From NCBI GenBank assembly GCA_018715595.1, contig DVLI01000006.1, forward strand, positions 1 to 64,000: a stretch of DNA of 64,000 bases, written 5' to 3'. The stretch comes from Candidatus Caccoplasma merdavium (GTDB lineage: Bacteria; Bacteroidota; Bacteroidia; Bacteroidales; UBA11471). The position numbers and the translations under genes are program-made. Within the stretch, counting starts at the first letter, position 1. Each line of letters starts with the position of its first letter. Positions 1 to 64,000 of this stretch are shown here, one piece after another. The notes under the pieces were generated by a model. The model saw nothing but the letters and a program-made list of their open reading frames with translations. It was not told the DNA's origin and did no database searches.

Positions 1-50
1 TTTTCTTGATAATATTCGATATAATATATTGATAATAAGAAATATAAAAA

Positions 51-90
51 TTCAAAACTATCTTCAAAAAAGATAGTTTTGAACTGTTTT
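51..90. terminator. Intrinsic terminator after the DUF4294 gene
   Basis: Perfect 13-bp inverted repeat (51-63 with 71-83) around a 7-nt loop. Read on the minus strand it is followed by a run of T, placing a Rho-independent terminator about 120 nt past the DUF4294 stop. The plus side also has a short T run, so it may work in both directions. Confidence 0.75.
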
Positions 91-107
91 TGCAACCTAT
101 AATCATG

Positions 108-135
108 TATTTCTATATTCTTACCGATAGAAATA
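108..135. repeat. 9-bp inverted repeat between terminator and DUF4294 gene
   Basis: Arms at 108-116 and 127-135 are perfectly complementary around a 10-nt loop. It lies in the 3' untranslated region of the DUF4294 transcript. Function is unknown; it may simply stabilise the 3' end. Confidence 0.4.
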
Positions 136-201
136 TAGATGATATAAAGGTGTTGATAACGAAAAAAAGGGGTGTATTTGGAAAACAGATTTTCGGGAGA
201 A

Positions 202-798
202 TCAGAGTTGGCCGTTCTCGACCAGCACGACAATCTCTTCGAGTATGCGGTCCTTGCCTTCGGGTTCCCACTCCTTGCGCAGGCTCACGCCGAACATGGC
301 GCCGAACGTTTGCCAAAACGAAGCCCTGAATCCTCCCAGGAAAGCTTTGATAAGATGGTAGGACGACTGGTTGCATTCACGGTCGATGAGGCGTATCAAC
401 AGTTTGGCTTGTGAATAGGTAAACTCTTTCAGCACCGGTTTGTATTCCTCGAAGAGCTCTTTTTCCATGCGTTTGAGATGTTTTTCGCGTTCCTCTTCGG
501 GCAAGGTCTGTATGTATTCATACGTCTCTATCAGTGCCCGGTGCACCAGTTTGGCGTAGGGAAGGACCTTTTTCACGTCGCGCACGTTGCGCCAGTAATA
601 TTCCTTTTCCTTTTTGCTTTTGAATGTACGTTTGGGAAAACAGTAAATGGGTCTCAAAATAATGAGCGTGGCCGTATCGCCCGCATCGGTCACTATGCGG
701 GTGACGCGTTGATAATAACGCGATTGCTGAGCCTGTGCCTGCTGGACACACAATGACCCCACAAGAAACAGGAGGATAACGGTAACGGCCTTTTTCAT
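202..798 (-). CDS. DUF4294 family secreted protein
   Basis: 198 residues with an N-terminal signal peptide (MKK, hydrophobic stretch to about residue 18, then AQAQQ), so probably exported to the periplasm. The remainder is a charged helical domain with the Bacteroidetes-only DUF4294 pattern (ILRPIYCFPKR, then a Lys/Glu-rich segment). No enzymatic function is known for the family. The start is fixed by the signal peptide. A minus-strand TACTTTTG element (804-811) ends only five bases before the ATG, so the mRNA may be leaderless. The gene is divergent from the radical SAM gene across a 500-bp AT-rich gap. Confidence 0.85.
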   Translation of the reverse strand: MKKAVTVILLFLVGSLCVQQAQAQQSRYYQRVTRIVTDAGDTATLIILRPIYCFPKRTFKSKKEKEYYWRNVRDVKKVLPYAKLVHRALIETYEYIQTLPEEEREKHLKRMEKELFEEYKPVLKEFTYSQAKLLIRLIDRECNQSSYHLIKAFLGGFRASFWQTFGAMFGVSLRKEWEPEGKDRILEEIVVLVENGQL

Positions 799-803
799 TA
801 CCG

Positions 804-811
804 CAAAAGTA
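804..811 (-). promoter_or_regulatory. -7 promoter element of the DUF4294 gene
   Basis: TACTTTTG on the minus strand fits the Bacteroidetes -7 consensus TAnnTTTG. It is immediately upstream of the ATG at 798, implying an almost absent 5' leader. Confidence 0.55.
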
Positions 812-886
812 GTGTATTACACGCGAATAAGGGCTTAAAAAGACTTATTTTCTCTCGGCCGAATGTTGATAACTACTAAATATAGT

Positions 887-977
887 GTTGATATTTATAA
901 ATTATGCAGATTCAATTATCTATGTATCAATAATATGATATAAAAAAACCGGTTTATCGACAGCTGGTGATAAAGTG
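887..977 (+). repeat. 91-bp imperfect direct repeat, copy A
   Basis: Aligns without gaps to 1092-1182 with 71 of 91 identical bases by eye. The best conserved blocks are the first 10 bases, positions 41-50 and the last 11 bases. It contains TTATCGACA at 954-962. Confidence 0.75.
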
Positions 978-1091
978 TGGAATTTTATAAATTTTTTTCG
1001 CTTGCCTGGCGGCGGTTGGTCGTGAATCGGGCTGACGACCCCTATGGCCCGCATCGGAAATTTCCTGGTGTTGGGAAGTTGTGGACAAGTT

Positions 1092-1182
1092 GTTGATATT
1101 TATCAATAACGAATATATAATATATTGTAAATCAATAATATATTATAAAAATACCGATTTATCGACAACGGGTGATAAAGTG
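1092..1182 (+). repeat. 91-bp imperfect direct repeat, copy B
   Basis: Same length as copy A and offset by 205 bp, with TTATCGACA at 1159-1167 and the identical GGTGATAAAGTG tail. The diverged middle is still AT-only, so base composition and end motifs are preserved more than exact sequence. Confidence 0.75.
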
Positions 1183-1266
1183 AAGGTTCGAAGCGGGGCG
1201 AAACTTTTCGCACCACTCGCCATGCAAATGTCGGGAGCGATGCAACAAAGGTTGTTTTTTTAATGT

Positions 1267-1274
1267 TACCTTTG
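1267..1274 (+). promoter_or_regulatory. -7 promoter element of the radical SAM gene
   Basis: TACCTTTG fits TAnnTTTG and lies 22 bp before the ATG at 1297, leaving a short A-rich leader typical of Bacteroidetes translation starts. Confidence 0.65.
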
Positions 1275-1296
1275 CAGGGAAAAATATAAAAAAGCA

Positions 1297-2076
1297 ATGT
1301 CCACTCTCCTGTTTCGCGAAATCGTCTTCGGGCCGGTACACAGTCGCCGACTCGGAATATCTTTGGGTATCAATCTCTTGCCCGCAGATGGAAAAGTCTG
1401 TTCGTTCGACTGCATCTATTGCGAATGCGGTTACAACAGCGAACGTCACGCCCACAGCGGGCTACCGTCGCGCGAAGCGGTGCGGGAGAGTCTCAAAGAG
1501 CGTCTCGTGGCCATGCACGGCCGGGGTGAGAAACTCGATGTCATTACTTTTGCCGGAAACGGGGAGCCCACGCTCCACCCCGACTTTGCCGCCATTATCG
1601 ACGATACGTTGCAAATGCGCGATGCTTACTACCCCGAAGCCAAGGTGAGTGTCTTGTCGAATGCCACGCGCATCGACCGTCCCGATGTTTTCGACGCCCT
1701 CAACCGGGTCGACAACAACATACTCAAACTCGATTCGACCTTCGACACGACGGTGCGTCTCATCAATACGCCCACATCGCCCTCTTTCTCGGTCGAGAAA
1801 CTCATCGAGGGGCTCTGCCGCTTCAAAGGAAATCTCATCATACAGACCCTTTTCTTGCAGGGTGAGCACAACGGAAATGTGGTCGACAACGCCACCGAAG
1901 AAGAGCTCCTGCCCTGGCTCGATGCCTTGCGCCGCATCGCTCCCAAGGAGGTGATGATTTACACCATCGACCGCGAAACGCCCGAAAAAGCCTTGCGCAA
2001 GGCGTCGCCCGAAACACTCGACGCCATTGCCCGCCGCGTCGAAGCCTTGGGTATCAAAGCTCAGGTTTCGTATTGA
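1297..2076 (+). CDS. Radical SAM protein
   Basis: 259 residues. A CxxxCxxC cluster motif (C35, C39, C42) should bind the SAM-cleaving [4Fe-4S] centre, and an AGNGEPTLHP segment resembles the GGE SAM-binding motif. The short protein has the core TIM-barrel only and no visible auxiliary Cys cluster. It resembles stand-alone radical SAM proteins common in Bacteroidales whose substrate is unknown. It is transcribed alone from a TACCTTTG promoter. The family call is firm; no reaction can be assigned from sequence. Confidence 0.85.
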   Translation: MSTLLFREIVFGPVHSRRLGISLGINLLPADGKVCSFDCIYCECGYNSERHAHSGLPSREAVRESLKERLVAMHGRGEKLDVITFAGNGEPTLHPDFAAIIDDTLQMRDAYYPEAKVSVLSNATRIDRPDVFDALNRVDNNILKLDSTFDTTVRLINTPTSPSFSVEKLIEGLCRFKGNLIIQTLFLQGEHNGNVVDNATEEELLPWLDALRRIAPKEVMIYTIDRETPEKALRKASPETLDAIARRVEALGIKAQVSY

Positions 2077-2205
2077 TGGCCGGTCTCTTTCGGTTTCGGA
2101 ATACTCTTCGAACCTGATAAAAATGCAATAAGGTTGTCGATTTTTTACCGACTCTACCTTGTCAGTGAAAGAAAAGAATTATTTTTACCGGGTCAAACAA
2201 CAAAA

Positions 2206-3024
2206 ATGGGAAAGAGATTGTTATACCTGTTTGTCCTCGTATTTTTGGCGGCGGCTCTCCTCCAATTTTTTCTCGGCAATCCCGACCCGGGGATTTTTGC
2301 CTTTCCTGTGAACGCGGTCATGTTGCTGGCTCTCGTCGGCGGGTTGTATGTCCTGCACCGGGAAAAGGAGAAGAGTCCTCTGGTGGCTTCCCTCTCTTCG
2401 GGACAAGCGGCTGTCGTTGCCATACTCCTGACGGGCTTGAATGCCCTTCTGATGGTTTTCTTTCCCGGGCTCGAATGGCAGAAATCGTGGATTTTCGATG
2501 CCTGCCTGCTCATGCTTTTTACCAATCTTTTCCTTATCTTGTTGCGATACAAGGGAGCCAACCGCATCAGATTTTATTTGAATCATGCCGGTCTCTTCGT
2601 CTTCGTCGCCGCCCTGGCTTTCGGTGCGGCCGACATGCGCACTATGCGCGCGGCCGTGAACGTGGGGGAGACCATCGACAAGGCTTATACCCGCGAAGGG
2701 AAAGCCCATTCGTTGGGTTATGCCCTCAGGCTCGACTCCTTCGAGGTTGATTTCTACGAAGGTAGTAACCGTGTCCCGGCCGACTTCCGGGCCGTGGTCG
2801 TCGTTGACGGGGAGCGTCACACCCTCAGGGTGAACGAGCCGTGGCACAGGTCGTGGAAAGAAGACGTCTATCTCTCGGGTTATGATACCCGGGCCGGTCG
2901 AGAGTCGGAATACTGTGTCCTCGAATTTGTCATACAACCGTGGAAATATATCGCTCTTACCGGGCTGTTGCTTTTTGTGGCCGGAGCCCTTATGTTGGTA
3001 TGGGGTGGAAAAAACAGAACTTGA
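2206..3024 (+). CDS. ResB-like cytochrome c biogenesis membrane protein
   Basis: 272 residues from the ATG at 2206. An in-frame TTG at 2134 lies upstream of a weak TACCTTG promoter element near 2155 and is unlikely. Several transmembrane helices (about residues 4-22, 32-50, 65-85, 92-110, 125-145) precede a soluble domain rich in beta strands and a final helix. This matches the shortened ResB-like subunit found next to CcsA in Bacteroidetes. Such pairs deliver haem to apocytochromes in the periplasm (system II). One base separates it from the CcsA gene, so the two are co-translated. Confidence 0.8.
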   Translation: MGKRLLYLFVLVFLAAALLQFFLGNPDPGIFAFPVNAVMLLALVGGLYVLHREKEKSPLVASLSSGQAAVVAILLTGLNALLMVFFPGLEWQKSWIFDACLLMLFTNLFLILLRYKGANRIRFYLNHAGLFVFVAALAFGAADMRTMRAAVNVGETIDKAYTREGKAHSLGYALRLDSFEVDFYEGSNRVPADFRAVVVVDGERHTLRVNEPWHRSWKEDVYLSGYDTRAGRESEYCVLEFVIQPWKYIALTGLLLFVAGALMLVWGGKNRT

Positions 3025-3025
3025 C

Positions 3026-3805
3026 ATGAATTGGGAGGTTTTTCCATATTTTGCCGTTGTCTCCGTCGTCCTGTCGCTGGGCGGAGCCCTCGTGGCCCTG
3101 TTCAAGCCGCGGCAGGCGTTTGTGGCGCAGGTTTTGGCGCTGGCCGGCATTGGAGTGCTCGGCGTGTTTGTGGCGGGATTCTGGGTGTCGCTCGGACGGC
3201 CGCCCATGCGCACCATGGGCGAGACGCGCTTGTGGTATTCGCTGTTTGTGATGATGGCGGGATTCTTTGTTTACCGGCGATGGAATTACCGTTGGCTGCT
3301 GCTGTTTACCACCGTGCTTTCGGCCGTCTTTTGCATCATCAATATCCTGAAACCCGAGATACACGACGCGACACTCGTGCCGGCGCTGCAAAGCGTCTAT
3401 TTCATTCCGCATGTTGCCGTCTACATGTTTGCCTACGGGATATTGGCCTGCTCTTTCATTCTTGCTGTCGTGGGGCTTTTCGATAAGAAAAATCTCTATT
3501 TCGACTCGATGGACAATCCTGTGTATATTGCCACCGGACTGTTGTTTCTCGGTCTGCTCACCGGTGCCTTGTGGGCCAAGGAGGCTTGGGGCGACTTTTG
3601 GAGCTGGGACCCCAAGGAGACTTGGGCAGCCGTCACGGCTGCGGGTTACTTGGCCTATATACACCTGCGTTTCACCCGGGCCTCGAAGAGCCGATGGCTC
3701 TATTTCGTGGTCGTGGTGAGTTTTCTCCTGCTGCAAATGTGCTGGTATGGATATAAATACCTACCTTCGTCGGGTCAAAGCCTGCATCTCTACAACATGC
3801 AATAA
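3026..3805 (+). CDS. ccsA: Cytochrome c biogenesis protein CcsA/ResC type
   Basis: 259 residues with about eight transmembrane helices. The tryptophan-rich haem-handling segment is seen at residues 188-200 (WGDFWSWDPKETW), as in CcsA/CcmC proteins. H129 and the late His in SLHLY are candidate haem ligands. With the preceding ResB-like protein it should form the system II haem transporter/ligase that attaches haem to CxxCH motifs outside the membrane. The next gene encodes a tri-haem peroxidase, an obvious client. Confidence 0.88.
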   Translation: MNWEVFPYFAVVSVVLSLGGALVALFKPRQAFVAQVLALAGIGVLGVFVAGFWVSLGRPPMRTMGETRLWYSLFVMMAGFFVYRRWNYRWLLLFTTVLSAVFCIINILKPEIHDATLVPALQSVYFIPHVAVYMFAYGILACSFILAVVGLFDKKNLYFDSMDNPVYIATGLLFLGLLTGALWAKEAWGDFWSWDPKETWAAVTAAGYLAYIHLRFTRASKSRWLYFVVVVSFLLLQMCWYGYKYLPSSGQSLHLYNMQ

Positions 3806-3848
3806 CCAAAATATCAAATAAATACCACCAAACCTAAACGTAAAGAAA

Positions 3849-5243
3849 ATGAAAACAAGTTCGAAAATCATTCTCATTGCGATTGCCATAATCGTAATAG
3901 GGGCGATTGTTTACCGGGCTGTCAACACGGCTCCGCCCGAGTCGATGCCGGCCGATGAGCAAATCGTGAAAATCTTTGACGACGGAGGCTGTGCTGCTTG
4001 TCACACCGCCGACCCCGCACTCCCTTTCTTCTCAAACTGGCCCATTGCCCGCAAGCTCATTACCGAAGACATTCTGAAAGGGTATGAGGCTTTCGACATC
4101 ATTCCCATGATGAAGGCCATCGAGAACGGCGAAGCCGTGAACGAGGTAGACCTGGCCAAGGTCGAGAAAGCGGTTCTCGACGGCACGATGCCCTTGGCCA
4201 AATACTATTTGGTGCACTGGGGCGCGTCGTTGACCGACAAGAAGAGCGACATCGTGCTCGGCTGGATACGCGACCATCGGGCACAGTTCTATCCCAACAC
4301 GCTGGCTGCCGAAGAGTTTGCCAACGAGACCATCAGACCGGTGCCCGACTCGGTGGAGTATGACCCCGCCAAAGCCGCGCTGGGTGAGCTCCTCTACCAC
4401 GACACCCGTCTCTCGGCCGACGGCACCGTTTCCTGCGCCACCTGCCACGGCATCAATACCGGCGGTGTCGACAACCTGAAATATTCCGAAGGCATCGGCG
4501 GACAACTCGGTGGTGTGAACGCCCCCACGGTGTTCAATGCCGTGTTCAACTTCGTCCAGTTCTGGGACGGACGGGCTGCCACGCTCGCCGACCAGGCAGC
4601 CGGCCCTCCCTTGAATCCCGTCGAGATGGGTTGTGCCTCGTTCGATGAAATCGTGGCCCGCTTGGCACAGGACAAGGCGTTTGTGAAAGCCTTCAACGCC
4701 GTCTATCCCGAAGGGTTGAGCCAAGCCACCATCACCGATGCCATCGCCCAGTATGAGCGCACGCTCGTCACGCCCGACTCGCCTTTCGACCGTTACCTCA
4801 AAGGCGACAAGGAAGCCATGACCGCCGAGCAGATCAAGGGCTTCGAGCTCTTCAAGGAGTATAACTGCGCCACCTGCCATGCCGGTGTGAACATGGGCGG
4901 GCAGAGCTACGAGCTGATGGGTCGCCGGGCCGACTATTTCAAGGACCGCGAGCTTCAAGAGAAATCGGGTCTCACCGACGGCGACAATGGCCGTTGGGCA
5001 CAGACGGGTATCGAACGCGACCGGTTCCGCTTCCGCACTCCCGGCTTGCGCAATGTGGCACTCACCTATCCCTATTACCACGACGGTAGTGTGGAGAGCC
5101 TCGAAGAGGCTGTCGGCATGATGGCCAAATATCAGGTGGGCAAGGAACTGTCGGCCGAGAACATCGCCACGATAACCGCTTTCCTGCAAGCCCTCACCGG
5201 CGAGTACAAGGGCGAAACCCTCGTCAACGACAACATGAAATAA
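3849..5243 (+). CDS. Tri-haem cytochrome c peroxidase with N-terminal haem-binding domain
   Basis: 464 residues. An N-terminal membrane anchor (7-25) is followed by a Haem_bd-like domain with CAACH (48-52), then a di-haem MauG/CcpA peroxidase core with CATCH at 196-200 and CATCH at 340-344. It would reduce hydrogen peroxide in the periplasm with electrons from the quinol pool or a c-type donor. The third, N-terminal haem may replace a soluble cytochrome donor, as proposed for tri-haem peroxidases such as E. coli YhjA. It follows the haem-attachment genes by 43 bp and ends at a strong terminator. Confidence 0.88.
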   Translation: MKTSSKIILIAIAIIVIGAIVYRAVNTAPPESMPADEQIVKIFDDGGCAACHTADPALPFFSNWPIARKLITEDILKGYEAFDIIPMMKAIENGEAVNEVDLAKVEKAVLDGTMPLAKYYLVHWGASLTDKKSDIVLGWIRDHRAQFYPNTLAAEEFANETIRPVPDSVEYDPAKAALGELLYHDTRLSADGTVSCATCHGINTGGVDNLKYSEGIGGQLGGVNAPTVFNAVFNFVQFWDGRAATLADQAAGPPLNPVEMGCASFDEIVARLAQDKAFVKAFNAVYPEGLSQATITDAIAQYERTLVTPDSPFDRYLKGDKEAMTAEQIKGFELFKEYNCATCHAGVNMGGQSYELMGRRADYFKDRELQEKSGLTDGDNGRWAQTGIERDRFRFRTPGLRNVALTYPYYHDGSVESLEEAVGMMAKYQVGKELSAENIATITAFLQALTGEYKGETLVNDNMK

Positions 5244-5289
5244 GGTGTGAGGAGGCATTTGTCTTCTCCTGCTGACCCCTTTTGTGACT

Positions 5290-5339
5290 GATATATGAGA
5301 TTCTCCCCCTGCAAGGGAGAATCTCATATATCTTTTTTT
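5290..5339 (+). terminator. Intrinsic terminator of the ccs/peroxidase cluster
   Basis: Perfect 18-bp inverted repeat (5290-5307 with 5315-5332), 7-nt loop, then seven T residues. Confidence 0.9.
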
Positions 5340-5477
5340 GCGCTCCTCCCCCGAAGATAGGCAACTCTTTTCTCTCAGGTGAAGGAGATTCGATGTCGGG
5401 AAAGAGGGCGAGGCGGCCATGGTCTCTCTTTTTCAAAAAATTCATTGTAAAAAAATCTTTATTCTAAAATAATCCCG

Positions 5478-5485
5478 TATATTTG
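5478..5485 (+). promoter_or_regulatory. -7 promoter element upstream of the CNNM/CorC gene
   Basis: TATATTTG matches TAnnTTTG exactly. It lies 229 bp before the start codon, so the transcript has an unusually long leader. Confidence 0.65.
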
Positions 5486-5489
5486 CGCA

Positions 5490-5714
5490 TCATCAAAAAC
5501 GAAATACAGCTTTCGAGCCTTATCATACACATATTAACGTTGCTCAATATCCGGTATCGTGCGATACCCGAAATGCATGTACGCCACTGTTCCGTCGGGC
5601 GATAATCTTTTTTATGCGCATTTAGTTTTTTGTTTTCCCCGCGCGGGTACAATCAGAAAGAGAAACAAAAACAAAAAACATTTACAGAACAATCGGCAAT
5701 TTATTTAGGAAATT
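5490..5714 (+). other. Long 5' leader of the CNNM/CorC gene, possible RNA element
   Basis: About 225 nt lie between the predicted transcription start and the ATG at 5715. Small hairpins are visible: CGAAA/TTTCG near 5500, and GGTATCG/CGATACC near 5551-5567. T-rich stretches follow near 5607 and 5626. It could be a metal-responsive leader or a separate small RNA, but it matches no RNA family I can name. Confidence 0.35.
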
Positions 5715-6758
5715 ATGGGATTAATGCTTTTATACCTATTCACGGCATTAGGTGTATCCTTTACTTGTTCGGTGCTCGAAGCCGTGTTGCTTTCGACGCC
5801 GATGTCATTTATCACGATGAAAGAGCAGGAGGGGGGCGGAGCGTCGGCCCGACTGCTGAAAAAATACAAACAGAACATCGACAAACCCATCTCGGCCATT
5901 CTCTCGCTCAACACCATCGCCCACACCATCGGTGCAGCCGGCGTGGGAGCCGAAGCGGTGAAAATCTTTGGTCAGGCCTATTTCGGCATCATCTCGGCCA
6001 TACTCACCATACTCATTCTCGTGCTTTCTGAGATTATCCCCAAAACCATCGGCGCTTCGTATTGGCGCAGGATGGCCCTTTTCTCGGCACAGGTGATACG
6101 GGTGTTTGTCTACATCTGCTATCCGCTCGTGTTGCTCTCCGAGTTGATAACCCGTGTTTTCTCGCCCAAGGAGAAAGAGCTGTCGGTGAGCCGTGAAGAG
6201 GTGTCGGCCATGCTCACGGTGGGCGAGGAAGAGGGTGTCTTCGAGTCGAAAGAGAACAAGGTGATACAGAACCTCATTCGCCTCAACAACGTGAAGGTGA
6301 AAGAGGTGATGACCCCGCGCGTGGTCACCGCCGTGGCCTCGGAAGAGATGACCTTGCGCGACTTCTACAACGAGAAGTCCTACCGTTTCTATTCGCGCAT
6401 ACCCGTCTACGGCGACAGCAAAGACTACATCACCGGCTATGTGCTGCGGCGCACGGTGCTCGAAAACCTCACCGAAGACAAGTTCGACATGAAACTCAAA
6501 GACATACGCCGTCCCATACCCTATTTCTCCGAGAACAAGTCGGTCTCGACCGTGTGGGAAAAGCTCCTCGAACACAAGGAACAGATAGCCCTCATCGTCG
6601 ACGAGTATGGCTGCTTCCGCGGCATCATCACCATGGAAGACGTGGTGGAGACCATCTTCGGCCTCGAAATCATCGACGAGACCGATACCGTTGTCGATAT
6701 GCAGCAGCTGGCCCGCGACCGCTGGAACGCCCGTCTGCAACGCTACAAAGAGATGTAG
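5715..6758 (+). CDS. CNNM/CorC (hemolysin) family transporter
   Basis: 347 residues: an N-terminal DUF21 membrane domain with about four hydrophobic segments (residues 3-25, 58-80, 92-115, 125-145), then a tandem CBS pair (about 195-320) with the conserved LIVDEYGCFRGIITMEDVVE segment. The C-terminal CorC_HlyC domain of longer relatives is absent. CNNM/CorC proteins are associated with magnesium export and are gated by nucleotide binding to the CBS pair. The older label hemolysin is not informative. The start is preceded by AGGAAAT. The gene is monocistronic and ends at a terminator. Confidence 0.85.
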   Translation: MGLMLLYLFTALGVSFTCSVLEAVLLSTPMSFITMKEQEGGGASARLLKKYKQNIDKPISAILSLNTIAHTIGAAGVGAEAVKIFGQAYFGIISAILTILILVLSEIIPKTIGASYWRRMALFSAQVIRVFVYICYPLVLLSELITRVFSPKEKELSVSREEVSAMLTVGEEEGVFESKENKVIQNLIRLNNVKVKEVMTPRVVTAVASEEMTLRDFYNEKSYRFYSRIPVYGDSKDYITGYVLRRTVLENLTEDKFDMKLKDIRRPIPYFSENKSVSTVWEKLLEHKEQIALIVDEYGCFRGIITMEDVVETIFGLEIIDETDTVVDMQQLARDRWNARLQRYKEM

Positions 6759-6784
6759 GGGCGTCGTCGGTGCGACAAGCAGGA

Positions 6785-6822
6785 GAGAGGCTCTGCCGCA
6801 GTGGCAGAGCCTCTCTTTTATT
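6785..6822. terminator. Shared terminator between convergent genes
   Basis: Perfect 13-bp inverted repeat (6785-6797 with 6803-6815) with a 5-nt loop and a TTTTATTT tail on the plus strand. It sits between the CNNM gene and the convergent PH-domain gene. Confidence 0.85.
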
Positions 6823-7243
6823 TAAAATCGGAAATTTCGATGGCGGGATTGCGTCGCAACAGTTCCCTTATGAAACCCTCATGTTCCTTGGGGGAGACGA
6901 AGAGCGGCCGTTTCTCCTCTTCCAGGCTCAGGGCGATGCCGTGGCGGGAGAGGGCATAGGGCGCGAAAAAGGCGTGCCCCTTCACGACTGTCGCCACACG
7001 GGTTATCTCGGTCACGGCCACATGGCGCGAGGCGAGGTAGCCCGAGCGCACAACGAGCGTGCCGTCGTCGAGAAAACGGTATTCGGTGCCGGTGATGCGG
7101 GCAATGAGAAACACCACTCCCAACATGCACAACACCCACGCCACCACATACCCCACCCACAGGCAGTAGAGCATGCCCGCCGTCGTCACGGCCAGCAGCG
7201 AATAAACCGCCGAGCCGTCGATTCTCGATTTGAATGTGCGCAT
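6818..7243 (-). CDS. PH domain-containing membrane protein (bPH_4 type)
   Basis: 141 residues from the ATG at 7243. Codons upstream give a polar extension starting right after the regulator stop and are probably untranslated. Two adjacent hydrophobic segments (about residues 12-30 and 33-48) are followed by a beta-rich stretch (YRFLDDGTLVVRSGYL...ITRV) typical of bacterial PH-like domains of the DUF1200/bPH_4 group. Role unknown; such proteins are membrane-anchored small domains. It follows the WYL regulator in the same direction and is probably co-transcribed. Confidence 0.65.
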   Translation of the reverse strand: MRTFKSRIDGSAVYSLLAVTTAGMLYCLWVGYVVAWVLCMLGVVFLIARITGTEYRFLDDGTLVVRSGYLASRHVAVTEITRVATVVKGHAFFAPYALSRHGIALSLEEEKRPLFVSPKEHEGFIRELLRRNPAIEISDFK

Positions 7244-7319
7244 GGTCGGAGTATTTTTGGTTGAACGTATGGATTCCTTTAATTTCTTAGACAACGCCGT
7301 TCCCATGGAAAGTGTCATT

Positions 7320-8231
7320 TCACTCCCGGTATAGAGCGCTGGCGTTGTGGGTTATGTTGGCTACGATGTCGCGCAGCCATGAGGGAGATTCCACCTCTAT
7401 CTCGTCTCCGTAGGAGAGGATTTCCTTGACGAAGTCGAAAGAGGGCCGCAGTTGGTATTCGAAAATCTTGAAATCCATGTTCTTGTCGGTTTCTATCTCT
7501 TTTTGGCTGTGATGCAGGGGCAACGAACGTATGTATTTGTATTGGTTGCCATAAACGATGAGGCGTACCGTCTCGATTTTTTTGTCCGCCTCCACGATGA
7601 TGCCGAAACAGGAAGAGAAAAATTCCCGGGCATCGAAGTCGGCCGGAAGGGTAAAATGTTGTTCGGTGGGGGTAAGAGAAAGAATGCGGTCGAGGGAGAA
7701 AACAAGCAACGTGTTACTTGGGCAATTATTGGCCAGCATATACCAGCGTTGCTTGAATATTTTTACGCAGTACGGTTCCAACACAAAGGTGTTGGGGTGC
7801 TCCTTCCAGAAACTTTGGTAGGTAATGGTGATGACGGTACTGTCGCGCATGGCTTCGATGATGGGCGTCAGGAATTTTTGGCATGAGGGGATTTGTTCAA
7901 ACAGGATTCTGTGTTTGAGGTGATGACTCTCGTTGATCAGGTTGTTTACGGCAAACGTGTTCAGCAGCCAGTTCCTTATGCCCCCTTTTTCTATATCATC
8001 GGCATTTTCTATGTAATAGCAATAGCCGTTCCGTTTGTCACATTCGATATTGATGTCGAATATTTCTTCGATGGCGTGCCGGTGATGGTGGAATGTGCGG
8101 AGAGCCATATCTTCGCCGTTGCTCATTCCGGAGTTTCTCCAACGTTGGTTGATTTCTTCGAAGGAGATTCGTCCGGCCCGGTAGATGGTATCGACCAGCC
8201 AGATGTAACGGTTGAACAGATCTTTTGTCAT
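7320..8231 (-). CDS. WYL domain transcriptional regulator
   Basis: 303 residues. The N-terminal 70 residues form a helical DNA-binding region. From about residue 120 lies a WYL domain (ITYQSFWKEHPNTFVLEPYCVKIFKQRWYMLA, given in part here as KIFKQRWYML), with a WCX-like C-terminal domain to residue 303. WYL proteins sense nucleotide-like or DNA-damage ligands and regulate stress or defence genes. The -strand neighbours upstream (8286-9992) are accessory genes and could be targets, but a terminator separates them. The start codon sits directly after ATA-rich leader DNA. Confidence 0.88.
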   Translation of the reverse strand: MTKDLFNRYIWLVDTIYRAGRISFEEINQRWRNSGMSNGEDMALRTFHHHRHAIEEIFDINIECDKRNGYCYYIENADDIEKGGIRNWLLNTFAVNNLINESHHLKHRILFEQIPSCQKFLTPIIEAMRDSTVITITYQSFWKEHPNTFVLEPYCVKIFKQRWYMLANNCPSNTLLVFSLDRILSLTPTEQHFTLPADFDAREFFSSCFGIIVEADKKIETVRLIVYGNQYKYIRSLPLHHSQKEIETDKNMDFKIFEYQLRPSFDFVKEILSYGDEIEVESPSWLRDIVANITHNASALYRE

Positions 8232-8250
8232 GATACAAATATAATGAAAT

Positions 8251-8288
8251 AAAAACAGGCAAGCTTGTGCTTGCCTGTTTTTATTTTA
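8251..8288. terminator. Bidirectional terminator between regulator and small gene
   Basis: Perfect 14-bp inverted repeat (8251-8264 with 8269-8282), 4-nt loop, with T-rich tails on both strands. On the minus strand it terminates the 8286-9992 genes before the WYL gene starts. Confidence 0.85.
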
Positions 8289-8519
8289 GCTGCGCTTGGC
8301 CCATGATCTACCTTCGGTTGTTGAATAAAACAGTCCTTTGGTCGTTTGGGCTAAAATTTCTTTTCCATTATCAATCAAATCCAGGAAATCTCCGATATAG
8401 GAGTTTGGTTGGAACCGAACGGCCCATGATCTTCCGTCCGTGGAAGAATATTCGAGTTTTCCTGCTGAAACCGGGGAGATGCGGATAAATTCTTTTCCGC
8501 GTTTAATCATTTGTGGCAT
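8286..8519 (-). CDS. Small protein with two BNR-like repeats
   Basis: 77 residues. Two similar segments, YSSTDGRSWAVRF (about residue 24) and YSTTEGRSWAKR (about residue 65), resemble the Asp-box (SxDxGxxW) turn of BNR/sialidase-like beta propellers. The protein is too short for a propeller and has no signal peptide, so it may be a remnant or a small binding module. It lies just upstream of a perfect terminator and downstream of the lipoprotein gene, in the same direction. Function not recognised. Confidence 0.5.
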   Translation of the reverse strand: MPQMIKRGKEFIRISPVSAGKLEYSSTDGRSWAVRFQPNSYIGDFLDLIDNGKEILAQTTKGLFYSTTEGRSWAKRS

Positions 8520-8589
8520 AAGTGTTTGTTTTTAGAGTGGTGCCTCATGTTTACGGTCTTTGGCATTACCGGCATATATCTATATGTTA

Positions 8590-9219
8590 TCATTTTAGGG
8601 TTGAGTGGTTATTCCATAGGCCTTTTTGGTAATTGATAATGCTGTTCTTACAATCTATTAGGCCTTTTATTACTGCATTGAGATTTTCTATGTCAATGGT
8701 TTTGTTAATGTTCGGAATGTTGATTTTTTCCCATTTTTTCTTATCTCTGTCATAGTTATACGTTATAGTTAAGTTGGAAGCAGTGTTATAAAACCGGGTA
8801 CAGGAGTAGGTACAGGTGTCGTTTTGTATTTGTGTTTCGATTTTTTCGAGAGCGCTTATCAATTCCGTGATTGCGTCGAGTGGATAATATACATCATCTG
8901 CCCCTATAAGAAATCCGCACCGTTCGTTTTTATCCATATTTTCGAAGAATTGTATGGATAACCAAGTTTTTTCAAGATACTCCTTTTCAATATATGTGTG
9001 TATATTATAATTATATTCAGATGTAGTGAATTTATATAAGGGGATTTCTGTGATGCGTAAGGCGAATGTTTCGATAGATTGTTGTGGGATTATATTCCAA
9101 AGTTCATATTCTTCGTTCGGCACATTACCCGAAGCAAATGTGTTGCCGCTGTTTTCACAACTGCTTGTCAGCAGAGCAAGAAATAGTCCGATACCGATAA
9201 AGGGAAAAAGTTTTTTCAT
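8590..9219 (-). CDS. Putative lipoprotein, unknown function
   Basis: 209 residues from the ATG at 9219. A type II signal peptide is clear: MKK, hydrophobic core, then LLTSSC with the lipid-modified Cys at residue 21. The rest is polar, Asn/Lys/Ile-rich and matches no family I recognise; a pair of Cys in DTCTYSC may form a disulphide. It starts eight bases after the UDG-like gene stops, so the two form an operon. Base composition is lower in GC than the housekeeping genes, suggesting accessory origin. Confidence 0.65.
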   Translation of the reverse strand: MKKLFPFIGIGLFLALLTSSCENSGNTFASGNVPNEEYELWNIIPQQSIETFALRITEIPLYKFTTSEYNYNIHTYIEKEYLEKTWLSIQFFENMDKNERCGFLIGADDVYYPLDAITELISALEKIETQIQNDTCTYSCTRFYNTASNLTITYNYDRDKKKWEKINIPNINKTIDIENLNAVIKGLIDCKNSIINYQKGLWNNHSTLK

Positions 9220-9227
9220 AAGGATTG

Positions 9228-9992
9228 TTATTTTTTGAGGTTGCATAGAATGTCTTCAATGATTGCGTCGAAATAGGCTTCCATCGTACCTTTTCCTTTA
9301 TACATGAATCCGCGTGGGTGATAAGTGCGATATGCCCATTTTATGCCGGGAATTTCAACCCTGGCTATTTCTTGGCCATCGGCCGAGGTCAGGGGAGAGA
9401 ACGTAACGCCTTGAATGCGCTTGACAATGACAGGGTCGTATGATGGTCCTGTGAGGAACAATACGACATCGGGTTTCAGAATGCGCAGCTCTTCTTCCAC
9501 GACAGGGAAATATCGCATCTCGACCTCCTGTATCTGTTGCGGAGGAATGCCGATTGCATTTTTCTGCCCCGGAATGCGGGCTTTCCCTATTTTCACGATA
9601 TTGTTCCATACATACTCGATGGTGCGTCCCGGGCATTTTTCGCGAAGGCGGGATATGAATTTCTCCATGCCGTGCATGAATATTTTTCGGCTGCCGTCGC
9701 CATAATTGAAGTAGCCGTTGTAAATTTCTTGTATCCGGTCTATTTCTTCGCGGGGGGAGATGTTCTCGGCAGAAAACGTGCCTTCCCAATCGTTGTTCTC
9801 ACGACCGAAAACAACAACACGCAAGTCTGCTTTCTCGTAATCGGCTCCGTCGTCTTTTACGAACAGCAGAAGCGGATTGGTGGGTAGGGCGGTGGCCTCA
9901 GTGTTTGTTGTCACCGATTTCATGGCCTTGCAGAAGTCGGGCCATAACCCGGAGTACAGATCCATGAGTTTGTCATTTACATCTTTTTCCAT
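9228..9992 (-). CDS. Uracil-DNA glycosylase-superfamily-like protein
   Basis: 254 residues. A hydrophobic strand followed by FGRENNDW (62-69) occupies the place of the UDG motif A (GQDPY/GEAPG type), and TYHPRGF (223-229) resembles the motif B HPS loop. LKPDVVLFLTGPSYD in between fits the central strand of the UDG fold. Conserved catalytic residues of known UDG classes are not evident, so activity on DNA is unproven. It is the first gene of a minus-strand accessory cluster with the lipoprotein and small protein. A structured element lies about 50 bp upstream. Confidence 0.5.
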   Translation of the reverse strand: MEKDVNDKLMDLYSGLWPDFCKAMKSVTTNTEATALPTNPLLLFVKDDGADYEKADLRVVVFGRENNDWEGTFSAENISPREEIDRIQEIYNGYFNYGDGSRKIFMHGMEKFISRLREKCPGRTIEYVWNNIVKIGKARIPGQKNAIGIPPQQIQEVEMRYFPVVEEELRILKPDVVLFLTGPSYDPVIVKRIQGVTFSPLTSADGQEIARVEIPGIKWAYRTYHPRGFMYKGKGTMEAYFDAIIEDILCNLKK

Positions 9993-10040
9993 AAGAGAGT
10001 TTTTTTTGTTTTTATGTTGCTGCTGTTATGTAAAAGAAAA

Positions 10041-10122
10041 GGGACGCAGCCATCGCTTTTCTCTTACTCGGTAAGGCTCTGGTAAGCCCGAAGTTCTAAG
10101 ACGAAAAAGCAGTCTGCGCCCC
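10041..10122. ncRNA. Structured 82-nt element, candidate RNA
   Basis: An almost continuous imperfect hairpin can be drawn. 10041-10049 pairs with 10114-10122 (8 of 9), 10055-10061 with 10103-10110 (one bulge), 10062-10066 with 10097-10101, and 10068-10071 with 10088-10091. On the minus strand the structure is followed by TTTTCTTTT and then the UDG-like gene. It could therefore be a leader element or a terminated small RNA. It lacks T-loop features of tRNA and the SRP RNA core. Strand is not determined. Confidence 0.45.
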
Positions 10123-10458
10123 ATAGGGGTACAAACTTGACTTTGACGCTTATTGTAGAACTTCTTAAATTTACCAGATTTAACCGAGTTCAATAATTGT
10201 CAGACAAGTTGTGCAATATGTTACAAGAGTATGGAATTATGGAATGTCTGTTTTTTTACCTCCTTTTTTAGGTTTCGGAGGTAAAGAAAATAAATTTTCC
10301 TTTAAAAAGCAAACTCAAAGTAAAATATCGCTGACTGCTTTGTGCAGACAAAGATCTGTGAGTGATGTGCCAAAACCCGGCATAACAATAAAAAAGTGCC
10401 ATTAAATTCCGGCAAAGGGTCGTGGTATTATTGCAAAATGCGTGAGAGTGGGAATATT
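10123..10458. other. Non-coding stretch upstream of nadB
   Basis: No convincing gene. A 7-bp inverted repeat (10257-10263 with 10277-10283) brackets a T-rich loop. A 64-codon frame starting with GTG at 10211 crosses it, with an unremarkable basic product, and has no promoter or ribosome site. The segment may be the remnant of a small element. Confidence 0.3.
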
Positions 10459-10459
10459 C

Positions 10460-10482
10460 TTTGACGGATTTTCTTATCTTTG
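10460..10482 (+). promoter_or_regulatory. Promoter of nadB
   Basis: TTTG at 10460-10463 and TATCTTTG at 10475-10482 match the Bacteroidetes -33 and -7 elements. The transcript would start near 10490, ruling out the in-frame ATG at 10480. Confidence 0.75.
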
Positions 10483-10524
10483 CCGGTAGAATGCCGGAAC
10501 GAAGTCCGGAGAAAGAAAGAGTGT

Positions 10525-12108
10525 ATGGTATACAAATACGATTTTTTGGTTATCGGTTCGGGCATTGCGGGAATGAGTTTTGCCCTGAAAGTGGCCCACA
10601 AAGGCAAAGTGGCGCTCATCTGCAAAGCCGGTCTCGAAGAGGCCAACACCTATTTTGCACAGGGAGGCATCGCCTCGGTGACCAATATGGCCGTTGACAA
10701 CTTCGAGAAGCATATCGAAGACACGATGATTGCCGGCGACTGGATAAGCGACCGGCAGGCTGTGGAGAAGGTGGTGCGCGAAGCCCCCGGTCAAATCAAG
10801 CAGCTCATCGAGTGGGGCGTGCAGTTCGACAAGAAGGAAAACGGTGAGTTTGACCTCCATCGGGAGGGCGGCCACTCCGAGTTCCGTATCCTGCACCACA
10901 AAGACAATACCGGGGCCGAGATACAGACCAGCCTCATCGAGGCGGTGAAACGGCACCCCAACATCACGATATTCAAAAACCATTTCGCCGTCGAAATCAT
11001 CACCCAGCACCACCTGGGCATCATCGTGACGCGCCACACGCCCGGCATCAAATGTTTCGGGGCGTATGTGCTCGACGAGGAGACGGGCGAGGTCGACACC
11101 TTCCTCTCGAAAATCACCGTCATGGCCACGGGCGGTTGCGAGGCGGTGTACCGCAACACGACCAATCCGCTGGTGGCCACGGGCGACGGCATCGCCATGG
11201 TGTACCGCGCCAAGGGTGCGGTGAAGGACATGGAGTTTATCCAGTTCCACCCCACGGCGCTCTTTCACCCGGGCGACCGTCCCAGTTTCCTCATCACCGA
11301 GGCCATGCGCGGATATGGTGCCGTGCTGCGCAACCAGTCGGGCGAGGAGTTCATGCAGAAATACGACCCGCGCCTGTCGTTGGCTCCGCGCGACATTGTG
11401 GCCCGTGCCATCGACAATGAGATGAAGCAGCGCGGCGAAGACCATGTATTCCTCGATGTTACGCACAAAGACCCCGAGGAGACGAAGCGTCACTTCCCCA
11501 ACATCTACAAGCATTGCCTCTCGATAGGCATCGACATAACCCGCGATTACATACCCGTGGCGCCGGCCGCCCATTACCTGTGCGGCGGTATCAAGGTCGA
11601 CCTCGACGGTCAGTCGAGCATACGCCGGCTCTATGCCCTCGGCGAGTGTTCCTGCACCGGTCTGCACGGCGGCAACCGTCTGGCGTCGAACTCGCTCATC
11701 GAGGCCATCGTCTATGCCGATGCGGCCGCCCGCCATGCCCTGAGCGTGCTCGAACGCTATGACTTCAACACCGACATTCCCGAGTGGAACGCCGAAGGTA
11801 CCATCACCAACGAGGAGCGCATTCTCATCACCCAAAGCATGAGGGAGGTGAATCAAATCATGGAATCGTATGTGGGCATCGTGCGCAGCAACGTGCGCCT
11901 CACCCGGGCGTGGAACCGCCTCGACATTCTCTATGAGGAGACCGAGAGCCTCTTCAAGCGCAGCAAAGCCTCGCGCGAGATATGCGAGTTGCGCAACATG
12001 ATCAACGTGGGTTACCTCATCACCCGTCAGGCCATGGAGCGCAAGGAGAGCCGCGGGTTGCACTACACCATCGACTATCCCCACGCCGCTACCGACGGGA
12101 AGAAATAG
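10525..12108 (+). CDS. nadB: L-aspartate oxidase
   Basis: 527 residues. The FAD-binding GSGIAGM motif (about 10-16), HREGGHS...RILHHKDNTG and the later CGGIKVDLDGQ and HGGNRLASNSL segments are characteristic of the succinate dehydrogenase/fumarate reductase flavoprotein family. The active-site context and length are those of NadB, not FrdA. It oxidises L-aspartate to iminoaspartate, the first step of de novo NAD synthesis; in an anaerobe fumarate is the likely electron acceptor. nadA and nadC are not adjacent. The start at 10525 is set by the promoter position. Confidence 0.93.
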   Translation: MVYKYDFLVIGSGIAGMSFALKVAHKGKVALICKAGLEEANTYFAQGGIASVTNMAVDNFEKHIEDTMIAGDWISDRQAVEKVVREAPGQIKQLIEWGVQFDKKENGEFDLHREGGHSEFRILHHKDNTGAEIQTSLIEAVKRHPNITIFKNHFAVEIITQHHLGIIVTRHTPGIKCFGAYVLDEETGEVDTFLSKITVMATGGCEAVYRNTTNPLVATGDGIAMVYRAKGAVKDMEFIQFHPTALFHPGDRPSFLITEAMRGYGAVLRNQSGEEFMQKYDPRLSLAPRDIVARAIDNEMKQRGEDHVFLDVTHKDPEETKRHFPNIYKHCLSIGIDITRDYIPVAPAAHYLCGGIKVDLDGQSSIRRLYALGECSCTGLHGGNRLASNSLIEAIVYADAAARHALSVLERYDFNTDIPEWNAEGTITNEERILITQSMREVNQIMESYVGIVRSNVRLTRAWNRLDILYEETESLFKRSKASREICELRNMINVGYLITRQAMERKESRGLHYTIDYPHAATDGKK

Positions 12109-12132
12109 TGTCCCGTCGAAGAGAAAATTTGC

Positions 12133-12170
12133 AAGAGCCTGCTTCGTCCGTTTGGAAAGTAGGCTCTTTT
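12133..12170 (+). terminator. Terminator of nadB overlapping the next promoter
   Basis: AAGAGCCTGCTT pairs with AAAGTAGGCTCTTTT around a loop of about 10 nt with one G-T pair, followed by TTTT. The loop contains the TTTGG (12151-12155) that looks like the -33 element of the GH43 promoter. Confidence 0.65.
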
Positions 12171-12174
12171 CGTT

Positions 12175-12182
12175 TATCTTTG
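12175..12182 (+). promoter_or_regulatory. -7 promoter element of the GH43 gene
   Basis: TATCTTTG, preceded by TTTGG at 12151, gives a good Bacteroidetes promoter 29 bp before the ATG at 12212. Confidence 0.7.
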
Positions 12183-12211
12183 GACATCAACCATTCGATA
12201 AAGAAATATCC

Positions 12212-13771
12212 ATGAAAAAACCGATTCTTGCCGCCTTGCTTTTTACCATCGCCGTCGCGGGAGCGCCTGCCCAGTCGACCACCGCTTGGGGCGACCAGGG
12301 CAACGGCACCTATGTGAACCCGATTCTCAACGCCGACTATTCCGACCCCGATGTGATACGCGTGGGCGAGAAGTATTATATGGTATGTTCCGACTTCCAC
12401 TACATCGGTATGCCCGTTCTGGAGTCGGATGACATGGTCAACTGGACCATCATCTCCCAGGTCTATGACCGCTTCGACTATCCCAAGTGGGACGACAACC
12501 GCCGTTTTGCCGGCGGTTCCTGGGCTCCTGCCATACGTTACCACGACGGTAAGTTCTGGGTCTTCTTCTGCACCCCGCACGAAGGGCTCTTCATGAGCAC
12601 GGCCACCGACCCGCACGGGCCGTGGGCACCGCTGCACCGGGTCGTGGCCGTCGAGAAGTGGGAAGACCCGTGCCCCTTCTGGGACGAGGACGGGCAGGCT
12701 TATCTCGGCCGCAGCCGACATGGGGCAGGCCCCATTATCCTGCACAAGATGAGCCCCGACGGGCGTGAACTGCTCGACGACGGGGTTACCGTATATACCG
12801 GCCCCGTAGCCGAAGGCACGAAGATATACAAGCGCGACGGCTATTACTACATCAGCATACCCGAAGGCGGGGTGGAAGTGGGCTGGCAGACGGTGCTCCG
12901 CTCCCGCAACATCTATGGTCCCTATGAGAAAAAAGTGGTGATGGAGCAGGGGAGCACCCCCGTCAACGGCCCGCACCAGGGGGCGCTGGTCGACACGCCC
13001 GACGGGGAGTGGTGGTTTTTCCACTTCCAGTTTGTGCAGCCCATCGGCCGCGTGGTGCATTTGCAGCCGGCGCACTGGAAAGACGGTTGGCCGGCCATCG
13101 GGGTCGACATCGACATGAACGGCATCGGCGAGCCGGTGCGGGTGTGGACCAAGCCGCGCATCGCCACGGCCGGCGGCGACATTACGCTGCCCCAGTCGAG
13201 CGACGATTTCGCCGCACCCCGTCTCGGCGTGCAGTGGCAATACAACCACAACCCGCGCCCCGAGTGCGTGTCGCTTACCGCCCGCAAGGGGTGGCTGCGT
13301 CTCACCGCCTTGCAGGCCGACAGCCTGAAAGCCTCGCACAACATGCTCTCGCAAAAGACCATGGGCTATCACTCCGAGGCGACGACCCGCCTCGACCTCT
13401 CGCGCATGGCCGAGGGTCAGCGGGCCGGACTGCTCTGCGCCGGCAACCTTTTCAATGGTATCGGCGTGCTCTGCAAGCAGGGCAAGAAAATCATTTACTT
13501 GGAGAAAGACGGACGTGTGGAGGAGATAGCGCCGGTGGGCGGAAAGACCATTTATCTGCGTGCGGTCATCGACTATCCGGCCAACAGCCATCGGCTCTAT
13601 TACAGCACCGACGGCAAACGCTATGTCGAGGCCGGAGAGCCTTATGCCCTCCGGTTCGGCAGTTGGAAAGGCTCCCGTGTGGGACTTTATACCTACAATG
13701 TCGAGGGTGACGGCGGCGTGGCCGATTTCGACTTCTTCACCTACACCACCGACGGTCCCGGAGCCAAATAG
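12212..13771 (+). CDS. Glycoside hydrolase family 43, secreted
   Basis: 519 residues with a signal peptide (to about 22). Residues about 27-320 form a five-bladed GH43 propeller: the catalytic base Asp is in NADYSDPD, the pKa-setting Asp in WEDPCPF and the acid Glu in VAEGTKIYK. From about residue 330 a beta-sandwich domain of the GH43_C2 kind follows. Such enzymes remove xylose or arabinose from plant polysaccharides. Subfamily 12 is my best guess by architecture. It is transcribed alone, not in a polysaccharide utilisation locus. Confidence 0.9.
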   Translation: MKKPILAALLFTIAVAGAPAQSTTAWGDQGNGTYVNPILNADYSDPDVIRVGEKYYMVCSDFHYIGMPVLESDDMVNWTIISQVYDRFDYPKWDDNRRFAGGSWAPAIRYHDGKFWVFFCTPHEGLFMSTATDPHGPWAPLHRVVAVEKWEDPCPFWDEDGQAYLGRSRHGAGPIILHKMSPDGRELLDDGVTVYTGPVAEGTKIYKRDGYYYISIPEGGVEVGWQTVLRSRNIYGPYEKKVVMEQGSTPVNGPHQGALVDTPDGEWWFFHFQFVQPIGRVVHLQPAHWKDGWPAIGVDIDMNGIGEPVRVWTKPRIATAGGDITLPQSSDDFAAPRLGVQWQYNHNPRPECVSLTARKGWLRLTALQADSLKASHNMLSQKTMGYHSEATTRLDLSRMAEGQRAGLLCAGNLFNGIGVLCKQGKKIIYLEKDGRVEEIAPVGGKTIYLRAVIDYPANSHRLYYSTDGKRYVEAGEPYALRFGSWKGSRVGLYTYNVEGDGGVADFDFFTYTTDGPGAK

Positions 13772-13804
13772 TTGTAATGTAACATTGATAATGCTTACAA
13801 AATA

Positions 13805-15076
13805 ATGTTAGATAGGCAGATAGAAAGAAAGTTAGATAGTATTATAGAAAAATTGAATCGTGTTCAAGGTTTAATATATTTTATAATTGAAGATACTTTA
13901 TGTTTAATATCGAATATCGTTGAAAAAGTTCAAAAAGAGAAAGATAAGATACCTTATCAAATAAATGTAATCTCTTCTGCTGTTTGTGGAAAAAATTTAA
14001 GAGAAACGGCACATAGCCGTATTTTAGTTGATTTACTTCGTAATAAAGAGATACGATCTTCTTTCATAAAGTTTTTCTTTGAGAAATTTAATCTTGATAT
14101 TTCTGATTCAGATTATATACCTCCTCCTGACACAAATAGAATAGATACGACTATTAAAGGTAAAGATTATTATATAATTATAGAGAATAAAATTAATGAT
14201 GCGCCGGAGCAATGTGGACAAATTTATCGTTATGTCCAAATCGCAAGAGAAGAATATGATATTAATCAAATTTATGTGTTGTATCTAAATAGAGATACAA
14301 ATATACCTCCGACTGTTTATTCTTTATCAAAAGATGGAACAGGAATAGTATTGATTGATAAAGTATTGAATGAAAGATTAATATGCCATTCATATAAACA
14401 TTCCATAATTAAATGGTTGAAATCTATAAATAATAAAAAAGATTTTCTTGTTAATCAGCCTTATTTGCAAAGTGCAATAGTGCAATATTTAGATTATCTT
14501 GAAAATATTTTTCAGACAACAAACATATATAAGCCAATGAATGCGGAAATTGAAAAACTTCTGATTCAAAAATTAGAATTAGATTCGTTGAGTAATTGTA
14601 GTGAACGTGTTAGCAAAATTAATGAACAGATTGAAAATACGGAGTTTTTGATAGAGAAACTACAAATGCTAAAAGAATCAGAGGTTTGGAAGTTATGGAA
14701 TACCTTATTTAAGGAGCAATACGGTTTAAAATTGCATATAGAGGAGAATGCTTATAATGGAAAGAACATAGGATTTGATTTTCTATACAAGAAAAGTAGA
14801 ATGAGATGTTGTATTCAAGAAGAGGATAATGTTCCATATTGGGGTATATTTCAATATGATGGAAATGCAAAATTATCAACTGTTAAGTTTTTCAATTCTC
14901 TCATACAGCAACATTCAGATTTAATGTGCATTAATAATAATAAACTCCAAGATAACTGGCCAATTTGGAATTGGACGAATCTTGATAATGGATTTTTTGA
15001 TTTTTCAAAGTTGGCGGATATTATCATAAAGGAAAGCAAAAGAGAAAATAGTGAAATTATTTTTATTACGGATTAA
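13805..15076 (+). CDS. PD-(D/E)XK nuclease superfamily protein, AT-rich
   Basis: 423 residues. The PDDEXK_4 pattern is visible: E67 in RETAHS with SRILVDLL following, D114 in NRIDTTI, then IIIENKI with E127 and K129, and Q139 downstream. These would form the metal-dependent nuclease centre. The C-terminal half (about 230-300) has a coiled coil. Codon use and base composition are strikingly AT-rich against GC-rich neighbours on both sides, a sign of recent transfer. It stands alone and ends at a perfect terminator. Members occur in defence islands; the role here is unknown. No clear promoter was seen. Confidence 0.75.
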   Translation: MLDRQIERKLDSIIEKLNRVQGLIYFIIEDTLCLISNIVEKVQKEKDKIPYQINVISSAVCGKNLRETAHSRILVDLLRNKEIRSSFIKFFFEKFNLDISDSDYIPPPDTNRIDTTIKGKDYYIIIENKINDAPEQCGQIYRYVQIAREEYDINQIYVLYLNRDTNIPPTVYSLSKDGTGIVLIDKVLNERLICHSYKHSIIKWLKSINNKKDFLVNQPYLQSAIVQYLDYLENIFQTTNIYKPMNAEIEKLLIQKLELDSLSNCSERVSKINEQIENTEFLIEKLQMLKESEVWKLWNTLFKEQYGLKLHIEENAYNGKNIGFDFLYKKSRMRCCIQEEDNVPYWGIFQYDGNAKLSTVKFFNSLIQQHSDLMCINNNKLQDNWPIWNWTNLDNGFFDFSKLADIIIKESKRENSEIIFITD

Positions 15077-15123
15077 AGATAAAAGAGGTTGAGTTCTATA
15101 AACCAACCTCTTTTATCTTTCTT
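15075..15123. terminator. Shared terminator of PD-(D/E)XK gene and rubrerythrin
   Basis: Perfect 17-bp inverted repeat (15075-15091 with 15104-15120) overlapping the TAA of the plus-strand gene and reaching the stop of the convergent rubrerythrin gene. T-rich tails occur on both strands. Confidence 0.88.
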
Positions 15124-15697
15124 AATAGTTCAACCGTTTGGGTTCGAAATAGGCTTTGGGGTGCAGGCAGGCGGGGCATTTCTCGGGCGGGTTGAGACCC
15201 TCGTGCACATAACCGCAATGGCGGCATTGCCACTTGATGGGCTCCTCGCGGCGGAACACTTCGTGCTCTTCGATGCGGGAGAGCAGCTGGCGGTAGCGCC
15301 ACTCGTGGAACTCCTCGACGCGGGCTATGGCGCGGAAGGCGGCGGCCACGTCTTTGAACCCCTCGTCGACGGCGATGGTAGAGAAGTTGCTATACAGGTC
15401 CGACCATTCAAGCAGTTCTCCTTCGGCGGCTTCGTAGAGGTTTTCCTTGGTTTTCCCGATGCGGCCGGCCGGATATTCGGCCTCGATGGTTACCATGCCG
15501 CCCTCGTCGAGAAAATCAAAAAATCGGCGGGCGTGAGCCAGTTCCTGGTCGGCCGTTTCGGCGAAGATGGCGGCAATCTGTTCATAACCTTCTTCCTTGG
15601 CCGTCTGGGCGAAAAACGTGTAGCGGTTGCGGGCTTGCGATTCGCCGGCAAAGGCTTTCAGCAGGTTTTGTTCGGTAATGGTTCCTTTCAATCTCAT
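15122..15697 (-). CDS. rbr: Rubrerythrin
   Basis: 191 residues. The N-terminal four-helix ferritin-like domain carries the di-iron ligand patterns (FAGESQARNRY, ETADQELAHA, ARVEEFHEWRY). The C-terminal rubredoxin-like domain has CRHCGY and CPACLHP, binding one iron. It reduces hydrogen peroxide in the cytoplasm, the usual peroxide defence of anaerobes, complementing the periplasmic peroxidase at 3849. A minus-strand TTACTTTG (15721-15728) is a likely -7 element 23 bp upstream of the ATG. Confidence 0.93.
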   Translation of the reverse strand: MRLKGTITEQNLLKAFAGESQARNRYTFFAQTAKEEGYEQIAAIFAETADQELAHARRFFDFLDEGGMVTIEAEYPAGRIGKTKENLYEAAEGELLEWSDLYSNFSTIAVDEGFKDVAAAFRAIARVEEFHEWRYRQLLSRIEEHEVFRREEPIKWQCRHCGYVHEGLNPPEKCPACLHPKAYFEPKRLNY

Positions 15698-15924
15698 GTT
15701 GGGTAAGTTGTTGAGTAAAACAAAGTAATGGATATGATAACAACAGACAACGGGCTTCCAAAGTTCACTCCAGCATCCCCCTTTTGGACCAGGGCAACAG
15801 TGCGTGAAAAGAGGTTTGCCCGCGTGGGCGGAGATGTCGTTCCCGGCAAGATGCCGGCGGGGAGGTAGTCGCTCTCCGTGACAAGATTTTCGCTTCCCGG
15901 TAACGCGGCCTCGGGTTTATTTCC
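15698..15924. other. Divergent promoter region of rubrerythrin and MFS genes
   Basis: Non-coding. It carries the minus-strand rubrerythrin promoter at 15721-15728 and leads to the MFS promoter at 15925. I see no other gene or repeat. Confidence 0.6.
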
Positions 15925-15932
15925 TATCTTTG
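15925..15932 (+). promoter_or_regulatory. -7 promoter element of the MFS gene
   Basis: TATCTTTG, 53 bp before the ATG at 15986. The upstream in-frame ATG at 15878 precedes this promoter and is rejected. Confidence 0.7.
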
Positions 15933-15985
15933 CGCCCCGAATCCGGAACCTAAGCCCATATACACACAAAAATAGAGAAGCGGAC

Positions 15986-17170
15986 ATGGAGAAAGAAAAA
16001 TTATGGACCCCGTCGTTCTTGGCCATCGGAGGAGGCAGTTTCCTGCTCTTCTTTGCCTTCTACCTGTTGTTGCCCATACTTCCGCTCTACCTCATGGAGC
16101 GTTTCGAAGCCAATGAGTCGGCCGTGGGCATGGTCTTGTCTCTCTACACCGTAACGGCGCTTTTCATGCGTCCGTTTGCCGGGTTCATGGTCGACACCTT
16201 CCCCCGGAAACGGTTGATGCTCATCTGTTATGCCGTGTTTACCTGCATCTTCGGCGGTTATCTGTTGGCGGCATCGATACTGACTTTTGCCATGATACGC
16301 GCCTTGCACGGCTTCTCTTTCGGCATCGTGAGTGTGGCCAACAGTACCGTGGCCATCGACGTCATGCCCTCGTCGCGCCGTGGCGAAGGTATCGGATATT
16401 TTGGGGTGTGCAGCAACCTGGCCATGGCCGTGGGGCCTACGGTCTCGCTCTATCTGCTCGAAGCCTCGCACAATTACGACACGATATTCTGGGTGTCGTT
16501 GCTCTCGTGCTGCGTGGGCTTTGTGCTGGTGACGACGGTGCGCGTGCCGGTCAAGGAACGGCAACCCCGGCCGGTGACCGACCACATCTCGTTCGACCGT
16601 TTTTTCCTCGTAAAAGGTACCTCGGGAGCCATCGCGGTGAGCATGCTCTCGTTCAGCTACGGCATGCTCTCGACCTACCTGGCCATCTATGGGAAAAACG
16701 AGGTGGGTATGGATTCGGGCACGGGCGTCTTTTTCATGCTCATGGCCTTCGGCCTCATCTTCTCCCGCCTTCTCTCGGGAAAATTCCTCAACAAGGGTTA
16801 CATCAACCGGCTCATACAGGTGGGCATCGTGATACTCTTTGTCGGCTATTCTCTCTTTATCTTTGTGAAGATGCCGGTCACCTATTACCTCTCGGCCGCG
16901 GTGCTGGGCATGGGGTATGGCTTTGTGTGCCCTTCGTTCCAAACCTATTTCATCAACCTGGCCGAGCACAACCAGCGGGGAACGGCCAACTCCACTTACC
17001 TCACCTCATGGGACTTGGGCGTGGGGCTTGGCGTGCTCATCGGCGGTGGTATTGCCGACATCTCCGACTACACGACCGCCTACACCGCTTCACTGGTGAT
17101 ACTTTTTGTCGGCTATTTCTTCTTTCGGTACATATCGGCACCCTATTTCACGCGACATAAGTTGCGCTGA
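15986..17170 (+). CDS. Major facilitator superfamily transporter
   Basis: 394 residues from the ATG at 15986, with twelve hydrophobic segments and the MFS signature between helices 2 and 3 (GFMVDTFPRKRLM). ANSTVAIDVMPSSRRGEGIGYFG is typical of drug/sugar exporter-like Bacteroidetes MFS proteins, seen here as SSRRGEGIGY. Substrate cannot be read from the sequence. It is monocistronic, with a TATCTTTG promoter upstream and about 170 bp to ftsX downstream. Confidence 0.85.
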   Translation: MEKEKLWTPSFLAIGGGSFLLFFAFYLLLPILPLYLMERFEANESAVGMVLSLYTVTALFMRPFAGFMVDTFPRKRLMLICYAVFTCIFGGYLLAASILTFAMIRALHGFSFGIVSVANSTVAIDVMPSSRRGEGIGYFGVCSNLAMAVGPTVSLYLLEASHNYDTIFWVSLLSCCVGFVLVTTVRVPVKERQPRPVTDHISFDRFFLVKGTSGAIAVSMLSFSYGMLSTYLAIYGKNEVGMDSGTGVFFMLMAFGLIFSRLLSGKFLNKGYINRLIQVGIVILFVGYSLFIFVKMPVTYYLSAAVLGMGYGFVCPSFQTYFINLAEHNQRGTANSTYLTSWDLGVGLGVLIGGGIADISDYTTAYTASLVILFVGYFFFRYISAPYFTRHKLR

Positions 17171-17339
17171 AAGAGCGGATATTGTGTTAAAAAAACTGAA
17201 TACCAGGCGGTAATTCCATATATTATTTGTTCTTTTGCCTGAAATTACGGGTAGAATTGTCTTCGCTTTGCCGAGAAATGCCTCGGAGGGTTCTCCCGTT
17301 AGAAATAAATGCGTTGCCCGGAGAAGGCGATAAAAGAAC

Positions 17340-18221
17340 ATGGCGAAATCGAAAAAGAAAAAATACAACTCGTTTTTCGGAGCGCGACTCACGTCGACCA
17401 TCAGCACCTCCCTGGTGCTTTTCCTCTTGGGGATAATCGCCCTCATGGGGGGCGTTGCCACACAACTCACCCACTATGTGCGTGAAAACATGGGCTTCTC
17501 GGTCGTCCTAGACGAAAACGTTACCGATGCCCAGATAAAAACGTTGGAAAAACGTCTTTCGGCCGCCCCGTATGCCCGGCAGGTGCATTTCATTTCCAAG
17601 GCCGACGCCCTGCGCGAGCTCTACATCGAGCTGGGCGAAAACCCCGAAGACCTCTTGGGTTACAATCCGCTGCGTCCCTCGTTCGAGGTGAAGTTGCACA
17701 GCGACTATGCCGATGCGGCATATTTGGCTCAAATCGACAAGAACCTGCGCAGCGCCTATTCCTACGTCGAAAATGTCTCCTATCAGAAAGACCTCATAGA
17801 GCTGGTCAATGACAATTTGCGTCTCATCGGTCTCATACTCGTGGGTATAGCCCTTGTCATGACCATCATATCGGTGGTGCTTATTGCCAACACCGTGAGC
17901 CTGGTGGCCTACTCCAAGCGATTCTTGCTGCACACCATGGAGCTGGTCGGCGCCACGCCGGCTTTTATCCGCCGGCCCTTTGTGCGTTCGCATGTCGTCG
18001 ACGGCATCTTCGGCGCACTTATTGCCAATGCTTTGTTGGGCGGGGTGCTTTACTACATGAGCCGCGAATTGACCGGTTTTGCCTCGTTGCTCGACAGGGA
18101 GATGCTGCTTGTCATCGGGGCGGGCATCGTGCTGGTGGGCATCGTGCTCTCCTACCTGGCCGCCCGCATCGCCGTGCGGCGTTACCTGCGTACCGACCGG
18201 GACAAACTTTATTATATGTAA
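17340..18221 (+). CDS. ftsX: Cell division ABC permease FtsX
   Basis: 293 residues. One N-terminal transmembrane helix (about 22-44) is followed by an extracytoplasmic domain (45-165), then three helices (about 170-195, 220-240, 258-280): the FtsX topology. With FtsE it controls peptidoglycan hydrolases at the septum. ftsE is not adjacent in this window. The gene begins a plus-strand run with DUF3098, uppP, truB, queA and folK, an order common in Bacteroidetes. A TATTATTTG near 17221 is a near-consensus promoter. Confidence 0.9.
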   Translation: MAKSKKKKYNSFFGARLTSTISTSLVLFLLGIIALMGGVATQLTHYVRENMGFSVVLDENVTDAQIKTLEKRLSAAPYARQVHFISKADALRELYIELGENPEDLLGYNPLRPSFEVKLHSDYADAAYLAQIDKNLRSAYSYVENVSYQKDLIELVNDNLRLIGLILVGIALVMTIISVVLIANTVSLVAYSKRFLLHTMELVGATPAFIRRPFVRSHVVDGIFGALIANALLGGVLYYMSRELTGFASLLDREMLLVIGAGIVLVGIVLSYLAARIAVRRYLRTDRDKLYYM

Positions 18222-18246
18222 ATCATAAACTCGTAATCGAATAAAA

Positions 18247-18546
18247 ATGAAAACAGGAAGAGTCGTTTCTCCCCTCACCGGGAAAAAAACAGAAAAAACC
18301 GACCCCCGGCTTTTTGCCCTCGGACGTAGCAACTTGAAGTTGATTGCCGCAGCCTTCGCCGTGATTATCATAGGCTTTGTGTTGATGGCCGGCCCCGGTT
18401 CCACTCCCGAGCATTACAATCCCGACATTTTCAGTTTCCGGCGCATCGTCCTGGCTCCGACGATTTCCTTCCTCGGATTTGTTTTCATGGTGTTTGCCAT
18501 TCTCTACAAGGACCCCGAAAAAAAACATAATACCGATAAAGAATGA
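18247..18546 (+). CDS. DUF3098 membrane protein
   Basis: 99 residues, with two transmembrane helices (about 29-47 and 70-88) separated by a short loop carrying RRIVLAP. This is the Bacteroidetes DUF3098 family, nearly always found between ftsX and uppP. Function unknown; its context suggests a role in envelope growth. Its stop overlaps the uppP start (ATGA at 18543-18546), giving translational coupling. Confidence 0.85.
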
Positions 18547-19340
18547 CGTGGCTCGACGCTTTGTGGCTGGGACTCTTGCAGGGTCTCACCGAATACCTTC
18601 CCGTGAGCAGCAGCGGGCATCTCGAAATAGCCAACACCCTCTTGGGTATCCAGGGTAGCGACAACCTCACTTTCGCCGTGGTGGTGCATGCCGCCACGGT
18701 GTGCAGCACGCTGGTGGTGTTGTGGCGCGAGATTGCCGGGCTCTTTGCCGGTGTGTTCCGTTTTCGCTGGAACGAAGAGACACAGTATGTGGCCAAGATT
18801 TTCCTTTCGATGATTCCCGTGGGCATCGTGGGGCTCTTCTTCAAGGAAGAGGTTGAGAGTGTTTTCGGCAACGGCCTGCTCGTTGTCGGCATCATGCTTC
18901 TCGTCACGGCGTTGTTGCTCACCTTTGCCCACTATGCCCGTCCCCGCCGGAAAGAGAAAATTTCCTACAAGGACGCCATCATCATCGGTCTGGCGCAAGC
19001 CTGTGCCGTGATGCCGGGACTCTCTCGTTCGGGTACGACGATTGCCACCGGCCTCATGCTGGGTGACAAGAAAGAACAGGTGGCCCGTTTCTCGTTCCTC
19101 ATGGTGATAATCCCCATACTCGGCGAGGCTCTCCTCGAACTGATGAAGGGGGAGTTCTCTCCGGCCGAATCGGGAATTTCCGTCTCGGCCATGATTGTCG
19201 GATTCCTGGCTGCTTTTGTCTCGGGCTGCGTGGCCTGCAAATGGATGCTCCGTTTGGTGCAGAACGGCAAGCTCGTGTGGTTTGCCCTCTATTGTGTGCT
19301 CATGGCCGCCTTCTGCATCGGCCATTCGTTGCTGGCCTGA
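18543..19340 (+). CDS. uppP: Undecaprenyl-diphosphate phosphatase
   Basis: 265 residues, multi-spanning. The BacA/UppP signatures are seen: [19 protein letters not shown] near the N-terminus (active-site Glu in [13 protein letters not shown]) and [13 protein letters not shown] (about residue 158). It converts undecaprenyl diphosphate to the monophosphate on the outer face of the inner membrane, recycling the lipid carrier for peptidoglycan. It overlaps DUF3098 by four bases. Confidence 0.94.
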
Positions 19341-19388
19341 ACCTGTGAACGGCTCCTCCCGGGGGAGCTATGATTTAGAAAAGAGAAG

Positions 19389-20129
19389 ATGGATTTTCAA
19401 GAAGGGGAGATATTATATTTCGACAAGCCGTTGCATTGGACCTCGTTCAAGCTCGTGAAGACGCTGCGCAACACCATATCCCGTGCCTACGGCCTCAAAA
19501 AAATCAAGGTAGGACATGCCGGCACGCTCGACCCGCTGGCTTCGGGTGTCATGATTGTCTGCACGGGAAAGGCCACAAAGCTCATCGAGAGTTTCCAGTA
19601 TCAGACCAAAGAATATGTTGCCACCCTGCGCCTCGGCGCCACGACACCGTCGCACGACCTCGAAACCGAAATCGATGCCACCTATCCCACCGGGCACATC
19701 ACCCGTGAGTTGGTGGAGCAGACGTTGACCCGCTTTGTCGGCACCATCAGCCAGGTACCGCCGGCTTTCTCGGCCTGCAAGGTCGATGGCCGCCGGGCTT
19801 ACAGAATGGCCCGTAAGGGGCAGGCCGTGGAGCTCAAACCCAAAGAGTTGGTCATCGACGAAATAGAGTTGCTCGATTTCACCCCCGACACCTTGCGCAT
19901 ACGCATCGTGTGCAGCAAGGGCACTTACATACGCGCCTTGGCCCGTGACCTGGGCGAGGCATTGGGCAGCGGCGCACACCTCATAGGGCTGGTGCGCACC
20001 CGGGTGGGCGATGTGACCCTCGACCGTTGCCTCTCGGTCGACGACATCGACCGCGTCGTTGCCGAGTCGCTTGCCCGGCAGGCCGAAATCCCTCCCGCCG
20101 AAGAATCGAAAAATCAACAAACCGAATAA
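19389..20129 (+). CDS. truB: tRNA pseudouridine(55) synthase
   Basis: 246 residues. VGHAGTLDPLASGVM (about 39-53) holds the catalytic Asp in GTLDPLA. KGTYIRALARDLG is the second TruB motif. It makes pseudouridine 55 in the T-loop of tRNAs. It begins 48 bp after uppP and ends four bases before queA, consistent with one operon. The C-terminus is short, without the extra PUA domain of E. coli TruB, as in many Bacteroidetes. Confidence 0.94.
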   Translation: MDFQEGEILYFDKPLHWTSFKLVKTLRNTISRAYGLKKIKVGHAGTLDPLASGVMIVCTGKATKLIESFQYQTKEYVATLRLGATTPSHDLETEIDATYPTGHITRELVEQTLTRFVGTISQVPPAFSACKVDGRRAYRMARKGQAVELKPKELVIDEIELLDFTPDTLRIRIVCSKGTYIRALARDLGEALGSGAHLIGLVRTRVGDVTLDRCLSVDDIDRVVAESLARQAEIPPAEESKNQQTE

Positions 20130-20132
20130 GAT

Positions 20133-21182
20133 ATGAAGTTATCGCAGTTCAAGTTCAAACTCACCGAAGAGCAGATTGCCAAGTATCCGGCCAAAAACCG
20201 CGACGAGTCGCGCCTCATGGTGGTCAATCGCAAAACCGGTACGATAGAGCATTGCATCTTCAAGGAGATTATCAACTATTTCGACGAACACGACCTTTTC
20301 GTCTTCAACGATACCCGCGTGTTTCCCGCCCTGCTCTATGGAAACAAGGAGAAAACCGGCGCCAAAATCGAGGTTTTCCTCCTGCGCGAGCTCAACGAAG
20401 AACATCGCCTGTGGGACGTGCTGGTAGACCCTGCCCGCAAAATCCGCATCGGCAACAAACTCTATTTCGGCGAGGACGACTCGATGGTGGCCGAGGTAAT
20501 CGACAACACCACCTCGCGAGGTCGCACGCTGCGTTTCCTCTTCGACGGTACGCACGAAGAGTTCAAGGAGGCGCTCTACAAACTCGGTGAGCCGCCTCTT
20601 CCCCGTTACATCAACCGTCCCTCGGAACCCGAAGACTTTGAACGTTATCAGACCATCTTCGCCCGCAACGAAGGCGCCGTCGTGGCCCCTGCCGCCGGCC
20701 TCCATTTCAGCCGCGAATTGATGAAACGCATGGAGATAAAGGGCATCGACTCGGCGTTCCTCACCCTCCATTCGGGACTCGGCAACTTCCGCGAAATCGA
20801 TGTCGAGGACCTTACCAAGCACAAGATGGACTCGGAACAGATGATTGTCACCCCCGAGATGGTGGAGATTGTCAACCATGCCAAGGACGAGGCACGCCAT
20901 GTGTGCGCCGTGGGTACCTCGGTGATGCGAGCCATCGAGAGCACCGTCAGCACCGACGGTCACATGAAACCGTATGACGGCTGGACCAACAAGTTTATTT
21001 TCCCGCCTTACGACTTCACCGTTGCCACCAGTCTCGTCACCAATTTCCACATGCCCTATTCGACCATGCTCATGATGGTGGCCGCCTTCGGCGGATATGA
21101 ACTGGTCTTTGAGGCGTACGAGACGGCCCTCAAAGAGGGGTATCATTTCGGCGCGTACGGCGACGCCATGCTCATTCTCTGA
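20133..21182 (+). CDS. queA: S-adenosylmethionine:tRNA ribosyltransferase-isomerase
   Basis: 349 residues, full length for QueA. Conserved segments include [30 protein letters not shown] and [18 protein letters not shown]. It transfers and isomerises the ribose of SAM onto preQ1-tRNA to give epoxyqueuosine. It follows truB by three bases and precedes folK by four, so the two tRNA modification genes are expressed together. Confidence 0.95.
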
Positions 21183-21186
21183 CCTT

Positions 21187-21648
21187 ATGGCCACCGCCTA
21201 CCTGTCGCTCGGCTCCAATCTCGGCGACCGCCTCCGGCTCATACAGGAGGCGGTCGCCGCTCTTACGGTCGAGGCCGGCCCCGTGACGGCTCTCTCGTCG
21301 CTTTACGAGACCGAGCCGTGGGGATTCTCCTCGCCGCATCGTTTTCTCAACGTGGCTCTCGCTCTCGAAACCACCCTCTCTCCCGAAATCCTGCTTGCCG
21401 TGACGCAGCGCATCGAGCGCGACCTGGGTCGCACGCACAAAAGTGTCGACGGCCGGTATGCCGACCGCACCATCGACATCGACCTGCTTTTTGTGGGCGA
21501 TGCCGTGCTCGACACGCCGGCTCTCACCCTGCCGCACCCCCGGCTCCATCTGCGGCGGTTTGTCCTCGAACCCCTTTGCGAAATTGCCCCGGCGTTGCTT
21601 CACCCCCTGTTGCGGAAGAGTGTGTCGCAGCTCCTCGCGGAGCTCTGA
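21187..21648 (+). CDS. folK: 2-amino-4-hydroxy-6-hydroxymethyldihydropteridine pyrophosphokinase
   Basis: 153 residues from the ATG at 21187. An upstream in-frame start lies within queA and is rejected. SLGSNLGDR near the start and RTIDIDLLFVG (about 96-106) are the HPPK signatures; the two Asp in DIDLL bind magnesium. It pyrophosphorylates the pterin precursor in folate synthesis. It is the last gene of the ftsX operon and is followed by a long hairpin. Confidence 0.93.
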   Translation: MATAYLSLGSNLGDRLRLIQEAVAALTVEAGPVTALSSLYETEPWGFSSPHRFLNVALALETTLSPEILLAVTQRIERDLGRTHKSVDGRYADRTIDIDLLFVGDAVLDTPALTLPHPRLHLRRFVLEPLCEIAPALLHPLLRKSVSQLLAEL

Positions 21649-21672
21649 GAGCCTGTTTTTCCCTGTGGATAT

Positions 21673-21722
21673 GACAATCCCCGCCCCAAACAATCATCTT
21701 GTTTGGGGCGGGGATTGTCTTA
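21673..21722. terminator. Long hairpin between folK and miaB
   Basis: Perfect 21-bp inverted repeat (21673-21693 with 21699-21719) with a 5-nt loop. The T tract is weak on both strands, so termination efficiency is uncertain, but the site lies between convergent genes. Confidence 0.7.
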
Positions 21723-21809
21723 CGGAGGAGGTCGGACCCCCTTTCCTGCATCGGTAGGTGCCGTGACTCCCTGCCGGGGGGGGTGAGCCTCGTGAGGAGG
21801 GAGGTGAGG

Positions 21810-23141
21810 TCAGGCCACCACTTCACCGAGGAGGGTGGCCGAGGAGGCTTCGGTGATGCGCACGGGCACGAGGTCGCCGGCCTTGACGTCTTCGGTGCGG
21901 GGGAAGACCACCATCTTGTTTTGTTGCGTGCGGCCGCACAGCTGTTCGCGGGAGCGGCGCGAGAAACCCTCGACGAGCACCTCGAAGGTGCGGCCTATGT
22001 CGCGACGGTTGCTTTCGAGCGAGAGGTCGTTTTGCAGGTCGATCATGCGTTGCAGGCGCTCTATCTTCACCTCTTCGGGCACGTCGTCGGGCAGGTTGCG
22101 GGCGGCGTAGGTGCCGGGGCGTTCGGAGTATTTGAAGAGGAACGAGCTGTCGAATCCCACTTCGCGCATGAGCGAGAGGGTCTCTTCAAACTCCGCTTCG
22201 CTCTCGGAGTGGAAGCCGGCAAAGAGGTCGCTCGAAATGCCGCAGTCGGGCAGTATGCGGCGTATGGCGGCAATGCGGTCGAGGTACCATTCGCGCGTGT
22301 ATTTGCGGTTCATCAGGGCGAGAATGCGGTTGTTGCCCGACTGCACCGGCAGGTGTATGTGGCGGCACAGGTTGGGATACCGGGCGATGGTGCGCAGGGT
22401 CTCGTCGCTCATGTCTTTGGGGTGCGAGGTGGTGAAGCGTATGCGCATGTCGGGAGCCGCTTCGGCCACGATGGCGAGCAGGGCGGGGAAGTTGATGACG
22501 CGGCCGTCGGCCTCGGTGAAGTGGTAGGAGTTGACGTTCTGTCCCAGCAGGGTGGCCTCCTTGAAGCCTTGGCGGCGCAGTTCTTGCAACTCCTGCAAGA
22601 TGCTTTCGGGCTCACGGCTGCGTTCGCGGCCGCGGGTGTAGGGCACGATGCAGTAGGAACAGAAGTTGTTGCAGCCCCGCATGATGGAGATGAAGCCCGA
22701 TATGCGGTTGGCACCGATGCGGGTGGGAATCACCTGCTTGTAGGTTTCGGTGGTCGAGAGTTCCACGTTGATGGCTTTCTCGCCGTTCTCGACCGAGGCC
22801 ACCAGGTGGGGCAGGTCGAGGTAGGCGTCGGGGCCTACGACGAGGTCGGCGTGGTGTTCGCTCAGGAGCGACTCTTTCACCCGTTCGGCCATGCAGCCGA
22901 GCACGCCCACGATGAGGCGCCGGTTTTTGCGGCGCAGCGAGTTGAAATATTGCAGGCGGGAGACAACCCGTTGCTCGGCATTGTCGCGTATCGAGCAGGT
23001 GTTTACAAAAATGGCGTCGGCCTCTTCGATGTTGTCGCACAAGGCATAACCGGCCATCTTCATGATGGAGGCGACCACTTCGCTGTCGGCCATGTTCATT
23101 TGGCAACCGTATGTCTCGATAAAGAGTTTTTTTTCGTTCAT
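21810..23141 (-). CDS. miaB: tRNA-2-methylthio-N6-dimethylallyladenosine synthase
   Basis: 443 residues from the ATG at 23141. The N-terminal UPF0004 domain has three cluster Cys (in TYGCQMN, NTCSIRDN and GVLGCMAE). The radical SAM domain has CNNFCSYC (CxxxCxxC), and a C-terminal TRAM domain ends the protein. It adds the methylthio group to A37 of tRNAs reading UNN codons. A minus-strand CATATTTG just upstream (near 23168-23175) is the likely -7 element. An extended 455-residue start is possible but less likely. Confidence 0.94.
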   Translation of the reverse strand: MNEKKLFIETYGCQMNMADSEVVASIMKMAGYALCDNIEEADAIFVNTCSIRDNAEQRVVSRLQYFNSLRRKNRRLIVGVLGCMAERVKESLLSEHHADLVVGPDAYLDLPHLVASVENGEKAINVELSTTETYKQVIPTRIGANRISGFISIMRGCNNFCSYCIVPYTRGRERSREPESILQELQELRRQGFKEATLLGQNVNSYHFTEADGRVINFPALLAIVAEAAPDMRIRFTTSHPKDMSDETLRTIARYPNLCRHIHLPVQSGNNRILALMNRKYTREWYLDRIAAIRRILPDCGISSDLFAGFHSESEAEFEETLSLMREVGFDSSFLFKYSERPGTYAARNLPDDVPEEVKIERLQRMIDLQNDLSLESNRRDIGRTFEVLVEGFSRRSREQLCGRTQQNKMVVFPRTEDVKAGDLVPVRITEASSATLLGEVVA

Positions 23142-23286
23142 GGGCACGTTTTTATGATGAGGGGGCAAATATGACAAAAAACTTTTACAGGAAGAATATT
23201 TATTCGAATTTCCTTATTTTTTCAATGATTTGAAGGCTTTTTTATGAAAAAATGCTCTAAAAAGTTTGCATTAGAAAGAAAATTAT
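23142..23286. other. Intergenic region between miaB and small RNA promoter
   Basis: AT-rich non-coding DNA carrying the divergent miaB promoter and the -33 element TTTGC (23265-23269) of the plus-strand promoter. Nothing else recognised. Confidence 0.55.
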
Positions 23287-23294
23287 TATCTTTG
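23287..23294 (+). promoter_or_regulatory. -7 promoter element of the 23.3-kb short transcript
   Basis: TATCTTTG with TTTGC at 23265-23269 forms one of the best Bacteroidetes promoters in the window. Confidence 0.75.
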
Positions 23295-23300
23295 CCGTAA

Positions 23301-23379
23301 CTTCATATGAAATTTTTTCATAGTTAAGGTTTAGGTTAAATTCGTTTAGGGTGGTTGTGAAACCGCCCTAAATTTTTTG
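23301..23379 (+). ncRNA. Short terminated transcript: small RNA or attenuator leader
   Basis: The predicted transcript begins near 23301 and reaches a terminator only about 75 nt later. It contains a six-codon frame (23307-23327, MKFFHS) beginning almost at the 5' end, then a hairpin and T tract. It may be a stand-alone small RNA or a leader that attenuates expression of the membrane protein/CoA-transferase genes downstream. No family recognised. Confidence 0.45.
23345..23379 (+). terminator. Intrinsic terminator inside the leader
   Basis: 12-bp stem (23345-23356 with 23361-23372, one G-T pair), GTGA loop, then six T residues. It lies 70 bp before the next gene, not after one. Confidence 0.75.
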
Positions 23380-23447
23380 TGTAGGCAGGAATTTTGTTTT
23401 TCAAGAGACAATATGTAATTTTACACGGACAAAAATACAAAAAAGCG

Positions 23448-23957
23448 ATGGATAATCTGTGGGTTTATCTGATACTTATTTTTGGCTATGTCGGATATTC
23501 GCTGGTGAAGAGCGCCCGCAAGCAGCGTGAAGAGTCGCAGCAGTCGTCTCGTGCGTTGGAGGACGAGCAAGAGGCGTTGCCAATCGGTGACGATGAATTG
23601 TTGCGGCTGTTGCAGGGCGAGATGCCTTCGCTCCGTGAGAAGAAAGGCGTTGCAAGACAAACCGCCCCCGCTCCTGCCGAGCCGCTTCCCGTCAAAAAGA
23701 AGCCCGCTCCGTTCCTCCCGGGAGAGTTGTCGCAGGCCTCCAAGCCGGCACGCGAAGCCCGCGAGTCGTTTTTGCGAAAAGTCTCGCAGGCCAAGCCCGA
23801 AGCCGTTGCCCCGGCAACCGGGGCCGAATATGGCGGGACTCCTGTGGTGCCGCCTCCTGCCGAGGCCGACGCGAATGAAGAATCGCGCCCCGAAATGACC
23901 ATCGAGGAGTGGCGGAAAGCCGTTATTGCATCGGAAATATTAAATCGGAAATATTAG
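23448..23957 (+). CDS. Membrane-anchored hypothetical protein
   Basis: 169 residues from the ATG at 23448. One N-terminal transmembrane helix (about 4-20) precedes a charged, Pro/Ala/Lys-rich tail with no clear fold and a conserved-looking C-terminal EMTIEEWRKAVIASEIL. Such proteins precede the CoA-transferase gene in Bacteroidales; function unknown. It is 15 bp upstream of the CoA-transferase and probably co-transcribed, under possible control by the terminated leader. Confidence 0.65.
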   Translation: MDNLWVYLILIFGYVGYSLVKSARKQREESQQSSRALEDEQEALPIGDDELLRLLQGEMPSLREKKGVARQTAPAPAEPLPVKKKPAPFLPGELSQASKPAREARESFLRKVSQAKPEAVAPATGAEYGGTPVVPPPAEADANEESRPEMTIEEWRKAVIASEILNRKY

Positions 23958-23972
23958 AAAGACAATACAAGT

Positions 23973-25466
23973 ATGAGTTTTAAAGTAATTTCGGCCGAAG
24001 AGGCCGCTTTGCATGTAAAGAATGATGATAACGTGGGCTTTGGCGGATTTACTGCCGCAGGAACTCCCAAGGTGGTTCCCGAAGCCATTGCCCGCCGTGC
24101 CGAAGAAGAACATGCCGCCGGCCGGCCTTTCCGCATCGGTGTCTTCACCGGAGCATCGACCAGTGACCATCTCGACGGAGCTTTGGCACGCGCCAAAGCC
24201 ATCAAATTTCGCACCCCCTACCAGTCGTGTCCCGATTCGCGGGCGGCCATCAACGCGGGGGAGATTTCTTATTGCGACGTGCATCTTTCGGAGTTGGCCC
24301 AGATGTTGCGCTATGGTTTCCTGGGAAAAATCGACGTGGCCGTCATCGAGGCTTCGTCGGTGACCGATGACGGGAAAATTTACCTCGGTCCCGGTGTGGG
24401 TATCGCCCCTACCGTATGCCAGTTGGCCGGTAAGATTATCATCGAACTCAATGCCCATAACCCCAAAGAGTTGGCCGGTTTCCACGACATCTACCAGCCG
24501 GCCGACCCCCCTTATCGTCGCGAGATACCCGTCTATCGCCCCTCCGACCGCGTGGGTGTGCCCTATATCCAAGTCGACCCGGCCAAGATTGTGGGCATCG
24601 TCGAGACCAATCTCCCCGACGGCGTGAAGGAGTTTGCCCCGAGCGATGAGGTGACGATGAGCATCGGCCGCAACGTGAGCGACTTCCTCACCGCGCAGCT
24701 TCAAGCCGGCCTTATCCCCCAGGAATTCCTGCCCATACAGTCGGGCGTGGGCAACATTGCCAATGCCGTGTTGGGATTCCTCGGCAAGAACCCCCATATC
24801 CCGCCTTTCCAGATGTATACCGAGGTGATACAGGACTCGGTCATCGGCCTTTTGCGAGAAGGGCGTTGCACCTTTGCCAGCAGTTGTTCGCTCACGGTGA
24901 GCGACAAGGTGATGCAGGAGGTGTATGGCAATCTCGACTTCTTCCGCGACAAGATCGTGTTGCGTCCCGGTGAAATCAGCAACAACCCCGAGTTGGTGCG
25001 CCGCATGGGACTTATCACCATCAACACCGCCCTCGAAGCCGACATCTTCGGCAACGTGAACAGTACCCATGTCACCGGTACCAAGATGATGAACGGTATC
25101 GGCGGTTCGGGCGACTTCACCCGCAACGCCTACATCTCGATATTTACCTGCCCCTCGGTGGCCAAGGGCGGCAAAATCAGCGCCATCGTGCCCATGGTTT
25201 CGCATCTCGACCACAGTGAACACTCCGTCAACGTGATTGTTACGGAATATGGCGTGGCCGATTTGCGGGGCAAGAATCCTCGTGAACGTGCCGAGCTCAT
25301 CATCGAAAATTGTGCACACCCCATGTATCGCCCCCTGCTGCGAGAATATCTTTCTCTCGGGAAAAAAAGTCATACGCCGCACTGTCTTCCCGCCGCGTAC
25401 GCCTTCCACGAAGAGTTCCTCCGTTCGGGCGACATGGCGCAGACGTCGTTTGCCGCATATAAATAA
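23973..25466 (+). CDS. Acetyl-CoA hydrolase/transferase family protein (succinyl-CoA:acetate type)
   Basis: 497 residues, two-domain class I CoA-transferase. MYTEVIQDSV (about residue 285) carries the probable catalytic Glu that forms the CoA thioester, and GIGGSGDFTRNA and EYGVADLRGK are family signatures. Relatives (AarC, ScpC) move CoA between succinate and acetate or propionate. In this lineage that fits the succinate/propionate fermentation to which MeaB (42702) also belongs. Hydrolase versus transferase cannot be settled by sequence alone. Confidence 0.88.
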   Translation: MSFKVISAEEAALHVKNDDNVGFGGFTAAGTPKVVPEAIARRAEEEHAAGRPFRIGVFTGASTSDHLDGALARAKAIKFRTPYQSCPDSRAAINAGEISYCDVHLSELAQMLRYGFLGKIDVAVIEASSVTDDGKIYLGPGVGIAPTVCQLAGKIIIELNAHNPKELAGFHDIYQPADPPYRREIPVYRPSDRVGVPYIQVDPAKIVGIVETNLPDGVKEFAPSDEVTMSIGRNVSDFLTAQLQAGLIPQEFLPIQSGVGNIANAVLGFLGKNPHIPPFQMYTEVIQDSVIGLLREGRCTFASSCSLTVSDKVMQEVYGNLDFFRDKIVLRPGEISNNPELVRRMGLITINTALEADIFGNVNSTHVTGTKMMNGIGGSGDFTRNAYISIFTCPSVAKGGKISAIVPMVSHLDHSEHSVNVIVTEYGVADLRGKNPRERAELIIENCAHPMYRPLLREYLSLGKKSHTPHCLPAAYAFHEEFLRSGDMAQTSFAAYK

Positions 25467-25480
25467 TTCCCCGGCCGACG

Positions 25481-26197
25481 ATGGAGGAGTGGTTGTCGCG
25501 TACCTCTCTCCTGCTGGGAGAAGAGCCGCTGTCCCGGCTGCAAAACGCCCATGTGCTTGTCGTGGGCGTGGGCGGCGTGGGAGCCTATGCCGCCGAGATG
25601 ATTGTGCGGGCGGGCGTGGGTCGCATCACCTTGCTCGATGCCGATGTGGTCGAGGAGACCAACATCAACCGTCAGTTGGTGGCGTTGCATTCGACCCTGG
25701 CGCGACCCAAGGTCGAGGTGCTCGGCGAGCGTCTCACCGACATCAATCCCCGTCTGTGCCTGCACACCCTCTGCCGCTATCTCGAAGCCGATGACGTGGA
25801 GGCGCTTCTCGATGCACGCTATGACTTTGTTGTCGACGCCATCGACACGCTGGCTCCCAAAACCGCCCTGCTGGCCGCTTGTGTGCGCCGTCGGGTGCCC
25901 GTGATTTCGTCGATGGGGGCCGGTGCGCGTCTCGACCCGGCGGCCGTGGCCTATGCCGACATCTCGAAAACCTGCCGTTGCGGGCTGGCGCGTGAGGTGC
26001 GACGGCGCCTGCGTGCGCAGGGAATCGACAGCGGGGTAGAGGTTGTCTTCTCCACGGAACAGCCGGTCGCCTCGGCCGTGCGTTCCACCGATGGCGAGCG
26101 CAACAAACGCTCGCTCGTGGGCACGGTCTCCTATCTCCCGGCCGTGTTTGGTTGCTACCTGGCCGCCTATGTGATACGCCAATTATCGGAAGCATGA
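25481..26197 (+). CDS. tcdA: tRNA threonylcarbamoyladenosine dehydratase (ThiF/E1-like)
   Basis: 238 residues. [17 protein letters not shown] is the ATP-binding Rossmann loop of ThiF/MoeB/E1 enzymes (GVGGVGAYA), followed by [14 protein letters not shown] conserved Cys pair lies in [17 protein letters not shown]. TcdA activates t6A37 and cyclises it to ct6A. The last codons overlap the lolD start (ATGA), so the genes are coupled. Confidence 0.9.
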
Positions 26198-26871
26198 TAG
26201 AAATCAAGAACATACACAAAAGTTTCGGCCGGCTCGAAGTCTTGAAAGGCATCGATGCCACGGTCGGGCGCGGCGAAATCGTGTCGATCGTCGGCGCCAG
26301 CGGAGCCGGAAAGACCACCCTGCTGCAAATCGTGGGAACGCTCGAAAAGCCCGATGCCGGACAGATTCTCATCGACGGCCGGGCGGTTTTCGATTTGCGC
26401 GAAAAGGAACTGTCGGCCTTCCGTAACCGCCACATCGGTTTTGTCTTCCAGTTTCACCAGCTGTTGCCCGAGTTTACCGCCCTCGAAAATGTCATGATAC
26501 CCGCCCTGATTGCCCGCGAAAACCGCACCGAAGCCCGCCGGCGGGCTGCCGGCCTGCTCGATTTCCTGGGGCTGGGCGACCGCATGTCGCACAAGCCGGC
26601 GCAGCTTTCGGGGGGCGAGAAGCAGCGTGTCGCCGTGGCCCGCGCGCTGGTGAACCGTCCCGACGTTGTCCTTGCCGACGAGCCGTCGGGCAGTCTCGAC
26701 ACCCAGAACAAGACCGAGTTGCACAACCTCTTCTTCGACCTGCGCCGGGAGTTTGGCCACACGTTCCTCATCGTCACCCACGATGAGACCCTGGCGCGCC
26801 TTTCCGACCGCATGATAGAGCTTTGCGACGGCCGCATCGTGGCTCAAACCTCAAATCCCGAAGCCCGATGA
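26194..26871 (+). CDS. lolD: Lipoprotein-releasing ABC ATPase LolD-like
   Basis: 225 residues from the ATG at 26194. Walker [10 protein letters not shown], the signature LSGGEKQR, Walker [10 protein letters not shown] and the switch His in IVTHDE are all present. The sequence fits the LolD/MacB ATPase family, which powers lipoprotein release from the inner membrane. No permease gene is adjacent, as is usual in Bacteroidetes. It overlaps tcdA at its start and the NigD-like gene at its stop by four bases each. Confidence 0.85.
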
Positions 26872-27512
26872 AATTTTCTTTTCTCCTCCTGTTCGGCGTC
26901 ATGCTGTCGCTGTTCTGTACCGCCTGCGACCACGGGGAGGAGGGGCTCGACCTCACCCATTTCCGATATGACCTGGTGACTTGCCGGCACGACGATGGCC
27001 AACTCCTCTTCCTGCGCGACGATACGGTGTTGCTCTGTCCGCGGGAGGCTCTTGCGGCCGACCTCATGCCCATCGACGAGCGGGTGCTCATCGGCTATTC
27101 TCCCGTGGGTGAAATCACCGACCGCCGGCTCGACATCGACTTGCAGACCTCCATCGCCCCCGTGACGGGAGGAAAAATCGAGGAGCTCTCCCGGGAAGCC
27201 GTGGAGACTTTGGCCGACGACCCCATCTATCTCACCTCGGTATGGTGCAGCGGAGGCTATGTCAATGTGCGTTACATGATAGAGTATCACGACCTCTCAC
27301 ACAGTCTCGCGATGGTCGCCCTCCTGCCTCGCGTCGGGGGCGATACCCTCGACTTGCAACTGCTCCACGACACCCGGGGCGACGCCCCGGGATACTACGC
27401 CTCGGGCTACGCCTCCTACCTGTTGCCGAGGCCGCTCTCTCCCGTGGTGCGTGTGCGCATCAATACCTCCAACCTCGGAGGAAGCCGGCAGTTTGTATTA
27501 AGGAACGAATAA
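26868..27512 (+). CDS. NigD-like lipoprotein
   Basis: 214 residues from the ATG at 26868, with a lipoprotein signal peptide (LFCTAC, Cys20). The mature part is beta-rich with the NigD_N/NigD_C-like layout ([11 protein letters not shown], then [11 protein letters not shown] near the end). NigD was first described with a Bacteroides bacteriocin locus, but most relatives are outer-envelope lipoproteins of unknown role. Here it is coupled to lolD, the lipoprotein-release ATPase, by ATGA overlap. Confidence 0.78.
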
Positions 27513-27528
27513 TAAAATCACACATACA

Positions 27529-27822
27529 ATGGAAAAGAAAGAATTGCAGATAGAACTCACCCCCGAAGTCGCCGAAGGCATCTATGCCAATCTGGCGGTC
27601 ATCAGCCACTCTTCCTCGGAGTTTGTCGCCGATTTCATACGCATACTCCCCGGCATGCCCAAAGCCCACGTCAAAGCGCGCATCGTGCTCACGCCCGAGC
27701 ATGCCAAACGCCTGCTCTTCGCCCTCGAAGACAATATCGTGAAATATGAAAAGCAGTTCGGCAAAATCAATGTCGAGACGCCGCCCGCCACACCCTTTAT
27801 CGTTCCCGGCGGCGAGGCATGA
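27529..27822 (+). CDS. DUF3467 family protein
   Basis: 97 residues. The DUF3467 pattern is clear: IELTPEVAEGIYANLAVISHS, then SEFVADFIRILPG and a mid-protein RIVLTPEHAKRLLFALEDN (key parts EGIYANLAVI and TPEHAKRLL). Function is unknown; the family is widespread in Bacteroidetes, small and cytoplasmic. It follows the NigD-like gene by 16 bp with an A-rich start region. Confidence 0.88.
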   Translation: MEKKELQIELTPEVAEGIYANLAVISHSSSEFVADFIRILPGMPKAHVKARIVLTPEHAKRLLFALEDNIVKYEKQFGKINVETPPATPFIVPGGEA

Positions 27823-27908
27823 GGCCATTTCCTGCCGAGGCGACCGGCCCCGGGAACCCGTGTGCCCGATTTTTGCCGGCCGTGTTTTGATTCTTTGTCG
27901 AGAATGAC

Positions 27909-27916
27909 TACATTTG
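27909..27916 (+). promoter_or_regulatory. -7 promoter element of cysS
   Basis: TACATTTG, with TTTG at 27894-27897 upstream, 20 bp before the ATG of cysS. Confidence 0.65.
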
Positions 27917-27936
27917 TATTTTAAACCCGTAGTACA

Positions 27937-29409
27937 ATGGAACAAAAACTCACCATTTATAACACCCTCTCCCGCCGCAAGGAAGAGTTTGTCCCCCTCA
28001 ATCCGCCTTATGTGGGCATGTATGTTTGCGGTCCCACGGTCTATGGCGATGCCCATTTGGGACATGCCCGTCCCTCCATCACCTTCGACCTGGTGTTTCG
28101 CTACCTGAAACATCTCGGCTACAAGGTGCGTTATGTGCGCAACATCACCGATGTGGGACACCTCGAAAACGATGCCGACGAGGGAGAAGACAAAATCGCC
28201 AAGAAAGCCCGTCTCGAACAGCTCGAACCCATGGAGGTCGTGCAGTATTACCTCAACCGCTACCACAAGGCCGTCGAAGCGCTCAACGTGTTGCCCCCCA
28301 GCATCGAGCCCCATGCCTCGGGTCACATCATCGAGCAGATAGAGTACATCAAGAAGATTCTCGACCACGGCTATGCCTACGAGAGCGAAGGGTCGGTCTA
28401 CTTCGACGTGGCCAAATACAACAAGGACCATCATTACGGCAAACTCTCGGGACGCAACATCGACGAGCTGCTGGGAACCACCCGTGAGCTCGACGGGCAG
28501 AGCGAGAAACACAACACCTTCGACTTCGCCCTTTGGAAGAAAGCCGCCCCCGAACACATCATGCGCTGGCCCTCGCCGTGGAGCGACGGATTCCCCGGCT
28601 GGCACCTCGAATGCTCGACCATGAGCACCAAGTACCTCGGAGAGACGTTCGACATACACGGTGGCGGCATGGACCTGCTCTTCCCCCACCACGAGTGCGA
28701 GATAGCCCAGTCGGTCGCCGCACAGGGGCACGAAACGGTGCGTTACTGGCTGCACAACAACATGATTACCATCAACGGGAAGAAGATGGGCAAGTCGCTC
28801 GGCAACTTCATCACCCTCGATGAGTTCTTCACCGGCAACCACCCGTTGCTCACCCAGGCTTATGCCCCGATGACGATACGTTTCTTTATCCTGCAAGCCC
28901 AATACCGCAGCACGCTCGATTTCAGCAACGAGGCCCTGCAAGCCGCCGAGAAGGGCTGGTCCCGCTTGGCCGAGGGGTGGCGCAACTTGGGCAAAATCGT
29001 GCCTTCGGCCGAGACCACGGCCGAGGTCAAGGGGCTGCGCGAGCGTTGCTACGAGGCCATGAACGACGACCTCAATACCCCCATCGTCATCTCGCACCTC
29101 TTCGATGCCGTGCGTGCCATCAACACCATACTCTCGGGCCATGCCACCATCAGCGAGGCCGACTTGGAAGAGTTGCGCAGCACCTATTCGACTTTCCTCT
29201 TCGACATTCTCGGCATGCGTCTCGACGAGACCGAGAGCGGAGCTTCGACCGAACCTTTTGAAAAGGCCGTCGACCTGCTGCTCGAAGTGCGCCGCGAAGC
29301 CAAGAGCCGCAAGGACTGGGCCACTTCCGACCTTATCCGCGACCGTCTCGGTGCCATCGGTTTCGAGATAAAAGATACCAAGGAAGGTACCGAATGGAAG
29401 TTGAAATAA
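27937..29409 (+). CDS. cysS: Cysteinyl-tRNA synthetase
   Basis: 490 residues, class I. The HIGH-type motif is AHLGHARP (about 41-48) and the KMSKS motif reads KKMGKS. Zinc ligands include the Cys in CGPTVYG, the later Cys in HLECSTMS and HHECE. The C-terminal DALR-like helical domain is intact. It charges tRNA-Cys. The gene has its own promoter and terminator, so it is a single-gene unit. Confidence 0.95.
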
Positions 29410-29431
29410 ACGCTGTCTCATTATCTCGCAC

Positions 29432-29482
29432 AACGCCGGTCACACAAGGGGGCTCCCGTGGCCGGCGTTTGCCGTTTTTTTT
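29432..29482 (+). terminator. Intrinsic terminator of cysS
   Basis: 12-bp stem (29432-29443 with 29458-29469, one G-T pair), then GCCG and eight T residues. Confidence 0.8.
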
Positions 29483-29494
29483 GTAATCCGCATT

Positions 29495-30253
29495 ATGGCG
29501 CAATGGAATCCGTGGCACGGTTGCCACAAGATAAGCGAAGGGTGCCGCCACTGTTACGTCTACCGCATCGACAGCCGGCATGGCCGCGACAGTTCGCAGG
29601 TGAGCCTTACCCGCGACTACGACCTGCCTGTGCGCCGCCAGCGCGACGGTCGGTACAAAATCCCGTCGGGTGAGACGGTCTATACCTGTTTCTCGTCCGA
29701 TTTCCTGCTCTCCGACGCCGACCCGTGGCGGCCCGAGGCGTGGGCGATGATAAGCCGTCGCCGCGACCTGCACTTTTTCATCGTCACCAAACGCATCGAC
29801 CGCTTGCGCTCCTGTCTCCCGTCGGACTGGGGCGACGGCTATCCCCATGTCACCCTTTGTTGCACCGTCGAGAACCAGGACCGAGCCGACTATCGCCTTC
29901 CCTTTTACCTGGCCGCGCCGTTGGCCCGTCGCATCATCGTGTGCGAACCGCTTCTCGGCCCCGTCGACCTCTCGCCCTACCTTTCGCCGGCCGTCGACGA
30001 GGTGATTGCGGGCGGTGAGTCGGGGCCCGATGCCCGTCCCTGTCGCTATGAGTGGGTACTCGACCTGCGCCGCCAGTGTGTCGAGGCCGGTGTGGCGTTT
30101 GCCTTCAAGCAGACGGGGGCGAACTTCTACAAGGAGGGGCGGCACTACGCCGTGCCCCGGCTGTTGCAGCATGCCCAGGCCCGTAGGGCCGGCATCGACT
30201 TCACACCCCCCGGAGTCGCCCCGGCAGCGGGGCCGCCCTCGCTTTTTGGGTGA
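29495..30253 (+). CDS. DUF5131 (phage Gp37/Gp68-like) Fe-S protein
   Basis: 252 residues. WNPWHGCHKISEGCRHCYVYR carries the Cys triad (C10, C17, C20) that defines DUF5131, seen here as GCHKISEGCRHCY. FIVTKRIDRL and IVCEPLLGP...IAGGESGP are further family blocks. The Cys pattern resembles radical SAM centres, but no enzymatic role has been shown. Many relatives are phage genes. This copy has no phage neighbours. It starts 12 bp past the cysS terminator with no obvious promoter. Confidence 0.8.
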   Translation: MAQWNPWHGCHKISEGCRHCYVYRIDSRHGRDSSQVSLTRDYDLPVRRQRDGRYKIPSGETVYTCFSSDFLLSDADPWRPEAWAMISRRRDLHFFIVTKRIDRLRSCLPSDWGDGYPHVTLCCTVENQDRADYRLPFYLAAPLARRIIVCEPLLGPVDLSPYLSPAVDEVIAGGESGPDARPCRYEWVLDLRRQCVEAGVAFAFKQTGANFYKEGRHYAVPRLLQHAQARRAGIDFTPPGVAPAAGPPSLFG

Positions 30254-30313
30254 AAATTCTTGTTTTTGTCGCTAAAAATGCCGATATTGGGTCGTCCTCC
30301 TAAAACGACGATT

Positions 30314-31006
30314 ATGAAAAACACATGCATGGCTCTCTTTCTTCTTCTGTTTCTCTCCATCGATTTGGCGGGGCAGGAAATCTATCCCTATCGCGATCGC
30401 GACGGGAAGTTCGGCTACAAGGAAAAGTCGGGAAAAATCGTGATTCCCGCCCAATATGACCGTGCCTTCAATTTCTCCGAAGGGCTTGCCGTCGTGGTCA
30501 TCGACGGCATGGCAGGCTACATCGACCCGAAGGGGCGGCTCGAAATTGCTGCCGGCTTCGACATGGCCGGTTCTTTCTCCCAAGGTCTGGCCAGTGTGAA
30601 AATCGACGGCAAATGGGGGTTTATCGACAAGGCCGGCGAGCTGGTCATTCCCTGCCGGTATGACAATGTGTGGGCTTTCTCCAACGGCCAGGCCAAGGTG
30701 AAGGTGGCCGGAAAGTATGGTACCATCGACAAGTCGGGCCGTTATGTCATTCCTGCCCGCTTTGAGGCGTTGTGGTTCTTCTCCGAAGATTTGGCCCGCA
30801 TAAAACTGAGCGGGAAATATGGCTACATCGACAAGAACGGCGACATTGTCATTCCCTGCCAGTATGACGAGGCTTGGGCTTTTGTCGACGGGCTGGCCCG
30901 CGTGAAGATGAACGGTCGCTGGGGTTATATCGACAATACCGGAAAATGGTTCTCGTCGAAAAGCGATGCGACCGAGTGGGTGCGACAGCAAGATGTGATG
31001 TATTGA
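30314..31006 (+). CDS. Secreted WG-repeat protein
   Basis: 230 residues from the ATG at 30314, with a signal peptide (to about residue 20). The mature protein is five full and one partial WG repeats of about 34 residues (pattern GKWGFIDKAGELVIPCRYDNVWAF...GLARVKM). WG repeats form extended beta structures and are thought to bind partners; function is unknown. It ends with a short polar tail. Earlier in-frame Met codons would place extra residues before the signal peptide and are rejected. Confidence 0.85.
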   Translation: MKNTCMALFLLLFLSIDLAGQEIYPYRDRDGKFGYKEKSGKIVIPAQYDRAFNFSEGLAVVVIDGMAGYIDPKGRLEIAAGFDMAGSFSQGLASVKIDGKWGFIDKAGELVIPCRYDNVWAFSNGQAKVKVAGKYGTIDKSGRYVIPARFEALWFFSEDLARIKLSGKYGYIDKNGDIVIPCQYDEAWAFVDGLARVKMNGRWGYIDNTGKWFSSKSDATEWVRQQDVMY

Positions 31007-31012
31007 TACCGA

Positions 31013-31055
31013 GGGGCTGTGTGCGGAAGTGAATCTCCGACACGGCCCTTTTTCT
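31013..31055 (+). terminator. Terminator of the WG-repeat gene
   Basis: GGGCTGTGT pairs with ACACGGCCC (one G-T pair), followed by TTTTTCTTT. Confidence 0.65.
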
Positions 31056-31197
31056 TTGTGTCGGCATTGACCGGTGAGATGTTCTCGGCAAGAAAGGCCG
31101 GGGGGCGATGATGGGGCATGTATCCGGGAAAAATGATTGCCCTCCCTTTTTCCGCCGCTCCGAGGTTTGCGATTGAGGTGCCGTGCCCGCGGGTTTC

Positions 31198-31944
31198 TTA
31201 CACGGCATATTTCCCGATGAACTCGATGAGGTTGCGGTTGCTCTTTTCGTTTATTGCCGTGTCGTCGCCCGCCTGGCTCAGATAGGGCGGCAGCTCCCCG
31301 CACACGTCGATGCCTACGATGGTGTCGTTGGCCATGATGATGTGCAGGAGCGATTCGAGTTGCGGCAGGGTCATCGAGCCTTGGTCCCAGTTGGTCGTGG
31401 CGAAGTGAGGCGACAACACGTCCTTGTCGACCGAGAGGTAGAGCGGCTCGTGAATGTGCCTTTCCGAGAAAAATTGCCACGCCTTTGCCGATTCGAGCGA
31501 TTGCTCGCTGAAAAAAATCAACCGTTTGTCATATCCCTCGATTTCGTTTTTCAACGTTTCGTTGGCACCGATGATGCACACCTTTTGCAGGAGCGGGTTG
31601 GTGTCGAGCATGGTGCGCACCCAGCAGCCGCACGAGAGCAGTTCGTCGAAGAGGGTAGGCTGCATGTCGGGGTGATGGTCGAAAAGCACGAGGGAGAAGG
31701 GCTGGTCGATTTTGTCGGTCCACAACTTGGTTACATAGTGGTAGTCGCCCGAGTCGATGAGATGCAGTCCCTCGGGCGAAAACGGGGCGAGGAGCTCTTG
31801 CAGTTTCCCGTAGGATTCGGGGCTGCAATAGCAGTCGGTCCCTTGCAGGCCGGTGCAGTCGACCCATGAGGCAGGGTAGCGGCGCAGGAACGGTTGTGTT
31901 TCGTAGGCGTGGGTAAAATTGAGTATGACGAGCGAGCGTTTCAT
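31198..31944 (-). CDS. Arginase/ureohydrolase-fold protein
   Basis: 248 residues. Metal-site motifs of the arginase family appear in modified form: SGDYHY replaces GGDHS, LFDHHPDM stands for DAHxD, and LSVDKDVLSP for SxDxDxxDP with the last Asp changed. GIDVCGE follows near the C-terminus. It is shorter than true arginases (about 300 residues). It is probably a metal-dependent amidinohydrolase-like enzyme of unknown substrate. Its start is immediately downstream of the Hsp20 terminator, so it should have its own transcription or read-through. Confidence 0.72.
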   Translation of the reverse strand: MKRSLVILNFTHAYETQPFLRRYPASWVDCTGLQGTDCYCSPESYGKLQELLAPFSPEGLHLIDSGDYHYVTKLWTDKIDQPFSLVLFDHHPDMQPTLFDELLSCGCWVRTMLDTNPLLQKVCIIGANETLKNEIEGYDKRLIFFSEQSLESAKAWQFFSERHIHEPLYLSVDKDVLSPHFATTNWDQGSMTLPQLESLLHIIMANDTIVGIDVCGELPPYLSQAGDDTAINEKSNRNLIEFIGKYAV

Positions 31945-31987
31945 GGGAACAAAAAAACAGGCTCCCGCTTTTAAGCGGAAGCCTGTT
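31945..31987 (-). terminator. Terminator of the Hsp20 gene
   Basis: 15-bp stem with one mismatch (31956-31970 with 31973-31987). On the minus strand it is followed by seven T residues. Confidence 0.8.
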
Positions 31988-31999
31988 CCGGTTGGTGTG

Positions 32000-32434
32000 T
32001 TATTTGATTTCGATTTGTTTCGACCGTTTTACCGGCTCTTCTTTCGGCAACTTGGGAAGGTCAATCGTCAAGACGCCGTCTTTTACCGAAGCCGATATTT
32101 TTTCTTTGTCGACATCGTCGGGGAGAACCATTGTCTGCTGGAATTTGCTGTATGAAAATTCGCGACGCAGGTAGTGACCGTTTTTCTTGTTTTCTTCTTT
32201 GTTCTCCGATTTCTTTTCCATCGTGATGGAGATGTTGCCATCTTCGTCGAGGTGTACGTTGAAATCGTCTTTTGTCATACCGGGGGCGGCTACTTCTACG
32301 GCATATCCGTTATCGTGTTCGACTACATTGATGGCCGGAGCGGTAGCGTTGGCTTTTTCCATCCATTCGGTATTGAAGAAATCATTGAAAATGTCGGGCA
32401 ACCAACCTTGGTTTTTTCTCATCATGGGTACCAT
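32000..32434 (-). CDS. Hsp20/alpha-crystallin small heat shock protein
   Basis: 144 residues. An N-terminal arm (about 1-35) precedes an alpha-crystallin domain with VEVAAPGMTKDDFNVHLDEDGNISI (key parts AAPGMTKDDF) and ending in GVLTIDLPK. The C-terminal tail EEPVKRSKQIEIK contains the IxI motif (IEI) for oligomer contacts. It is an ATP-independent holdase chaperone. AGGAGA is seen a few bases before the ATG, an unusually good ribosome site for this lineage. It is monocistronic. Confidence 0.92.
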   Translation of the reverse strand: MVPMMRKNQGWLPDIFNDFFNTEWMEKANATAPAINVVEHDNGYAVEVAAPGMTKDDFNVHLDEDGNISITMEKKSENKEENKKNGHYLRREFSYSKFQQTMVLPDDVDKEKISASVKDGVLTIDLPKLPKEEPVKRSKQIEIK

Positions 32435-32742
32435 AATATAATCTCCTATAATTAATGTTTAACAATCGTTTTTGTGGTGACTCCGGCTCTTTTTGTGAAC
32501 CGAAATCACCAACAGATATGCAAAGTCCGTGCCAAGGGAGAAAACGGGCGATTGTGGACAAAATGTCTTTATTATCAAATAGATAATGACAAAATTTCGC
32601 CTCCCGACTGTCAAAATTTCACGATTTTCCCCCGGCGTGCGGTGTCGGGTGCGTAACGAGCCGGGGCGACCTCCATCGAAGTCGCCCCGGCAAGTGTGTG
32701 GATTGGGTCTTTCGGTGTCCCTGACGGGGGAGGAGGGCTTTG
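32435..32742. other. Non-coding region between Hsp20 and asparaginase
   Basis: It holds an 11-bp hairpin (32660-32670 with 32681-32691) about 50 bp past the asparaginase stop, probably its terminator although no T run follows. Two copies of a CAAAATTTC word lie near 32590 and 32613. The Hsp20 promoter should lie here, but no clear TAnnTTTG or CIRCE element was found. Confidence 0.5.
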
Positions 32743-33825
32743 TCAGCTGAATGATTCCTGTTGCAGGGGGCGGTCGCTTTCGAGGGTGATTTCGCCCACG
32801 AGCGACATGTTCATCAGGCGGCGCACCTCGTCGGTCGAGTAGCCGTGTCCCAGCAGGAACATGAGTTTGGTGACGGCGGCTTCGACCGTGCTGTCATAAC
32901 CGCTGGTGACCCCGGCTTCGAGGAGCTGGCGTCCGTTTTCGTAGCGTTTCATGTCGACCGAGCCCGACGGGCATTGGGTGATGTTGATGATGACCAGGCC
33001 GCGCTGCGTTGCATCGCGTACGGCCTTGACAAACCATTCCCGTTGCGGGGCGTTGCCCGTGCCGAAGGTTTTCATCACGACGGCTTTCAGCCCTTCCATT
33101 TTCAGCACCTCGGTGACGATGCGTTCCTGTATGCCCGGGAAGAGGGTGAGCACGATGACGTTGGTATCGTAGAGGAAGTGCGGTTTGAGGGCCTTCTCGG
33201 GTGCCGGGGGCGGCAGTATGCGGCGGGTATAGTAGTTGATGTGCACGCCCACGTCGGCCAGATTGGGGTAGTTGTGGGAGCAGAAGGCGTTGAAGTTCTC
33301 GGCATTGACTTTGGTGGTGCGGTTGCCTCGCAGCAGCTGGTCTTGGAACAAGATGCACACCTCGGGCACCATGGGGCTGCCGTCGGGGCGTTTGGCCATG
33401 GCGATTTCGATGGCCGTGATGAGATTTTCCTTGCCGTCGGTGCGCAGCACGCCGATGGGGAGCTGGCTGCCGGTGAAGATGACCGGCTTGGCGAGGTTTT
33501 CGAGGGCGAAGCTCATGGCCGAGGCCGTGTAGGCCATCGTGTCGGAGCCATGCAGCACCACGAAACCGTCGAAGAGGTCGTAGTTGTCGTAGATGATGCG
33601 CGCCAGCTCGACCCACAGTTGCGGATCCATGTCGGACGAGTCGATGGGCGGATTGAACTGCACCGAGGAGATGTGGCATTGTATCTGTTTCAGCTCGGGA
33701 ATGTGCTGCACGAGGTGGTCGAACGTGAAGCTCTCCAATGCTCCGGTTTCGGGGTTGCGTATCATGCCGATGGTGCCACCGGTGTAGATGAGCAGGACTG
33801 AGGGGAGTGAAGTCTCGGTCGTCAT
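32743..33825 (-). CDS. ansA: Type I L-asparaginase
   Basis: 360 residues from the ATG at 33825. The first active-site Thr is in IYTGGTIGM near the N-terminus, and the second in the HGSDTMAYTASAMSF block (about 97-111). VVMKTFGTGNAPQ is the family's third block. The absence of a signal peptide points to the cytoplasmic type I enzyme. It hydrolyses asparagine to aspartate and ammonia. The 15-residue longer frame upstream is probably untranslated. Confidence 0.93.
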   Translation of the reverse strand: MTTETSLPSVLLIYTGGTIGMIRNPETGALESFTFDHLVQHIPELKQIQCHISSVQFNPPIDSSDMDPQLWVELARIIYDNYDLFDGFVVLHGSDTMAYTASAMSFALENLAKPVIFTGSQLPIGVLRTDGKENLITAIEIAMAKRPDGSPMVPEVCILFQDQLLRGNRTTKVNAENFNAFCSHNYPNLADVGVHINYYTRRILPPPAPEKALKPHFLYDTNVIVLTLFPGIQERIVTEVLKMEGLKAVVMKTFGTGNAPQREWFVKAVRDATQRGLVIINITQCPSGSVDMKRYENGRQLLEAGVTSGYDSTVEAAVTKLMFLLGHGYSTDEVRRLMNMSLVGEITLESDRPLQQESFS

Positions 33826-33943
33826 GGCTGTCAAAAGGATAGGGTTGAATTTTGCTACAAAAATAGCCAAAATTCACCGGTATCCTCTCTTATTGACTGT
33901 GTTTTTGTAAAGAGAACCCGGTTTTTTCGGTTGTTTTGTCTAT

Positions 33944-36475
33944 TTATTCCCACTCTACCCGTAAAAAGTTGAGTTGCGTGGCGCCGCCGTCGACCGTCCC
34001 GGTATGTTGCACGCCGACCCCGCCGAAATCGTTCGGCTCTATTTCCGTCTCCATTTCGACCGAGAGTTTCACCTCGGGGCGTCCCGGCAGGACATAGTAT
34101 GTCGCATCGGTGTGGGCCGTGGCGCGCAGCCGCTGCCCCGTTGCTTCGAGGGTGATGCGGCAAGGTGTCCTGAAACACGACGAGGTGACCGGCTCGCCGA
34201 TGGGTGTTACCGTGCCGTGGTCATATTTGACGAAGAGGAAATCAATGGCGTCGCCATATTTCGTGGTGCGTATCAGCCGTAGGGCATATCCCGAGAGCGT
34301 GGTGTGGTCGAACTTGATAAACAGGTCGAGATACTGCTGCCGCGCACTGGCAAAGCCTTGTCCGGCCGTCTTGGCCGGTGACGCGACAAGCTCTACCTTC
34401 ATGTCGCCGAAGCGGTCGCCCACGGGTGTGTACCGTAGGCGGGCTCCCACGCGGCTTTGCACCAGACCCCGACCCTCACGGGCACCGTTTACGCCGTGGC
34501 CGTAATACCAATGGTCTTGGGAGTTATCGACCGTCCAGTCATAATCTTGGGTATCGGCCGGCTTGTACCCGTCGAGCGTCCAGAATCCCGGAAGCAACCT
34601 CAACTGCTGCGTCGTGGGCAGGGTCGAAAAGTCGGTGGTGAGCGACGATGCGTCGTCGGTTATCCTTCTCGACTTGACGGGCCCGTATATGACCCGGTAT
34701 TCCTCCCCCGCTTTGCAGCGGATATTCCGGGGTGTGACGGCGGCCATCAGATAGCAGCCCTTGTCTCCGGCCGAAAGGCGGTAGGAGCAGAGCGGCTTGC
34801 CCAGGTTCGACGCCGCCACGGGAATGGCGTTGCGGCCCGACTTGTCGGAGCATCGGTACCACGTCACCGACGACAAATCTTCCCGTTCGGAGTCGAGGGT
34901 ATAATGCAGGTGCAATGTCCCGTTTTCATATGCGATGCGGGGCTTGTCGACAAAAGCGGGAGCGGGGAGCGTGCGGGGGCGGGCATGGACGATGGCGGCC
35001 GCACAAAGACCTTCGGGCGTGGACGCTGTCACGGCCACTTCCCGCACTTCGTCGCGGTCGTGTATCGACTCGACCCGGCAGCTGCCCTTGTCGGGCGACG
35101 GTGTGATGCGCACATAGGCCGAGTCTTCGGGCGAAAGGCTCCAAGAGAGCTGTCCGATGGCCCGGGGCTTGCAACCCGGCCGGGCGGCCGTCGCAGCCAG
35201 GGTGATGCCTTCCTGTCCCGTTTCGATGGTTTCACGGGTCGGTGCTATCCACATCTTCGTGGGAATGTCGGTCAGGTCGCGTTGCAGCCGTTTCCCGACG
35301 GCGACAATCTGTTCCCGGGTGTGGCAGGGGTCCCAATCGTCGTCGCCCCGCAGGAGGTTATATAGGTTATATATCGTGTCTCCCCCCACGACGATGCGGT
35401 AGGCATCGAGCAGCGGTTTCCCGGTGAGGTCGATGCTCGTTTCGGGGGAGTTGCTTCCCATGGGACAGGGGCTGCCGTTGAAACGGAGCCCGGCATGGTA
35501 GTAGCGCTCTTCGCGCAGGGGAAAGTCGCGCCAGTTGCAATCTCTGACATGCTCGCCGTGTATGTGGGTGTCGATGGCGGCAACCGGCCCTCTTGACTTG
35601 ACGAAGTATTGCGTGCCCCGGCTCATCGAGGTTATGTCGCAGTGGAGAAACACGGCACCGTTCCCCTCGGTATGTCCGAAAGGCCGCGGGGCATAAAATT
35701 CGAGCGTGCAGTCCTTATACACGCCCGTCCCGCACAGGGCGTCGTCGGTGCACTCCATGTGGCACCCGAGAAACAGGGCGCGCTTGGCACCGGCGAAATT
35801 GCACAGGTTGAGCCGGCTGATGAAGCGGACATTCCGGCAGAACACGCGGTCGCTGTTGCAGATGGCCAGTTGTGCCTGCACGATGGCGCTGCCGCGTCGG
35901 GGGCGGTTCAGCTCGGGGCGGAGCGGATAGTCGAGGTCGACGTTGCAGTAGTTTCCCAGGGTGAGATTCTCGCAGGTTACCTCGTCGCTGTCGAAATAGA
36001 AGAGCGTGAAATTGCCTACCGCTCCCATCGTCTGCCCCCGGTTGCCCGCCAAGACCACTTTCGACGGGTCGTCGGTGAGCCCTTTGAGATGAAGGCCGTC
36101 GCAATGTACGATAAGGCCATAGGGCGTGCTGCCCTGCTGCGGCCGGCGCACCGACGGGTCGTCGGGGTCGTCGACCCAGTACACCCACGGGGCGAAATAG
36201 AGTTTCATGGGGTCGTCGGCCGTTCCGGGAGTCAGGTGACCGACGGCCTCTTGCACCGAGGTGTAGACGTAGCGACAGACACGGCTTATGGTGTCGGGCA
36301 GCGAGCCGTCGATAAAGAAGGTCTTTGGGCCGAGCGTGATGGTGTCGGTGTGGTAGATGACGGTCTTGCCGTCGAAATATATGGGGTCGTCGGGGTCGGT
36401 GGCTTGGTAGGGATACTGTGCCGACAGGGTGGCTGCACACAAGAGTGCCGATAAAAGAAGGCGTGTTTTTTTCAT
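33944..36475 (-). CDS. Large secreted pectinesterase-like beta-helix protein
   Basis: 843 residues from the ATG at 36475, with a signal peptide (to about 20). Residues about 45-330 resemble the pectin-lyase/pectinesterase beta helix, with repeated turns such as LTLGNYCNVDLDY and VFLHCDITSMSRG. A middle region (about 400-600) is Ig-like, and the last 200 residues form a concanavalin-like beta sandwich. It may de-esterify or bind pectic glycans outside the cell; catalytic Asp residues are not certain. A minus-strand TATCTTTG (36496-36503) is the promoter. It stands alone. Confidence 0.75.
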   Translation of the reverse strand: MKKTRLLLSALLCAATLSAQYPYQATDPDDPIYFDGKTVIYHTDTITLGPKTFFIDGSLPDTISRVCRYVYTSVQEAVGHLTPGTADDPMKLYFAPWVYWVDDPDDPSVRRPQQGSTPYGLIVHCDGLHLKGLTDDPSKVVLAGNRGQTMGAVGNFTLFYFDSDEVTCENLTLGNYCNVDLDYPLRPELNRPRRGSAIVQAQLAICNSDRVFCRNVRFISRLNLCNFAGAKRALFLGCHMECTDDALCGTGVYKDCTLEFYAPRPFGHTEGNGAVFLHCDITSMSRGTQYFVKSRGPVAAIDTHIHGEHVRDCNWRDFPLREERYYHAGLRFNGSPCPMGSNSPETSIDLTGKPLLDAYRIVVGGDTIYNLYNLLRGDDDWDPCHTREQIVAVGKRLQRDLTDIPTKMWIAPTRETIETGQEGITLAATAARPGCKPRAIGQLSWSLSPEDSAYVRITPSPDKGSCRVESIHDRDEVREVAVTASTPEGLCAAAIVHARPRTLPAPAFVDKPRIAYENGTLHLHYTLDSEREDLSSVTWYRCSDKSGRNAIPVAASNLGKPLCSYRLSAGDKGCYLMAAVTPRNIRCKAGEEYRVIYGPVKSRRITDDASSLTTDFSTLPTTQQLRLLPGFWTLDGYKPADTQDYDWTVDNSQDHWYYGHGVNGAREGRGLVQSRVGARLRYTPVGDRFGDMKVELVASPAKTAGQGFASARQQYLDLFIKFDHTTLSGYALRLIRTTKYGDAIDFLFVKYDHGTVTPIGEPVTSSCFRTPCRITLEATGQRLRATAHTDATYYVLPGRPEVKLSVEMETEIEPNDFGGVGVQHTGTVDGGATQLNFLRVEWE

Positions 36476-36495
36476 GATTCCCGGATAAATACATT

Positions 36496-36503
36496 CAAAG
36501 ATA
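36496..36503 (-). promoter_or_regulatory. -7 promoter element of the beta-helix gene
   Basis: TATCTTTG on the minus strand, 20 bp before the ATG at 36475. Confidence 0.7.
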
Positions 36504-36577
36504 GGGATAAAATTCATCATAATCCCTTCATTCTGAAAAAACGAAACGAAAAAGACCTTTATGCCGACGCTTTTTGC

Positions 36578-36585
36578 TACATTTG
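36578..36585 (+). promoter_or_regulatory. -7 promoter element of proA
   Basis: TACATTTG, 17 bp before the ATG at 36603; it excludes the in-frame ATG at 36561. Confidence 0.7.
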
Positions 36586-36602
36586 CACAAAATCGCGATA
36601 AT

Positions 36603-37853
36603 ATGTCTACACTTCTTTCCCGTCTCGAACAGGTGCGGGTGGCTTCGCGCCGGCTCAACCTGTTCGATGAGGAGCGCATCAATGCCGTACTGCTCGATGT
36701 CGCCGATGCAACCGATGCCCGGGCCGAACACATCTTGTCGGAGAATGCCCGCGACCTTGCCCTCATGGACAAGAACAACCCCAAGTATGACCGTTTGCAG
36801 CTGACCCGGCAGCGACTGGCCGACATCACCTCGGACATGCGCCGCGTGGCCGGCTTGCCCTCGCCGCTGGAACGGGTGCTCGCCGAGTGGGAGCGTCCCA
36901 ACGGCATGGCCATTCGCAAGGTGTCGGTACCGTTCGGCGTGATAGGAATTATCTACGAGGCGCGTCCCAACGTGACCTTCGATGTCTTCTCGCTCTGCTT
37001 CAAGGCCGGCAGTGCCTGCGTGCTCAAAGGCGGGAGCGACGCCCACTTCTCCAACACCGCGATTGTCGAGGTTATCAACAGTGTGTTGGTAAAACATGGA
37101 ATCGACTCGAACACAGTGGTTTTACTTCCCAATGACCGCGAGGTTATCAACGAGTTGTTGACAGCCTCGGGCTATGTCGACCTCATCATTCCCCGGGGCA
37201 GCAAGGGGCTCATCGACTTTGTGCGGCAAAATGCCAAGGTGCCGGTCATCGAGACCGGGGCCGGTGTGTGCCACACCTATTTCGACCGCGCCGGCGACCT
37301 CGAAAAGGGGCGCGACATCGTGTTCAACGCCAAGACCCGCCGCGTGTCGGTGTGCAACGCCCTCGACTGCCTCATCGTGCACCGCGAGCGGCTCGCCGAC
37401 CTGCCCGCCCTCTGCGCTCCGCTGGCCGGGAAAAATGTCACCATCTATGCCGACGGGCCGGCTCTTGCCGCCCTGCAAGGAGCCTATCCCGAGGCGTTGT
37501 TGCGGCCGGCCGACGACCATAGCTTCGGCACCGAGTTCCTCGACTACAAGATGGCCCTGAAAACCGTCGATTCGCTCGACGGCGCCCTCCAACACATCGC
37601 CTGCTACTCCTCGCAGCACAGCGAGTGCATCGTGAGCGAAGATACCGGTGCCTGCGCCCGCTTCACCCGCGAGGTCGATGCCGCCTGCGTCTACACCAAC
37701 GTGTCGACCGCCTTTACCGACGGCGGCCAGTTCGGCTTCGGTGCCGAGATAGGCATCAGCACCCAGAAGCTCCACGCCCGCGGGCCCATGGCTCTGCCCG
37801 AGCTTACCAGCTACAAATATATTGTTACCGGAAACGGACAAGTGCGAAAATAA
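36603..37853 (+). CDS. proA: Gamma-glutamyl phosphate reductase
   Basis: 416 residues. [34 protein letters not shown] and GAGVCHTY (catalytic Cys) are the ProA hallmarks, and the C-terminal [20 protein letters not shown] completes the family pattern (part: [13 protein letters not shown]). It reduces glutamyl phosphate to the semialdehyde for proline synthesis with NADPH. proB is not adjacent. It is followed after 17 bp by the arginine-pathway carbamoyltransferase, an amino-acid operon. Confidence 0.95.
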
Positions 37854-37870
37854 CAAAAAAACATTCCGAT

Positions 37871-38824
37871 ATGAGACATTTCACTTCTGTCAAAGACCTG
37901 GGCGACCTGAACGCCGCCCTGCAAGAGGCTTTCGCCGTGAAGGCCGACCGTTTTGCCTACCAGCATCTGGGAAAGAACAAGACGCTCATCATGATTTTCT
38001 TCAATTCGAGCCTGCGCACCCGCCTCAGTACCCAGAAGGCGGCCATGAACCTCGGCATGAACGTCATCGTGCTCGACATCAACCAGGGCGCCTGGAAGCT
38101 CGAAACCGAACGCGGCGTCATCATGGACGGCGACAAGACCGAGCACCTGCTCGAAGCCATTCCCGTCATCGGCTGCTACTGCGACGTCATCGGCGTGCGC
38201 TCCTTTGCCCGTTTTGAAAACAAGGCCGATGATTACGAAGAGAAAATCATCTCGCAGTTTATCCAGTACTCGGGACGCCCCGTGTTCAGCATGGAGGCGG
38301 CCACCCGTCACCCGCTGCAAAGTTTTGCCGACCTCATCACCATCGAGGAGTACAAGAAGACCCCGCGTCCCAAGGTCGTGCTCACCTGGGCTCCTCACCC
38401 CAAGGCGCTGCCGCAGGCCGTGGCCAACTCGTTTGCCGAGTGGATAAACGAGACCGACTATGACTTTGTCATCACCCACCCCGAAGGCTATGAGCTCGAC
38501 CCCCGCTTCGTGGGAAAAGCCCGCGTGGAGTATGACCAGCGCAAGGCTTTCGAGGGCGCCGACTTCATCTATGCCAAGAACTGGTCGGCCTATACCGACC
38601 CCAACTACGGCAAGGTCATCAACACCGACCGCTCCTGGACCGTCGACGCCGAGAAGATGGCGCTGACCAACAACGCCTACTTCATGCACTGCCTGCCCGT
38701 GCGCCGCAACATGATTGTGACCGACGAGGTCATCGAGAGCCCGCAGTCGATTGTCATTCCCGAAGCCGCCAACCGCGAAATCTCGGCGCAGGTCGTCCTG
38801 AAAAAGATTCTCGAAAGCCTTTGA
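37871..38824 (+). CDS. argF': N-succinyl/N-acetylornithine carbamoyltransferase
   Basis: 317 residues. FFNSSLRTRLST (about 43-54) is the carbamoyl-phosphate loop in the form seen in Bacteroides enzymes, and HCLPVRRN is the late signature. The 80s loop reads MDGDKTEHL with Thr at position 90. In B. fragilis that residue is Pro90 (succinylornithine enzyme), and in Xanthomonas it is Glu92 (acetylornithine enzyme). Absence of Glu favours N-succinylornithine as substrate. It performs the citrulline-forming step of arginine synthesis and is co-transcribed with proA. Confidence 0.92.
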   Translation: MRHFTSVKDLGDLNAALQEAFAVKADRFAYQHLGKNKTLIMIFFNSSLRTRLSTQKAAMNLGMNVIVLDINQGAWKLETERGVIMDGDKTEHLLEAIPVIGCYCDVIGVRSFARFENKADDYEEKIISQFIQYSGRPVFSMEAATRHPLQSFADLITIEEYKKTPRPKVVLTWAPHPKALPQAVANSFAEWINETDYDFVITHPEGYELDPRFVGKARVEYDQRKAFEGADFIYAKNWSAYTDPNYGKVINTDRSWTVDAEKMALTNNAYFMHCLPVRRNMIVTDEVIESPQSIVIPEAANREISAQVVLKKILESL

Positions 38825-38860
38825 CCCGCGACACCGCTTCGCATTTCGCCCGAAAAGTCG

Positions 38861-38868
38861 TACCTTTG
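38861..38868 (+). promoter_or_regulatory. -7 promoter element of argS
   Basis: TACCTTTG, about 63 bp before the ATG at 38932. Confidence 0.65.
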
Positions 38869-38931
38869 CCCGCTCCCGACCAGGCTGTCGCCTGCCGGGG
38901 CGGGAGAGTGTAAAATCCTAAACAAGAAATT

Positions 38932-40728
38932 ATGAAAGTCGAAAATCAAATAGCACAAGCCCTCTCGGCTGCCCTCGAAACCCTGTATGGGACGAAGGTA
39001 GCCCCCGAAGCCCTGGGCTTGCAGAAGACCAAAAAAGAGTTTGAAGGCAACCTCACGCTGGTGGTCTTCCCCTTCCTCAAAGCCTCGCACAAGTCGCCCG
39101 AGGCAACGGCCACCGAGATAGGCGAGTACATCAAGGCCCAACACCCCGAGCTGGTCGCCTCGTACAATGTGGTGAAGGGATTTCTCAACCTGGTCATCGC
39201 CCCGGCCTGCTGGGTGAGCCAGCTCAACGCCATCGCCGCCGCACCCCATTACGGTGTGCGCGAAGTGGCTCCCGATGCTCCGCTGGTGATGATCGAGTAC
39301 TCCTCGCCCAATACCAACAAACCCCTGCACCTGGGCCATGTGCGCAACAACCTGCTGGGATACAGCCTGGCCTGCATCATGCAGGCTTGCGGCAACCGGG
39401 TGGTGAAGACCAACATCGTCAACGACCGCGGTATCCACATCTGCAAGTCGATGCTGGCGTGGGAGAAGTGGGGCGAGGGTGTCACCCCCGAAAAGGCCGG
39501 CAAGAAGGGCGACCACCTCATCGGCGACTTCTATGTGCTCTTTGACAAGCACTACAAGCAGGAGTTGGCCGAGTTGCAGGCACAAGGCATGACCAAGGAG
39601 GAGGCCGAAGCCGCTTCGCCCCTCATGGCCGAGGCGCGCGAGATGTTGCGCAAGTGGGAGGCCGGCGATGCCGAGGTGCGCCGCGTGTGGGAGATGATGA
39701 ACAGTTGGGTCTATGCCGGATTTGACGAGACCTACCGCCGTCTCGGTGTCGACTTCGACAAAATCTATTACGAGTCGCAGACCTACCTCGAAGGCAAGGA
39801 GAAGGTGCTCGAAGGGCTCGAAAAGGGCGTGCTCTTCCGCAAGGACGACGGTTCGGTGTGGGCCGACCTCACCGACGAGGGGCTCGACCAGAAACTCCTG
39901 CTCCGGGCCGACGGCACGTCGGTGTATATGACACAGGACATCGGCACGGCCAAGCTGCGTTTCCGCGACTATCCCATCGACCGCATGATTTATGTCGTGG
40001 GCAATGAGCAGAACTACCACTTCCAGGTGCTCTCGATACTCCTCGACCGTCTCGGCTTCAAGTGGGGCCGCGACCTTGTGCACTTCTCCTACGGCATGGT
40101 GGAGCTGCCCGAGGGCAAGATGAAGTCGCGCGAAGGTACGGTGGTCGACGCCGACGACCTCATCGAAGAGATGGTGAATACCGCCCGTGAAACATCGGCC
40201 GAGCTGGGCAAGCTCGACGGCTGCACGCCCGAAGAGGCCGACGCCGTGTCGACCATGGTGGGACTGGGTGCTCTCAAATATTTTATCTTGAAGGTCGACC
40301 CCCGCAAGAACATGACCTTCAACCCCAAGGAGTCTATCGACTTCAACGGCAACACGGGGCCCTTTATCCAGTACACCCACGCCCGCATCTGCTCGGTGCT
40401 ACGCAAGGCGGCCGATGAGGGAATCGCCGTTCCTGCCGAGGCTTCGGCACATATCACCCTGTCGGACAAGGAGATTTCGCTCGTTCAGAACCTGGCGGCC
40501 TTCCCCGATGTGGTGGCCGAGGCCGGCAAGCAATACAGCCCCGCCCTTATCGCCAACTACACCTACGACCTGGTGAAAGAGTATAACCAGTTCTACCACG
40601 ACTTCTCGATTCTGCGCGAGAGCGATGCCGAGGTCAAAGCCTTCCGCCTGCTGCTCTCGGCACAGGTGGCACGGGTCGTGCGCACGGCCATGTCGCTGCT
40701 GGGCATTCAGGTGCCCGACCGCATGTAA
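38932..40728 (+). CDS. argS: Arginyl-tRNA synthetase
   Basis: 598 residues, class I. EYSSPNTNKPLHLGHVRNN contains the HIGH-type HLGH, and KMKSREGT stands for KMSKS. The N-terminal Add-1 domain and the C-terminal DALR domain (TYDLVKEYNQFYHDFSIL) are complete. It charges tRNA-Arg and lies just after the arginine and proline genes, but has its own promoter and terminator. Confidence 0.95.
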   Translation: MKVENQIAQALSAALETLYGTKVAPEALGLQKTKKEFEGNLTLVVFPFLKASHKSPEATATEIGEYIKAQHPELVASYNVVKGFLNLVIAPACWVSQLNAIAAAPHYGVREVAPDAPLVMIEYSSPNTNKPLHLGHVRNNLLGYSLACIMQACGNRVVKTNIVNDRGIHICKSMLAWEKWGEGVTPEKAGKKGDHLIGDFYVLFDKHYKQELAELQAQGMTKEEAEAASPLMAEAREMLRKWEAGDAEVRRVWEMMNSWVYAGFDETYRRLGVDFDKIYYESQTYLEGKEKVLEGLEKGVLFRKDDGSVWADLTDEGLDQKLLLRADGTSVYMTQDIGTAKLRFRDYPIDRMIYVVGNEQNYHFQVLSILLDRLGFKWGRDLVHFSYGMVELPEGKMKSREGTVVDADDLIEEMVNTARETSAELGKLDGCTPEEADAVSTMVGLGALKYFILKVDPRKNMTFNPKESIDFNGNTGPFIQYTHARICSVLRKAADEGIAVPAEASAHITLSDKEISLVQNLAAFPDVVAEAGKQYSPALIANYTYDLVKEYNQFYHDFSILRESDAEVKAFRLLLSAQVARVVRTAMSLLGIQVPDRM

Positions 40729-40756
40729 AAACAGCCATTCGGTATAATTTCTGAAA

Positions 40757-40788
40757 ACTCCGCCTCAACGAGGCGGAGTTTTTTTTTT
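40757..40788 (+). terminator. Intrinsic terminator of argS
   Basis: 10-bp perfect stem (40757-40766 with 40770-40779), 3-nt loop and about nine T residues. Confidence 0.9.
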
Positions 40789-40820
40789 GTGCCGGCCGCG
40801 CTCCTTGTGTTGAAAATTCG

Positions 40821-40828
40821 TAAGTTTG
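40821..40828 (+). promoter_or_regulatory. -7 promoter element of the GH29 gene
   Basis: TAAGTTTG, 30 bp before the ATG at 40859. Confidence 0.6.
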
Positions 40829-40858
40829 TCACACGTTAACCTTTTTCCTATCACGACC

Positions 40859-42625
40859 ATGAAACACCTGCGCATAGCCACATTTGTTTTCCCCCTTCTG
40901 ATGGCAGGAGCCGTGGCACACGCCACCCCTTCGCCCACGATGGCACCCGACACGCTGCTGCTGCCCGAGACACTGGCCTTACCCCCTCTGCCCGATACCC
41001 TTCCGGCTGCCTCGGTACCCCTCGGCGACAGTCGTGATTATGCCGAGGTGAAGAGCGATTTCCCCATGTGGAGTGGCCCTTTCGGCCCGACGTGGGACAG
41101 CATCAGCGCCCCCTATCCCGATGAGGTGGCGTGGTTGCGGCAGGCCAAGTTCGGCTTTTGGGTGCACTTCGGCCCCCAGGCGGTGGGAGAGTGCGGCGAC
41201 TGGTATGCCCGCCGGCTCTATCAACGCGATTATCCCGCCTACAAGGCCCATCTCGAAAAATACGGCCACCCCTCGCAGGTGGGCTACAAAGATGTGCTGC
41301 GCACCTGGAATCCCGAACATCTCGACCCCGAAGCCTATACCCGACTCTTCTACGAGGCCGGAGCCCGTTACCTCTTTATCTTGGGAGTGCATCACGACAA
41401 CTATGACTTGTGGAACTCGCGTTACCAGCCGTGGAACGCGGTCAACATCGGTCCGCACCGCGACCTGCTGGGTGAGTGGGCCGCTGCCATTCGGGCTCAG
41501 GGCATGCACTTCGGCATCACCTTCCATCACGAGTACACCTGGTGGTGGTGGCAGACGGCTTTTGAGTGCGACTCTACCGGCCCCTATGCCGGTGTTCCCT
41601 ACGACGGACGCCTCGTCTACGAGAGTGCCGAGGGCCGGTGGTGGGAACCCTATCCCCTGCAATGGCTTTACGGGATAAACCTGCGGGAGTACAAGACGAT
41701 GGACGAGTTTGTGAACCGTCCCGAAGAGGGCATCTTCACCCGCCATCAGGACTATGCCCGCTGGTACACCACGCAATGGGCCCTGCGCATCGAAGACGCC
41801 ATCGAGAAGTACGACCCCGACTTTATCTACACCGACGGCAACACCCTGCAACCCTTTTGCGGCATACGCACCGGTACCGGCACCAAGAGCGATGCCGCCC
41901 AGCGGGTCATCGCCTCGTACTACAACCGGGCGTTGAAGAAGCACGGCGAGGTCGACGTGTTCAGCATCGTCAAGTTCCACCCGGCCGGTCGCCGCGGTAT
42001 CGTGACGACCTTTGAAAACACCGTTCCCAAGGACATCAAACGCGACCAGATGTGGATAGGCGAGGCTCCCGTGGGCGACTGGTTCTATGCCGAGGGCATC
42101 GACTACAACGCCGTGTCGGTGGTGCGCTACTTGCTCGAATGTGTGTCGCGCGACGGGAATTGCGCCGTGAACATACCCATACGCCCCGACGGTTCGCTCG
42201 ACTCGGCCTGCGTCGACATGTTGCATGAGATAGGAGCCTGGGTGCGGGTCAATGCCGCCGGTATCTACGGCAGCCGGGCGTGGCGCGTGTGGGGTGAGTC
42301 GTCGCTGACCCCGGCCACGATGACGCCCCGTGGCAAACTCGGACGCCGCCAGGCCGAAGTGCCTTTCACGACGGGCGATTTCCGCTTCACCCTCGGAGCC
42401 GACAGCGCCGTCTATGCCTATTGCATGCAGGTGCCCCGAGCCGGTGAGACGCTTGTCATACGCTCTCTTTCCCGCGAAGCGGCACGAGTTACCGCAGTCA
42501 CCCTCTTGGGCAGCGATGCCCCCGTGGAGTGGCGGCAGACGCGCGACGCGCTCATTCTCCGTTGCCCCGCCGAGGTCGGGCGGTGCCGCATTACCGCCAC
42601 CTTCCGTGTCGAGGTCGCTCGGTAA
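40859..42625 (+). CDS. GH29 alpha-L-fucosidase-like protein, secreted
   Basis: 588 residues with a signal peptide (to about 25). The (beta/alpha)8 domain starts near residue 95 with FGFWVHFGPQAVGE and includes FILGVHHDNYDLWNS and FGITFHHEY. The probable nucleophile Asp is in DFIYTDG (about 324). A C-terminal beta sandwich follows. GH29 enzymes release fucose from host mucin glycans or plant xyloglucan; specificity is not readable. It is a single gene with its own promoter and a perfect terminator. Confidence 0.85.
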   Translation: MKHLRIATFVFPLLMAGAVAHATPSPTMAPDTLLLPETLALPPLPDTLPAASVPLGDSRDYAEVKSDFPMWSGPFGPTWDSISAPYPDEVAWLRQAKFGFWVHFGPQAVGECGDWYARRLYQRDYPAYKAHLEKYGHPSQVGYKDVLRTWNPEHLDPEAYTRLFYEAGARYLFILGVHHDNYDLWNSRYQPWNAVNIGPHRDLLGEWAAAIRAQGMHFGITFHHEYTWWWWQTAFECDSTGPYAGVPYDGRLVYESAEGRWWEPYPLQWLYGINLREYKTMDEFVNRPEEGIFTRHQDYARWYTTQWALRIEDAIEKYDPDFIYTDGNTLQPFCGIRTGTGTKSDAAQRVIASYYNRALKKHGEVDVFSIVKFHPAGRRGIVTTFENTVPKDIKRDQMWIGEAPVGDWFYAEGIDYNAVSVVRYLLECVSRDGNCAVNIPIRPDGSLDSACVDMLHEIGAWVRVNAAGIYGSRAWRVWGESSLTPATMTPRGKLGRRQAEVPFTTGDFRFTLGADSAVYAYCMQVPRAGETLVIRSLSREAARVTAVTLLGSDAPVEWRQTRDALILRCPAEVGRCRITATFRVEVAR

Positions 42626-42643
42626 AGCAACACCCGGAAAGAA

Positions 42644-42684
42644 ACAAGAACGGCAACAATCCTCAGGATTGTTGCCGTTCTTGT
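42644..42684. terminator. Shared terminator between GH29 and meaB
   Basis: Perfect 19-bp inverted repeat (42644-42662 with 42666-42684), 3-nt loop, between convergent genes. T tracts are weak. Confidence 0.75.
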
Positions 42685-42701
42685 AAAAGTGAAGTTCCCC
42701 T

Positions 42702-43793
42702 CTATCGCGCGAAGTAGTTGTCGAGAATTTCTTGGGCGGCGGTGAAGGGGCTCTCTTCGCCCACGAGCACGCGACGTTCTTTCTCGGCCAGTTGGCTGGC
42801 GATGGCGGGATTCTGGTAGAAGTGGGCCCGCAGTTGTTCGTCGATGGTCTCGGTGAGCCAGTAGCGCGACTGTTCGCGGCGGCGGCGGTCGAAGTAGCCG
42901 TTTTCTTTGACAAAGGCCACATAGTCGTCGATCATTTTCCACACCTCGTCGATGCCTATCCCGTAATAGCCCGAGTAGGTGAGCACCTGCGGTTCCCAGC
43001 CCGACGGGGTGGGCGGGAAGAGGTGCAGGGCGTTGCGGAAGTGCGCCTGTGCCAGTTGGGCTTTCTCGATGTTGTTGCCGTCGGCCTTGTTGATGACGAT
43101 GCCGTCGGCCATCTCCATGATGCCCCGTTTGATGCCTTGCAGTTCGTCGCCCGTGCCGGCCAGCTGGATAAGGAGGAAGAAGTCGACCATCGAGTGTACG
43201 GCGGTCTCGGACTGTCCCACGCCCACGGTCTCGACGAAGATGGTGTCGAAGCCGGCGGCTTCGCACAGGATAATGGTCTCGCGGGTCTTACGGGCCACGC
43301 CGCCCAGCGAGCCGGCCGACGGCGAGGGACGTATGAAGGCGTTTTTCTCCTGCGAAAGGCGTTCCATGCGGGTCTTGTCGCCGAGAATGCTCCCTTTCGA
43401 CCGTTCGCTGCTGGGGTCGATGGCCAGCACGGCCAGTTTGCTGCCCCGGCTCAGCACATGCAGCCCGAAGGCGTCGATCGACGTGCTCTTTCCCGAGCCC
43501 GGCACGCCGGTGATGCCGATGCGCACCGATTGCCCGGCGTAGGGCAGACAGCCGGTGATGACCTCCTGCGCGATGGCCTGGTGCTCGGGCAGTTGGCTCT
43601 CGACCAGCGTGACGGCCTGGCTCAGCACGGTGATGTTGCCTTGGCGTATCCCTTCGATGTATTCGGCGGCGGTGTATTCGCGGCGGCGGTGTTGCAGTTT
43701 CTGTGCCAGGTAGGGGTTTATCGACGGCGGTTGGCTGATGCCTTGGTTCACCGAAAGTCCGGCATATTCGCGGTTGTTCTCGATATGTTTCAT
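42702..43793 (-). CDS. meaB: Methylmalonyl-CoA mutase-associated GTPase MeaB
   Basis: 363 residues, G3E family. Walker A is GITGVPGSGKSTSID, Walker B-like VLAIDPSSERSKGSILGDK and FVETVGVGQSE follow, and NKADGNN is the guanine-specificity NKxD motif. It protects and reloads the B12-dependent methylmalonyl-CoA mutase used in succinate-to-propionate metabolism. The mutase genes are not in the window. It precedes the DUF1573 gene downstream of it on the map but is transcribed after it. Confidence 0.92.
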   Translation of the reverse strand: MKHIENNREYAGLSVNQGISQPPSINPYLAQKLQHRRREYTAAEYIEGIRQGNITVLSQAVTLVESQLPEHQAIAQEVITGCLPYAGQSVRIGITGVPGSGKSTSIDAFGLHVLSRGSKLAVLAIDPSSERSKGSILGDKTRMERLSQEKNAFIRPSPSAGSLGGVARKTRETIILCEAAGFDTIFVETVGVGQSETAVHSMVDFFLLIQLAGTGDELQGIKRGIMEMADGIVINKADGNNIEKAQLAQAHFRNALHLFPPTPSGWEPQVLTYSGYYGIGIDEVWKMIDDYVAFVKENGYFDRRRREQSRYWLTETIDEQLRAHFYQNPAIASQLAEKERRVLVGEESPFTAAQEILDNYFAR

Positions 43794-43845
43794 GGGAAGT
43801 GGATAAGGGAGGTTTTTTCGGGGAAGACGGTATGTCGTGACGAGA

Positions 43846-44310
43846 TTATTTCGTGACGGTGCGGGTGCGCAGCTCGCCCGGTTGGTAGTCGCGGGTCGAG
43901 GGCTCGACGCCGTTGTTGCCGTTGTCGGGAATCACCACGCCTTTTATTTGCAGGGTGGTGCGGTCGGGCTTGGTGTTGGAGTAGACAAAGATGTACTTGG
44001 TAAACTCTCCCGGACGGTGGCGGGTGCGGTATTCGACGGTCATCTCGGCCGTGTCGCCGGGGGCGATGGGGTGTTCGGGATAGGATGGTACCGTGCAGCC
44101 GCACGAGGCTTGCGCGCGGAGTATCACGAGCGGGATTTTCCCTTCGTTGACGAAGCGGAAAGTGCAGGTGGCGTTGCCGTCTTTCTCGTAGAGGGTGCCG
44201 AAGTCGTGGGTTACTTTGTCGAACGATATTTTCGTCAGTTTGCGGGCGGCCTGCATCGGCAGCAGGGCGATGAGGAGCAGCCCGACGATGAGAATCGATT
44301 TGCGGGTCAT
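43846..44310 (-). CDS. DUF1573 secreted protein
   Basis: 154 residues from the ATG at 44310, with a signal peptide (to about 20). ISFDKVTHDFGTL, FRFVNEGKIPLVI and ASCGCTVPSYP form the DUF1573 immunoglobulin-like pattern (parts: HDFGTL, ASCGCT). The CGC may bind metal or form a disulphide. These are small periplasmic proteins of unknown role, abundant in Bacteroidetes. The 37-codon N-terminal extension upstream overlaps the promoter (44381-44388) and is rejected. Confidence 0.85.
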   Translation of the reverse strand: MTRKSILIVGLLLIALLPMQAARKLTKISFDKVTHDFGTLYEKDGNATCTFRFVNEGKIPLVILRAQASCGCTVPSYPEHPIAPGDTAEMTVEYRTRHRPGEFTKYIFVYSNTKPDRTTLQIKGVVIPDNGNNGVEPSTRDYQPGELRTRTVTK

Positions 44311-44380
44311 GGCGATAGAGGTTGATAATAGGTTTGTAATCAGGTATAACCCTTCGTGAGAGGGGAAAATCCTGCTTTTA

Positions 44381-44388
44381 CAAAAATA
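44381..44388 (-). promoter_or_regulatory. -7 promoter element of the DUF1573 gene
   Basis: TATTTTTG on the minus strand, about 70 bp before the ATG at 44310. Confidence 0.6.
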
Positions 44389-44518
44389 CGATTTTCTTCT
44401 CATTGTTGTCACATGCGTCACGCTTTTTTCGATAACGTCCGAATCTTTAAGGATTTTTGGGGGAGAAAGGCGGGGGTATGGATATATACTCTTTTTTGCG
44501 TGTGTGCGGGCAATCGTT

Positions 44519-44526
44519 TATCTTTG
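44519..44526 (+). promoter_or_regulatory. -7 promoter element of the MutS-like gene
   Basis: TATCTTTG. The leader to the ATG is about 125 nt and includes the 14-bp palindrome GAGAGGCGCCTCTC (44549-44562), a possible operator or hairpin. Confidence 0.65.
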
Positions 44527-44658
44527 CGTGCGGCTGTTGTCGGCAAATGAGAGGCGCCTCTCTGTCGCGGGGTTTTCGTGCCTTGTGTTGCCGGGGCGGC
44601 CGGAAATTTTTTATCCGAATTTTTTACACCAATCTTTTACACTAATCCTACTGCCTGT

Positions 44659-46512
44659 ATGGAACAACCTGTCGACCTGTCGCCGCTCGATTTTTACAAC
44701 AGAAAACTGCAAGAATATACCGTCGCTCTGGCCGGGCTCTCCCGTCGCATACGCCGGGTGAGCTTTGCGCGGGTGGCTCTGGCTCTCCTGTTTATTGCCT
44801 GGCTGGCGTGGGGGCGCGGCTGGTGCCCCGGGCCCGTGGTGTGGTCGGTGGCCATTGCCCTCGTGGTGGCCTTCCTGGCGCTGGTCAAGGTGCATGGCCG
44901 CCTCTTTGCCCGCAAAGCCTACGTCGAGGCGGCGATGGAGATTTGCCGGCGGGAGTCCCGATTGTCGCGGTACGACTTCTCGGGTTGCGACGGGGGTGTC
45001 GAGTTTTTCGATGCCGCGCATGATTTTACGGCCGACCTCGACATCTTCGGCGAGAAATCGCTCTTTGCCTATATCGACCGCACGGCCACCGAGGCCGGCC
45101 GTCACCGCTTGGCCGACCGGTTGCGTCGTCCGCTCTCCGATGTGGCGTCGATAATCCGCCGCCAGGAGGCGGTGCGTGAACTGGCCGCCCTGCCCGACCT
45201 GCGGCTGCATTTTGCCGCCACCGGCAAGGTCTCGGGCGGGAAGCGGGGCGACGTCTCCATGGCCGGAGATGCCCTTTCGACCGCTGTCTTTCCCCGTCGC
45301 AAGGGGGTTGTGCCGGCCATGAAGATACTTCCGTTTGTCTACCTTGCCCTGGCTCTCTCGTCGGGGGTGTGGCCTGTTGCCGCGTCGCTCATAGGGTTGC
45401 TCTTTGCGCTGTGTCTGGTGGCTGCGCTGGTTGCCGCCAAACGGGTTTCGCAGGCGCAGGAGCGGATCGAATCGGGCCTGCGTGCCTTGGCCAAATATGC
45501 TCCGCTCATCGAGACTCTCGAATCGGCTTCGTTTTCGGCTCCGGAACTGCGTGCGGTAACCGACGCCTTTTCTGCGGCTCCGGGCGAGAAAGCTTCGGCG
45601 GCCTTGCGTCACCTGCATCGCCTGATGGACGATCTCAACCAGCGCAACAATGCGTTGGTGTTTCTCTTGCTCAATGGTTTTCTGTTGTGGGATTTCAGGC
45701 AACTGGCGGCTCTCGACGCCTGGGTGCGACGGCATGGCGGTGCGGTGACGCGCTGGTTCGATGCCTTGGCCGAGTTTGATGCCCTGTCTTCACTGGCGGC
45801 TTTTGCCTACAATCACCCCGGGTATGTCTACCCTGAGGCGGTCGATAGCGAATGCCCGGTGTATGTGGCCGAGGCGTTGGGACACCCGCTCATCGACCCT
45901 GCGCGTTGTGTCTGCAATCCTGTGCAGTTGCCGGCACGACCTTCGTTCTTGATTGTCACCGGCGCGAACATGGCCGGGAAGAGTACCTACCTGCGGGCCA
46001 TCGGGGTCAATTTCGTGTTGGCTTCACTCGGTGTGCCGGTGTGTGCCGCGTCGATGACGTTCACGCCCTGCACGCTCTTTACGGGGTTGCACACGACCGA
46101 CTCGCTGGCCGGCAACGAGTCTTATTTCTTTGCCGAGCTGAAACGGTTGCGGCAAGTGGTGTTGCGACAACGGGCCGGTGAGAGATGTTTGGTGATTCTC
46201 GACGAGATACTCAAAGGTACCAACTCGGTCGACAAGCAGACGGGCTCACTCTCCCTCGTCCGCCAACTGGTCTCGCTGGGAACCGTGGGGGTGGCGGCCA
46301 CGCACGACCTGGTGCTGGGCTCGCTCGCCGATGAATATCCCGGTGTGGTGCGGGCCGTCTGTTTCGAGTCGGAAATCGTCGACGACACGTTGCACTTCGA
46401 TTACCGTCTGCGTCCCGGCGTGGCACGCCACATGAATGCCTGTTTCCTCATGGAGCAGATGGACATCATTCCCCGCGACGGGGAGAAAGACAACGCCTCG
46501 TCTATCGGTTGA
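44659..46512 (+). CDS. MutS-related ATPase with transmembrane segments
   Basis: 617 residues from the ATG at 44659. Two hydrophobic hairpins (about 34-77 and 220-257) are predicted to span the membrane. A MutS core-like helical region follows and then the MutS ATPase: Walker A TGANMAGKSTYLR (about 433), Walker B CLVILDEILKGTN (about 511), and THD. DNA mismatch recognition and connector domains are absent, so this is not the repair MutS. Function is unknown. Such membrane-bound MutS homologues recur in Bacteroidetes. Its last 11 bp overlap the convergent gene. Confidence 0.82.
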   Translation: MEQPVDLSPLDFYNRKLQEYTVALAGLSRRIRRVSFARVALALLFIAWLAWGRGWCPGPVVWSVAIALVVAFLALVKVHGRLFARKAYVEAAMEICRRESRLSRYDFSGCDGGVEFFDAAHDFTADLDIFGEKSLFAYIDRTATEAGRHRLADRLRRPLSDVASIIRRQEAVRELAALPDLRLHFAATGKVSGGKRGDVSMAGDALSTAVFPRRKGVVPAMKILPFVYLALALSSGVWPVAASLIGLLFALCLVAALVAAKRVSQAQERIESGLRALAKYAPLIETLESASFSAPELRAVTDAFSAAPGEKASAALRHLHRLMDDLNQRNNALVFLLLNGFLLWDFRQLAALDAWVRRHGGAVTRWFDALAEFDALSSLAAFAYNHPGYVYPEAVDSECPVYVAEALGHPLIDPARCVCNPVQLPARPSFLIVTGANMAGKSTYLRAIGVNFVLASLGVPVCAASMTFTPCTLFTGLHTTDSLAGNESYFFAELKRLRQVVLRQRAGERCLVILDEILKGTNSVDKQTGSLSLVRQLVSLGTVGVAATHDLVLGSLADEYPGVVRAVCFESEIVDDTLHFDYRLRPGVARHMNACFLMEQMDIIPRDGEKDNASSIG

Positions 46513-48157
46513 GCAGAATGACTTGTGCCCGGCTGTTGTCCATGCCCGTCATCGTGCGGCCTATGTTGGCGCCGATGAAGGTGGGGTCGCAGATGAGGTA
46601 TCGTTTGTCGCCGATGACGAAGTAATCGCCCGGAATTTCTTCGTTGAACCGTACCGCGGCGGCCAGGTGACCCGGGTAGTAGACGAGTGCCGTTTCGAGA
46701 CCCATCACATCGCGTATGATGCGGGTGAAGAGAATGGCCCGGTCTTCGCAATCGCTGTAAGGATAGTAGAGGGTTTCGTCGGCGGCGAAGATGCGGTCGC
46801 CGCCCCACACCTTGTCGTCGTATTCATAAACGAAGGCCGTCTGCACGAAATTGATAATCATGTTGGCCGCTTCCTCTTCGCTCTTCCCGGCGATGGCCTG
46901 CCGCAGGGCGGGGTAGAGGCGTTCGCGATTTTCGGGACTGAGCGGAATGTCGGCGAAAATCGTCCATTTGGTGTTTTCGTCGTTGTCGATGGCCGACGAC
47001 GGATAGTCGGACAGGAAATCCATCAGATTCTTGTTGGTCGAGACGCTGGCGCTCACTTCGGGGAAGCGTTTGGCGGTGAGGGTGCGCTCGGCCGAGCTCT
47101 CCACGGCGAAGCGGGGGGTCTCGTTCATGGCCAGGTTCAGGGCGCAGTCGTTGGGGAATTTGCGGTCGAAGATGTGCATCGTGTTGCCCTCATACGGTTG
47201 CAGGAGGTAGAACCGCACGTTGTCGAGCCGGAAGAAGCGTTTCCCGTAGATGGTGTAGTCGCTGGCCACGAGCATGTAGAGGTGGTTGTCGTTGCCGCGG
47301 GCGAGGCGGGTGCGGTAGCCCGACTGGTTGAGGATAAACATCTGCAACAGGGTCGATTCGTCGCTGCCCGGGCGCAGGAATGAGTCGCCCACGACCTTGG
47401 CCATTTTCAGATATGCCCAGTCGCACAGGTTGAGCTCGGCTTTCAGCCGCAGGCAGTCGGCCACCATGTCGGTATATTCGTCGGTGCAGAGGCGTTCCCA
47501 CATGTCGGCCACGCTGTTTTCCTGCGTATTTTTCAGCGTGAATTTTTGATTCTCATAGAGGCGTATGCGGCAATCGGTCCCGTAGAAGGAGAAGGCAAAG
47601 CGATTGTCGGCCGGGGTTACCGGTTTTTCTACCTCGGGCACCGGTTCTTTTTTTACCGGGGTGGGCTCTTTCTTCCCTTCGGGTAGGGGTTCTTCCTTTA
47701 CGGGAAGGGGCTTGTCGGGCATGGGAGCGGGTTCTTCTTTGGGTGTCGGCGGTACGACGGGCTGAGGTTGGGGTTCTTTGTCGATGCGTACCACAGGCTG
47801 CGGAACGCTTATCGGGGCAATGGGTTTCTTGATGATTTTATCGATGGTGACGGGGCGGTCTACCGCGGGGCGTTCCTGGTCTTCTTTGGGGGCGACAGTC
47901 GGCGGAACGGGTGGCTCTTGCTCGGGTACGGGTATGGCATCTTCGCCCGAGAAGGCTTTCCAACTTTCGCGCATGAACTGGGTGTATTCGGCATTGATCT
48001 TGGCCCGGTAGGCGGCAAAGTCGTCCTCGACATTTTTTTTGTAGTTGCTGTATTCGTTGCGGCGGTTTTTCAGGAACTCCTCATAGGAGTCTTGGGCCGC
48101 GGCACAAAAACCGAGCGGGAGAGCAAGCCCGAGAAGAAACAGAAATTTGCGACACAT
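46502..48157 (-). CDS. Secreted transglutaminase-like protein with Pro/Lys/Glu-rich linker
   Basis: 551 residues with a signal peptide (to about 21). A charged helical region (24-75) and a low-complexity Pro/Lys/Glu stretch (about 80-185, repeats of KEEP/KKEP) precede a globular domain. The C-terminal transglutaminase-like core has Cys470 (SDCEDRA), His497 (PGHLAA) and Asp524 (CDPTF), a plausible catalytic triad. It could be a periplasmic or surface cysteine protease or crosslinker. A minus-strand TACCTTTG at 48249-48256 is the promoter. It overlaps the MutS-like gene tail to tail. Confidence 0.78.
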   Translation of the reverse strand: MCRKFLFLLGLALPLGFCAAAQDSYEEFLKNRRNEYSNYKKNVEDDFAAYRAKINAEYTQFMRESWKAFSGEDAIPVPEQEPPVPPTVAPKEDQERPAVDRPVTIDKIIKKPIAPISVPQPVVRIDKEPQPQPVVPPTPKEEPAPMPDKPLPVKEEPLPEGKKEPTPVKKEPVPEVEKPVTPADNRFAFSFYGTDCRIRLYENQKFTLKNTQENSVADMWERLCTDEYTDMVADCLRLKAELNLCDWAYLKMAKVVGDSFLRPGSDESTLLQMFILNQSGYRTRLARGNDNHLYMLVASDYTIYGKRFFRLDNVRFYLLQPYEGNTMHIFDRKFPNDCALNLAMNETPRFAVESSAERTLTAKRFPEVSASVSTNKNLMDFLSDYPSSAIDNDENTKWTIFADIPLSPENRERLYPALRQAIAGKSEEEAANMIINFVQTAFVYEYDDKVWGGDRIFAADETLYYPYSDCEDRAILFTRIIRDVMGLETALVYYPGHLAAAVRFNEEIPGDYFVIGDKRYLICDPTFIGANIGRTMTGMDNSRAQVILLNR

Positions 48158-48248
48158 GGCGATTCGTGTTAAGTTGATAAAGGATAAAGGCCGTAGGCGT
48201 CGAGCGGGCTCGATGGCGTTTCGAGCCGCGACGGAATGCCTTCTTTCC

Positions 48249-48256
48249 CAAAGGTA
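48249..48256 (-). promoter_or_regulatory. -7 promoter element of the transglutaminase-like gene
   Basis: TACCTTTG on the minus strand, about 92 bp before the ATG at 48157. Confidence 0.65.
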
Positions 48257-48391
48257 GTAAATAATTGAAAAATAAGGCCGGGAAAAGGCCGAAAAATTTG
48301 TTTTGTCGCGCAGGCGGGCGATAACTCCTGCCGTGGCTCCCGGTGACGGTGCCGCTGCCGTCCGGCCTGGCGTGTGGCGGCGCGGCGCTCC

Positions 48392-49774
48392 TTAGCGGGA
48401 GAATTTCCACCAGTCGAGGTTGAAGAGTTTGCACCCTTTCCGGCCCTTGAAGACAAAATAGAGGTCGTGGACGCCCGATACGTTGCCGCTCGCGTCGCTT
48501 TTCAACCGCTTCCATTGTTCCCAGCCTCCGGTTGATGGCACGTCGACCCGGGCGACGACCGTCCCGCCGATGCTGTCGAGTCGCACTTCGATGATCCCGC
48601 CGCGCCGTGCGCTTGCGGCGGCGACATGGAATTTCTTCGGACTGTTGTGGCCGAAGTCGACGGCACGCACTTTGAGGTAGTCGCCGTCGTGTATGTCGGC
48701 AATGTAGATTCCTGTCGTGGCGTTGGGTTCCGATTTCACCCCGCGCGAGAATGCCATCGTTTCGGCCTCGGTGCGCTTGTAGGGGTTGAGGGTGCCTACC
48801 GGGTCTACCCCTTCATTGGTGGCGTAGATGAGGGGAAAGGTCCCGTCGGCGTTGTACTCAAACCGCTCCACGGCGACCGAGCGGCCGAAGCCCCCGCCGC
48901 CCGGCAACTTGCCGGTGTGATAGAAGAGGTAGGAATTTCCTTTGTAGTCGGCCACCCCCACATGGTTGGTAAAGGCGCCGGTCTCTTGCAGGGGCATGAC
49001 TTCGCCCATGTATCGCCACGGCCCCGTGGGGCTCGGGCTCATCGAGTAGGCGATGTGTTCGGGTACCCCGCCGGCGGCATAGAGCAGGTAGTAATTGTCG
49101 CCGCGTTTGCAGAGCCAGGGGCCTTCGGTATAGGTGTCGGGATATTTTACCTCTTTTGTCCGTTTCTCGGGATTGGGGGCACCGAAACTCTCGACGGTCT
49201 GTTCCACCCGTTGCACGTCGCCTTTGAACGACACCATGTCTTCGTTGAGCTCGGCCAGGTAGAGGTGGGGATTACCCCAGTAGAGGAAGGCCCTGCCGTC
49301 GTCGTCGATGAAGACGGTGGGGTCGATGTAGTCCCAACTGCCGTCGCAGAGGGGTTTCCCGAGGGCGTCTTTGAAGGGTCCCGTGGGCGAATCGCCCACG
49401 GCCACGCCGATGGCCATGGCGTTAGTGAGTTTCGAGTGCAGGCACACATACCAGTAGAACTTGCCGTTGCGTTCGATGCACTGCGAGGCCCAGGCCCGGT
49501 CATCGGCCCAGGCAAACGATTCGATGGCCAGCGGGGAGCCGTGGTCGGTCCAGTTGACCATGTCCTCGGTCGAATAGACGCGCCACTCCTGCATCCAGAA
49601 AAAGTCGGCACGCTCTTCGTCGTGACCCGTGTAGAGGTAGAGGGTGCCGTCGTGCACCATCGGTGCCGGGTCGGAGGTGTAACAGGTTTGCACGATGGGG
49701 TTTTGGGCTTCCAGCCATGCCGGGGCAAGCAGGGCCAGTGCGGCCGGAAGGAGTTTTTTCGCTGGGCGTTTCAT
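48392..49774 (-). CDS. GH43 hydrolase with C-terminal CBM6-like module
   Basis: 460 residues with a signal peptide (to about 23). The GH43 propeller shows the base Asp in YTSDPAPMV, the pKa Asp in DYIDPTVF and the acid Glu in YTEGPWL. From about residue 330 a CBM6-like beta sandwich follows (EAETMAFS...YLKVRAVDFG, closing with LYFVFKG and NLDWWKF). It is likely an arabinofuranosidase or xylosidase on plant hemicellulose. It is the last gene of a minus-strand GH43-GH97-GH43 cluster. Confidence 0.9.
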   Translation of the reverse strand: MKRPAKKLLPAALALLAPAWLEAQNPIVQTCYTSDPAPMVHDGTLYLYTGHDEERADFFWMQEWRVYSTEDMVNWTDHGSPLAIESFAWADDRAWASQCIERNGKFYWYVCLHSKLTNAMAIGVAVGDSPTGPFKDALGKPLCDGSWDYIDPTVFIDDDGRAFLYWGNPHLYLAELNEDMVSFKGDVQRVEQTVESFGAPNPEKRTKEVKYPDTYTEGPWLCKRGDNYYLLYAAGGVPEHIAYSMSPSPTGPWRYMGEVMPLQETGAFTNHVGVADYKGNSYLFYHTGKLPGGGGFGRSVAVERFEYNADGTFPLIYATNEGVDPVGTLNPYKRTEAETMAFSRGVKSEPNATTGIYIADIHDGDYLKVRAVDFGHNSPKKFHVAAASARRGGIIEVRLDSIGGTVVARVDVPSTGGWEQWKRLKSDASGNVSGVHDLYFVFKGRKGCKLFNLDWWKFSR

Positions 49775-49788
49775 CTCTGTCCGATGTT

Positions 49789-51738
49789 TTAGTTGTGAAT
49801 GACCACTCCGCCGTTGGTGGGAATGGTGACCGACATCTGTTGCCTTTTCCCTATTCGGGCGGTGCGCACCCGCCCTTCGAGCCGGCTGTTGTCGTCATAG
49901 ACGGTGACCGTCTCGCCGGCCTCGAACAGGGACAGGTCGAGGGTGAGGCGCACCGTCTCTTTCTGGGCATTCACCCCCACGACATACCAGGTGTCGCCGT
50001 GGCGGCGCGCCAGGAGTATGTATTTTCCCGGGTAGCCGTCGAGGAAGCGGGTGTCGTCCCAGGTCGTGGGCACCCCCTTCATGAAGTCGATGGCCCAGGC
50101 CGGGGCGTCGGTGAGGTTGTTGGGTGCCAGGGCAAAATGCTGTACGGGGCTCTGGAACAGTATGGCCGTGGCCAGTGCGAAGACCTCGGAGGTGACCCGC
50201 CGGCTGCCGCCCGGACGGTTCCCGGCGTTGTAGTAGCGGTTGAGCGTGCTGCCGCCGAAATCCATGCTTCCCACCGTGTTGCGCAGGAAGGGGTGGAGGC
50301 AGGCGTTGAAGGCTTCGGCGTCGCAACTGCTTTGCGTGAAGTTCATGTTCTCGCTGGCCAGTACCGCCTCGCTGGCGGCATAGTTGGGATACATGCGTTC
50401 CCAGCCGCGGGGCAGGGTGCAGCCGTGGAAGATGACCAGCAGGCCGTAGTCGTTGGCGTCGGCCAGAATCTCCTCGTAGAGTTGCAGGGCGGCCTGCTTG
50501 TCGCTCCCGAAGAAGTCGACCTTGATGCCCTTGATGCCGGTCTGTTGCAGCCATTTCATCTCCCGGCGGCGTCTGATGAGGTTGTGCATCTTGCCGCGCG
50601 GCCCCTGCGGGGCATCGTTCCAGTAGCCGTTGGAGTTGTACCACAGGTAGAGACCCACCCCCTTGGTGCGGGCGTAGGCGGCCAGCTCCTCGATACCCTC
50701 GTAGCCGATGCGGGTGTCCCACCAGGCATCGACGAGTACCGTGCGGTAGCCCATCTCGGCACAGAAGTCGATGTAGCGTTTCTGTTCGGCGTAGTTCATG
50801 CTGCCGTCGCCGGCGATAATCCAGCTCCATGTGCCGCAGCCATACTCGTCGGCATACTCTTTCGAGGGCTCATAGAGCGGCTCGACGAGGTCGAAGGCCA
50901 CCGTCGTCTCGACCACCGGCGCGAGGGTGCGTCCCACGGTGAGGGTGCGCCACGGCGTTTGTCCCGGCAGGGTGATGCCCGGTGAGGACGAGCCGTTGCC
51001 GTTGAACTCCTTCTCTTGCGGGAAACCGATGGTATAGAGCCCGTCGGCATGTCCCAGGAGCCGGCCGGCGCAGTAGCGGCTGTCGACGCCCGTCTCCGAA
51101 ATCAGCACCCACCCCCGGTCGGCGATGCGGAAGAGACCGGGAAAGGTGTACCCTTCGCCCAGTCCGTTCTTGCCCGGTGTGTCGTCGGGGGTGTAGGGGG
51201 TCTCGTAGCTCGGGGTCGTGCGGGCGAATCCGCCCATGGCCGGGCTTTGCGGGCAGAGGAACGTCGTGCTTCCGGCGGGGAGCCTGAACCCCGTGGCCTC
51301 CTGCCGCACCACGCTGCACAGCGTTTCGCCGGTGCGGCAGAGGGTGTAGCGGAACGCCACATCGTTGTTGCCCACGCTGAACGTTACCACGAAGGCTCTC
51401 TTGCCGTTCTGTTCAAACGGTATGTCGACCGTGTGGGCGAGGTGGCGTACTTGGCTTTTCTTGATGTTTTTGAGGCTGTAAGTCTCGTCGATGACCTGCA
51501 CTCCGGTCGCTTTGCCCAGCCGCAGGTCCCGGGTGAAGTCGCCCGCGTCGGTTATGAAGCCGAGGGGAGAGGGGTCGAGGAAGGTGATACCGTCGTATAA
51601 TATGCGGTAGGAGGCATGGCCGCCGCTGTCGGAGACGATGACCGTGAGCCGTCGGTCGGGGCTCGACAGGCTCAGTTCCCCGGCACACAGGAGGGAGGCG
51701 CAACATATTGCCAGCAGCATCAATGTCAGTTTTTTCAT
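49789..51738 (-). CDS. GH97 glycoside hydrolase, retaining type
   Basis: 649 residues from the ATG at 51738, with a signal peptide (to about 19). A super-beta-sandwich N-terminal domain leads to a TIM barrel with YRTVLVDAWWD and GIKGIKVDFFGSDKQ. The Asp of KVDFF (about residue 408) occupies the place of the retaining nucleophile known from the B. thetaiotaomicron alpha-galactosidase, not the inverting Glu of SusB. A C-terminal beta domain ends the protein. Alpha-galactosidase is the best guess. It lies 14 bp upstream of the CBM6-linked GH43 gene in one operon. Confidence 0.88.
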   Translation of the reverse strand: MKKLTLMLLAICCASLLCAGELSLSSPDRRLTVIVSDSGGHASYRILYDGITFLDPSPLGFITDAGDFTRDLRLGKATGVQVIDETYSLKNIKKSQVRHLAHTVDIPFEQNGKRAFVVTFSVGNNDVAFRYTLCRTGETLCSVVRQEATGFRLPAGSTTFLCPQSPAMGGFARTTPSYETPYTPDDTPGKNGLGEGYTFPGLFRIADRGWVLISETGVDSRYCAGRLLGHADGLYTIGFPQEKEFNGNGSSSPGITLPGQTPWRTLTVGRTLAPVVETTVAFDLVEPLYEPSKEYADEYGCGTWSWIIAGDGSMNYAEQKRYIDFCAEMGYRTVLVDAWWDTRIGYEGIEELAAYARTKGVGLYLWYNSNGYWNDAPQGPRGKMHNLIRRRREMKWLQQTGIKGIKVDFFGSDKQAALQLYEEILADANDYGLLVIFHGCTLPRGWERMYPNYAASEAVLASENMNFTQSSCDAEAFNACLHPFLRNTVGSMDFGGSTLNRYYNAGNRPGGSRRVTSEVFALATAILFQSPVQHFALAPNNLTDAPAWAIDFMKGVPTTWDDTRFLDGYPGKYILLARRHGDTWYVVGVNAQKETVRLTLDLSLFEAGETVTVYDDNSRLEGRVRTARIGKRQQMSVTIPTNGGVVIHN

Positions 51739-51803
51739 GGAGGTATGGATTAAGGGTGGGTTGAATTTTCGGTGGAGCGGAAGGAGGAGGGCGGCGGGAG
51801 CGT

Positions 51804-53408
51804 TCATTCGTCGAGGCGTTTATAGTCGAAGAAGTCGACGTCGATGTGTCCGCCCGTCGCTTGGGTGGCATAGTTGAAGAGGGCGAACTTGGTGCCCATG
51901 AAGAAGCGGCGGTAATCGAATGTCATGTTGAAATCCGTGCCGATTCGTCGCCATTGCTTGTTGTCGCGACTGTAATAGAAGGTGGCGATGTCGCGGCCGA
52001 CCCTGAAATCGCCGTCGATGCGCAGGTAGAGGGTGTCGGAGGTGAGCGCAACGGTCTCGTGTGTCCTTGTTTTGACGTCGGAGACCCGTTTCTCCTTTTC
52101 GGTCAGGCTCACCGACTGGCTCTGCATCGAGAGTTGTTTTTTCCCGTCCCGGCAGGTAATCGCCAATACGCCCGCATCGCTGTTGAACGCGGCAAATCCC
52201 GCCACGTCGCCCTCTTTCATGCCCGAGAGGTCGAGGGCGACGATGCCCCGGCACCGGGGCCCTTCCATGCGTTGGGTGAGGGTGTTCGGCGCCAGGAACA
52301 GATTTTCCACCACCCGTCCTGTCGTGAGGCGCAGGAATCCTTTGCGGGCTGTCAGCGAACGGCATGCGTCGATGGGGTTGTGGTTCCACTGCCAGTTGCG
52401 TTTCAGGTTCCCGTCATTGAAATCGTCGCTGACCGTCAGCCCCGGCGAAGAAAATCCCGCCACGGGTTTGTCCATTTTCCCGGGTACCCGTCCCGACTCG
52501 TCGCCCAGCAGGGGCCAGCCGTCGACCCAGCGGCAGGGCATGAGGGTAAGCACCCGGCCCACGCCTCCGCGGTCTTGGAAGATGATGCCGTACCAGTTGC
52601 CCCGGCCGTCGTCGACGATGGTTCCCTGCCCCACATAGGGAAAGCCCGCAAACGCATCTTCGAGAATCACCCGTTTCTCATACGGTCCCGTGATGTGGTC
52701 GGCGCGGTAGCAGACCTGGCGGCGGGGAGCACCGGCCGGCCATGAAACCATCAGCAGGTAGTAGCGGCCGTCGTGTTTGACGACGCGGCTCCCTTCGAGC
52801 AGTCCGGTCTCTTCGGCGTCGCGCACGAAGAGGGTGGTATCGACCCCGCCGGGCAGTACCCCGGTCAGGTCGGGTTTCAGTTCCCGCAGTTGTCCCGTGC
52901 CGTAGAAGACATAGGCCCGGCCGTCATCGTCGAAGAAGAGGGAGGCGTCGTGGAAGTGGGGCAGTCGGGCCATGAGCGACCACTTGCCGGCGGGATTGTC
53001 GGTGGTGTAGAGGTAGCCTTTGAAGGGGGTGTCGTTGGGTGAGAAATAGGCGTAGTAGCGACCGTCGCGGTAACGCAGCGAGGTGGCCCACTGTCCGCGT
53101 CCGTAGACGGTGCCCTCCACCATGTCATATTGGGGCTTGTCGTCGAGACGGTCGTAGAGGTAGCTCGCGATGTCCCAGTGGACCAAGTCTTTGGAGTGCA
53201 TGACGGGAGCGCCCGGCATGAGGTGCATCGTGGTGCTCACCAGGTAGAAGTCGTCGCCCACGCGTATCACGTCGGGGTCGGGAATGTCGGCCCACACGAC
53301 GGGGTTGGTAAACGTCCCGTCGCCGTTGTCGCCCGATGAGGCGCAAGCGGTGTGCCCCGGCATGAAACAGCCTAGGACGAAAGCCAGGGATAAAAGCGTG
53401 TTTTTCAT
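51804..53408 (-). CDS. GH43 hydrolase with C-terminal beta-sandwich
   Basis: 534 residues with a signal peptide (to about 24). The propeller carries WADIPDPDVIRVGDDFYLVST (base Asp in DIPDPD), FHDASLFF (pKa Asp) and LLEGSRVVK (acid Glu). A GH43_C2-like sandwich follows from about 330. It resembles xylosidase/arabinofuranosidase enzymes (subfamily 12-like), as does the enzyme at 12212, with which it shares the SLTARKGFLRLT block. It is the first gene of the cluster; no promoter consensus is obvious. Confidence 0.9.
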   Translation of the reverse strand: MKNTLLSLAFVLGCFMPGHTACASSGDNGDGTFTNPVVWADIPDPDVIRVGDDFYLVSTTMHLMPGAPVMHSKDLVHWDIASYLYDRLDDKPQYDMVEGTVYGRGQWATSLRYRDGRYYAYFSPNDTPFKGYLYTTDNPAGKWSLMARLPHFHDASLFFDDDGRAYVFYGTGQLRELKPDLTGVLPGGVDTTLFVRDAEETGLLEGSRVVKHDGRYYLLMVSWPAGAPRRQVCYRADHITGPYEKRVILEDAFAGFPYVGQGTIVDDGRGNWYGIIFQDRGGVGRVLTLMPCRWVDGWPLLGDESGRVPGKMDKPVAGFSSPGLTVSDDFNDGNLKRNWQWNHNPIDACRSLTARKGFLRLTTGRVVENLFLAPNTLTQRMEGPRCRGIVALDLSGMKEGDVAGFAAFNSDAGVLAITCRDGKKQLSMQSQSVSLTEKEKRVSDVKTRTHETVALTSDTLYLRIDGDFRVGRDIATFYYSRDNKQWRRIGTDFNMTFDYRRFFMGTKFALFNYATQATGGHIDVDFFDYKRLDE

Positions 53409-53497
53409 GGTCGATTTTCTGTTGGGAAGCGTTCAAAATCACCCCCCCCGTGGTTCTCCCGGGGAACGGCGCGGAAGAAAAAGGGGGGGGTGTGGAA

Positions 53498-54034
53498 TTA
53501 AGAATCCTTCATTCTTTTCTCGAAGCGGAAAAACTCTTTTTGAAATTCGGGTTCATCGTCGCTCGTCCCGCTCGCTTTGTGATGGGCATTGAAAAACTCG
53601 ACGATGTGAAACCCGCACTTGTTGACGTAAAAATGGATATTCCGTTTCTCGAAATAGGGGGTTACCAATTCCCACACCCGGGTCTCGGGATAGCGGCGTT
53701 CTATTTCCCGCCACACGATTTCGCCCAACCCGCGTCCATGGAACGCGGGCAGGATATAGAACAATTCCATGCTGTTGTGCCGGGTTTCGGGGTTGATGTT
53801 CAGGACGACGCCTCCGATTTTCTGCCCGTGATAGAAAACGGCATACACCACCGACCCGCGTTTGCGAAGCGATTTCTCCACCTCGTCGAGGGGAACTGCG
53901 TTGCGACCGGCGGCGTTGCCGAAATGTTCGACAACGGCAATGGAGAAAACGGCGGCGGTTTCTTTGGCAAAATCGCCGAAAGCACGTTCTTCGACAAGAA
54001 CAAAATCAATATCCTTCTCCATGAGGTTCTGCAA
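53498..54034 (-). CDS. GNAT family N-acetyltransferase
   Basis: 178 residues (or 174 from the ATG at 54022). GGVVLNINPE, then LFYILPAFHGRGLGEIVWREIE carry GNAT motif A with the acetyl-CoA loop HGRGLG, and FYVNKCGFHIVEFF is motif B. Substrate unknown. It begins two bases after the cytidine deaminase stop, and the two form an operon. Confidence 0.85.
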   Translation of the reverse strand: MQNLMEKDIDFVLVEERAFGDFAKETAAVFSIAVVEHFGNAAGRNAVPLDEVEKSLRKRGSVVYAVFYHGQKIGGVVLNINPETRHNSMELFYILPAFHGRGLGEIVWREIERRYPETRVWELVTPYFEKRNIHFYVNKCGFHIVEFFNAHHKASGTSDDEPEFQKEFFRFEKRMKDS

Positions 54035-54036
54035 GG

Positions 54037-54507
54037 TTACAATTCAAAACTCAGCGGCAGCAGGTCGGCCGCCGACTCGGCAATGTATATCTCTTCGGCG
54101 CCACACATGAGAATGCGCAACGGCTGCCCGTAACGCATCTCGATCTCGCGCATGACCTGGCGGCAGGCTCCGCACGGGGTGACGGGTTTCCCGATGGCCT
54201 GCCCCTTGTCGCAGGCGGCCAGGGCTATCGCCACCGGCGGTACGGTTCCCGCCGTGGCGCCGGCGGCAAAGAGTGCCACCCGCTCGGCACAAAGGCCCAC
54301 GGGGTAGGAGGCGTTTTCCTGGTTGCTGCCCGGTATGATGCGGCCGTCGGAGAGCGCCACCGCCGCTCCTACGGCAAATCGGGAATAGGGGGCATAAGCC
54401 CCTTGGGTGGCTTCTCGCGCCGCCGTGACTAATTTTTTTTCGCGGTCGCTCAATTCATTATAACGACAAACCGTTATCTTTGCCGATAGTTGCAGGTGTC
54501 TTGCCAT
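54037..54507 (-). CDS. cdd: Cytidine deaminase
   Basis: 156 residues. The zinc and proton-shuttle motif is CAERVALF (Cys and catalytic Glu), with PCGACRQ giving the other two Cys ligands. YAPYSRFAVGAAV is the N-terminal signature. It deaminates cytidine and deoxycytidine in pyrimidine salvage. The promoter is a minus-strand TATATTTG at 54533-54540, divergent from the glucosaminidase promoter, whose -7 element lies inside this gene's 5' end. Confidence 0.93.
   Translation of the reverse strand: MARHLQLSAKITVCRYNELSDREKKLVTAAREATQGAYAPYSRFAVGAAVALSDGRIIPGSNQENASYPVGLCAERVALFAAGATAGTVPPVAIALAACDKGQAIGKPVTPCGACRQVMREIEMRYGQPLRILMCGAEEIYIAESAADLLPLSFEL
54475..54482 (+). promoter_or_regulatory. 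-7 promoter element of the glucosaminidase gene
   Basis: TATCTTTG on the plus strand, lying within the first codons of the divergent cdd gene. The leader to the ATG at 54599 is about 110 nt. Confidence 0.55.
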
Positions 54508-54532
54508 GGCTCGGTCGTGTTGGTAATCTTCA

Positions 54533-54540
54533 CAAATATA
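54533..54540 (-). promoter_or_regulatory. -7 promoter element of cdd
   Basis: TATATTTG on the minus strand, 25 bp before the cdd ATG at 54507. Confidence 0.65.
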
Positions 54541-54598
54541 AGGTTATTTTCCCACAAATCCATGTCCCGGCACCCATTTTGATAACTGTTTTGTCTCT

Positions 54599-55483
54599 AT
54601 GAAGCACTGCCGAAAACTTCTTTTTACCTGCCTTTTGTCGCTGATGGCCGCAACGGTGTTTGCCCAGTCGAAAAACCCCATCTATATCGATTATATCAAC
54701 AAATACAAGGATATTGCCATCGAGCACCAGAAACGCTACCGGATTCCGGCCAGCATCACCTTGGCGCAAGGTCTCATCGAGTCGGCCGCCGGAACCAGCG
54801 AACTGGCCCGCAAATCGAACAACCATTTCGGCATCAAGTGCCACAACGCCTGGGAGGGGAAACGGGTGTATCACGACGACGATGAGAAAGGCGAGTGTTT
54901 CAGGAAATACCGCAATCCCAAGGATTCGTATGAAGACCATGCCCTGTTCCTCACCAAAAGCCCGCGCTACGAGAAACTCTTCAAGCTCGACATCACCGAC
55001 TACAAAGGGTGGGCACACGGCCTGAAACGCTGCGGCTATGCCACCGACAAGGCTTATGCGAGTAAACTCATTCAGATGATAGAGCTCTATGGCCTGCACC
55101 GCTACGACGGCAAAGGGTTGCCCCGCATGCCCAAGAATTATGAATACCACGACATGGAGTCGAAGTGGGGCCTTCCTTATGTGGTGGCCCGGGAGGGCGA
55201 CACGCAACGGCTCATTGCCCGGGAGTTTGAGTTGTATGCCTATCAGATACGCCGCTTCAACGACTTTCCCCGCCGCTACAAGCTCCAAGCCGGCGACATC
55301 GTCTACCTCAAAGCCAAACGCCGCCGCGCCCAAAAGCCCAACAAGACCCATACGCTGGCCGCCGGCGAATCGCTGCACGACGTGGCGCAAATGTACGGCA
55401 TCAAGTTGAAGGTGCTCCTGCGTCGCAATGACATCTCGGGCGACAGAGTTCCCCGGGTGGGCGACGTGCTGCGGTTGCGCTGA
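54599..55483 (+). CDS. GH73 glucosaminidase with LysM domains
   Basis: 294 residues with a signal peptide (to about 22). The GH73 domain (about 30-165) has the catalytic Glu in LIESAAGTSELA and NNHFGIKC. Two LysM-like repeats follow: VVAREGDTQRLIAREFELYAYQIRRFN (about 200-240) and HTLAAGESLHDVAQMYGIKLKVLLRRN (about 250-290). It cleaves glucosamine linkages in peptidoglycan during growth or division, with the LysM modules binding the wall. The promoter is inside the start of divergent cdd. Confidence 0.9.
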   Translation: MKHCRKLLFTCLLSLMAATVFAQSKNPIYIDYINKYKDIAIEHQKRYRIPASITLAQGLIESAAGTSELARKSNNHFGIKCHNAWEGKRVYHDDDEKGECFRKYRNPKDSYEDHALFLTKSPRYEKLFKLDITDYKGWAHGLKRCGYATDKAYASKLIQMIELYGLHRYDGKGLPRMPKNYEYHDMESKWGLPYVVAREGDTQRLIAREFELYAYQIRRFNDFPRRYKLQAGDIVYLKAKRRRAQKPNKTHTLAAGESLHDVAQMYGIKLKVLLRRNDISGDRVPRVGDVLRLR

Positions 55484-55520
55484 AATGGTGGTGCACCGTC
55501 GCAATGACAAGGGAAAAGGC

Positions 55521-55555
55521 AGCGAGCCGGCCGAAAGTCTTTCGGCCGGCTCGCT
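55521..55555. terminator. Hairpin between glucosaminidase and ParB-like genes
   Basis: Almost perfect 17-bp inverted repeat (55521-55537 with 55539-55555). T tracts are weak, so it is only a probable terminator for the convergent genes. Confidence 0.55.
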
Positions 55556-55581
55556 GGCAAAAGGGGCTGCCCCGAGGGGCG

Positions 55582-56109
55582 TCAATCGTCGGTAAGCGAG
55601 AAATCCTTATTGGCAAAAAGTGCCGCCAATCCGGTAATCTGTTTCAGGCGCAACAGCTCATCTTTGTCCATGCCTATGTTGCGCTCTATCCAGCGGTCGG
55701 ACATGCCGGCCTTGGTCAGTTCCGAGACGATTTCGCTCATCAACTCCACGTTGTGCGTGCCGCGGGCCCGGTTGTGGCGTATCGTCGAGGCCATGCGGTT
55801 GGAAAGGTCTTTTTCGATGACCACCACGGGCAAGAGGCCGTGTTCGCGTTCGAAGATGCGACGGGAGGTCTTCATCACCAGGTACCGGTGATAGCCGTCG
55901 ACCAGTTCATAGACATCTTTGTCGGCGACATAGTAACACACGCAAGGCATCGTGTAGCCGTCTTCCCATATCGAGAGTTCGAGCAATTTCATCTCGGGAG
56001 GAGCCACCACGTTGGGGTTATAGGCATTGGCCACCACCTTGTCGACCGGGACGGGTATGACTTTGTAGACGGGACTTCTGTATCGCTCTTCATTCTTTAT
56101 TTTCGCCAT
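55582..56109 (-). CDS. ParB/sulfiredoxin-fold protein (IbrB-like)
   Basis: 175 residues. YELVDGYHRYLVMK (DGYHR at 71-75) is the nucleotide-binding motif of the ParB/Srx superfamily, seen also in IbrB and ParB-like nucleases. A helical C-terminal part (about 125-170, ERNIGMDKDELLRLKQITGL) resembles an HTH-like region. Substrate and DNA target are unknown. Its start lies 20 bp inside the upstream PP-loop gene, so the two are translationally coupled. Confidence 0.78.
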   Translation of the reverse strand: MAKIKNEERYRSPVYKVIPVPVDKVVANAYNPNVVAPPEMKLLELSIWEDGYTMPCVCYYVADKDVYELVDGYHRYLVMKTSRRIFEREHGLLPVVVIEKDLSNRMASTIRHNRARGTHNVELMSEIVSELTKAGMSDRWIERNIGMDKDELLRLKQITGLAALFANKDFSLTDD

Positions 56110-57391
56110 AGTATTTTTTATATTTTTCCATAATTTGGTCGCGTCGTTCTTTCTCGGCCTTCGTGGGGGCGAAGCCCATGTATTTGCACGAATGGTCGTT
56201 TTTGAGAATGCAGATGCACATGCGTTTGAACGAGGGCAACTCCCTGAACTCCTCGATGTCGATGTCGTCGAGATATGCCATGCGCACCGGTTTTTTGTCG
56301 GTTTTGTAATTGGTCGATTCCCCGACCTCTATCTCGACCCCCATCTTCCGCAACTTGTCGATGGTCTCATCGGCCAGGCAACCGCCCTTGTCGCGCCAGA
56401 AGGCAATGCTCACGCTCAACTTGTCGAGATAGCCCTGGCGTATCTCTTCGGGCAGGGTGCTGAGCAGGAAGTGCATGTATTTTTCCCATGTCATGTTGGG
56501 CGGGCATTTCACCGTGTACCACCCCATGGCCGAGGTGTTGCCGTAGATGCCGGCAAAGTTTACGCCGTTGACACGACTTATCATGCGCCCCCACATCTGC
56601 GGGTCGATGGCCCGGTAGAGTTGCAGGCTGGGTATCGCCGCCGAGATGAAGGGGCTGGCCACCCGTTGTTTTTCGATGGAGACGCCGGCCTGGTAATAGA
56701 GGTCGTAGAGGTGGTTGTAGGACCACCCGAAACGGCCGTTGGCCACCCACACGTCGGTCGTGCGCCAGTCATATATGGGGTAGGCATTGTAGACATCGTC
56801 GGCAATCTTGCGTGTCCACTTGAAACGCTCGTAGCAGCAATAGTTCTTGTCGCTGTGTATCGAGCGCCAGCGGTTGAAACTCTCCTGCGTGCGAATGCCC
56901 ACCAGGCAGCAGGTGCGCCCCGCCCGCTTGTAACGGTGCAGCCACTCGGCAAATTTTATCTGGAAATCATAGTCCCACAAATCGTCGGAAAAGAAATCGA
57001 AATCCTCCTTCCGGTAGGCCGAGCGCGGCATTTCCCTCACCCAAAGCTCCTTCATCTCGTCGTCCCACGGGCGCCAGTAGCTTTGGTGCATCGAGGTGCA
57101 GGTCTGTACCTTGAACGGCACGCACACGCGGTAGATGTCGAGAATGTCGGTGTTTTGCGCGAGTACCTCCTCGACATATTTCAGCGTTTCGGAGTATTGC
57201 ACCTCGTAGTCCATGTGGAAAACGCCGATGCGGCGATTCAACCGGTGTTTGCGCACATAGTCGATGCAGAGGTTGAGCAATACCCCGCTGTCTTTCCCGC
57301 CCGAAAAGGAGACATAGACATTGTCGAAATCGGTGAAGATTTTTTCTATGCGCGAGAGGGCCGCTTCATACACGTTACGACGTTTTTCCAT
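56090..57391 (-). CDS. PAPS reductase-family PP-loop protein (DUF3440, IbrA-like)
   Basis: 433 residues. The PP-loop ATP-pyrophosphatase motif SGGKDS is at 30-35. FHMDYEVQYSET, the RTQES element and YPIYDWRTTDVW follow the PAPS reductase/IbrA pattern. The DUF3440 C-terminal part contains Cys-rich segments (MCICILKNDHSCKYMGFAP). It should activate a substrate by adenylylation, perhaps for sulfur transfer. IbrA with its ParB-like partner IbrB is known as a regulatory pair in E. coli phage-borne loci; no phage genes surround this one. Confidence 0.85.
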   Translation of the reverse strand: MEKRRNVYEAALSRIEKIFTDFDNVYVSFSGGKDSGVLLNLCIDYVRKHRLNRRIGVFHMDYEVQYSETLKYVEEVLAQNTDILDIYRVCVPFKVQTCTSMHQSYWRPWDDEMKELWVREMPRSAYRKEDFDFFSDDLWDYDFQIKFAEWLHRYKRAGRTCCLVGIRTQESFNRWRSIHSDKNYCCYERFKWTRKIADDVYNAYPIYDWRTTDVWVANGRFGWSYNHLYDLYYQAGVSIEKQRVASPFISAAIPSLQLYRAIDPQMWGRMISRVNGVNFAGIYGNTSAMGWYTVKCPPNMTWEKYMHFLLSTLPEEIRQGYLDKLSVSIAFWRDKGGCLADETIDKLRKMGVEIEVGESTNYKTDKKPVRMAYLDDIDIEEFRELPSFKRMCICILKNDHSCKYMGFAPTKAEKERRDQIMEKYKKYYGENKE

Positions 57392-57797
57392 CGCCAGCCT
57401 GGTATTTCATTTTTACATAGTGTTTCCATTCCCGTTCAGCCGCAAAACCTTTTTCAAGAAAGGCTTCGGCATCACGCGTATGGACAACGGCGACCAGCGG
57501 GCCCATCGGGACATACATCTCGATGGATTTCTCGATAAGTGCCGGCAAAACAGCCTCCTCGGCCTCGGGCGAGAGATAGTAGTTGTTGATGTAGGCATAC
57601 CCCTCGCGGCGTTCGACGGGGAAAAAGCCCGAAATCTTGTTTTCGTCCTCGTCGTCGAGAGCAAGCAGCCACTCGTGGCGCTGCGAGGTTTTGTAGGGAT
57701 AATTGTCGTTCTGTCGCAAGACGGCTGCGTTCATGACAAGGGGAGCGACCAACTTGTACAAGCGGGGTGATGTGCCTCCCAGAATTTCGATTTTCAT
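57375..57797 (-). CDS. GNAT-like acetyltransferase of the IbrAB-like operon
   Basis: 140 residues from the ATG at 57797; a GTG at 57803 is possible. RQNDNYPYKTSQRHEWLLALDD, then NNYYLSPEAEEAVLPALIEKSIE and VVHTRDAEAFLEKGF follow a GNAT-like order of strands and a final helix (parts: NNYYLSPEAEE, AFLEKGF). The acetyl-CoA loop is degenerate. It is the first gene of a three-gene unit, overlapping the PP-loop gene by 17 bp, and is driven by a minus-strand TATATTTG at 57845-57852. Confidence 0.65.
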   Translation of the reverse strand: MKIEILGGTSPRLYKLVAPLVMNAAVLRQNDNYPYKTSQRHEWLLALDDEDENKISGFFPVERREGYAYINNYYLSPEAEEAVLPALIEKSIEMYVPMGPLVAVVHTRDAEAFLEKGFAAEREWKHYVKMKYQAGDGKTS

Positions 57798-57844
57798 GTG
57801 CACTTATTTCATGGAGAATCTTTCCGGCTCACGGCCGTTTGTCG

Positions 57845-57852
57845 CAAATATA
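57845..57852 (-). promoter_or_regulatory. -7 promoter element of the GNAT/PP-loop/ParB operon
   Basis: TATATTTG on the minus strand, 47 bp before the ATG at 57797. Confidence 0.65.
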
Positions 57853-58214
57853 CAAAAAAAACCGTTATGGGGGATAAAAACGGAATTGTCCGGTAATCCG
57901 TTTTCCAAGAGAATGTTTCTTCCGGAAAATTCCCGGGCAAGACCTTTTGGCCCCTTTTATGGCCAGTTGCTGTTCCCTCGCCCCGTCGCGCCGTGCCCGC
58001 CCGACGGGGACCCATCGTTCGCACGCATGGCGCCGGCTTTTCCCCGAACCCCGCATCGAGGGGCGGGGTGACCGCTTGTCCTCTCCCCCTTCCAACCGTC
58101 ATGTCCCACCCAGCTGTGCTTCCGTCCCGCTCGGCGGGAAACGTCGTGGAAGAGAACCCACCGTCGCCGGACAAGAAAACTTCGTTTCCCCTTTGCCTTT
58201 TATTTGCCATTCAT
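57853..58214. other. Divergent promoter region before dnaX
   Basis: GC-rich non-coding DNA for most of its length, with short hairpins such as CCCCGCATCGAGGGG near 58050. It contains a TTTTATTTGCC near 58196, a possible second dnaX promoter. I see no gene in it. Confidence 0.5.
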
Positions 58215-58222
58215 TATCTTTG
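58215..58222 (+). promoter_or_regulatory. -7 promoter element of dnaX
   Basis: TATCTTTG ends seven bases before the dnaX ATG (58230), implying a nearly leaderless transcript from this site. Confidence 0.65.
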
Positions 58223-58229
58223 TCTCATT

Positions 58230-60023
58230 ATGGACAACTATATCGTATCGGCCCGGAAATACCGCCCCGCGACCTTCCAATCGGTCGTCGGGCAGAAGGC
58301 TTTGGTGCAGACGCTCAAAGCGGCCGTCATCACCCGCAAGCTGGCTCATGCCTATCTCTTCTGCGGTACGCGTGGTGTGGGAAAGACCACCTGTGCCCGC
58401 ATCTTTGCCAAGACCATCAACTGCGAACACCCTACGCCCGACGGGGAGGCCTGCAACGAATGCGAGTCGTGCCGTGCCTTCAACGAGCAGCGCTCCTATA
58501 ACATCATCGAGCTCGACGCCGCGTCGAACAATTCGGTCGACGAGATACGCAGCCTCATCGACAAGGTGCGTGTGCCGCCCCAACTGGGCCGTTACAAGGT
58601 CTTCATCATCGACGAGGTGCACATGTTGTCGACGGCCGCCTTCAACGCCTTCTTGAAGACACTCGAAGAGCCGCCCCACCATGCCATTTTCATCTTGGCC
58701 ACGACCGAGAAGCACAAGCTCCTGCCCACGATACTGTCGCGCTGCCAGATTTATGACTTCCAGCGCATCACCATCGAAGACATGGTCGAACATCTGCGCT
58801 ATGTCGCCTCCCGGGAGGGGTTTACCGTCGAAGACGACGCCCTCAATGTCATCGCCCGCAAGGCCGATGGCGGCATGCGCGATGCCCTCTCCATCTTCGA
58901 CCAGGTGGCGGCCTCTTCGGGCGGGAACCTCACCTATCAGAACACCATCGAGAATCTCAACATTCTCGACTATGACTATTACTTCAAACTCACCGATGCC
59001 CTGCTCGCCGGTGATGTCCCGGCCGCCCTGCTCGTCTTCGACGCCGTGTTGCGGGCCGGCTTTGGTGCCCAACTTTTTGTCAACGGGTTGAGCAGCCATT
59101 TCAGGGATCTCATGGTGAGCAAAGATGCCTCGACCCTTCCGTTGCTCGACGTGGGTGCCACGGTGGCCGGGCAGTATGCCGCTCAGGCTGCCCGATGCGA
59201 CAAACGTTTCCTCTATGCGGCCATGGATTTGAGCAACCGTTGCGACCTCGATTACCGCATCAGCAACAACAAGCGTCTGCTTGTAGAGCTCATGCTCATA
59301 AAGATTTGTTCCCTGAATGCCCCGGTCGTGAGCCAGCCGTTGGCCGGCACGACCCTTGCCGCGGCCGTTCCCCCTGCGACGGCAAACCCTCGTCCAGCGG
59401 TGTCGCCGGCTACCGCTCACACAAATAAACCGGCTGCCGACCCCTCTGCTCCGGCAGAGAGGGAACCGGCTGCCCCTCGGGAGGAAGTGACGGAGTCCGC
59501 CTCGCAGGAGACTCCGCAGCGGCCTCCGATTCCGGTTGCGCAAGTGGGCTCTCCTTCCAAACCGACCGCCCGCAAGATTCCCCGCATCTCGCTCAAACAC
59601 GGCATCGAGCCCGACCCTTCCGAGACACCTGTCGTTGAAAAACAGCCGACTGCCGAGATGAACGAGCCTTTTACCCTCGATGCCCTGCACGAGGTGTGGT
59701 TGCGTTTTACCAAACAGATTCCTACCGAGACGGTATTGGTGCAGACGATGTATCTGTGCATGCCGCAACTGCTCGATGCCACGACATTCGAGGTGGTGGT
59801 CGACAATCGTGCGCAGATGGACAAACTCAACGGACGGGCGGCCGACCTCCTGGCTTTCCTGCGTACCAGTCTGCGCAATTCTCACCTCTCGATGCAGGTG
59901 CGCGAACGGGAGCGGGAAGAGCGGCAGAAGGCATTCAGCCCCGGTGAACGTTTTGTGTTGCTGGCCGAGCAAAATCCGGAACTCAACCGGCTGAAAGAGA
60001 TTTTCGGCCTCGAACTCTCCTGA
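58230..60023 (+). CDS. dnaX: DNA polymerase III subunit gamma/tau
   Basis: 597 residues. The AAA+ clamp-loader module has Walker A GTRGVGKT (46-53), a zinc site (C65, C75, C78, C81), IIDEVHMLS (Walker B) and ATTEKHKLLPTILSRCQ (SRC motif). Domain III extends to about 360. Then comes a Pro/Ala-rich linker (about 370-480) and a short C-terminal domain. It is the clamp-loader motor of the replicative polymerase. No slippery A-run suggesting programmed frameshifting to a short gamma form was noticed. In-frame upstream codons precede the promoter and are not used. Confidence 0.94.
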   Translation: MDNYIVSARKYRPATFQSVVGQKALVQTLKAAVITRKLAHAYLFCGTRGVGKTTCARIFAKTINCEHPTPDGEACNECESCRAFNEQRSYNIIELDAASNNSVDEIRSLIDKVRVPPQLGRYKVFIIDEVHMLSTAAFNAFLKTLEEPPHHAIFILATTEKHKLLPTILSRCQIYDFQRITIEDMVEHLRYVASREGFTVEDDALNVIARKADGGMRDALSIFDQVAASSGGNLTYQNTIENLNILDYDYYFKLTDALLAGDVPAALLVFDAVLRAGFGAQLFVNGLSSHFRDLMVSKDASTLPLLDVGATVAGQYAAQAARCDKRFLYAAMDLSNRCDLDYRISNNKRLLVELMLIKICSLNAPVVSQPLAGTTLAAAVPPATANPRPAVSPATAHTNKPAADPSAPAEREPAAPREEVTESASQETPQRPPIPVAQVGSPSKPTARKIPRISLKHGIEPDPSETPVVEKQPTAEMNEPFTLDALHEVWLRFTKQIPTETVLVQTMYLCMPQLLDATTFEVVVDNRAQMDKLNGRAADLLAFLRTSLRNSHLSMQVREREREERQKAFSPGERFVLLAEQNPELNRLKEIFGLELS

Positions 60024-60139
60024 ATTTTTTGTCGCCCTGCTGGCGACGGGTCGACTTGTGAGGGACGGGCCGCGAGGCGGATTCTCTTGCATCTGTCCTT
60101 TCCCCGCAATAGAGGGTTTTTATGACACTTTCCATAGAC

Positions 60140-60180
60140 AGATGGCCCCGGGGAAACCAATACCGGGGCCATCTCTTTTA
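60140..60180 (+). terminator. Intrinsic terminator of dnaX
   Basis: Perfect 12-bp stem (60140-60151 with 60163-60174), 11-nt loop, then CTTTTA. It lies about 115 bp past the stop. Confidence 0.7.
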
Positions 60181-60336
60181 TGTCCTGTCCGGATCCGTCG
60201 GGGTCATTATCGGACGGGGGGAGTAGAAACATGTCGAGCGTGACGGGGAGTCTCTTTTAGCGATGGCGGTACCGGCAGGAATCGGGGAGGGCAGAAAATG
60301 GTCGATATGTTTAAAAAAACGATATATCGAATAATA
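60181..60336. other. Intergenic region before the AraC gene
   Basis: No gene seen. It becomes AT-rich from 60310 toward the promoter and has no repeats of note. Confidence 0.5.
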
Positions 60337-60361
60337 TTTTGTCTGAAAACTCTTATATTTG
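60337..60361 (+). promoter_or_regulatory. Promoter of the AraC-family regulator
   Basis: TTTTG at 60337-60341 and TATATTTG at 60354-60361 match the -33/-7 pair. The transcript should start near 60368, fixing the start codon at 60381. Confidence 0.72.
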
Positions 60362-60380
60362 CCCTGTAAAGCATGATTGT

Positions 60381-61304
60381 ATGGAACAGATGAATATTGC
60401 GAATTTCTCCTTGCAAGAGGTTTTTAAGGAATCGAACGTGCAAAGCACCTTTCATGACGGTTGTCTCATCTCGACCTATCACGGCATCAATAAAAAAGAG
60501 ATAGCTCAGGAGGTGCTTCCCATATTTTCATATCCCTGCCGCATCAATGCCATGACGGCCATCGTGTGCGAGAGAGGGAAGGTGCGTTTCACGTCGAACC
60601 TCAAACAGTATATTTTACAGGAGAATATGCTCTACATCAACGTGCCCAACACGATTGTGAAGGTCGACGAAATCGAAGACAGTGTGGTGCATCTCATGTC
60701 TTTCGACGAGAATTTCCTCCGCGATGTGCACATCGACCTGCACAACCTGTTGCCCCAGTTCTCCCTCGTCCTGGAAAATCCCTGCATCACGATTTCGACC
60801 GAGGAGCTCGACGACATGCGGCAACTTTTTGAGACGATAGAGCGTGAGATGAAGAAGCTCTCGGGGAAGCCTTACCAAAAAGAGATTCTGCGGGGGTATG
60901 CCAGCATTGCCATTTACAAGGTGTGTGCCATACTTTCCCGTGTTATGGAGATGCGCCAAACGGCCTCTATCGAGACCGTGCACAATCGGGGTGAAGAGTA
61001 TTTCCGCGATTTCATGCGCTACTTGCAACAGCATTACCGGGAAGAGCGTTCGCTGAGCTTCTATGCCTCACTGCTCCACATTACCCCCAAATATCTGACG
61101 ACGCTCATCAAGCAGGTCAGTGGCCGTTCGGCCGCCGACTGGATCGACGAGTACGTCATACTCGAAGCCAAGAATCTCTTGAAATTCTCCTCGATGAGCA
61201 TTCAACAGGTGGCTTATTATCTCAACTTTCCCAACCAGTCGTTTTTTGGCACCTATTTCAAGCGGCGCACGGGCATGTCGCCGTCGGAGTACAAGCAAAG
61301 TTGA
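60381..61304 (+). CDS. AraC family transcriptional regulator
   Basis: 307 residues from the ATG at 60381. An N-terminal cupin-like sensing half (about 20-170) precedes the double helix-turn-helix (about 200-300) with SLSFYASLLHITPKYLTTLIKQ and the second helix pair ending in the signature FPNQSFFGTYFKRRTGMSPSEYK (parts: FFGTYFKRRTGMSPSEY). The adjacent convergent GH3 gene is a possible target, but regulation of it is only suggested by position. Confidence 0.9.
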   Translation: MEQMNIANFSLQEVFKESNVQSTFHDGCLISTYHGINKKEIAQEVLPIFSYPCRINAMTAIVCERGKVRFTSNLKQYILQENMLYINVPNTIVKVDEIEDSVVHLMSFDENFLRDVHIDLHNLLPQFSLVLENPCITISTEELDDMRQLFETIEREMKKLSGKPYQKEILRGYASIAIYKVCAILSRVMEMRQTASIETVHNRGEEYFRDFMRYLQQHYREERSLSFYASLLHITPKYLTTLIKQVSGRSAADWIDEYVILEAKNLLKFSSMSIQQVAYYLNFPNQSFFGTYFKRRTGMSPSEYKQS

Positions 61305-61326
61305 TCGAGCCCCCTCCTGTATATGC

Positions 61327-61358
61327 CGTCGGCCGACACAGAGATGTGTCGGCCGACG
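61327..61358. terminator. Hairpin between AraC gene and GH3
   Basis: Perfect 14-bp inverted repeat (61327-61340 with 61345-61358), 4-nt loop, between convergent stops. No clear T tract. Confidence 0.55.
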
Positions 61359-61382
61359 TGTCGTTAGGGCGGAGCCCGTCGC

Positions 61383-63971
61383 TTATTTCACGGTGACGGT
61401 AAAACGTTTCAGCCCGTTGTCGGCCGAAGTTCCACCGTAAAGGATTTCGTATTTCCCGGGTTTGCACCATACCGAGCCGGTTGCCGGGTCGAAGAAGTCG
61501 AACGTCGAAGCCCGCAGGTCGATGCGCACTTTTTGGGTCTCTCCGGCACGCAGGTGCACCCGTTTGAAGGCGCGCAGCGATTTCTTGGGCCCTTGCGGGT
61601 CTTGGAGGTTGCGCACATACACCTGCACCACTTCGTCGCCGTCACGGCTGCCGGTATTGGTGAGGGAGAGGGTGAGGCTGTTTTCTTTGCCGGCGCGGGC
61701 TTTCTGGTCGAGCGACGCTTTGCCGTAGGAGAAGGTGGTGTAGCTCAGGCCGTGGCCGAAGGGGAAGAGCGGTTCTTCGGTCATGTATCGGTAGGTGCGT
61801 CCCGTCATGTTGTAGTCTTCGAAGTCGGGCAGTTGGGCGGTGCTTTTGTAGAAGGTCACGGGGAGACGTCCGGCCGGGTTGTAGTCGCCGAAGAGGACAT
61901 CGGCCACCGCCGTGCCGCCGGCTTGTCCCGGGTACCAGGCTTGCAGTATGGCGTCGACGCAAGGCAACTCCTCTTCGAGGCCGATGGCGCTACCCGAGTT
62001 GAGTACGAGAATCACCTTCTTGCCGGCTTTTTTCAGCGCTTTGATGACCTCTCTCTGCACCTGGGGCAGTTCGATGACGGTGCGGTCGCCCCCTTTGAAG
62101 CCCGGATAGTTGACCCGCATCTCTTCGCCTTCGAGACGGGGCGTGATGCCGCCGGCAAAGACGACCACTTCCTCGTCGATGCTGCGGGCCAGGGCTTCGG
62201 CATCGACCGTGGCATATTGGCCTACGTCGAAGCGCAGGTGGCCTTCACCGCCGCCTTGCACATATTCGACGACGACATCATAGGATTTGCCGGCTTCGGC
62301 GGTGAATTTTATTTCGTTGTTGGCACGCGATTGCGAGTCGAACCAAAGGTTCGAGAGGGTGTCGCCGTCGATAATGAGGCGGAATCCGTCGTTGGCCGAC
62401 AGGGTGAAGATATACTCCCCGTCGCGTTCGGGCGTGAACGTGGCGGTGTAGCGGCTCGAAAAGTCATAGAGCGATACTCCGGCCGCAAAACCGTCGGCGC
62501 CGCCGATGTCGAAGTTGAACGGGAGGGCTACATGGGTGCGTGTGACGGCGTCGCCCTGCATGTCGGTATTGTTCCAGTAGGTGGCCGAGAATCCGGTTTT
62601 ACCCTCGGACGAACAACGGTTGAAGACGCTGTTGAAAATTTGGTCTTCGACCCAGTTGCACCCCTTTTGGTAGGAGAAGTCGATGCCCTTCTCCTGCAAG
62701 CCGAGGAGCAGGGTGGCGGTGTGCGAGGGGAATCCGTTGTAGTTGCCCCATTGCATCACCGAGTCGCCGGCGTTGGGGCCGATGACGGCAATGCGGCTTT
62801 GCTTGTCGAGGGGGAGTATGTCGTTTTTGTTGTAGAGGAGGGTCATGCTTTTGCGGGCCATTTCGAGGGCTTTGGCCTTGTGCTCGTCACAGTCTACGAC
62901 CGAGTAGGGAATGCGGGCCCAGGGCACGATGCTGTCGGGGTCGAAAAGTCCCAGCTCGAAGCGGGCTTTCAGCAGGCGGCGCACCGAGGTGTCGATTTGG
63001 TCTTCGGTGATGAGGCCGTCGCGCACGGCTTTCACCAGCGACGAGTAGTTGCTTCCGCATTCGAGGTCGGTGCCGCTGATGACGGCATCGGCCGAGGCGG
63101 CCTCTTTCGACGGGTGCGTTTCATGATGGCCTTCCTTGAAGAAGTCGGTGATGGCGCTGCAATCCGAGACGACGATGTCGCGGTAGCCCCACTGTTCGCG
63201 CAGAATGTGAATGAGCAGTTGCTTGCTGCCGCAGCAAGGTTCGCCCTCGTAGCGGTTATAGGCACACATGACCTCTTTCACGCGGGCTTCCTGCACCAGT
63301 TCCTTGAAGGCCGGCAGATAGGTCTCCCACAAGTCGCGCGGGGCGATGTTTTCGGCATCGAACGAGTGTCGGTTCCATTCGGGGCCGCTGTGCACGGCAA
63401 AGTGCTTGGCGCAGGCGTGCAGCTTGTTGTATCGGGCCGTCGTGTCGCCTTGCAGGCCGAGCACCACGGCAACCCCCATGCGGCCGGTGAGGTAGGGGTC
63501 TTCGCCGTAGGTCTCTTGTCCGCGTCCCCAGCGCGGGTCGCGGAAGATGTTGATATTGGGGGTCCAGAAGGTAAGTCCCTGGTAACGTTGCAGCTTGTCT
63601 TGGGTGCGTTTGAATTCGTGGTGCTTGGCTCGCGCTTCGGTCGAGACGATGTTGAAGGTCTCATACACGGCTTTGTCGTCGAAGGTGGCGGCCATGCCTA
63701 TCGTTTGCGGGAATACCGTGGCCAGTCCCGCGCGGCCTACGCCGTGCAGCGCTTCGTTCCACCAGTCGTAGGCGGGAATGCCCAGCCGGTCGACGGCGGC
63801 CGAGCCGTTTTTCATGAGCGACACCTTCTCTTTCAGGGTGAGGCGGTGCAGCAGGTCTTCGGCGCGTTCTTCGGGTGTGAGGTTGGCGTTTTGGTACGGT
63901 AACAGGTCTTGCGCTTGGGCGGTGAGCAGGCACAAGCCGGCGCAGAGGGAAGCAAGGAGTTGTTTCTTCAT
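61383..63971 (-). CDS. GH3 beta-glycosidase with PA14 domain, secreted
   Basis: 862 residues from the ATG at 63971, with a signal peptide (to about 20). The GH3 N-terminal barrel holds KHF (190-192) and the nucleophile Asp270 in VVSDCSAI. A PA14 insertion (about 445-590, NGFRLIIDGD type, here NDGFRLIIDGD) splits the C-terminal sandwich, followed by an Fn3-like domain ending at RFTVTVK. It is likely a beta-xylosidase or beta-glucosidase acting in the periplasm. A minus-strand TATTTTTG (63993-64000) gives the promoter. Confidence 0.92.
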   Translation of the reverse strand: MKKQLLASLCAGLCLLTAQAQDLLPYQNANLTPEERAEDLLHRLTLKEKVSLMKNGSAAVDRLGIPAYDWWNEALHGVGRAGLATVFPQTIGMAATFDDKAVYETFNIVSTEARAKHHEFKRTQDKLQRYQGLTFWTPNINIFRDPRWGRGQETYGEDPYLTGRMGVAVVLGLQGDTTARYNKLHACAKHFAVHSGPEWNRHSFDAENIAPRDLWETYLPAFKELVQEARVKEVMCAYNRYEGEPCCGSKQLLIHILREQWGYRDIVVSDCSAITDFFKEGHHETHPSKEAASADAVISGTDLECGSNYSSLVKAVRDGLITEDQIDTSVRRLLKARFELGLFDPDSIVPWARIPYSVVDCDEHKAKALEMARKSMTLLYNKNDILPLDKQSRIAVIGPNAGDSVMQWGNYNGFPSHTATLLLGLQEKGIDFSYQKGCNWVEDQIFNSVFNRCSSEGKTGFSATYWNNTDMQGDAVTRTHVALPFNFDIGGADGFAAGVSLYDFSSRYTATFTPERDGEYIFTLSANDGFRLIIDGDTLSNLWFDSQSRANNEIKFTAEAGKSYDVVVEYVQGGGEGHLRFDVGQYATVDAEALARSIDEEVVVFAGGITPRLEGEEMRVNYPGFKGGDRTVIELPQVQREVIKALKKAGKKVILVLNSGSAIGLEEELPCVDAILQAWYPGQAGGTAVADVLFGDYNPAGRLPVTFYKSTAQLPDFEDYNMTGRTYRYMTEEPLFPFGHGLSYTTFSYGKASLDQKARAGKENSLTLSLTNTGSRDGDEVVQVYVRNLQDPQGPKKSLRAFKRVHLRAGETQKVRIDLRASTFDFFDPATGSVWCKPGKYEILYGGTSADNGLKRFTVTVK

Positions 63972-63992
63972 GGTTCTTGTATGGAATTTGAA

Positions 63993-64000
63993 CAAAAATA
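63993..64000 (-). promoter_or_regulatory. -7 promoter element of the GH3 gene
   Basis: TATTTTTG on the minus strand at the very end of the window, 21 bp before the GH3 ATG. The -33 element would lie beyond the window. Confidence 0.55.

Follow-up and report, generated by a model that had tools for sequence, protein, structure and literature searches.

A chromosomal IbrA/IbrB (YbdN/YbdM) operon with a GNAT-fold third gene in gut Bacteroidales

IbrA and IbrB form a known but unexplained protein family, and no account of what the two proteins do was found in the open-access PMC literature. The original IbrAB pair was introduced, according to the title of the report, as a genetic island activating prophage genes (Sandt, 2002, cited in PMC7649339), and in E. 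coli Eib expression was shown to increase under IbrB (PMC7649339). In E. coli K-12, ybdNM is repressed by the adjacent LysR-type regulator CitR (PMC9068703). In Listeria, lmo1309/lmo1310 are given as core genes and also appear in a list of candidate toxin-antitoxin pairs, where the DUF3440 gene was placed through guilt by association only (PMC7020466). An initial annotation of the DNA described here had taken IbrA/IbrB to be known only as phage-borne regulators; this is contradicted by the chromosomal ybdN/ybdM of E. coli K-12, by lmo1310-lmo1309 of Listeria and by the original IbrAB itself, a genetic island. Besides E. coli K-12, Listeria and gut Bacteroidales, many phages and hundreds of plasmid records contain homologues.

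The window, i.e., the whole stretch of 64,000 nucleotides of Candidatus Caccoplasma merdavium that was analyzed, carries the two genes together with a third one and an upstream promoter box:

57845..57852 (plus strand numbering), minus strand: -7 promoter box TATATTTG, Bacteroidales consensus TAnnTTTG
57375..57797, minus strand: GNAT-fold protein of 140 amino acids counted from the ATG, degenerate, without an acyl-CoA pyrophosphate-binding loop; an IbrA partner specific to Bacteroidota
56090..57391, minus strand: IbrA, PP-loop/PAPS-reductase-fold ATPase with DUF3440, 433 amino acids, SGGKDS intact
55582..56109, minus strand: IbrB, ParB/Srx-like protein of 175 amino acids with the DGYHR motif

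The reading favored here, to which we assign a probability of roughly 40%, is that this chromosomal locus belongs to the IbrA/IbrB (YbdN/YbdM) family, is inherited vertically and has a third subunit specific to the lineage, and that its products act as a DNA-associated, ATP-using enzyme complex.

The structural description given in the initial annotation holds. A re-check of the open reading frames reproduced the overlaps between the genes of the GNAT-fold protein and IbrA (57375-57391, 17 bp) and between those of IbrA and IbrB (56090-56109, 20 bp) exactly and both SGGKDS and DGYHR are present, bearing out tight coupling as one operon. As the start of the first gene the ATG at 57797 is favored over an upstream GTG because the start region MKIE is common to the genus. 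The operon has its own promoter as claimed, the Bacteroidales-type box TATATTTG being kept 5' of the operon in all seven genus genomes despite diverging flanks. A profile scan identified glucosaminidase, cytidine deaminase and dnaX as neighbors, and the IbrB gene is adjoined by the IbrA and the glucosaminidase genes. The reported absence of phage also stands, as no phage genes were found among these neighbors and the site is core to the genus; moreover, no sign of restriction partners was seen beside the operon. A second, ordinary GNAT (Acetyltransf_1, 1.4e-10) is encoded nearby at 53498-54034 on the minus strand and was undetected in the other six genus loci.

The trio is present in 7/7 genus genomes examined, i.e., the window and six relatives, with the window's neighbors, and is therefore core and inherited: each of the six relatives has the glucosaminidase and deaminase genes beside it, and five of them also have dnaX, the remaining stretch being short. 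Purifying selection acts on the three genes, with median dN/dS values across the genus of 0.107 (GNAT), 0.054 (IbrA) and 0.040 (IbrB), which are indicative values because synonymous sites are saturated in many of the pairs. The arrangement is thus not due to chance. The genus-wide presence, the same flanks and the low dN/dS together show a maintained chromosomal operon and not mobile cargo within the genus, and the idea that the window's copy stems from a phage or prophage was rejected, as this is a core locus of the genus. The glucosaminidase-deaminase neighborhood was seen again in Bacteroides ndongoniae. The trio is also carried by Phocaeicola vulgatus ATCC 8482 (L069). Three "Bacteriophage sp." records, which contain either all three genes or the first two of them (MT839645, MT835983 and MT838936), resembled phage copies at first; at least MT835983 (L020), with efflux, permease and other chromosomal-type genes, looks like bacterial chromosome and is probably a chromosomal scaffold. 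Human faeces are given as the source of the "Bacteriophage sp." records L019, L020 and L021. In one Bacteroidales genome (G298:C4:111982-113244) IbrA lies in three frames with internal TGA codons, from which it follows that the system is dispensable there and can be lost.

The product of the middle gene matches both PF11922 (E 2.7e-91, 304.7 bits, cut-off 25) and PAPS_reduct (E 4.1e-14, 53.4 bits, cut-off 22.5), in agreement with its earlier assignment as a DUF3440 PAPS-reductase-family ATPase. Its PP-loop SGGKDS (residues 30-35) is intact with the IbrB gene adjacent, and in 109 IbrA sequences the loop S30-S35 as well as R167, E170, S171 and R174 are invariant. In a fold comparison spanning residues 1-263, the nearest neighbors were FAD synthase (Z 16.5), APS/PAPS reductases (15.6 downward) and CysD (15.2), followed further off by TilS; these are ATP-pyrophosphate enzymes and not specifically sulfur enzymes. 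The only near-invariant cysteines are C90 and C402 (107/109), which keep cysteine chemistry conceivable, and no conserved Fe-S or PAPS-reductase cysteine set was found among the 109 sequences. The motif ECGLH is the C-terminal catalytic cysteine motif of PAPS/APS reductases and is absent from the IbrA translation. The score for the DndC family (TIGR03183) was 23.1 bits vs. a cut-off of 290.4 and the neighbors are not dnd genes. A search for known anti-phage systems (PADLOC, 2023 library) returned only weak BrxP/DndC matches.

The product of the last gene matches phrog_2159 (E 9.5e-73) and no Pfam family over cut-off. DGYHR occupies residues 71-75, and E39, D71, G72, H74 and R75 are invariant in 81/81 IbrB sequences. 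The DGxHR signature is matched by DGVHRYT of SbnI, whereas Noc/ParB align GERR at this position; the protein thus has DGYHR and not GERR, and no ParA adjoins it, so that it does not qualify as a ParB partition protein. Since the C-terminal half matched no family, DNA binding by IbrB is an inference. Domain, phrog_2159 and motif evidence taken together support the earlier identification of the last two genes as IbrA/IbrB.

For the first gene product no match was found in Pfam, NCBIfam, PHROGs or PADLOC. An AlphaFold model, for which three phage-collection rows were left out of the alignment, has a pLDDT of 94.8 and a complete GNAT strand-helix order, and its structural matches are ElaA, GCN5 and YjcF; model topology and PDB matches thereby confirm the GNAT-like identity proposed before. 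A PDB sequence search with the protein alone returned nothing, and a family profile returned weak GNAT matches. The gene at the same position in Bacteroides finegoldii is annotated as "hypothetical protein." The acyl-CoA pyrophosphate loop [QR]xxGx[GA] after strand 4 is absent in 59 of 61 family members including the window protein, a related form (RQxGVF) occurring only in two viral ones (L149, L155), and the family keeps an NNYY-type strand-4 motif in its place. Because this loop is missing, the protein is expected to lack the usual acyl-CoA binding; its most likely role is that of a binding or specificity subunit for IbrA. A role as a toxin was considered and dropped, as there is no CoA loop and no antitoxin-type neighbor was identified.

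Within the order the GNAT gene co-occurs with IbrA. In 344 Bacteroidales genomes all 25 strong GNAT matches abut IbrA, showing that the protein is a real third member within Bacteroidales, and two weaker matches (E about 1e-4) come without an IbrA match. IbrA was detected at E below 1e-30 in 29 of these genomes and 25 of the 29 also have GNAT; among the other four, an SNF2-type gene takes the place upstream of IbrA in G023 and G102, and the forms in G314 and G323 are short and belong to a distant branch. Among the closest 80 of 328 related genome loci, a sample that thus favors Bacteroidota, 50 contain GNAT (45 as GNAT-IbrA-IbrB, three with SNF2 in front, two as GNAT-IbrA), 20 are SNF2-IbrA-IbrB, nine contain the pair alone and one is incomplete. 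The expectation of a constant third member therefore holds for Bacteroidales (25/29 IbrA genomes) and fails outside Bacteroidota, where either GNAT is missing or its place is taken by an SNF2 ATPase or a cupin resembling ectoine synthase.

IbrA-IbrB look like a reusable core with swappable partners, since in related bacteria and in viruses other proteins accompany the pair. The SNF2-type ATPase (PF00176), the partner in many phages and Firmicutes, directly precedes IbrA-IbrB in 20/80 cellular and 21/80 viral loci and occurs with further partners beside IbrA in three more cellular and six more viral loci. GNAT was found in 6/80 viral loci, mostly alongside the SNF2 gene. A few loci have both, namely L054, L076, L079 and L134, and also L122, L126, L149 and L155. 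The few viral GNAT relatives were found only as neighbors of viral IbrA genes, a direct scan of viral contigs giving pattern matches of which none was confirmed. A gene of the ectoine synthase family PF06339 stands beside IbrA/IbrB in 43/80 viral loci (E-values of the genes scanned, about 1e-36 to 1e-45) and is fused to IbrB in 18; it never co-occurs with GNAT in the 160 loci. All iron ligands and most catalytic residues of EctC are kept in 43/43 of these cupins and the Trp at position 21 in 0/43; they are probably a distinct enzyme with another substrate. Such cupins in IbrB operons or fusions were recorded in L148, L160, L177, L166 and 39 more viral loci. On an IbrA tree (FastTree, some long branches) the partner label changes once for EctC, 10 times for SNF2 and 12 times for GNAT. 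In L118 (5341-5994) a segment like the DUF3440 C-terminal tail is fused to a GNAT domain, and together with the EctC-IbrB fusions this supports physical association. Stand-alone proteins resembling the DUF3440 tail occur in L141, L156, L160 and L161. Furthermore, a conserved viral protein of ~120-160 amino acids with a WExYxNGM-like motif lies in or beside the IbrA cassette in L144, L156, L160, L161, L141 and L116, with no Pfam match in L160, L144 and L161.

From these features a mechanism can be proposed for the DNA-associated enzyme complex. The IbrA PP-loop would bind ATP and release pyrophosphate, activating or adenylating a substrate in the way FAD synthase, CysD and TilS do. IbrB, with the Glu and DGxHR of the SerK/SbnI kinases, may provide the partner nucleotide chemistry and would probably anchor the complex on DNA, and the GNAT-fold protein would fill the IbrA slot that phages give to the ectoine-synthase-like cupin. 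The output would probably be a DNA-associated modification or regulation altering the expression of certain genes. A role in DNA or gene expression is suggested by the SNF2-type ATPases, the replication-gene surroundings of the phage cassettes and eib activation in E. coli; as the window's members come without an SNF2 gene, any such role must do without it here. The EctC-like partner and the SerK/SbnI-like motif point to small-molecule or adduct chemistry, and the cupin fits small-molecule chemistry as well as work on DNA.

This opens an alternative that is unlikely, in which a free amino acid or nucleotide is phosphorylated by IbrB and adenylated by IbrA, GNAT or the EctC-like protein shapes the product and this product, a metabolite or signal, affects expression. 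The DGxHR motif common to the free-serine kinases SerK/SbnI, the iron ligands and most catalytic residues kept by the viral cupins and the likeness of IbrA to FAD synthase and ATP sulfurylase argue for it. However, the SNF2 partner and the phage replication-module context suggest nucleic acid, the cupins lack the Trp-21 required by true EctC, and the GNAT-fold protein has no CoA loop. A broader proposal, which we consider doubtful, is that IbrA-IbrB might be the core of an undescribed modular nucleic-acid/nucleotide modification machinery of phages and gut Bacteroidales, in which swappable partners set target and adduct; if true, a function would thereby be found for many "orphan" ectoine-synthase-like proteins.

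A rather improbable reading is hypermodification of nucleic acid, with IbrA activating a base or the backbone, the partner installing or cyclizing an adduct and IbrB and SNF2 steering to DNA. It would account for the combination of PP-loop enzyme, SNF2 ATPase and tailoring-type enzyme, for the EctC-type viral cassettes sitting amid primase, helicase and recombination genes, and for the more distant fold match to TilS, which attaches lysine to tRNA. However, no hydroxymethylase or base-kinase set stood out among 105 neighbors scanned, which included a single thymidylate synthase, and the core occurs in cellular genomes with no restriction partner apparent beside the window's operon. Improbable as well is a transcription regulator without enzymatic output, in which DNA or RNA polymerase is bound by IbrA/IbrB with ATP as a mere switch: the E. 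coli phenotype is eib gene activation (PMC7649339) and ybdNM is under CitR (PMC9068703), but invariance extends far past the ATP loop to residues of the substrate site and of catalysis, and enzyme-like (EctC-like) partners are recruited.

The modification proposed in the initial annotation, by sulfur (as phosphorothioate or as tRNA thiolation) or by acyl transfer, is highly improbable. The PAPS-reductase fold, the weak DndC/BrxP matches and C90/C402 would agree with it; against this, the DndC score is far below cut-off, no cysteine cluster beyond C90/C402 is conserved and the best fold match is FAD synthase, leaving sulfur chemistry unsupported, and the missing CoA loop makes acyl modification unlikely. 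An anti-phage defense or toxin-antitoxin cassette, for which homologues in phages and plasmids and the listing of lmo1309/lmo1310, with the DUF3440 gene by guilt by association only (PMC7020466), might be cited, is highly improbable given weak PADLOC matches only, a chromosomal site fixed across the genus under strong purifying selection and the absence of any known toxin or antitoxin family.

No description of the GNAT-containing core operon, of the CoA-loop loss or of the EctC-like/SNF2 swapping was found in the open-access PMC literature. With a core that has interchangeable partners, one being an enzyme-like cupin found fused to IbrB, what had been a vague "regulator" becomes an enzyme complex that can be tested. 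Moreover, the IbrB-linked cupins offer a possible context for orphan ectoine-synthase-like proteins, the function of which was called unclear in a 2019 study (PMC6344544).

Compared with known systems, the operon shares with DndC/DndB phosphorothioation a PAPS-reductase-fold ATPase and a ParB-superfamily partner, whereas IbrA is far below the DndC cut-off and dnd genes are not adjacent. The SNF2-IbrA-IbrB cassettes of Streptococcus phage D4276, Listeria, Xenorhabdus and gut Alphaproteobacteria MAGs likewise are tight operons with a gene just upstream of IbrA, but this gene encodes a PF00176 SNF2-type ATPase and not GNAT. The viral IbrA-EctC-like-IbrB cassettes also join the pair to a small third protein, which however is a cupin without Trp-21 and is never accompanied by GNAT. 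In E. coli K-12, ybdN-ybdM have the gene order and the overlapping genes of the window's pair, with 31% and 50% identity, but no GNAT or SNF2 gene lies beside them and they adjoin citR. Finally, IbrA/IbrB of E. coli ECOR-9 give the family of the window's two larger genes its name; there they are a genetic island activating prophage eib genes, whereas in the window they form a core operon that includes one gene more.
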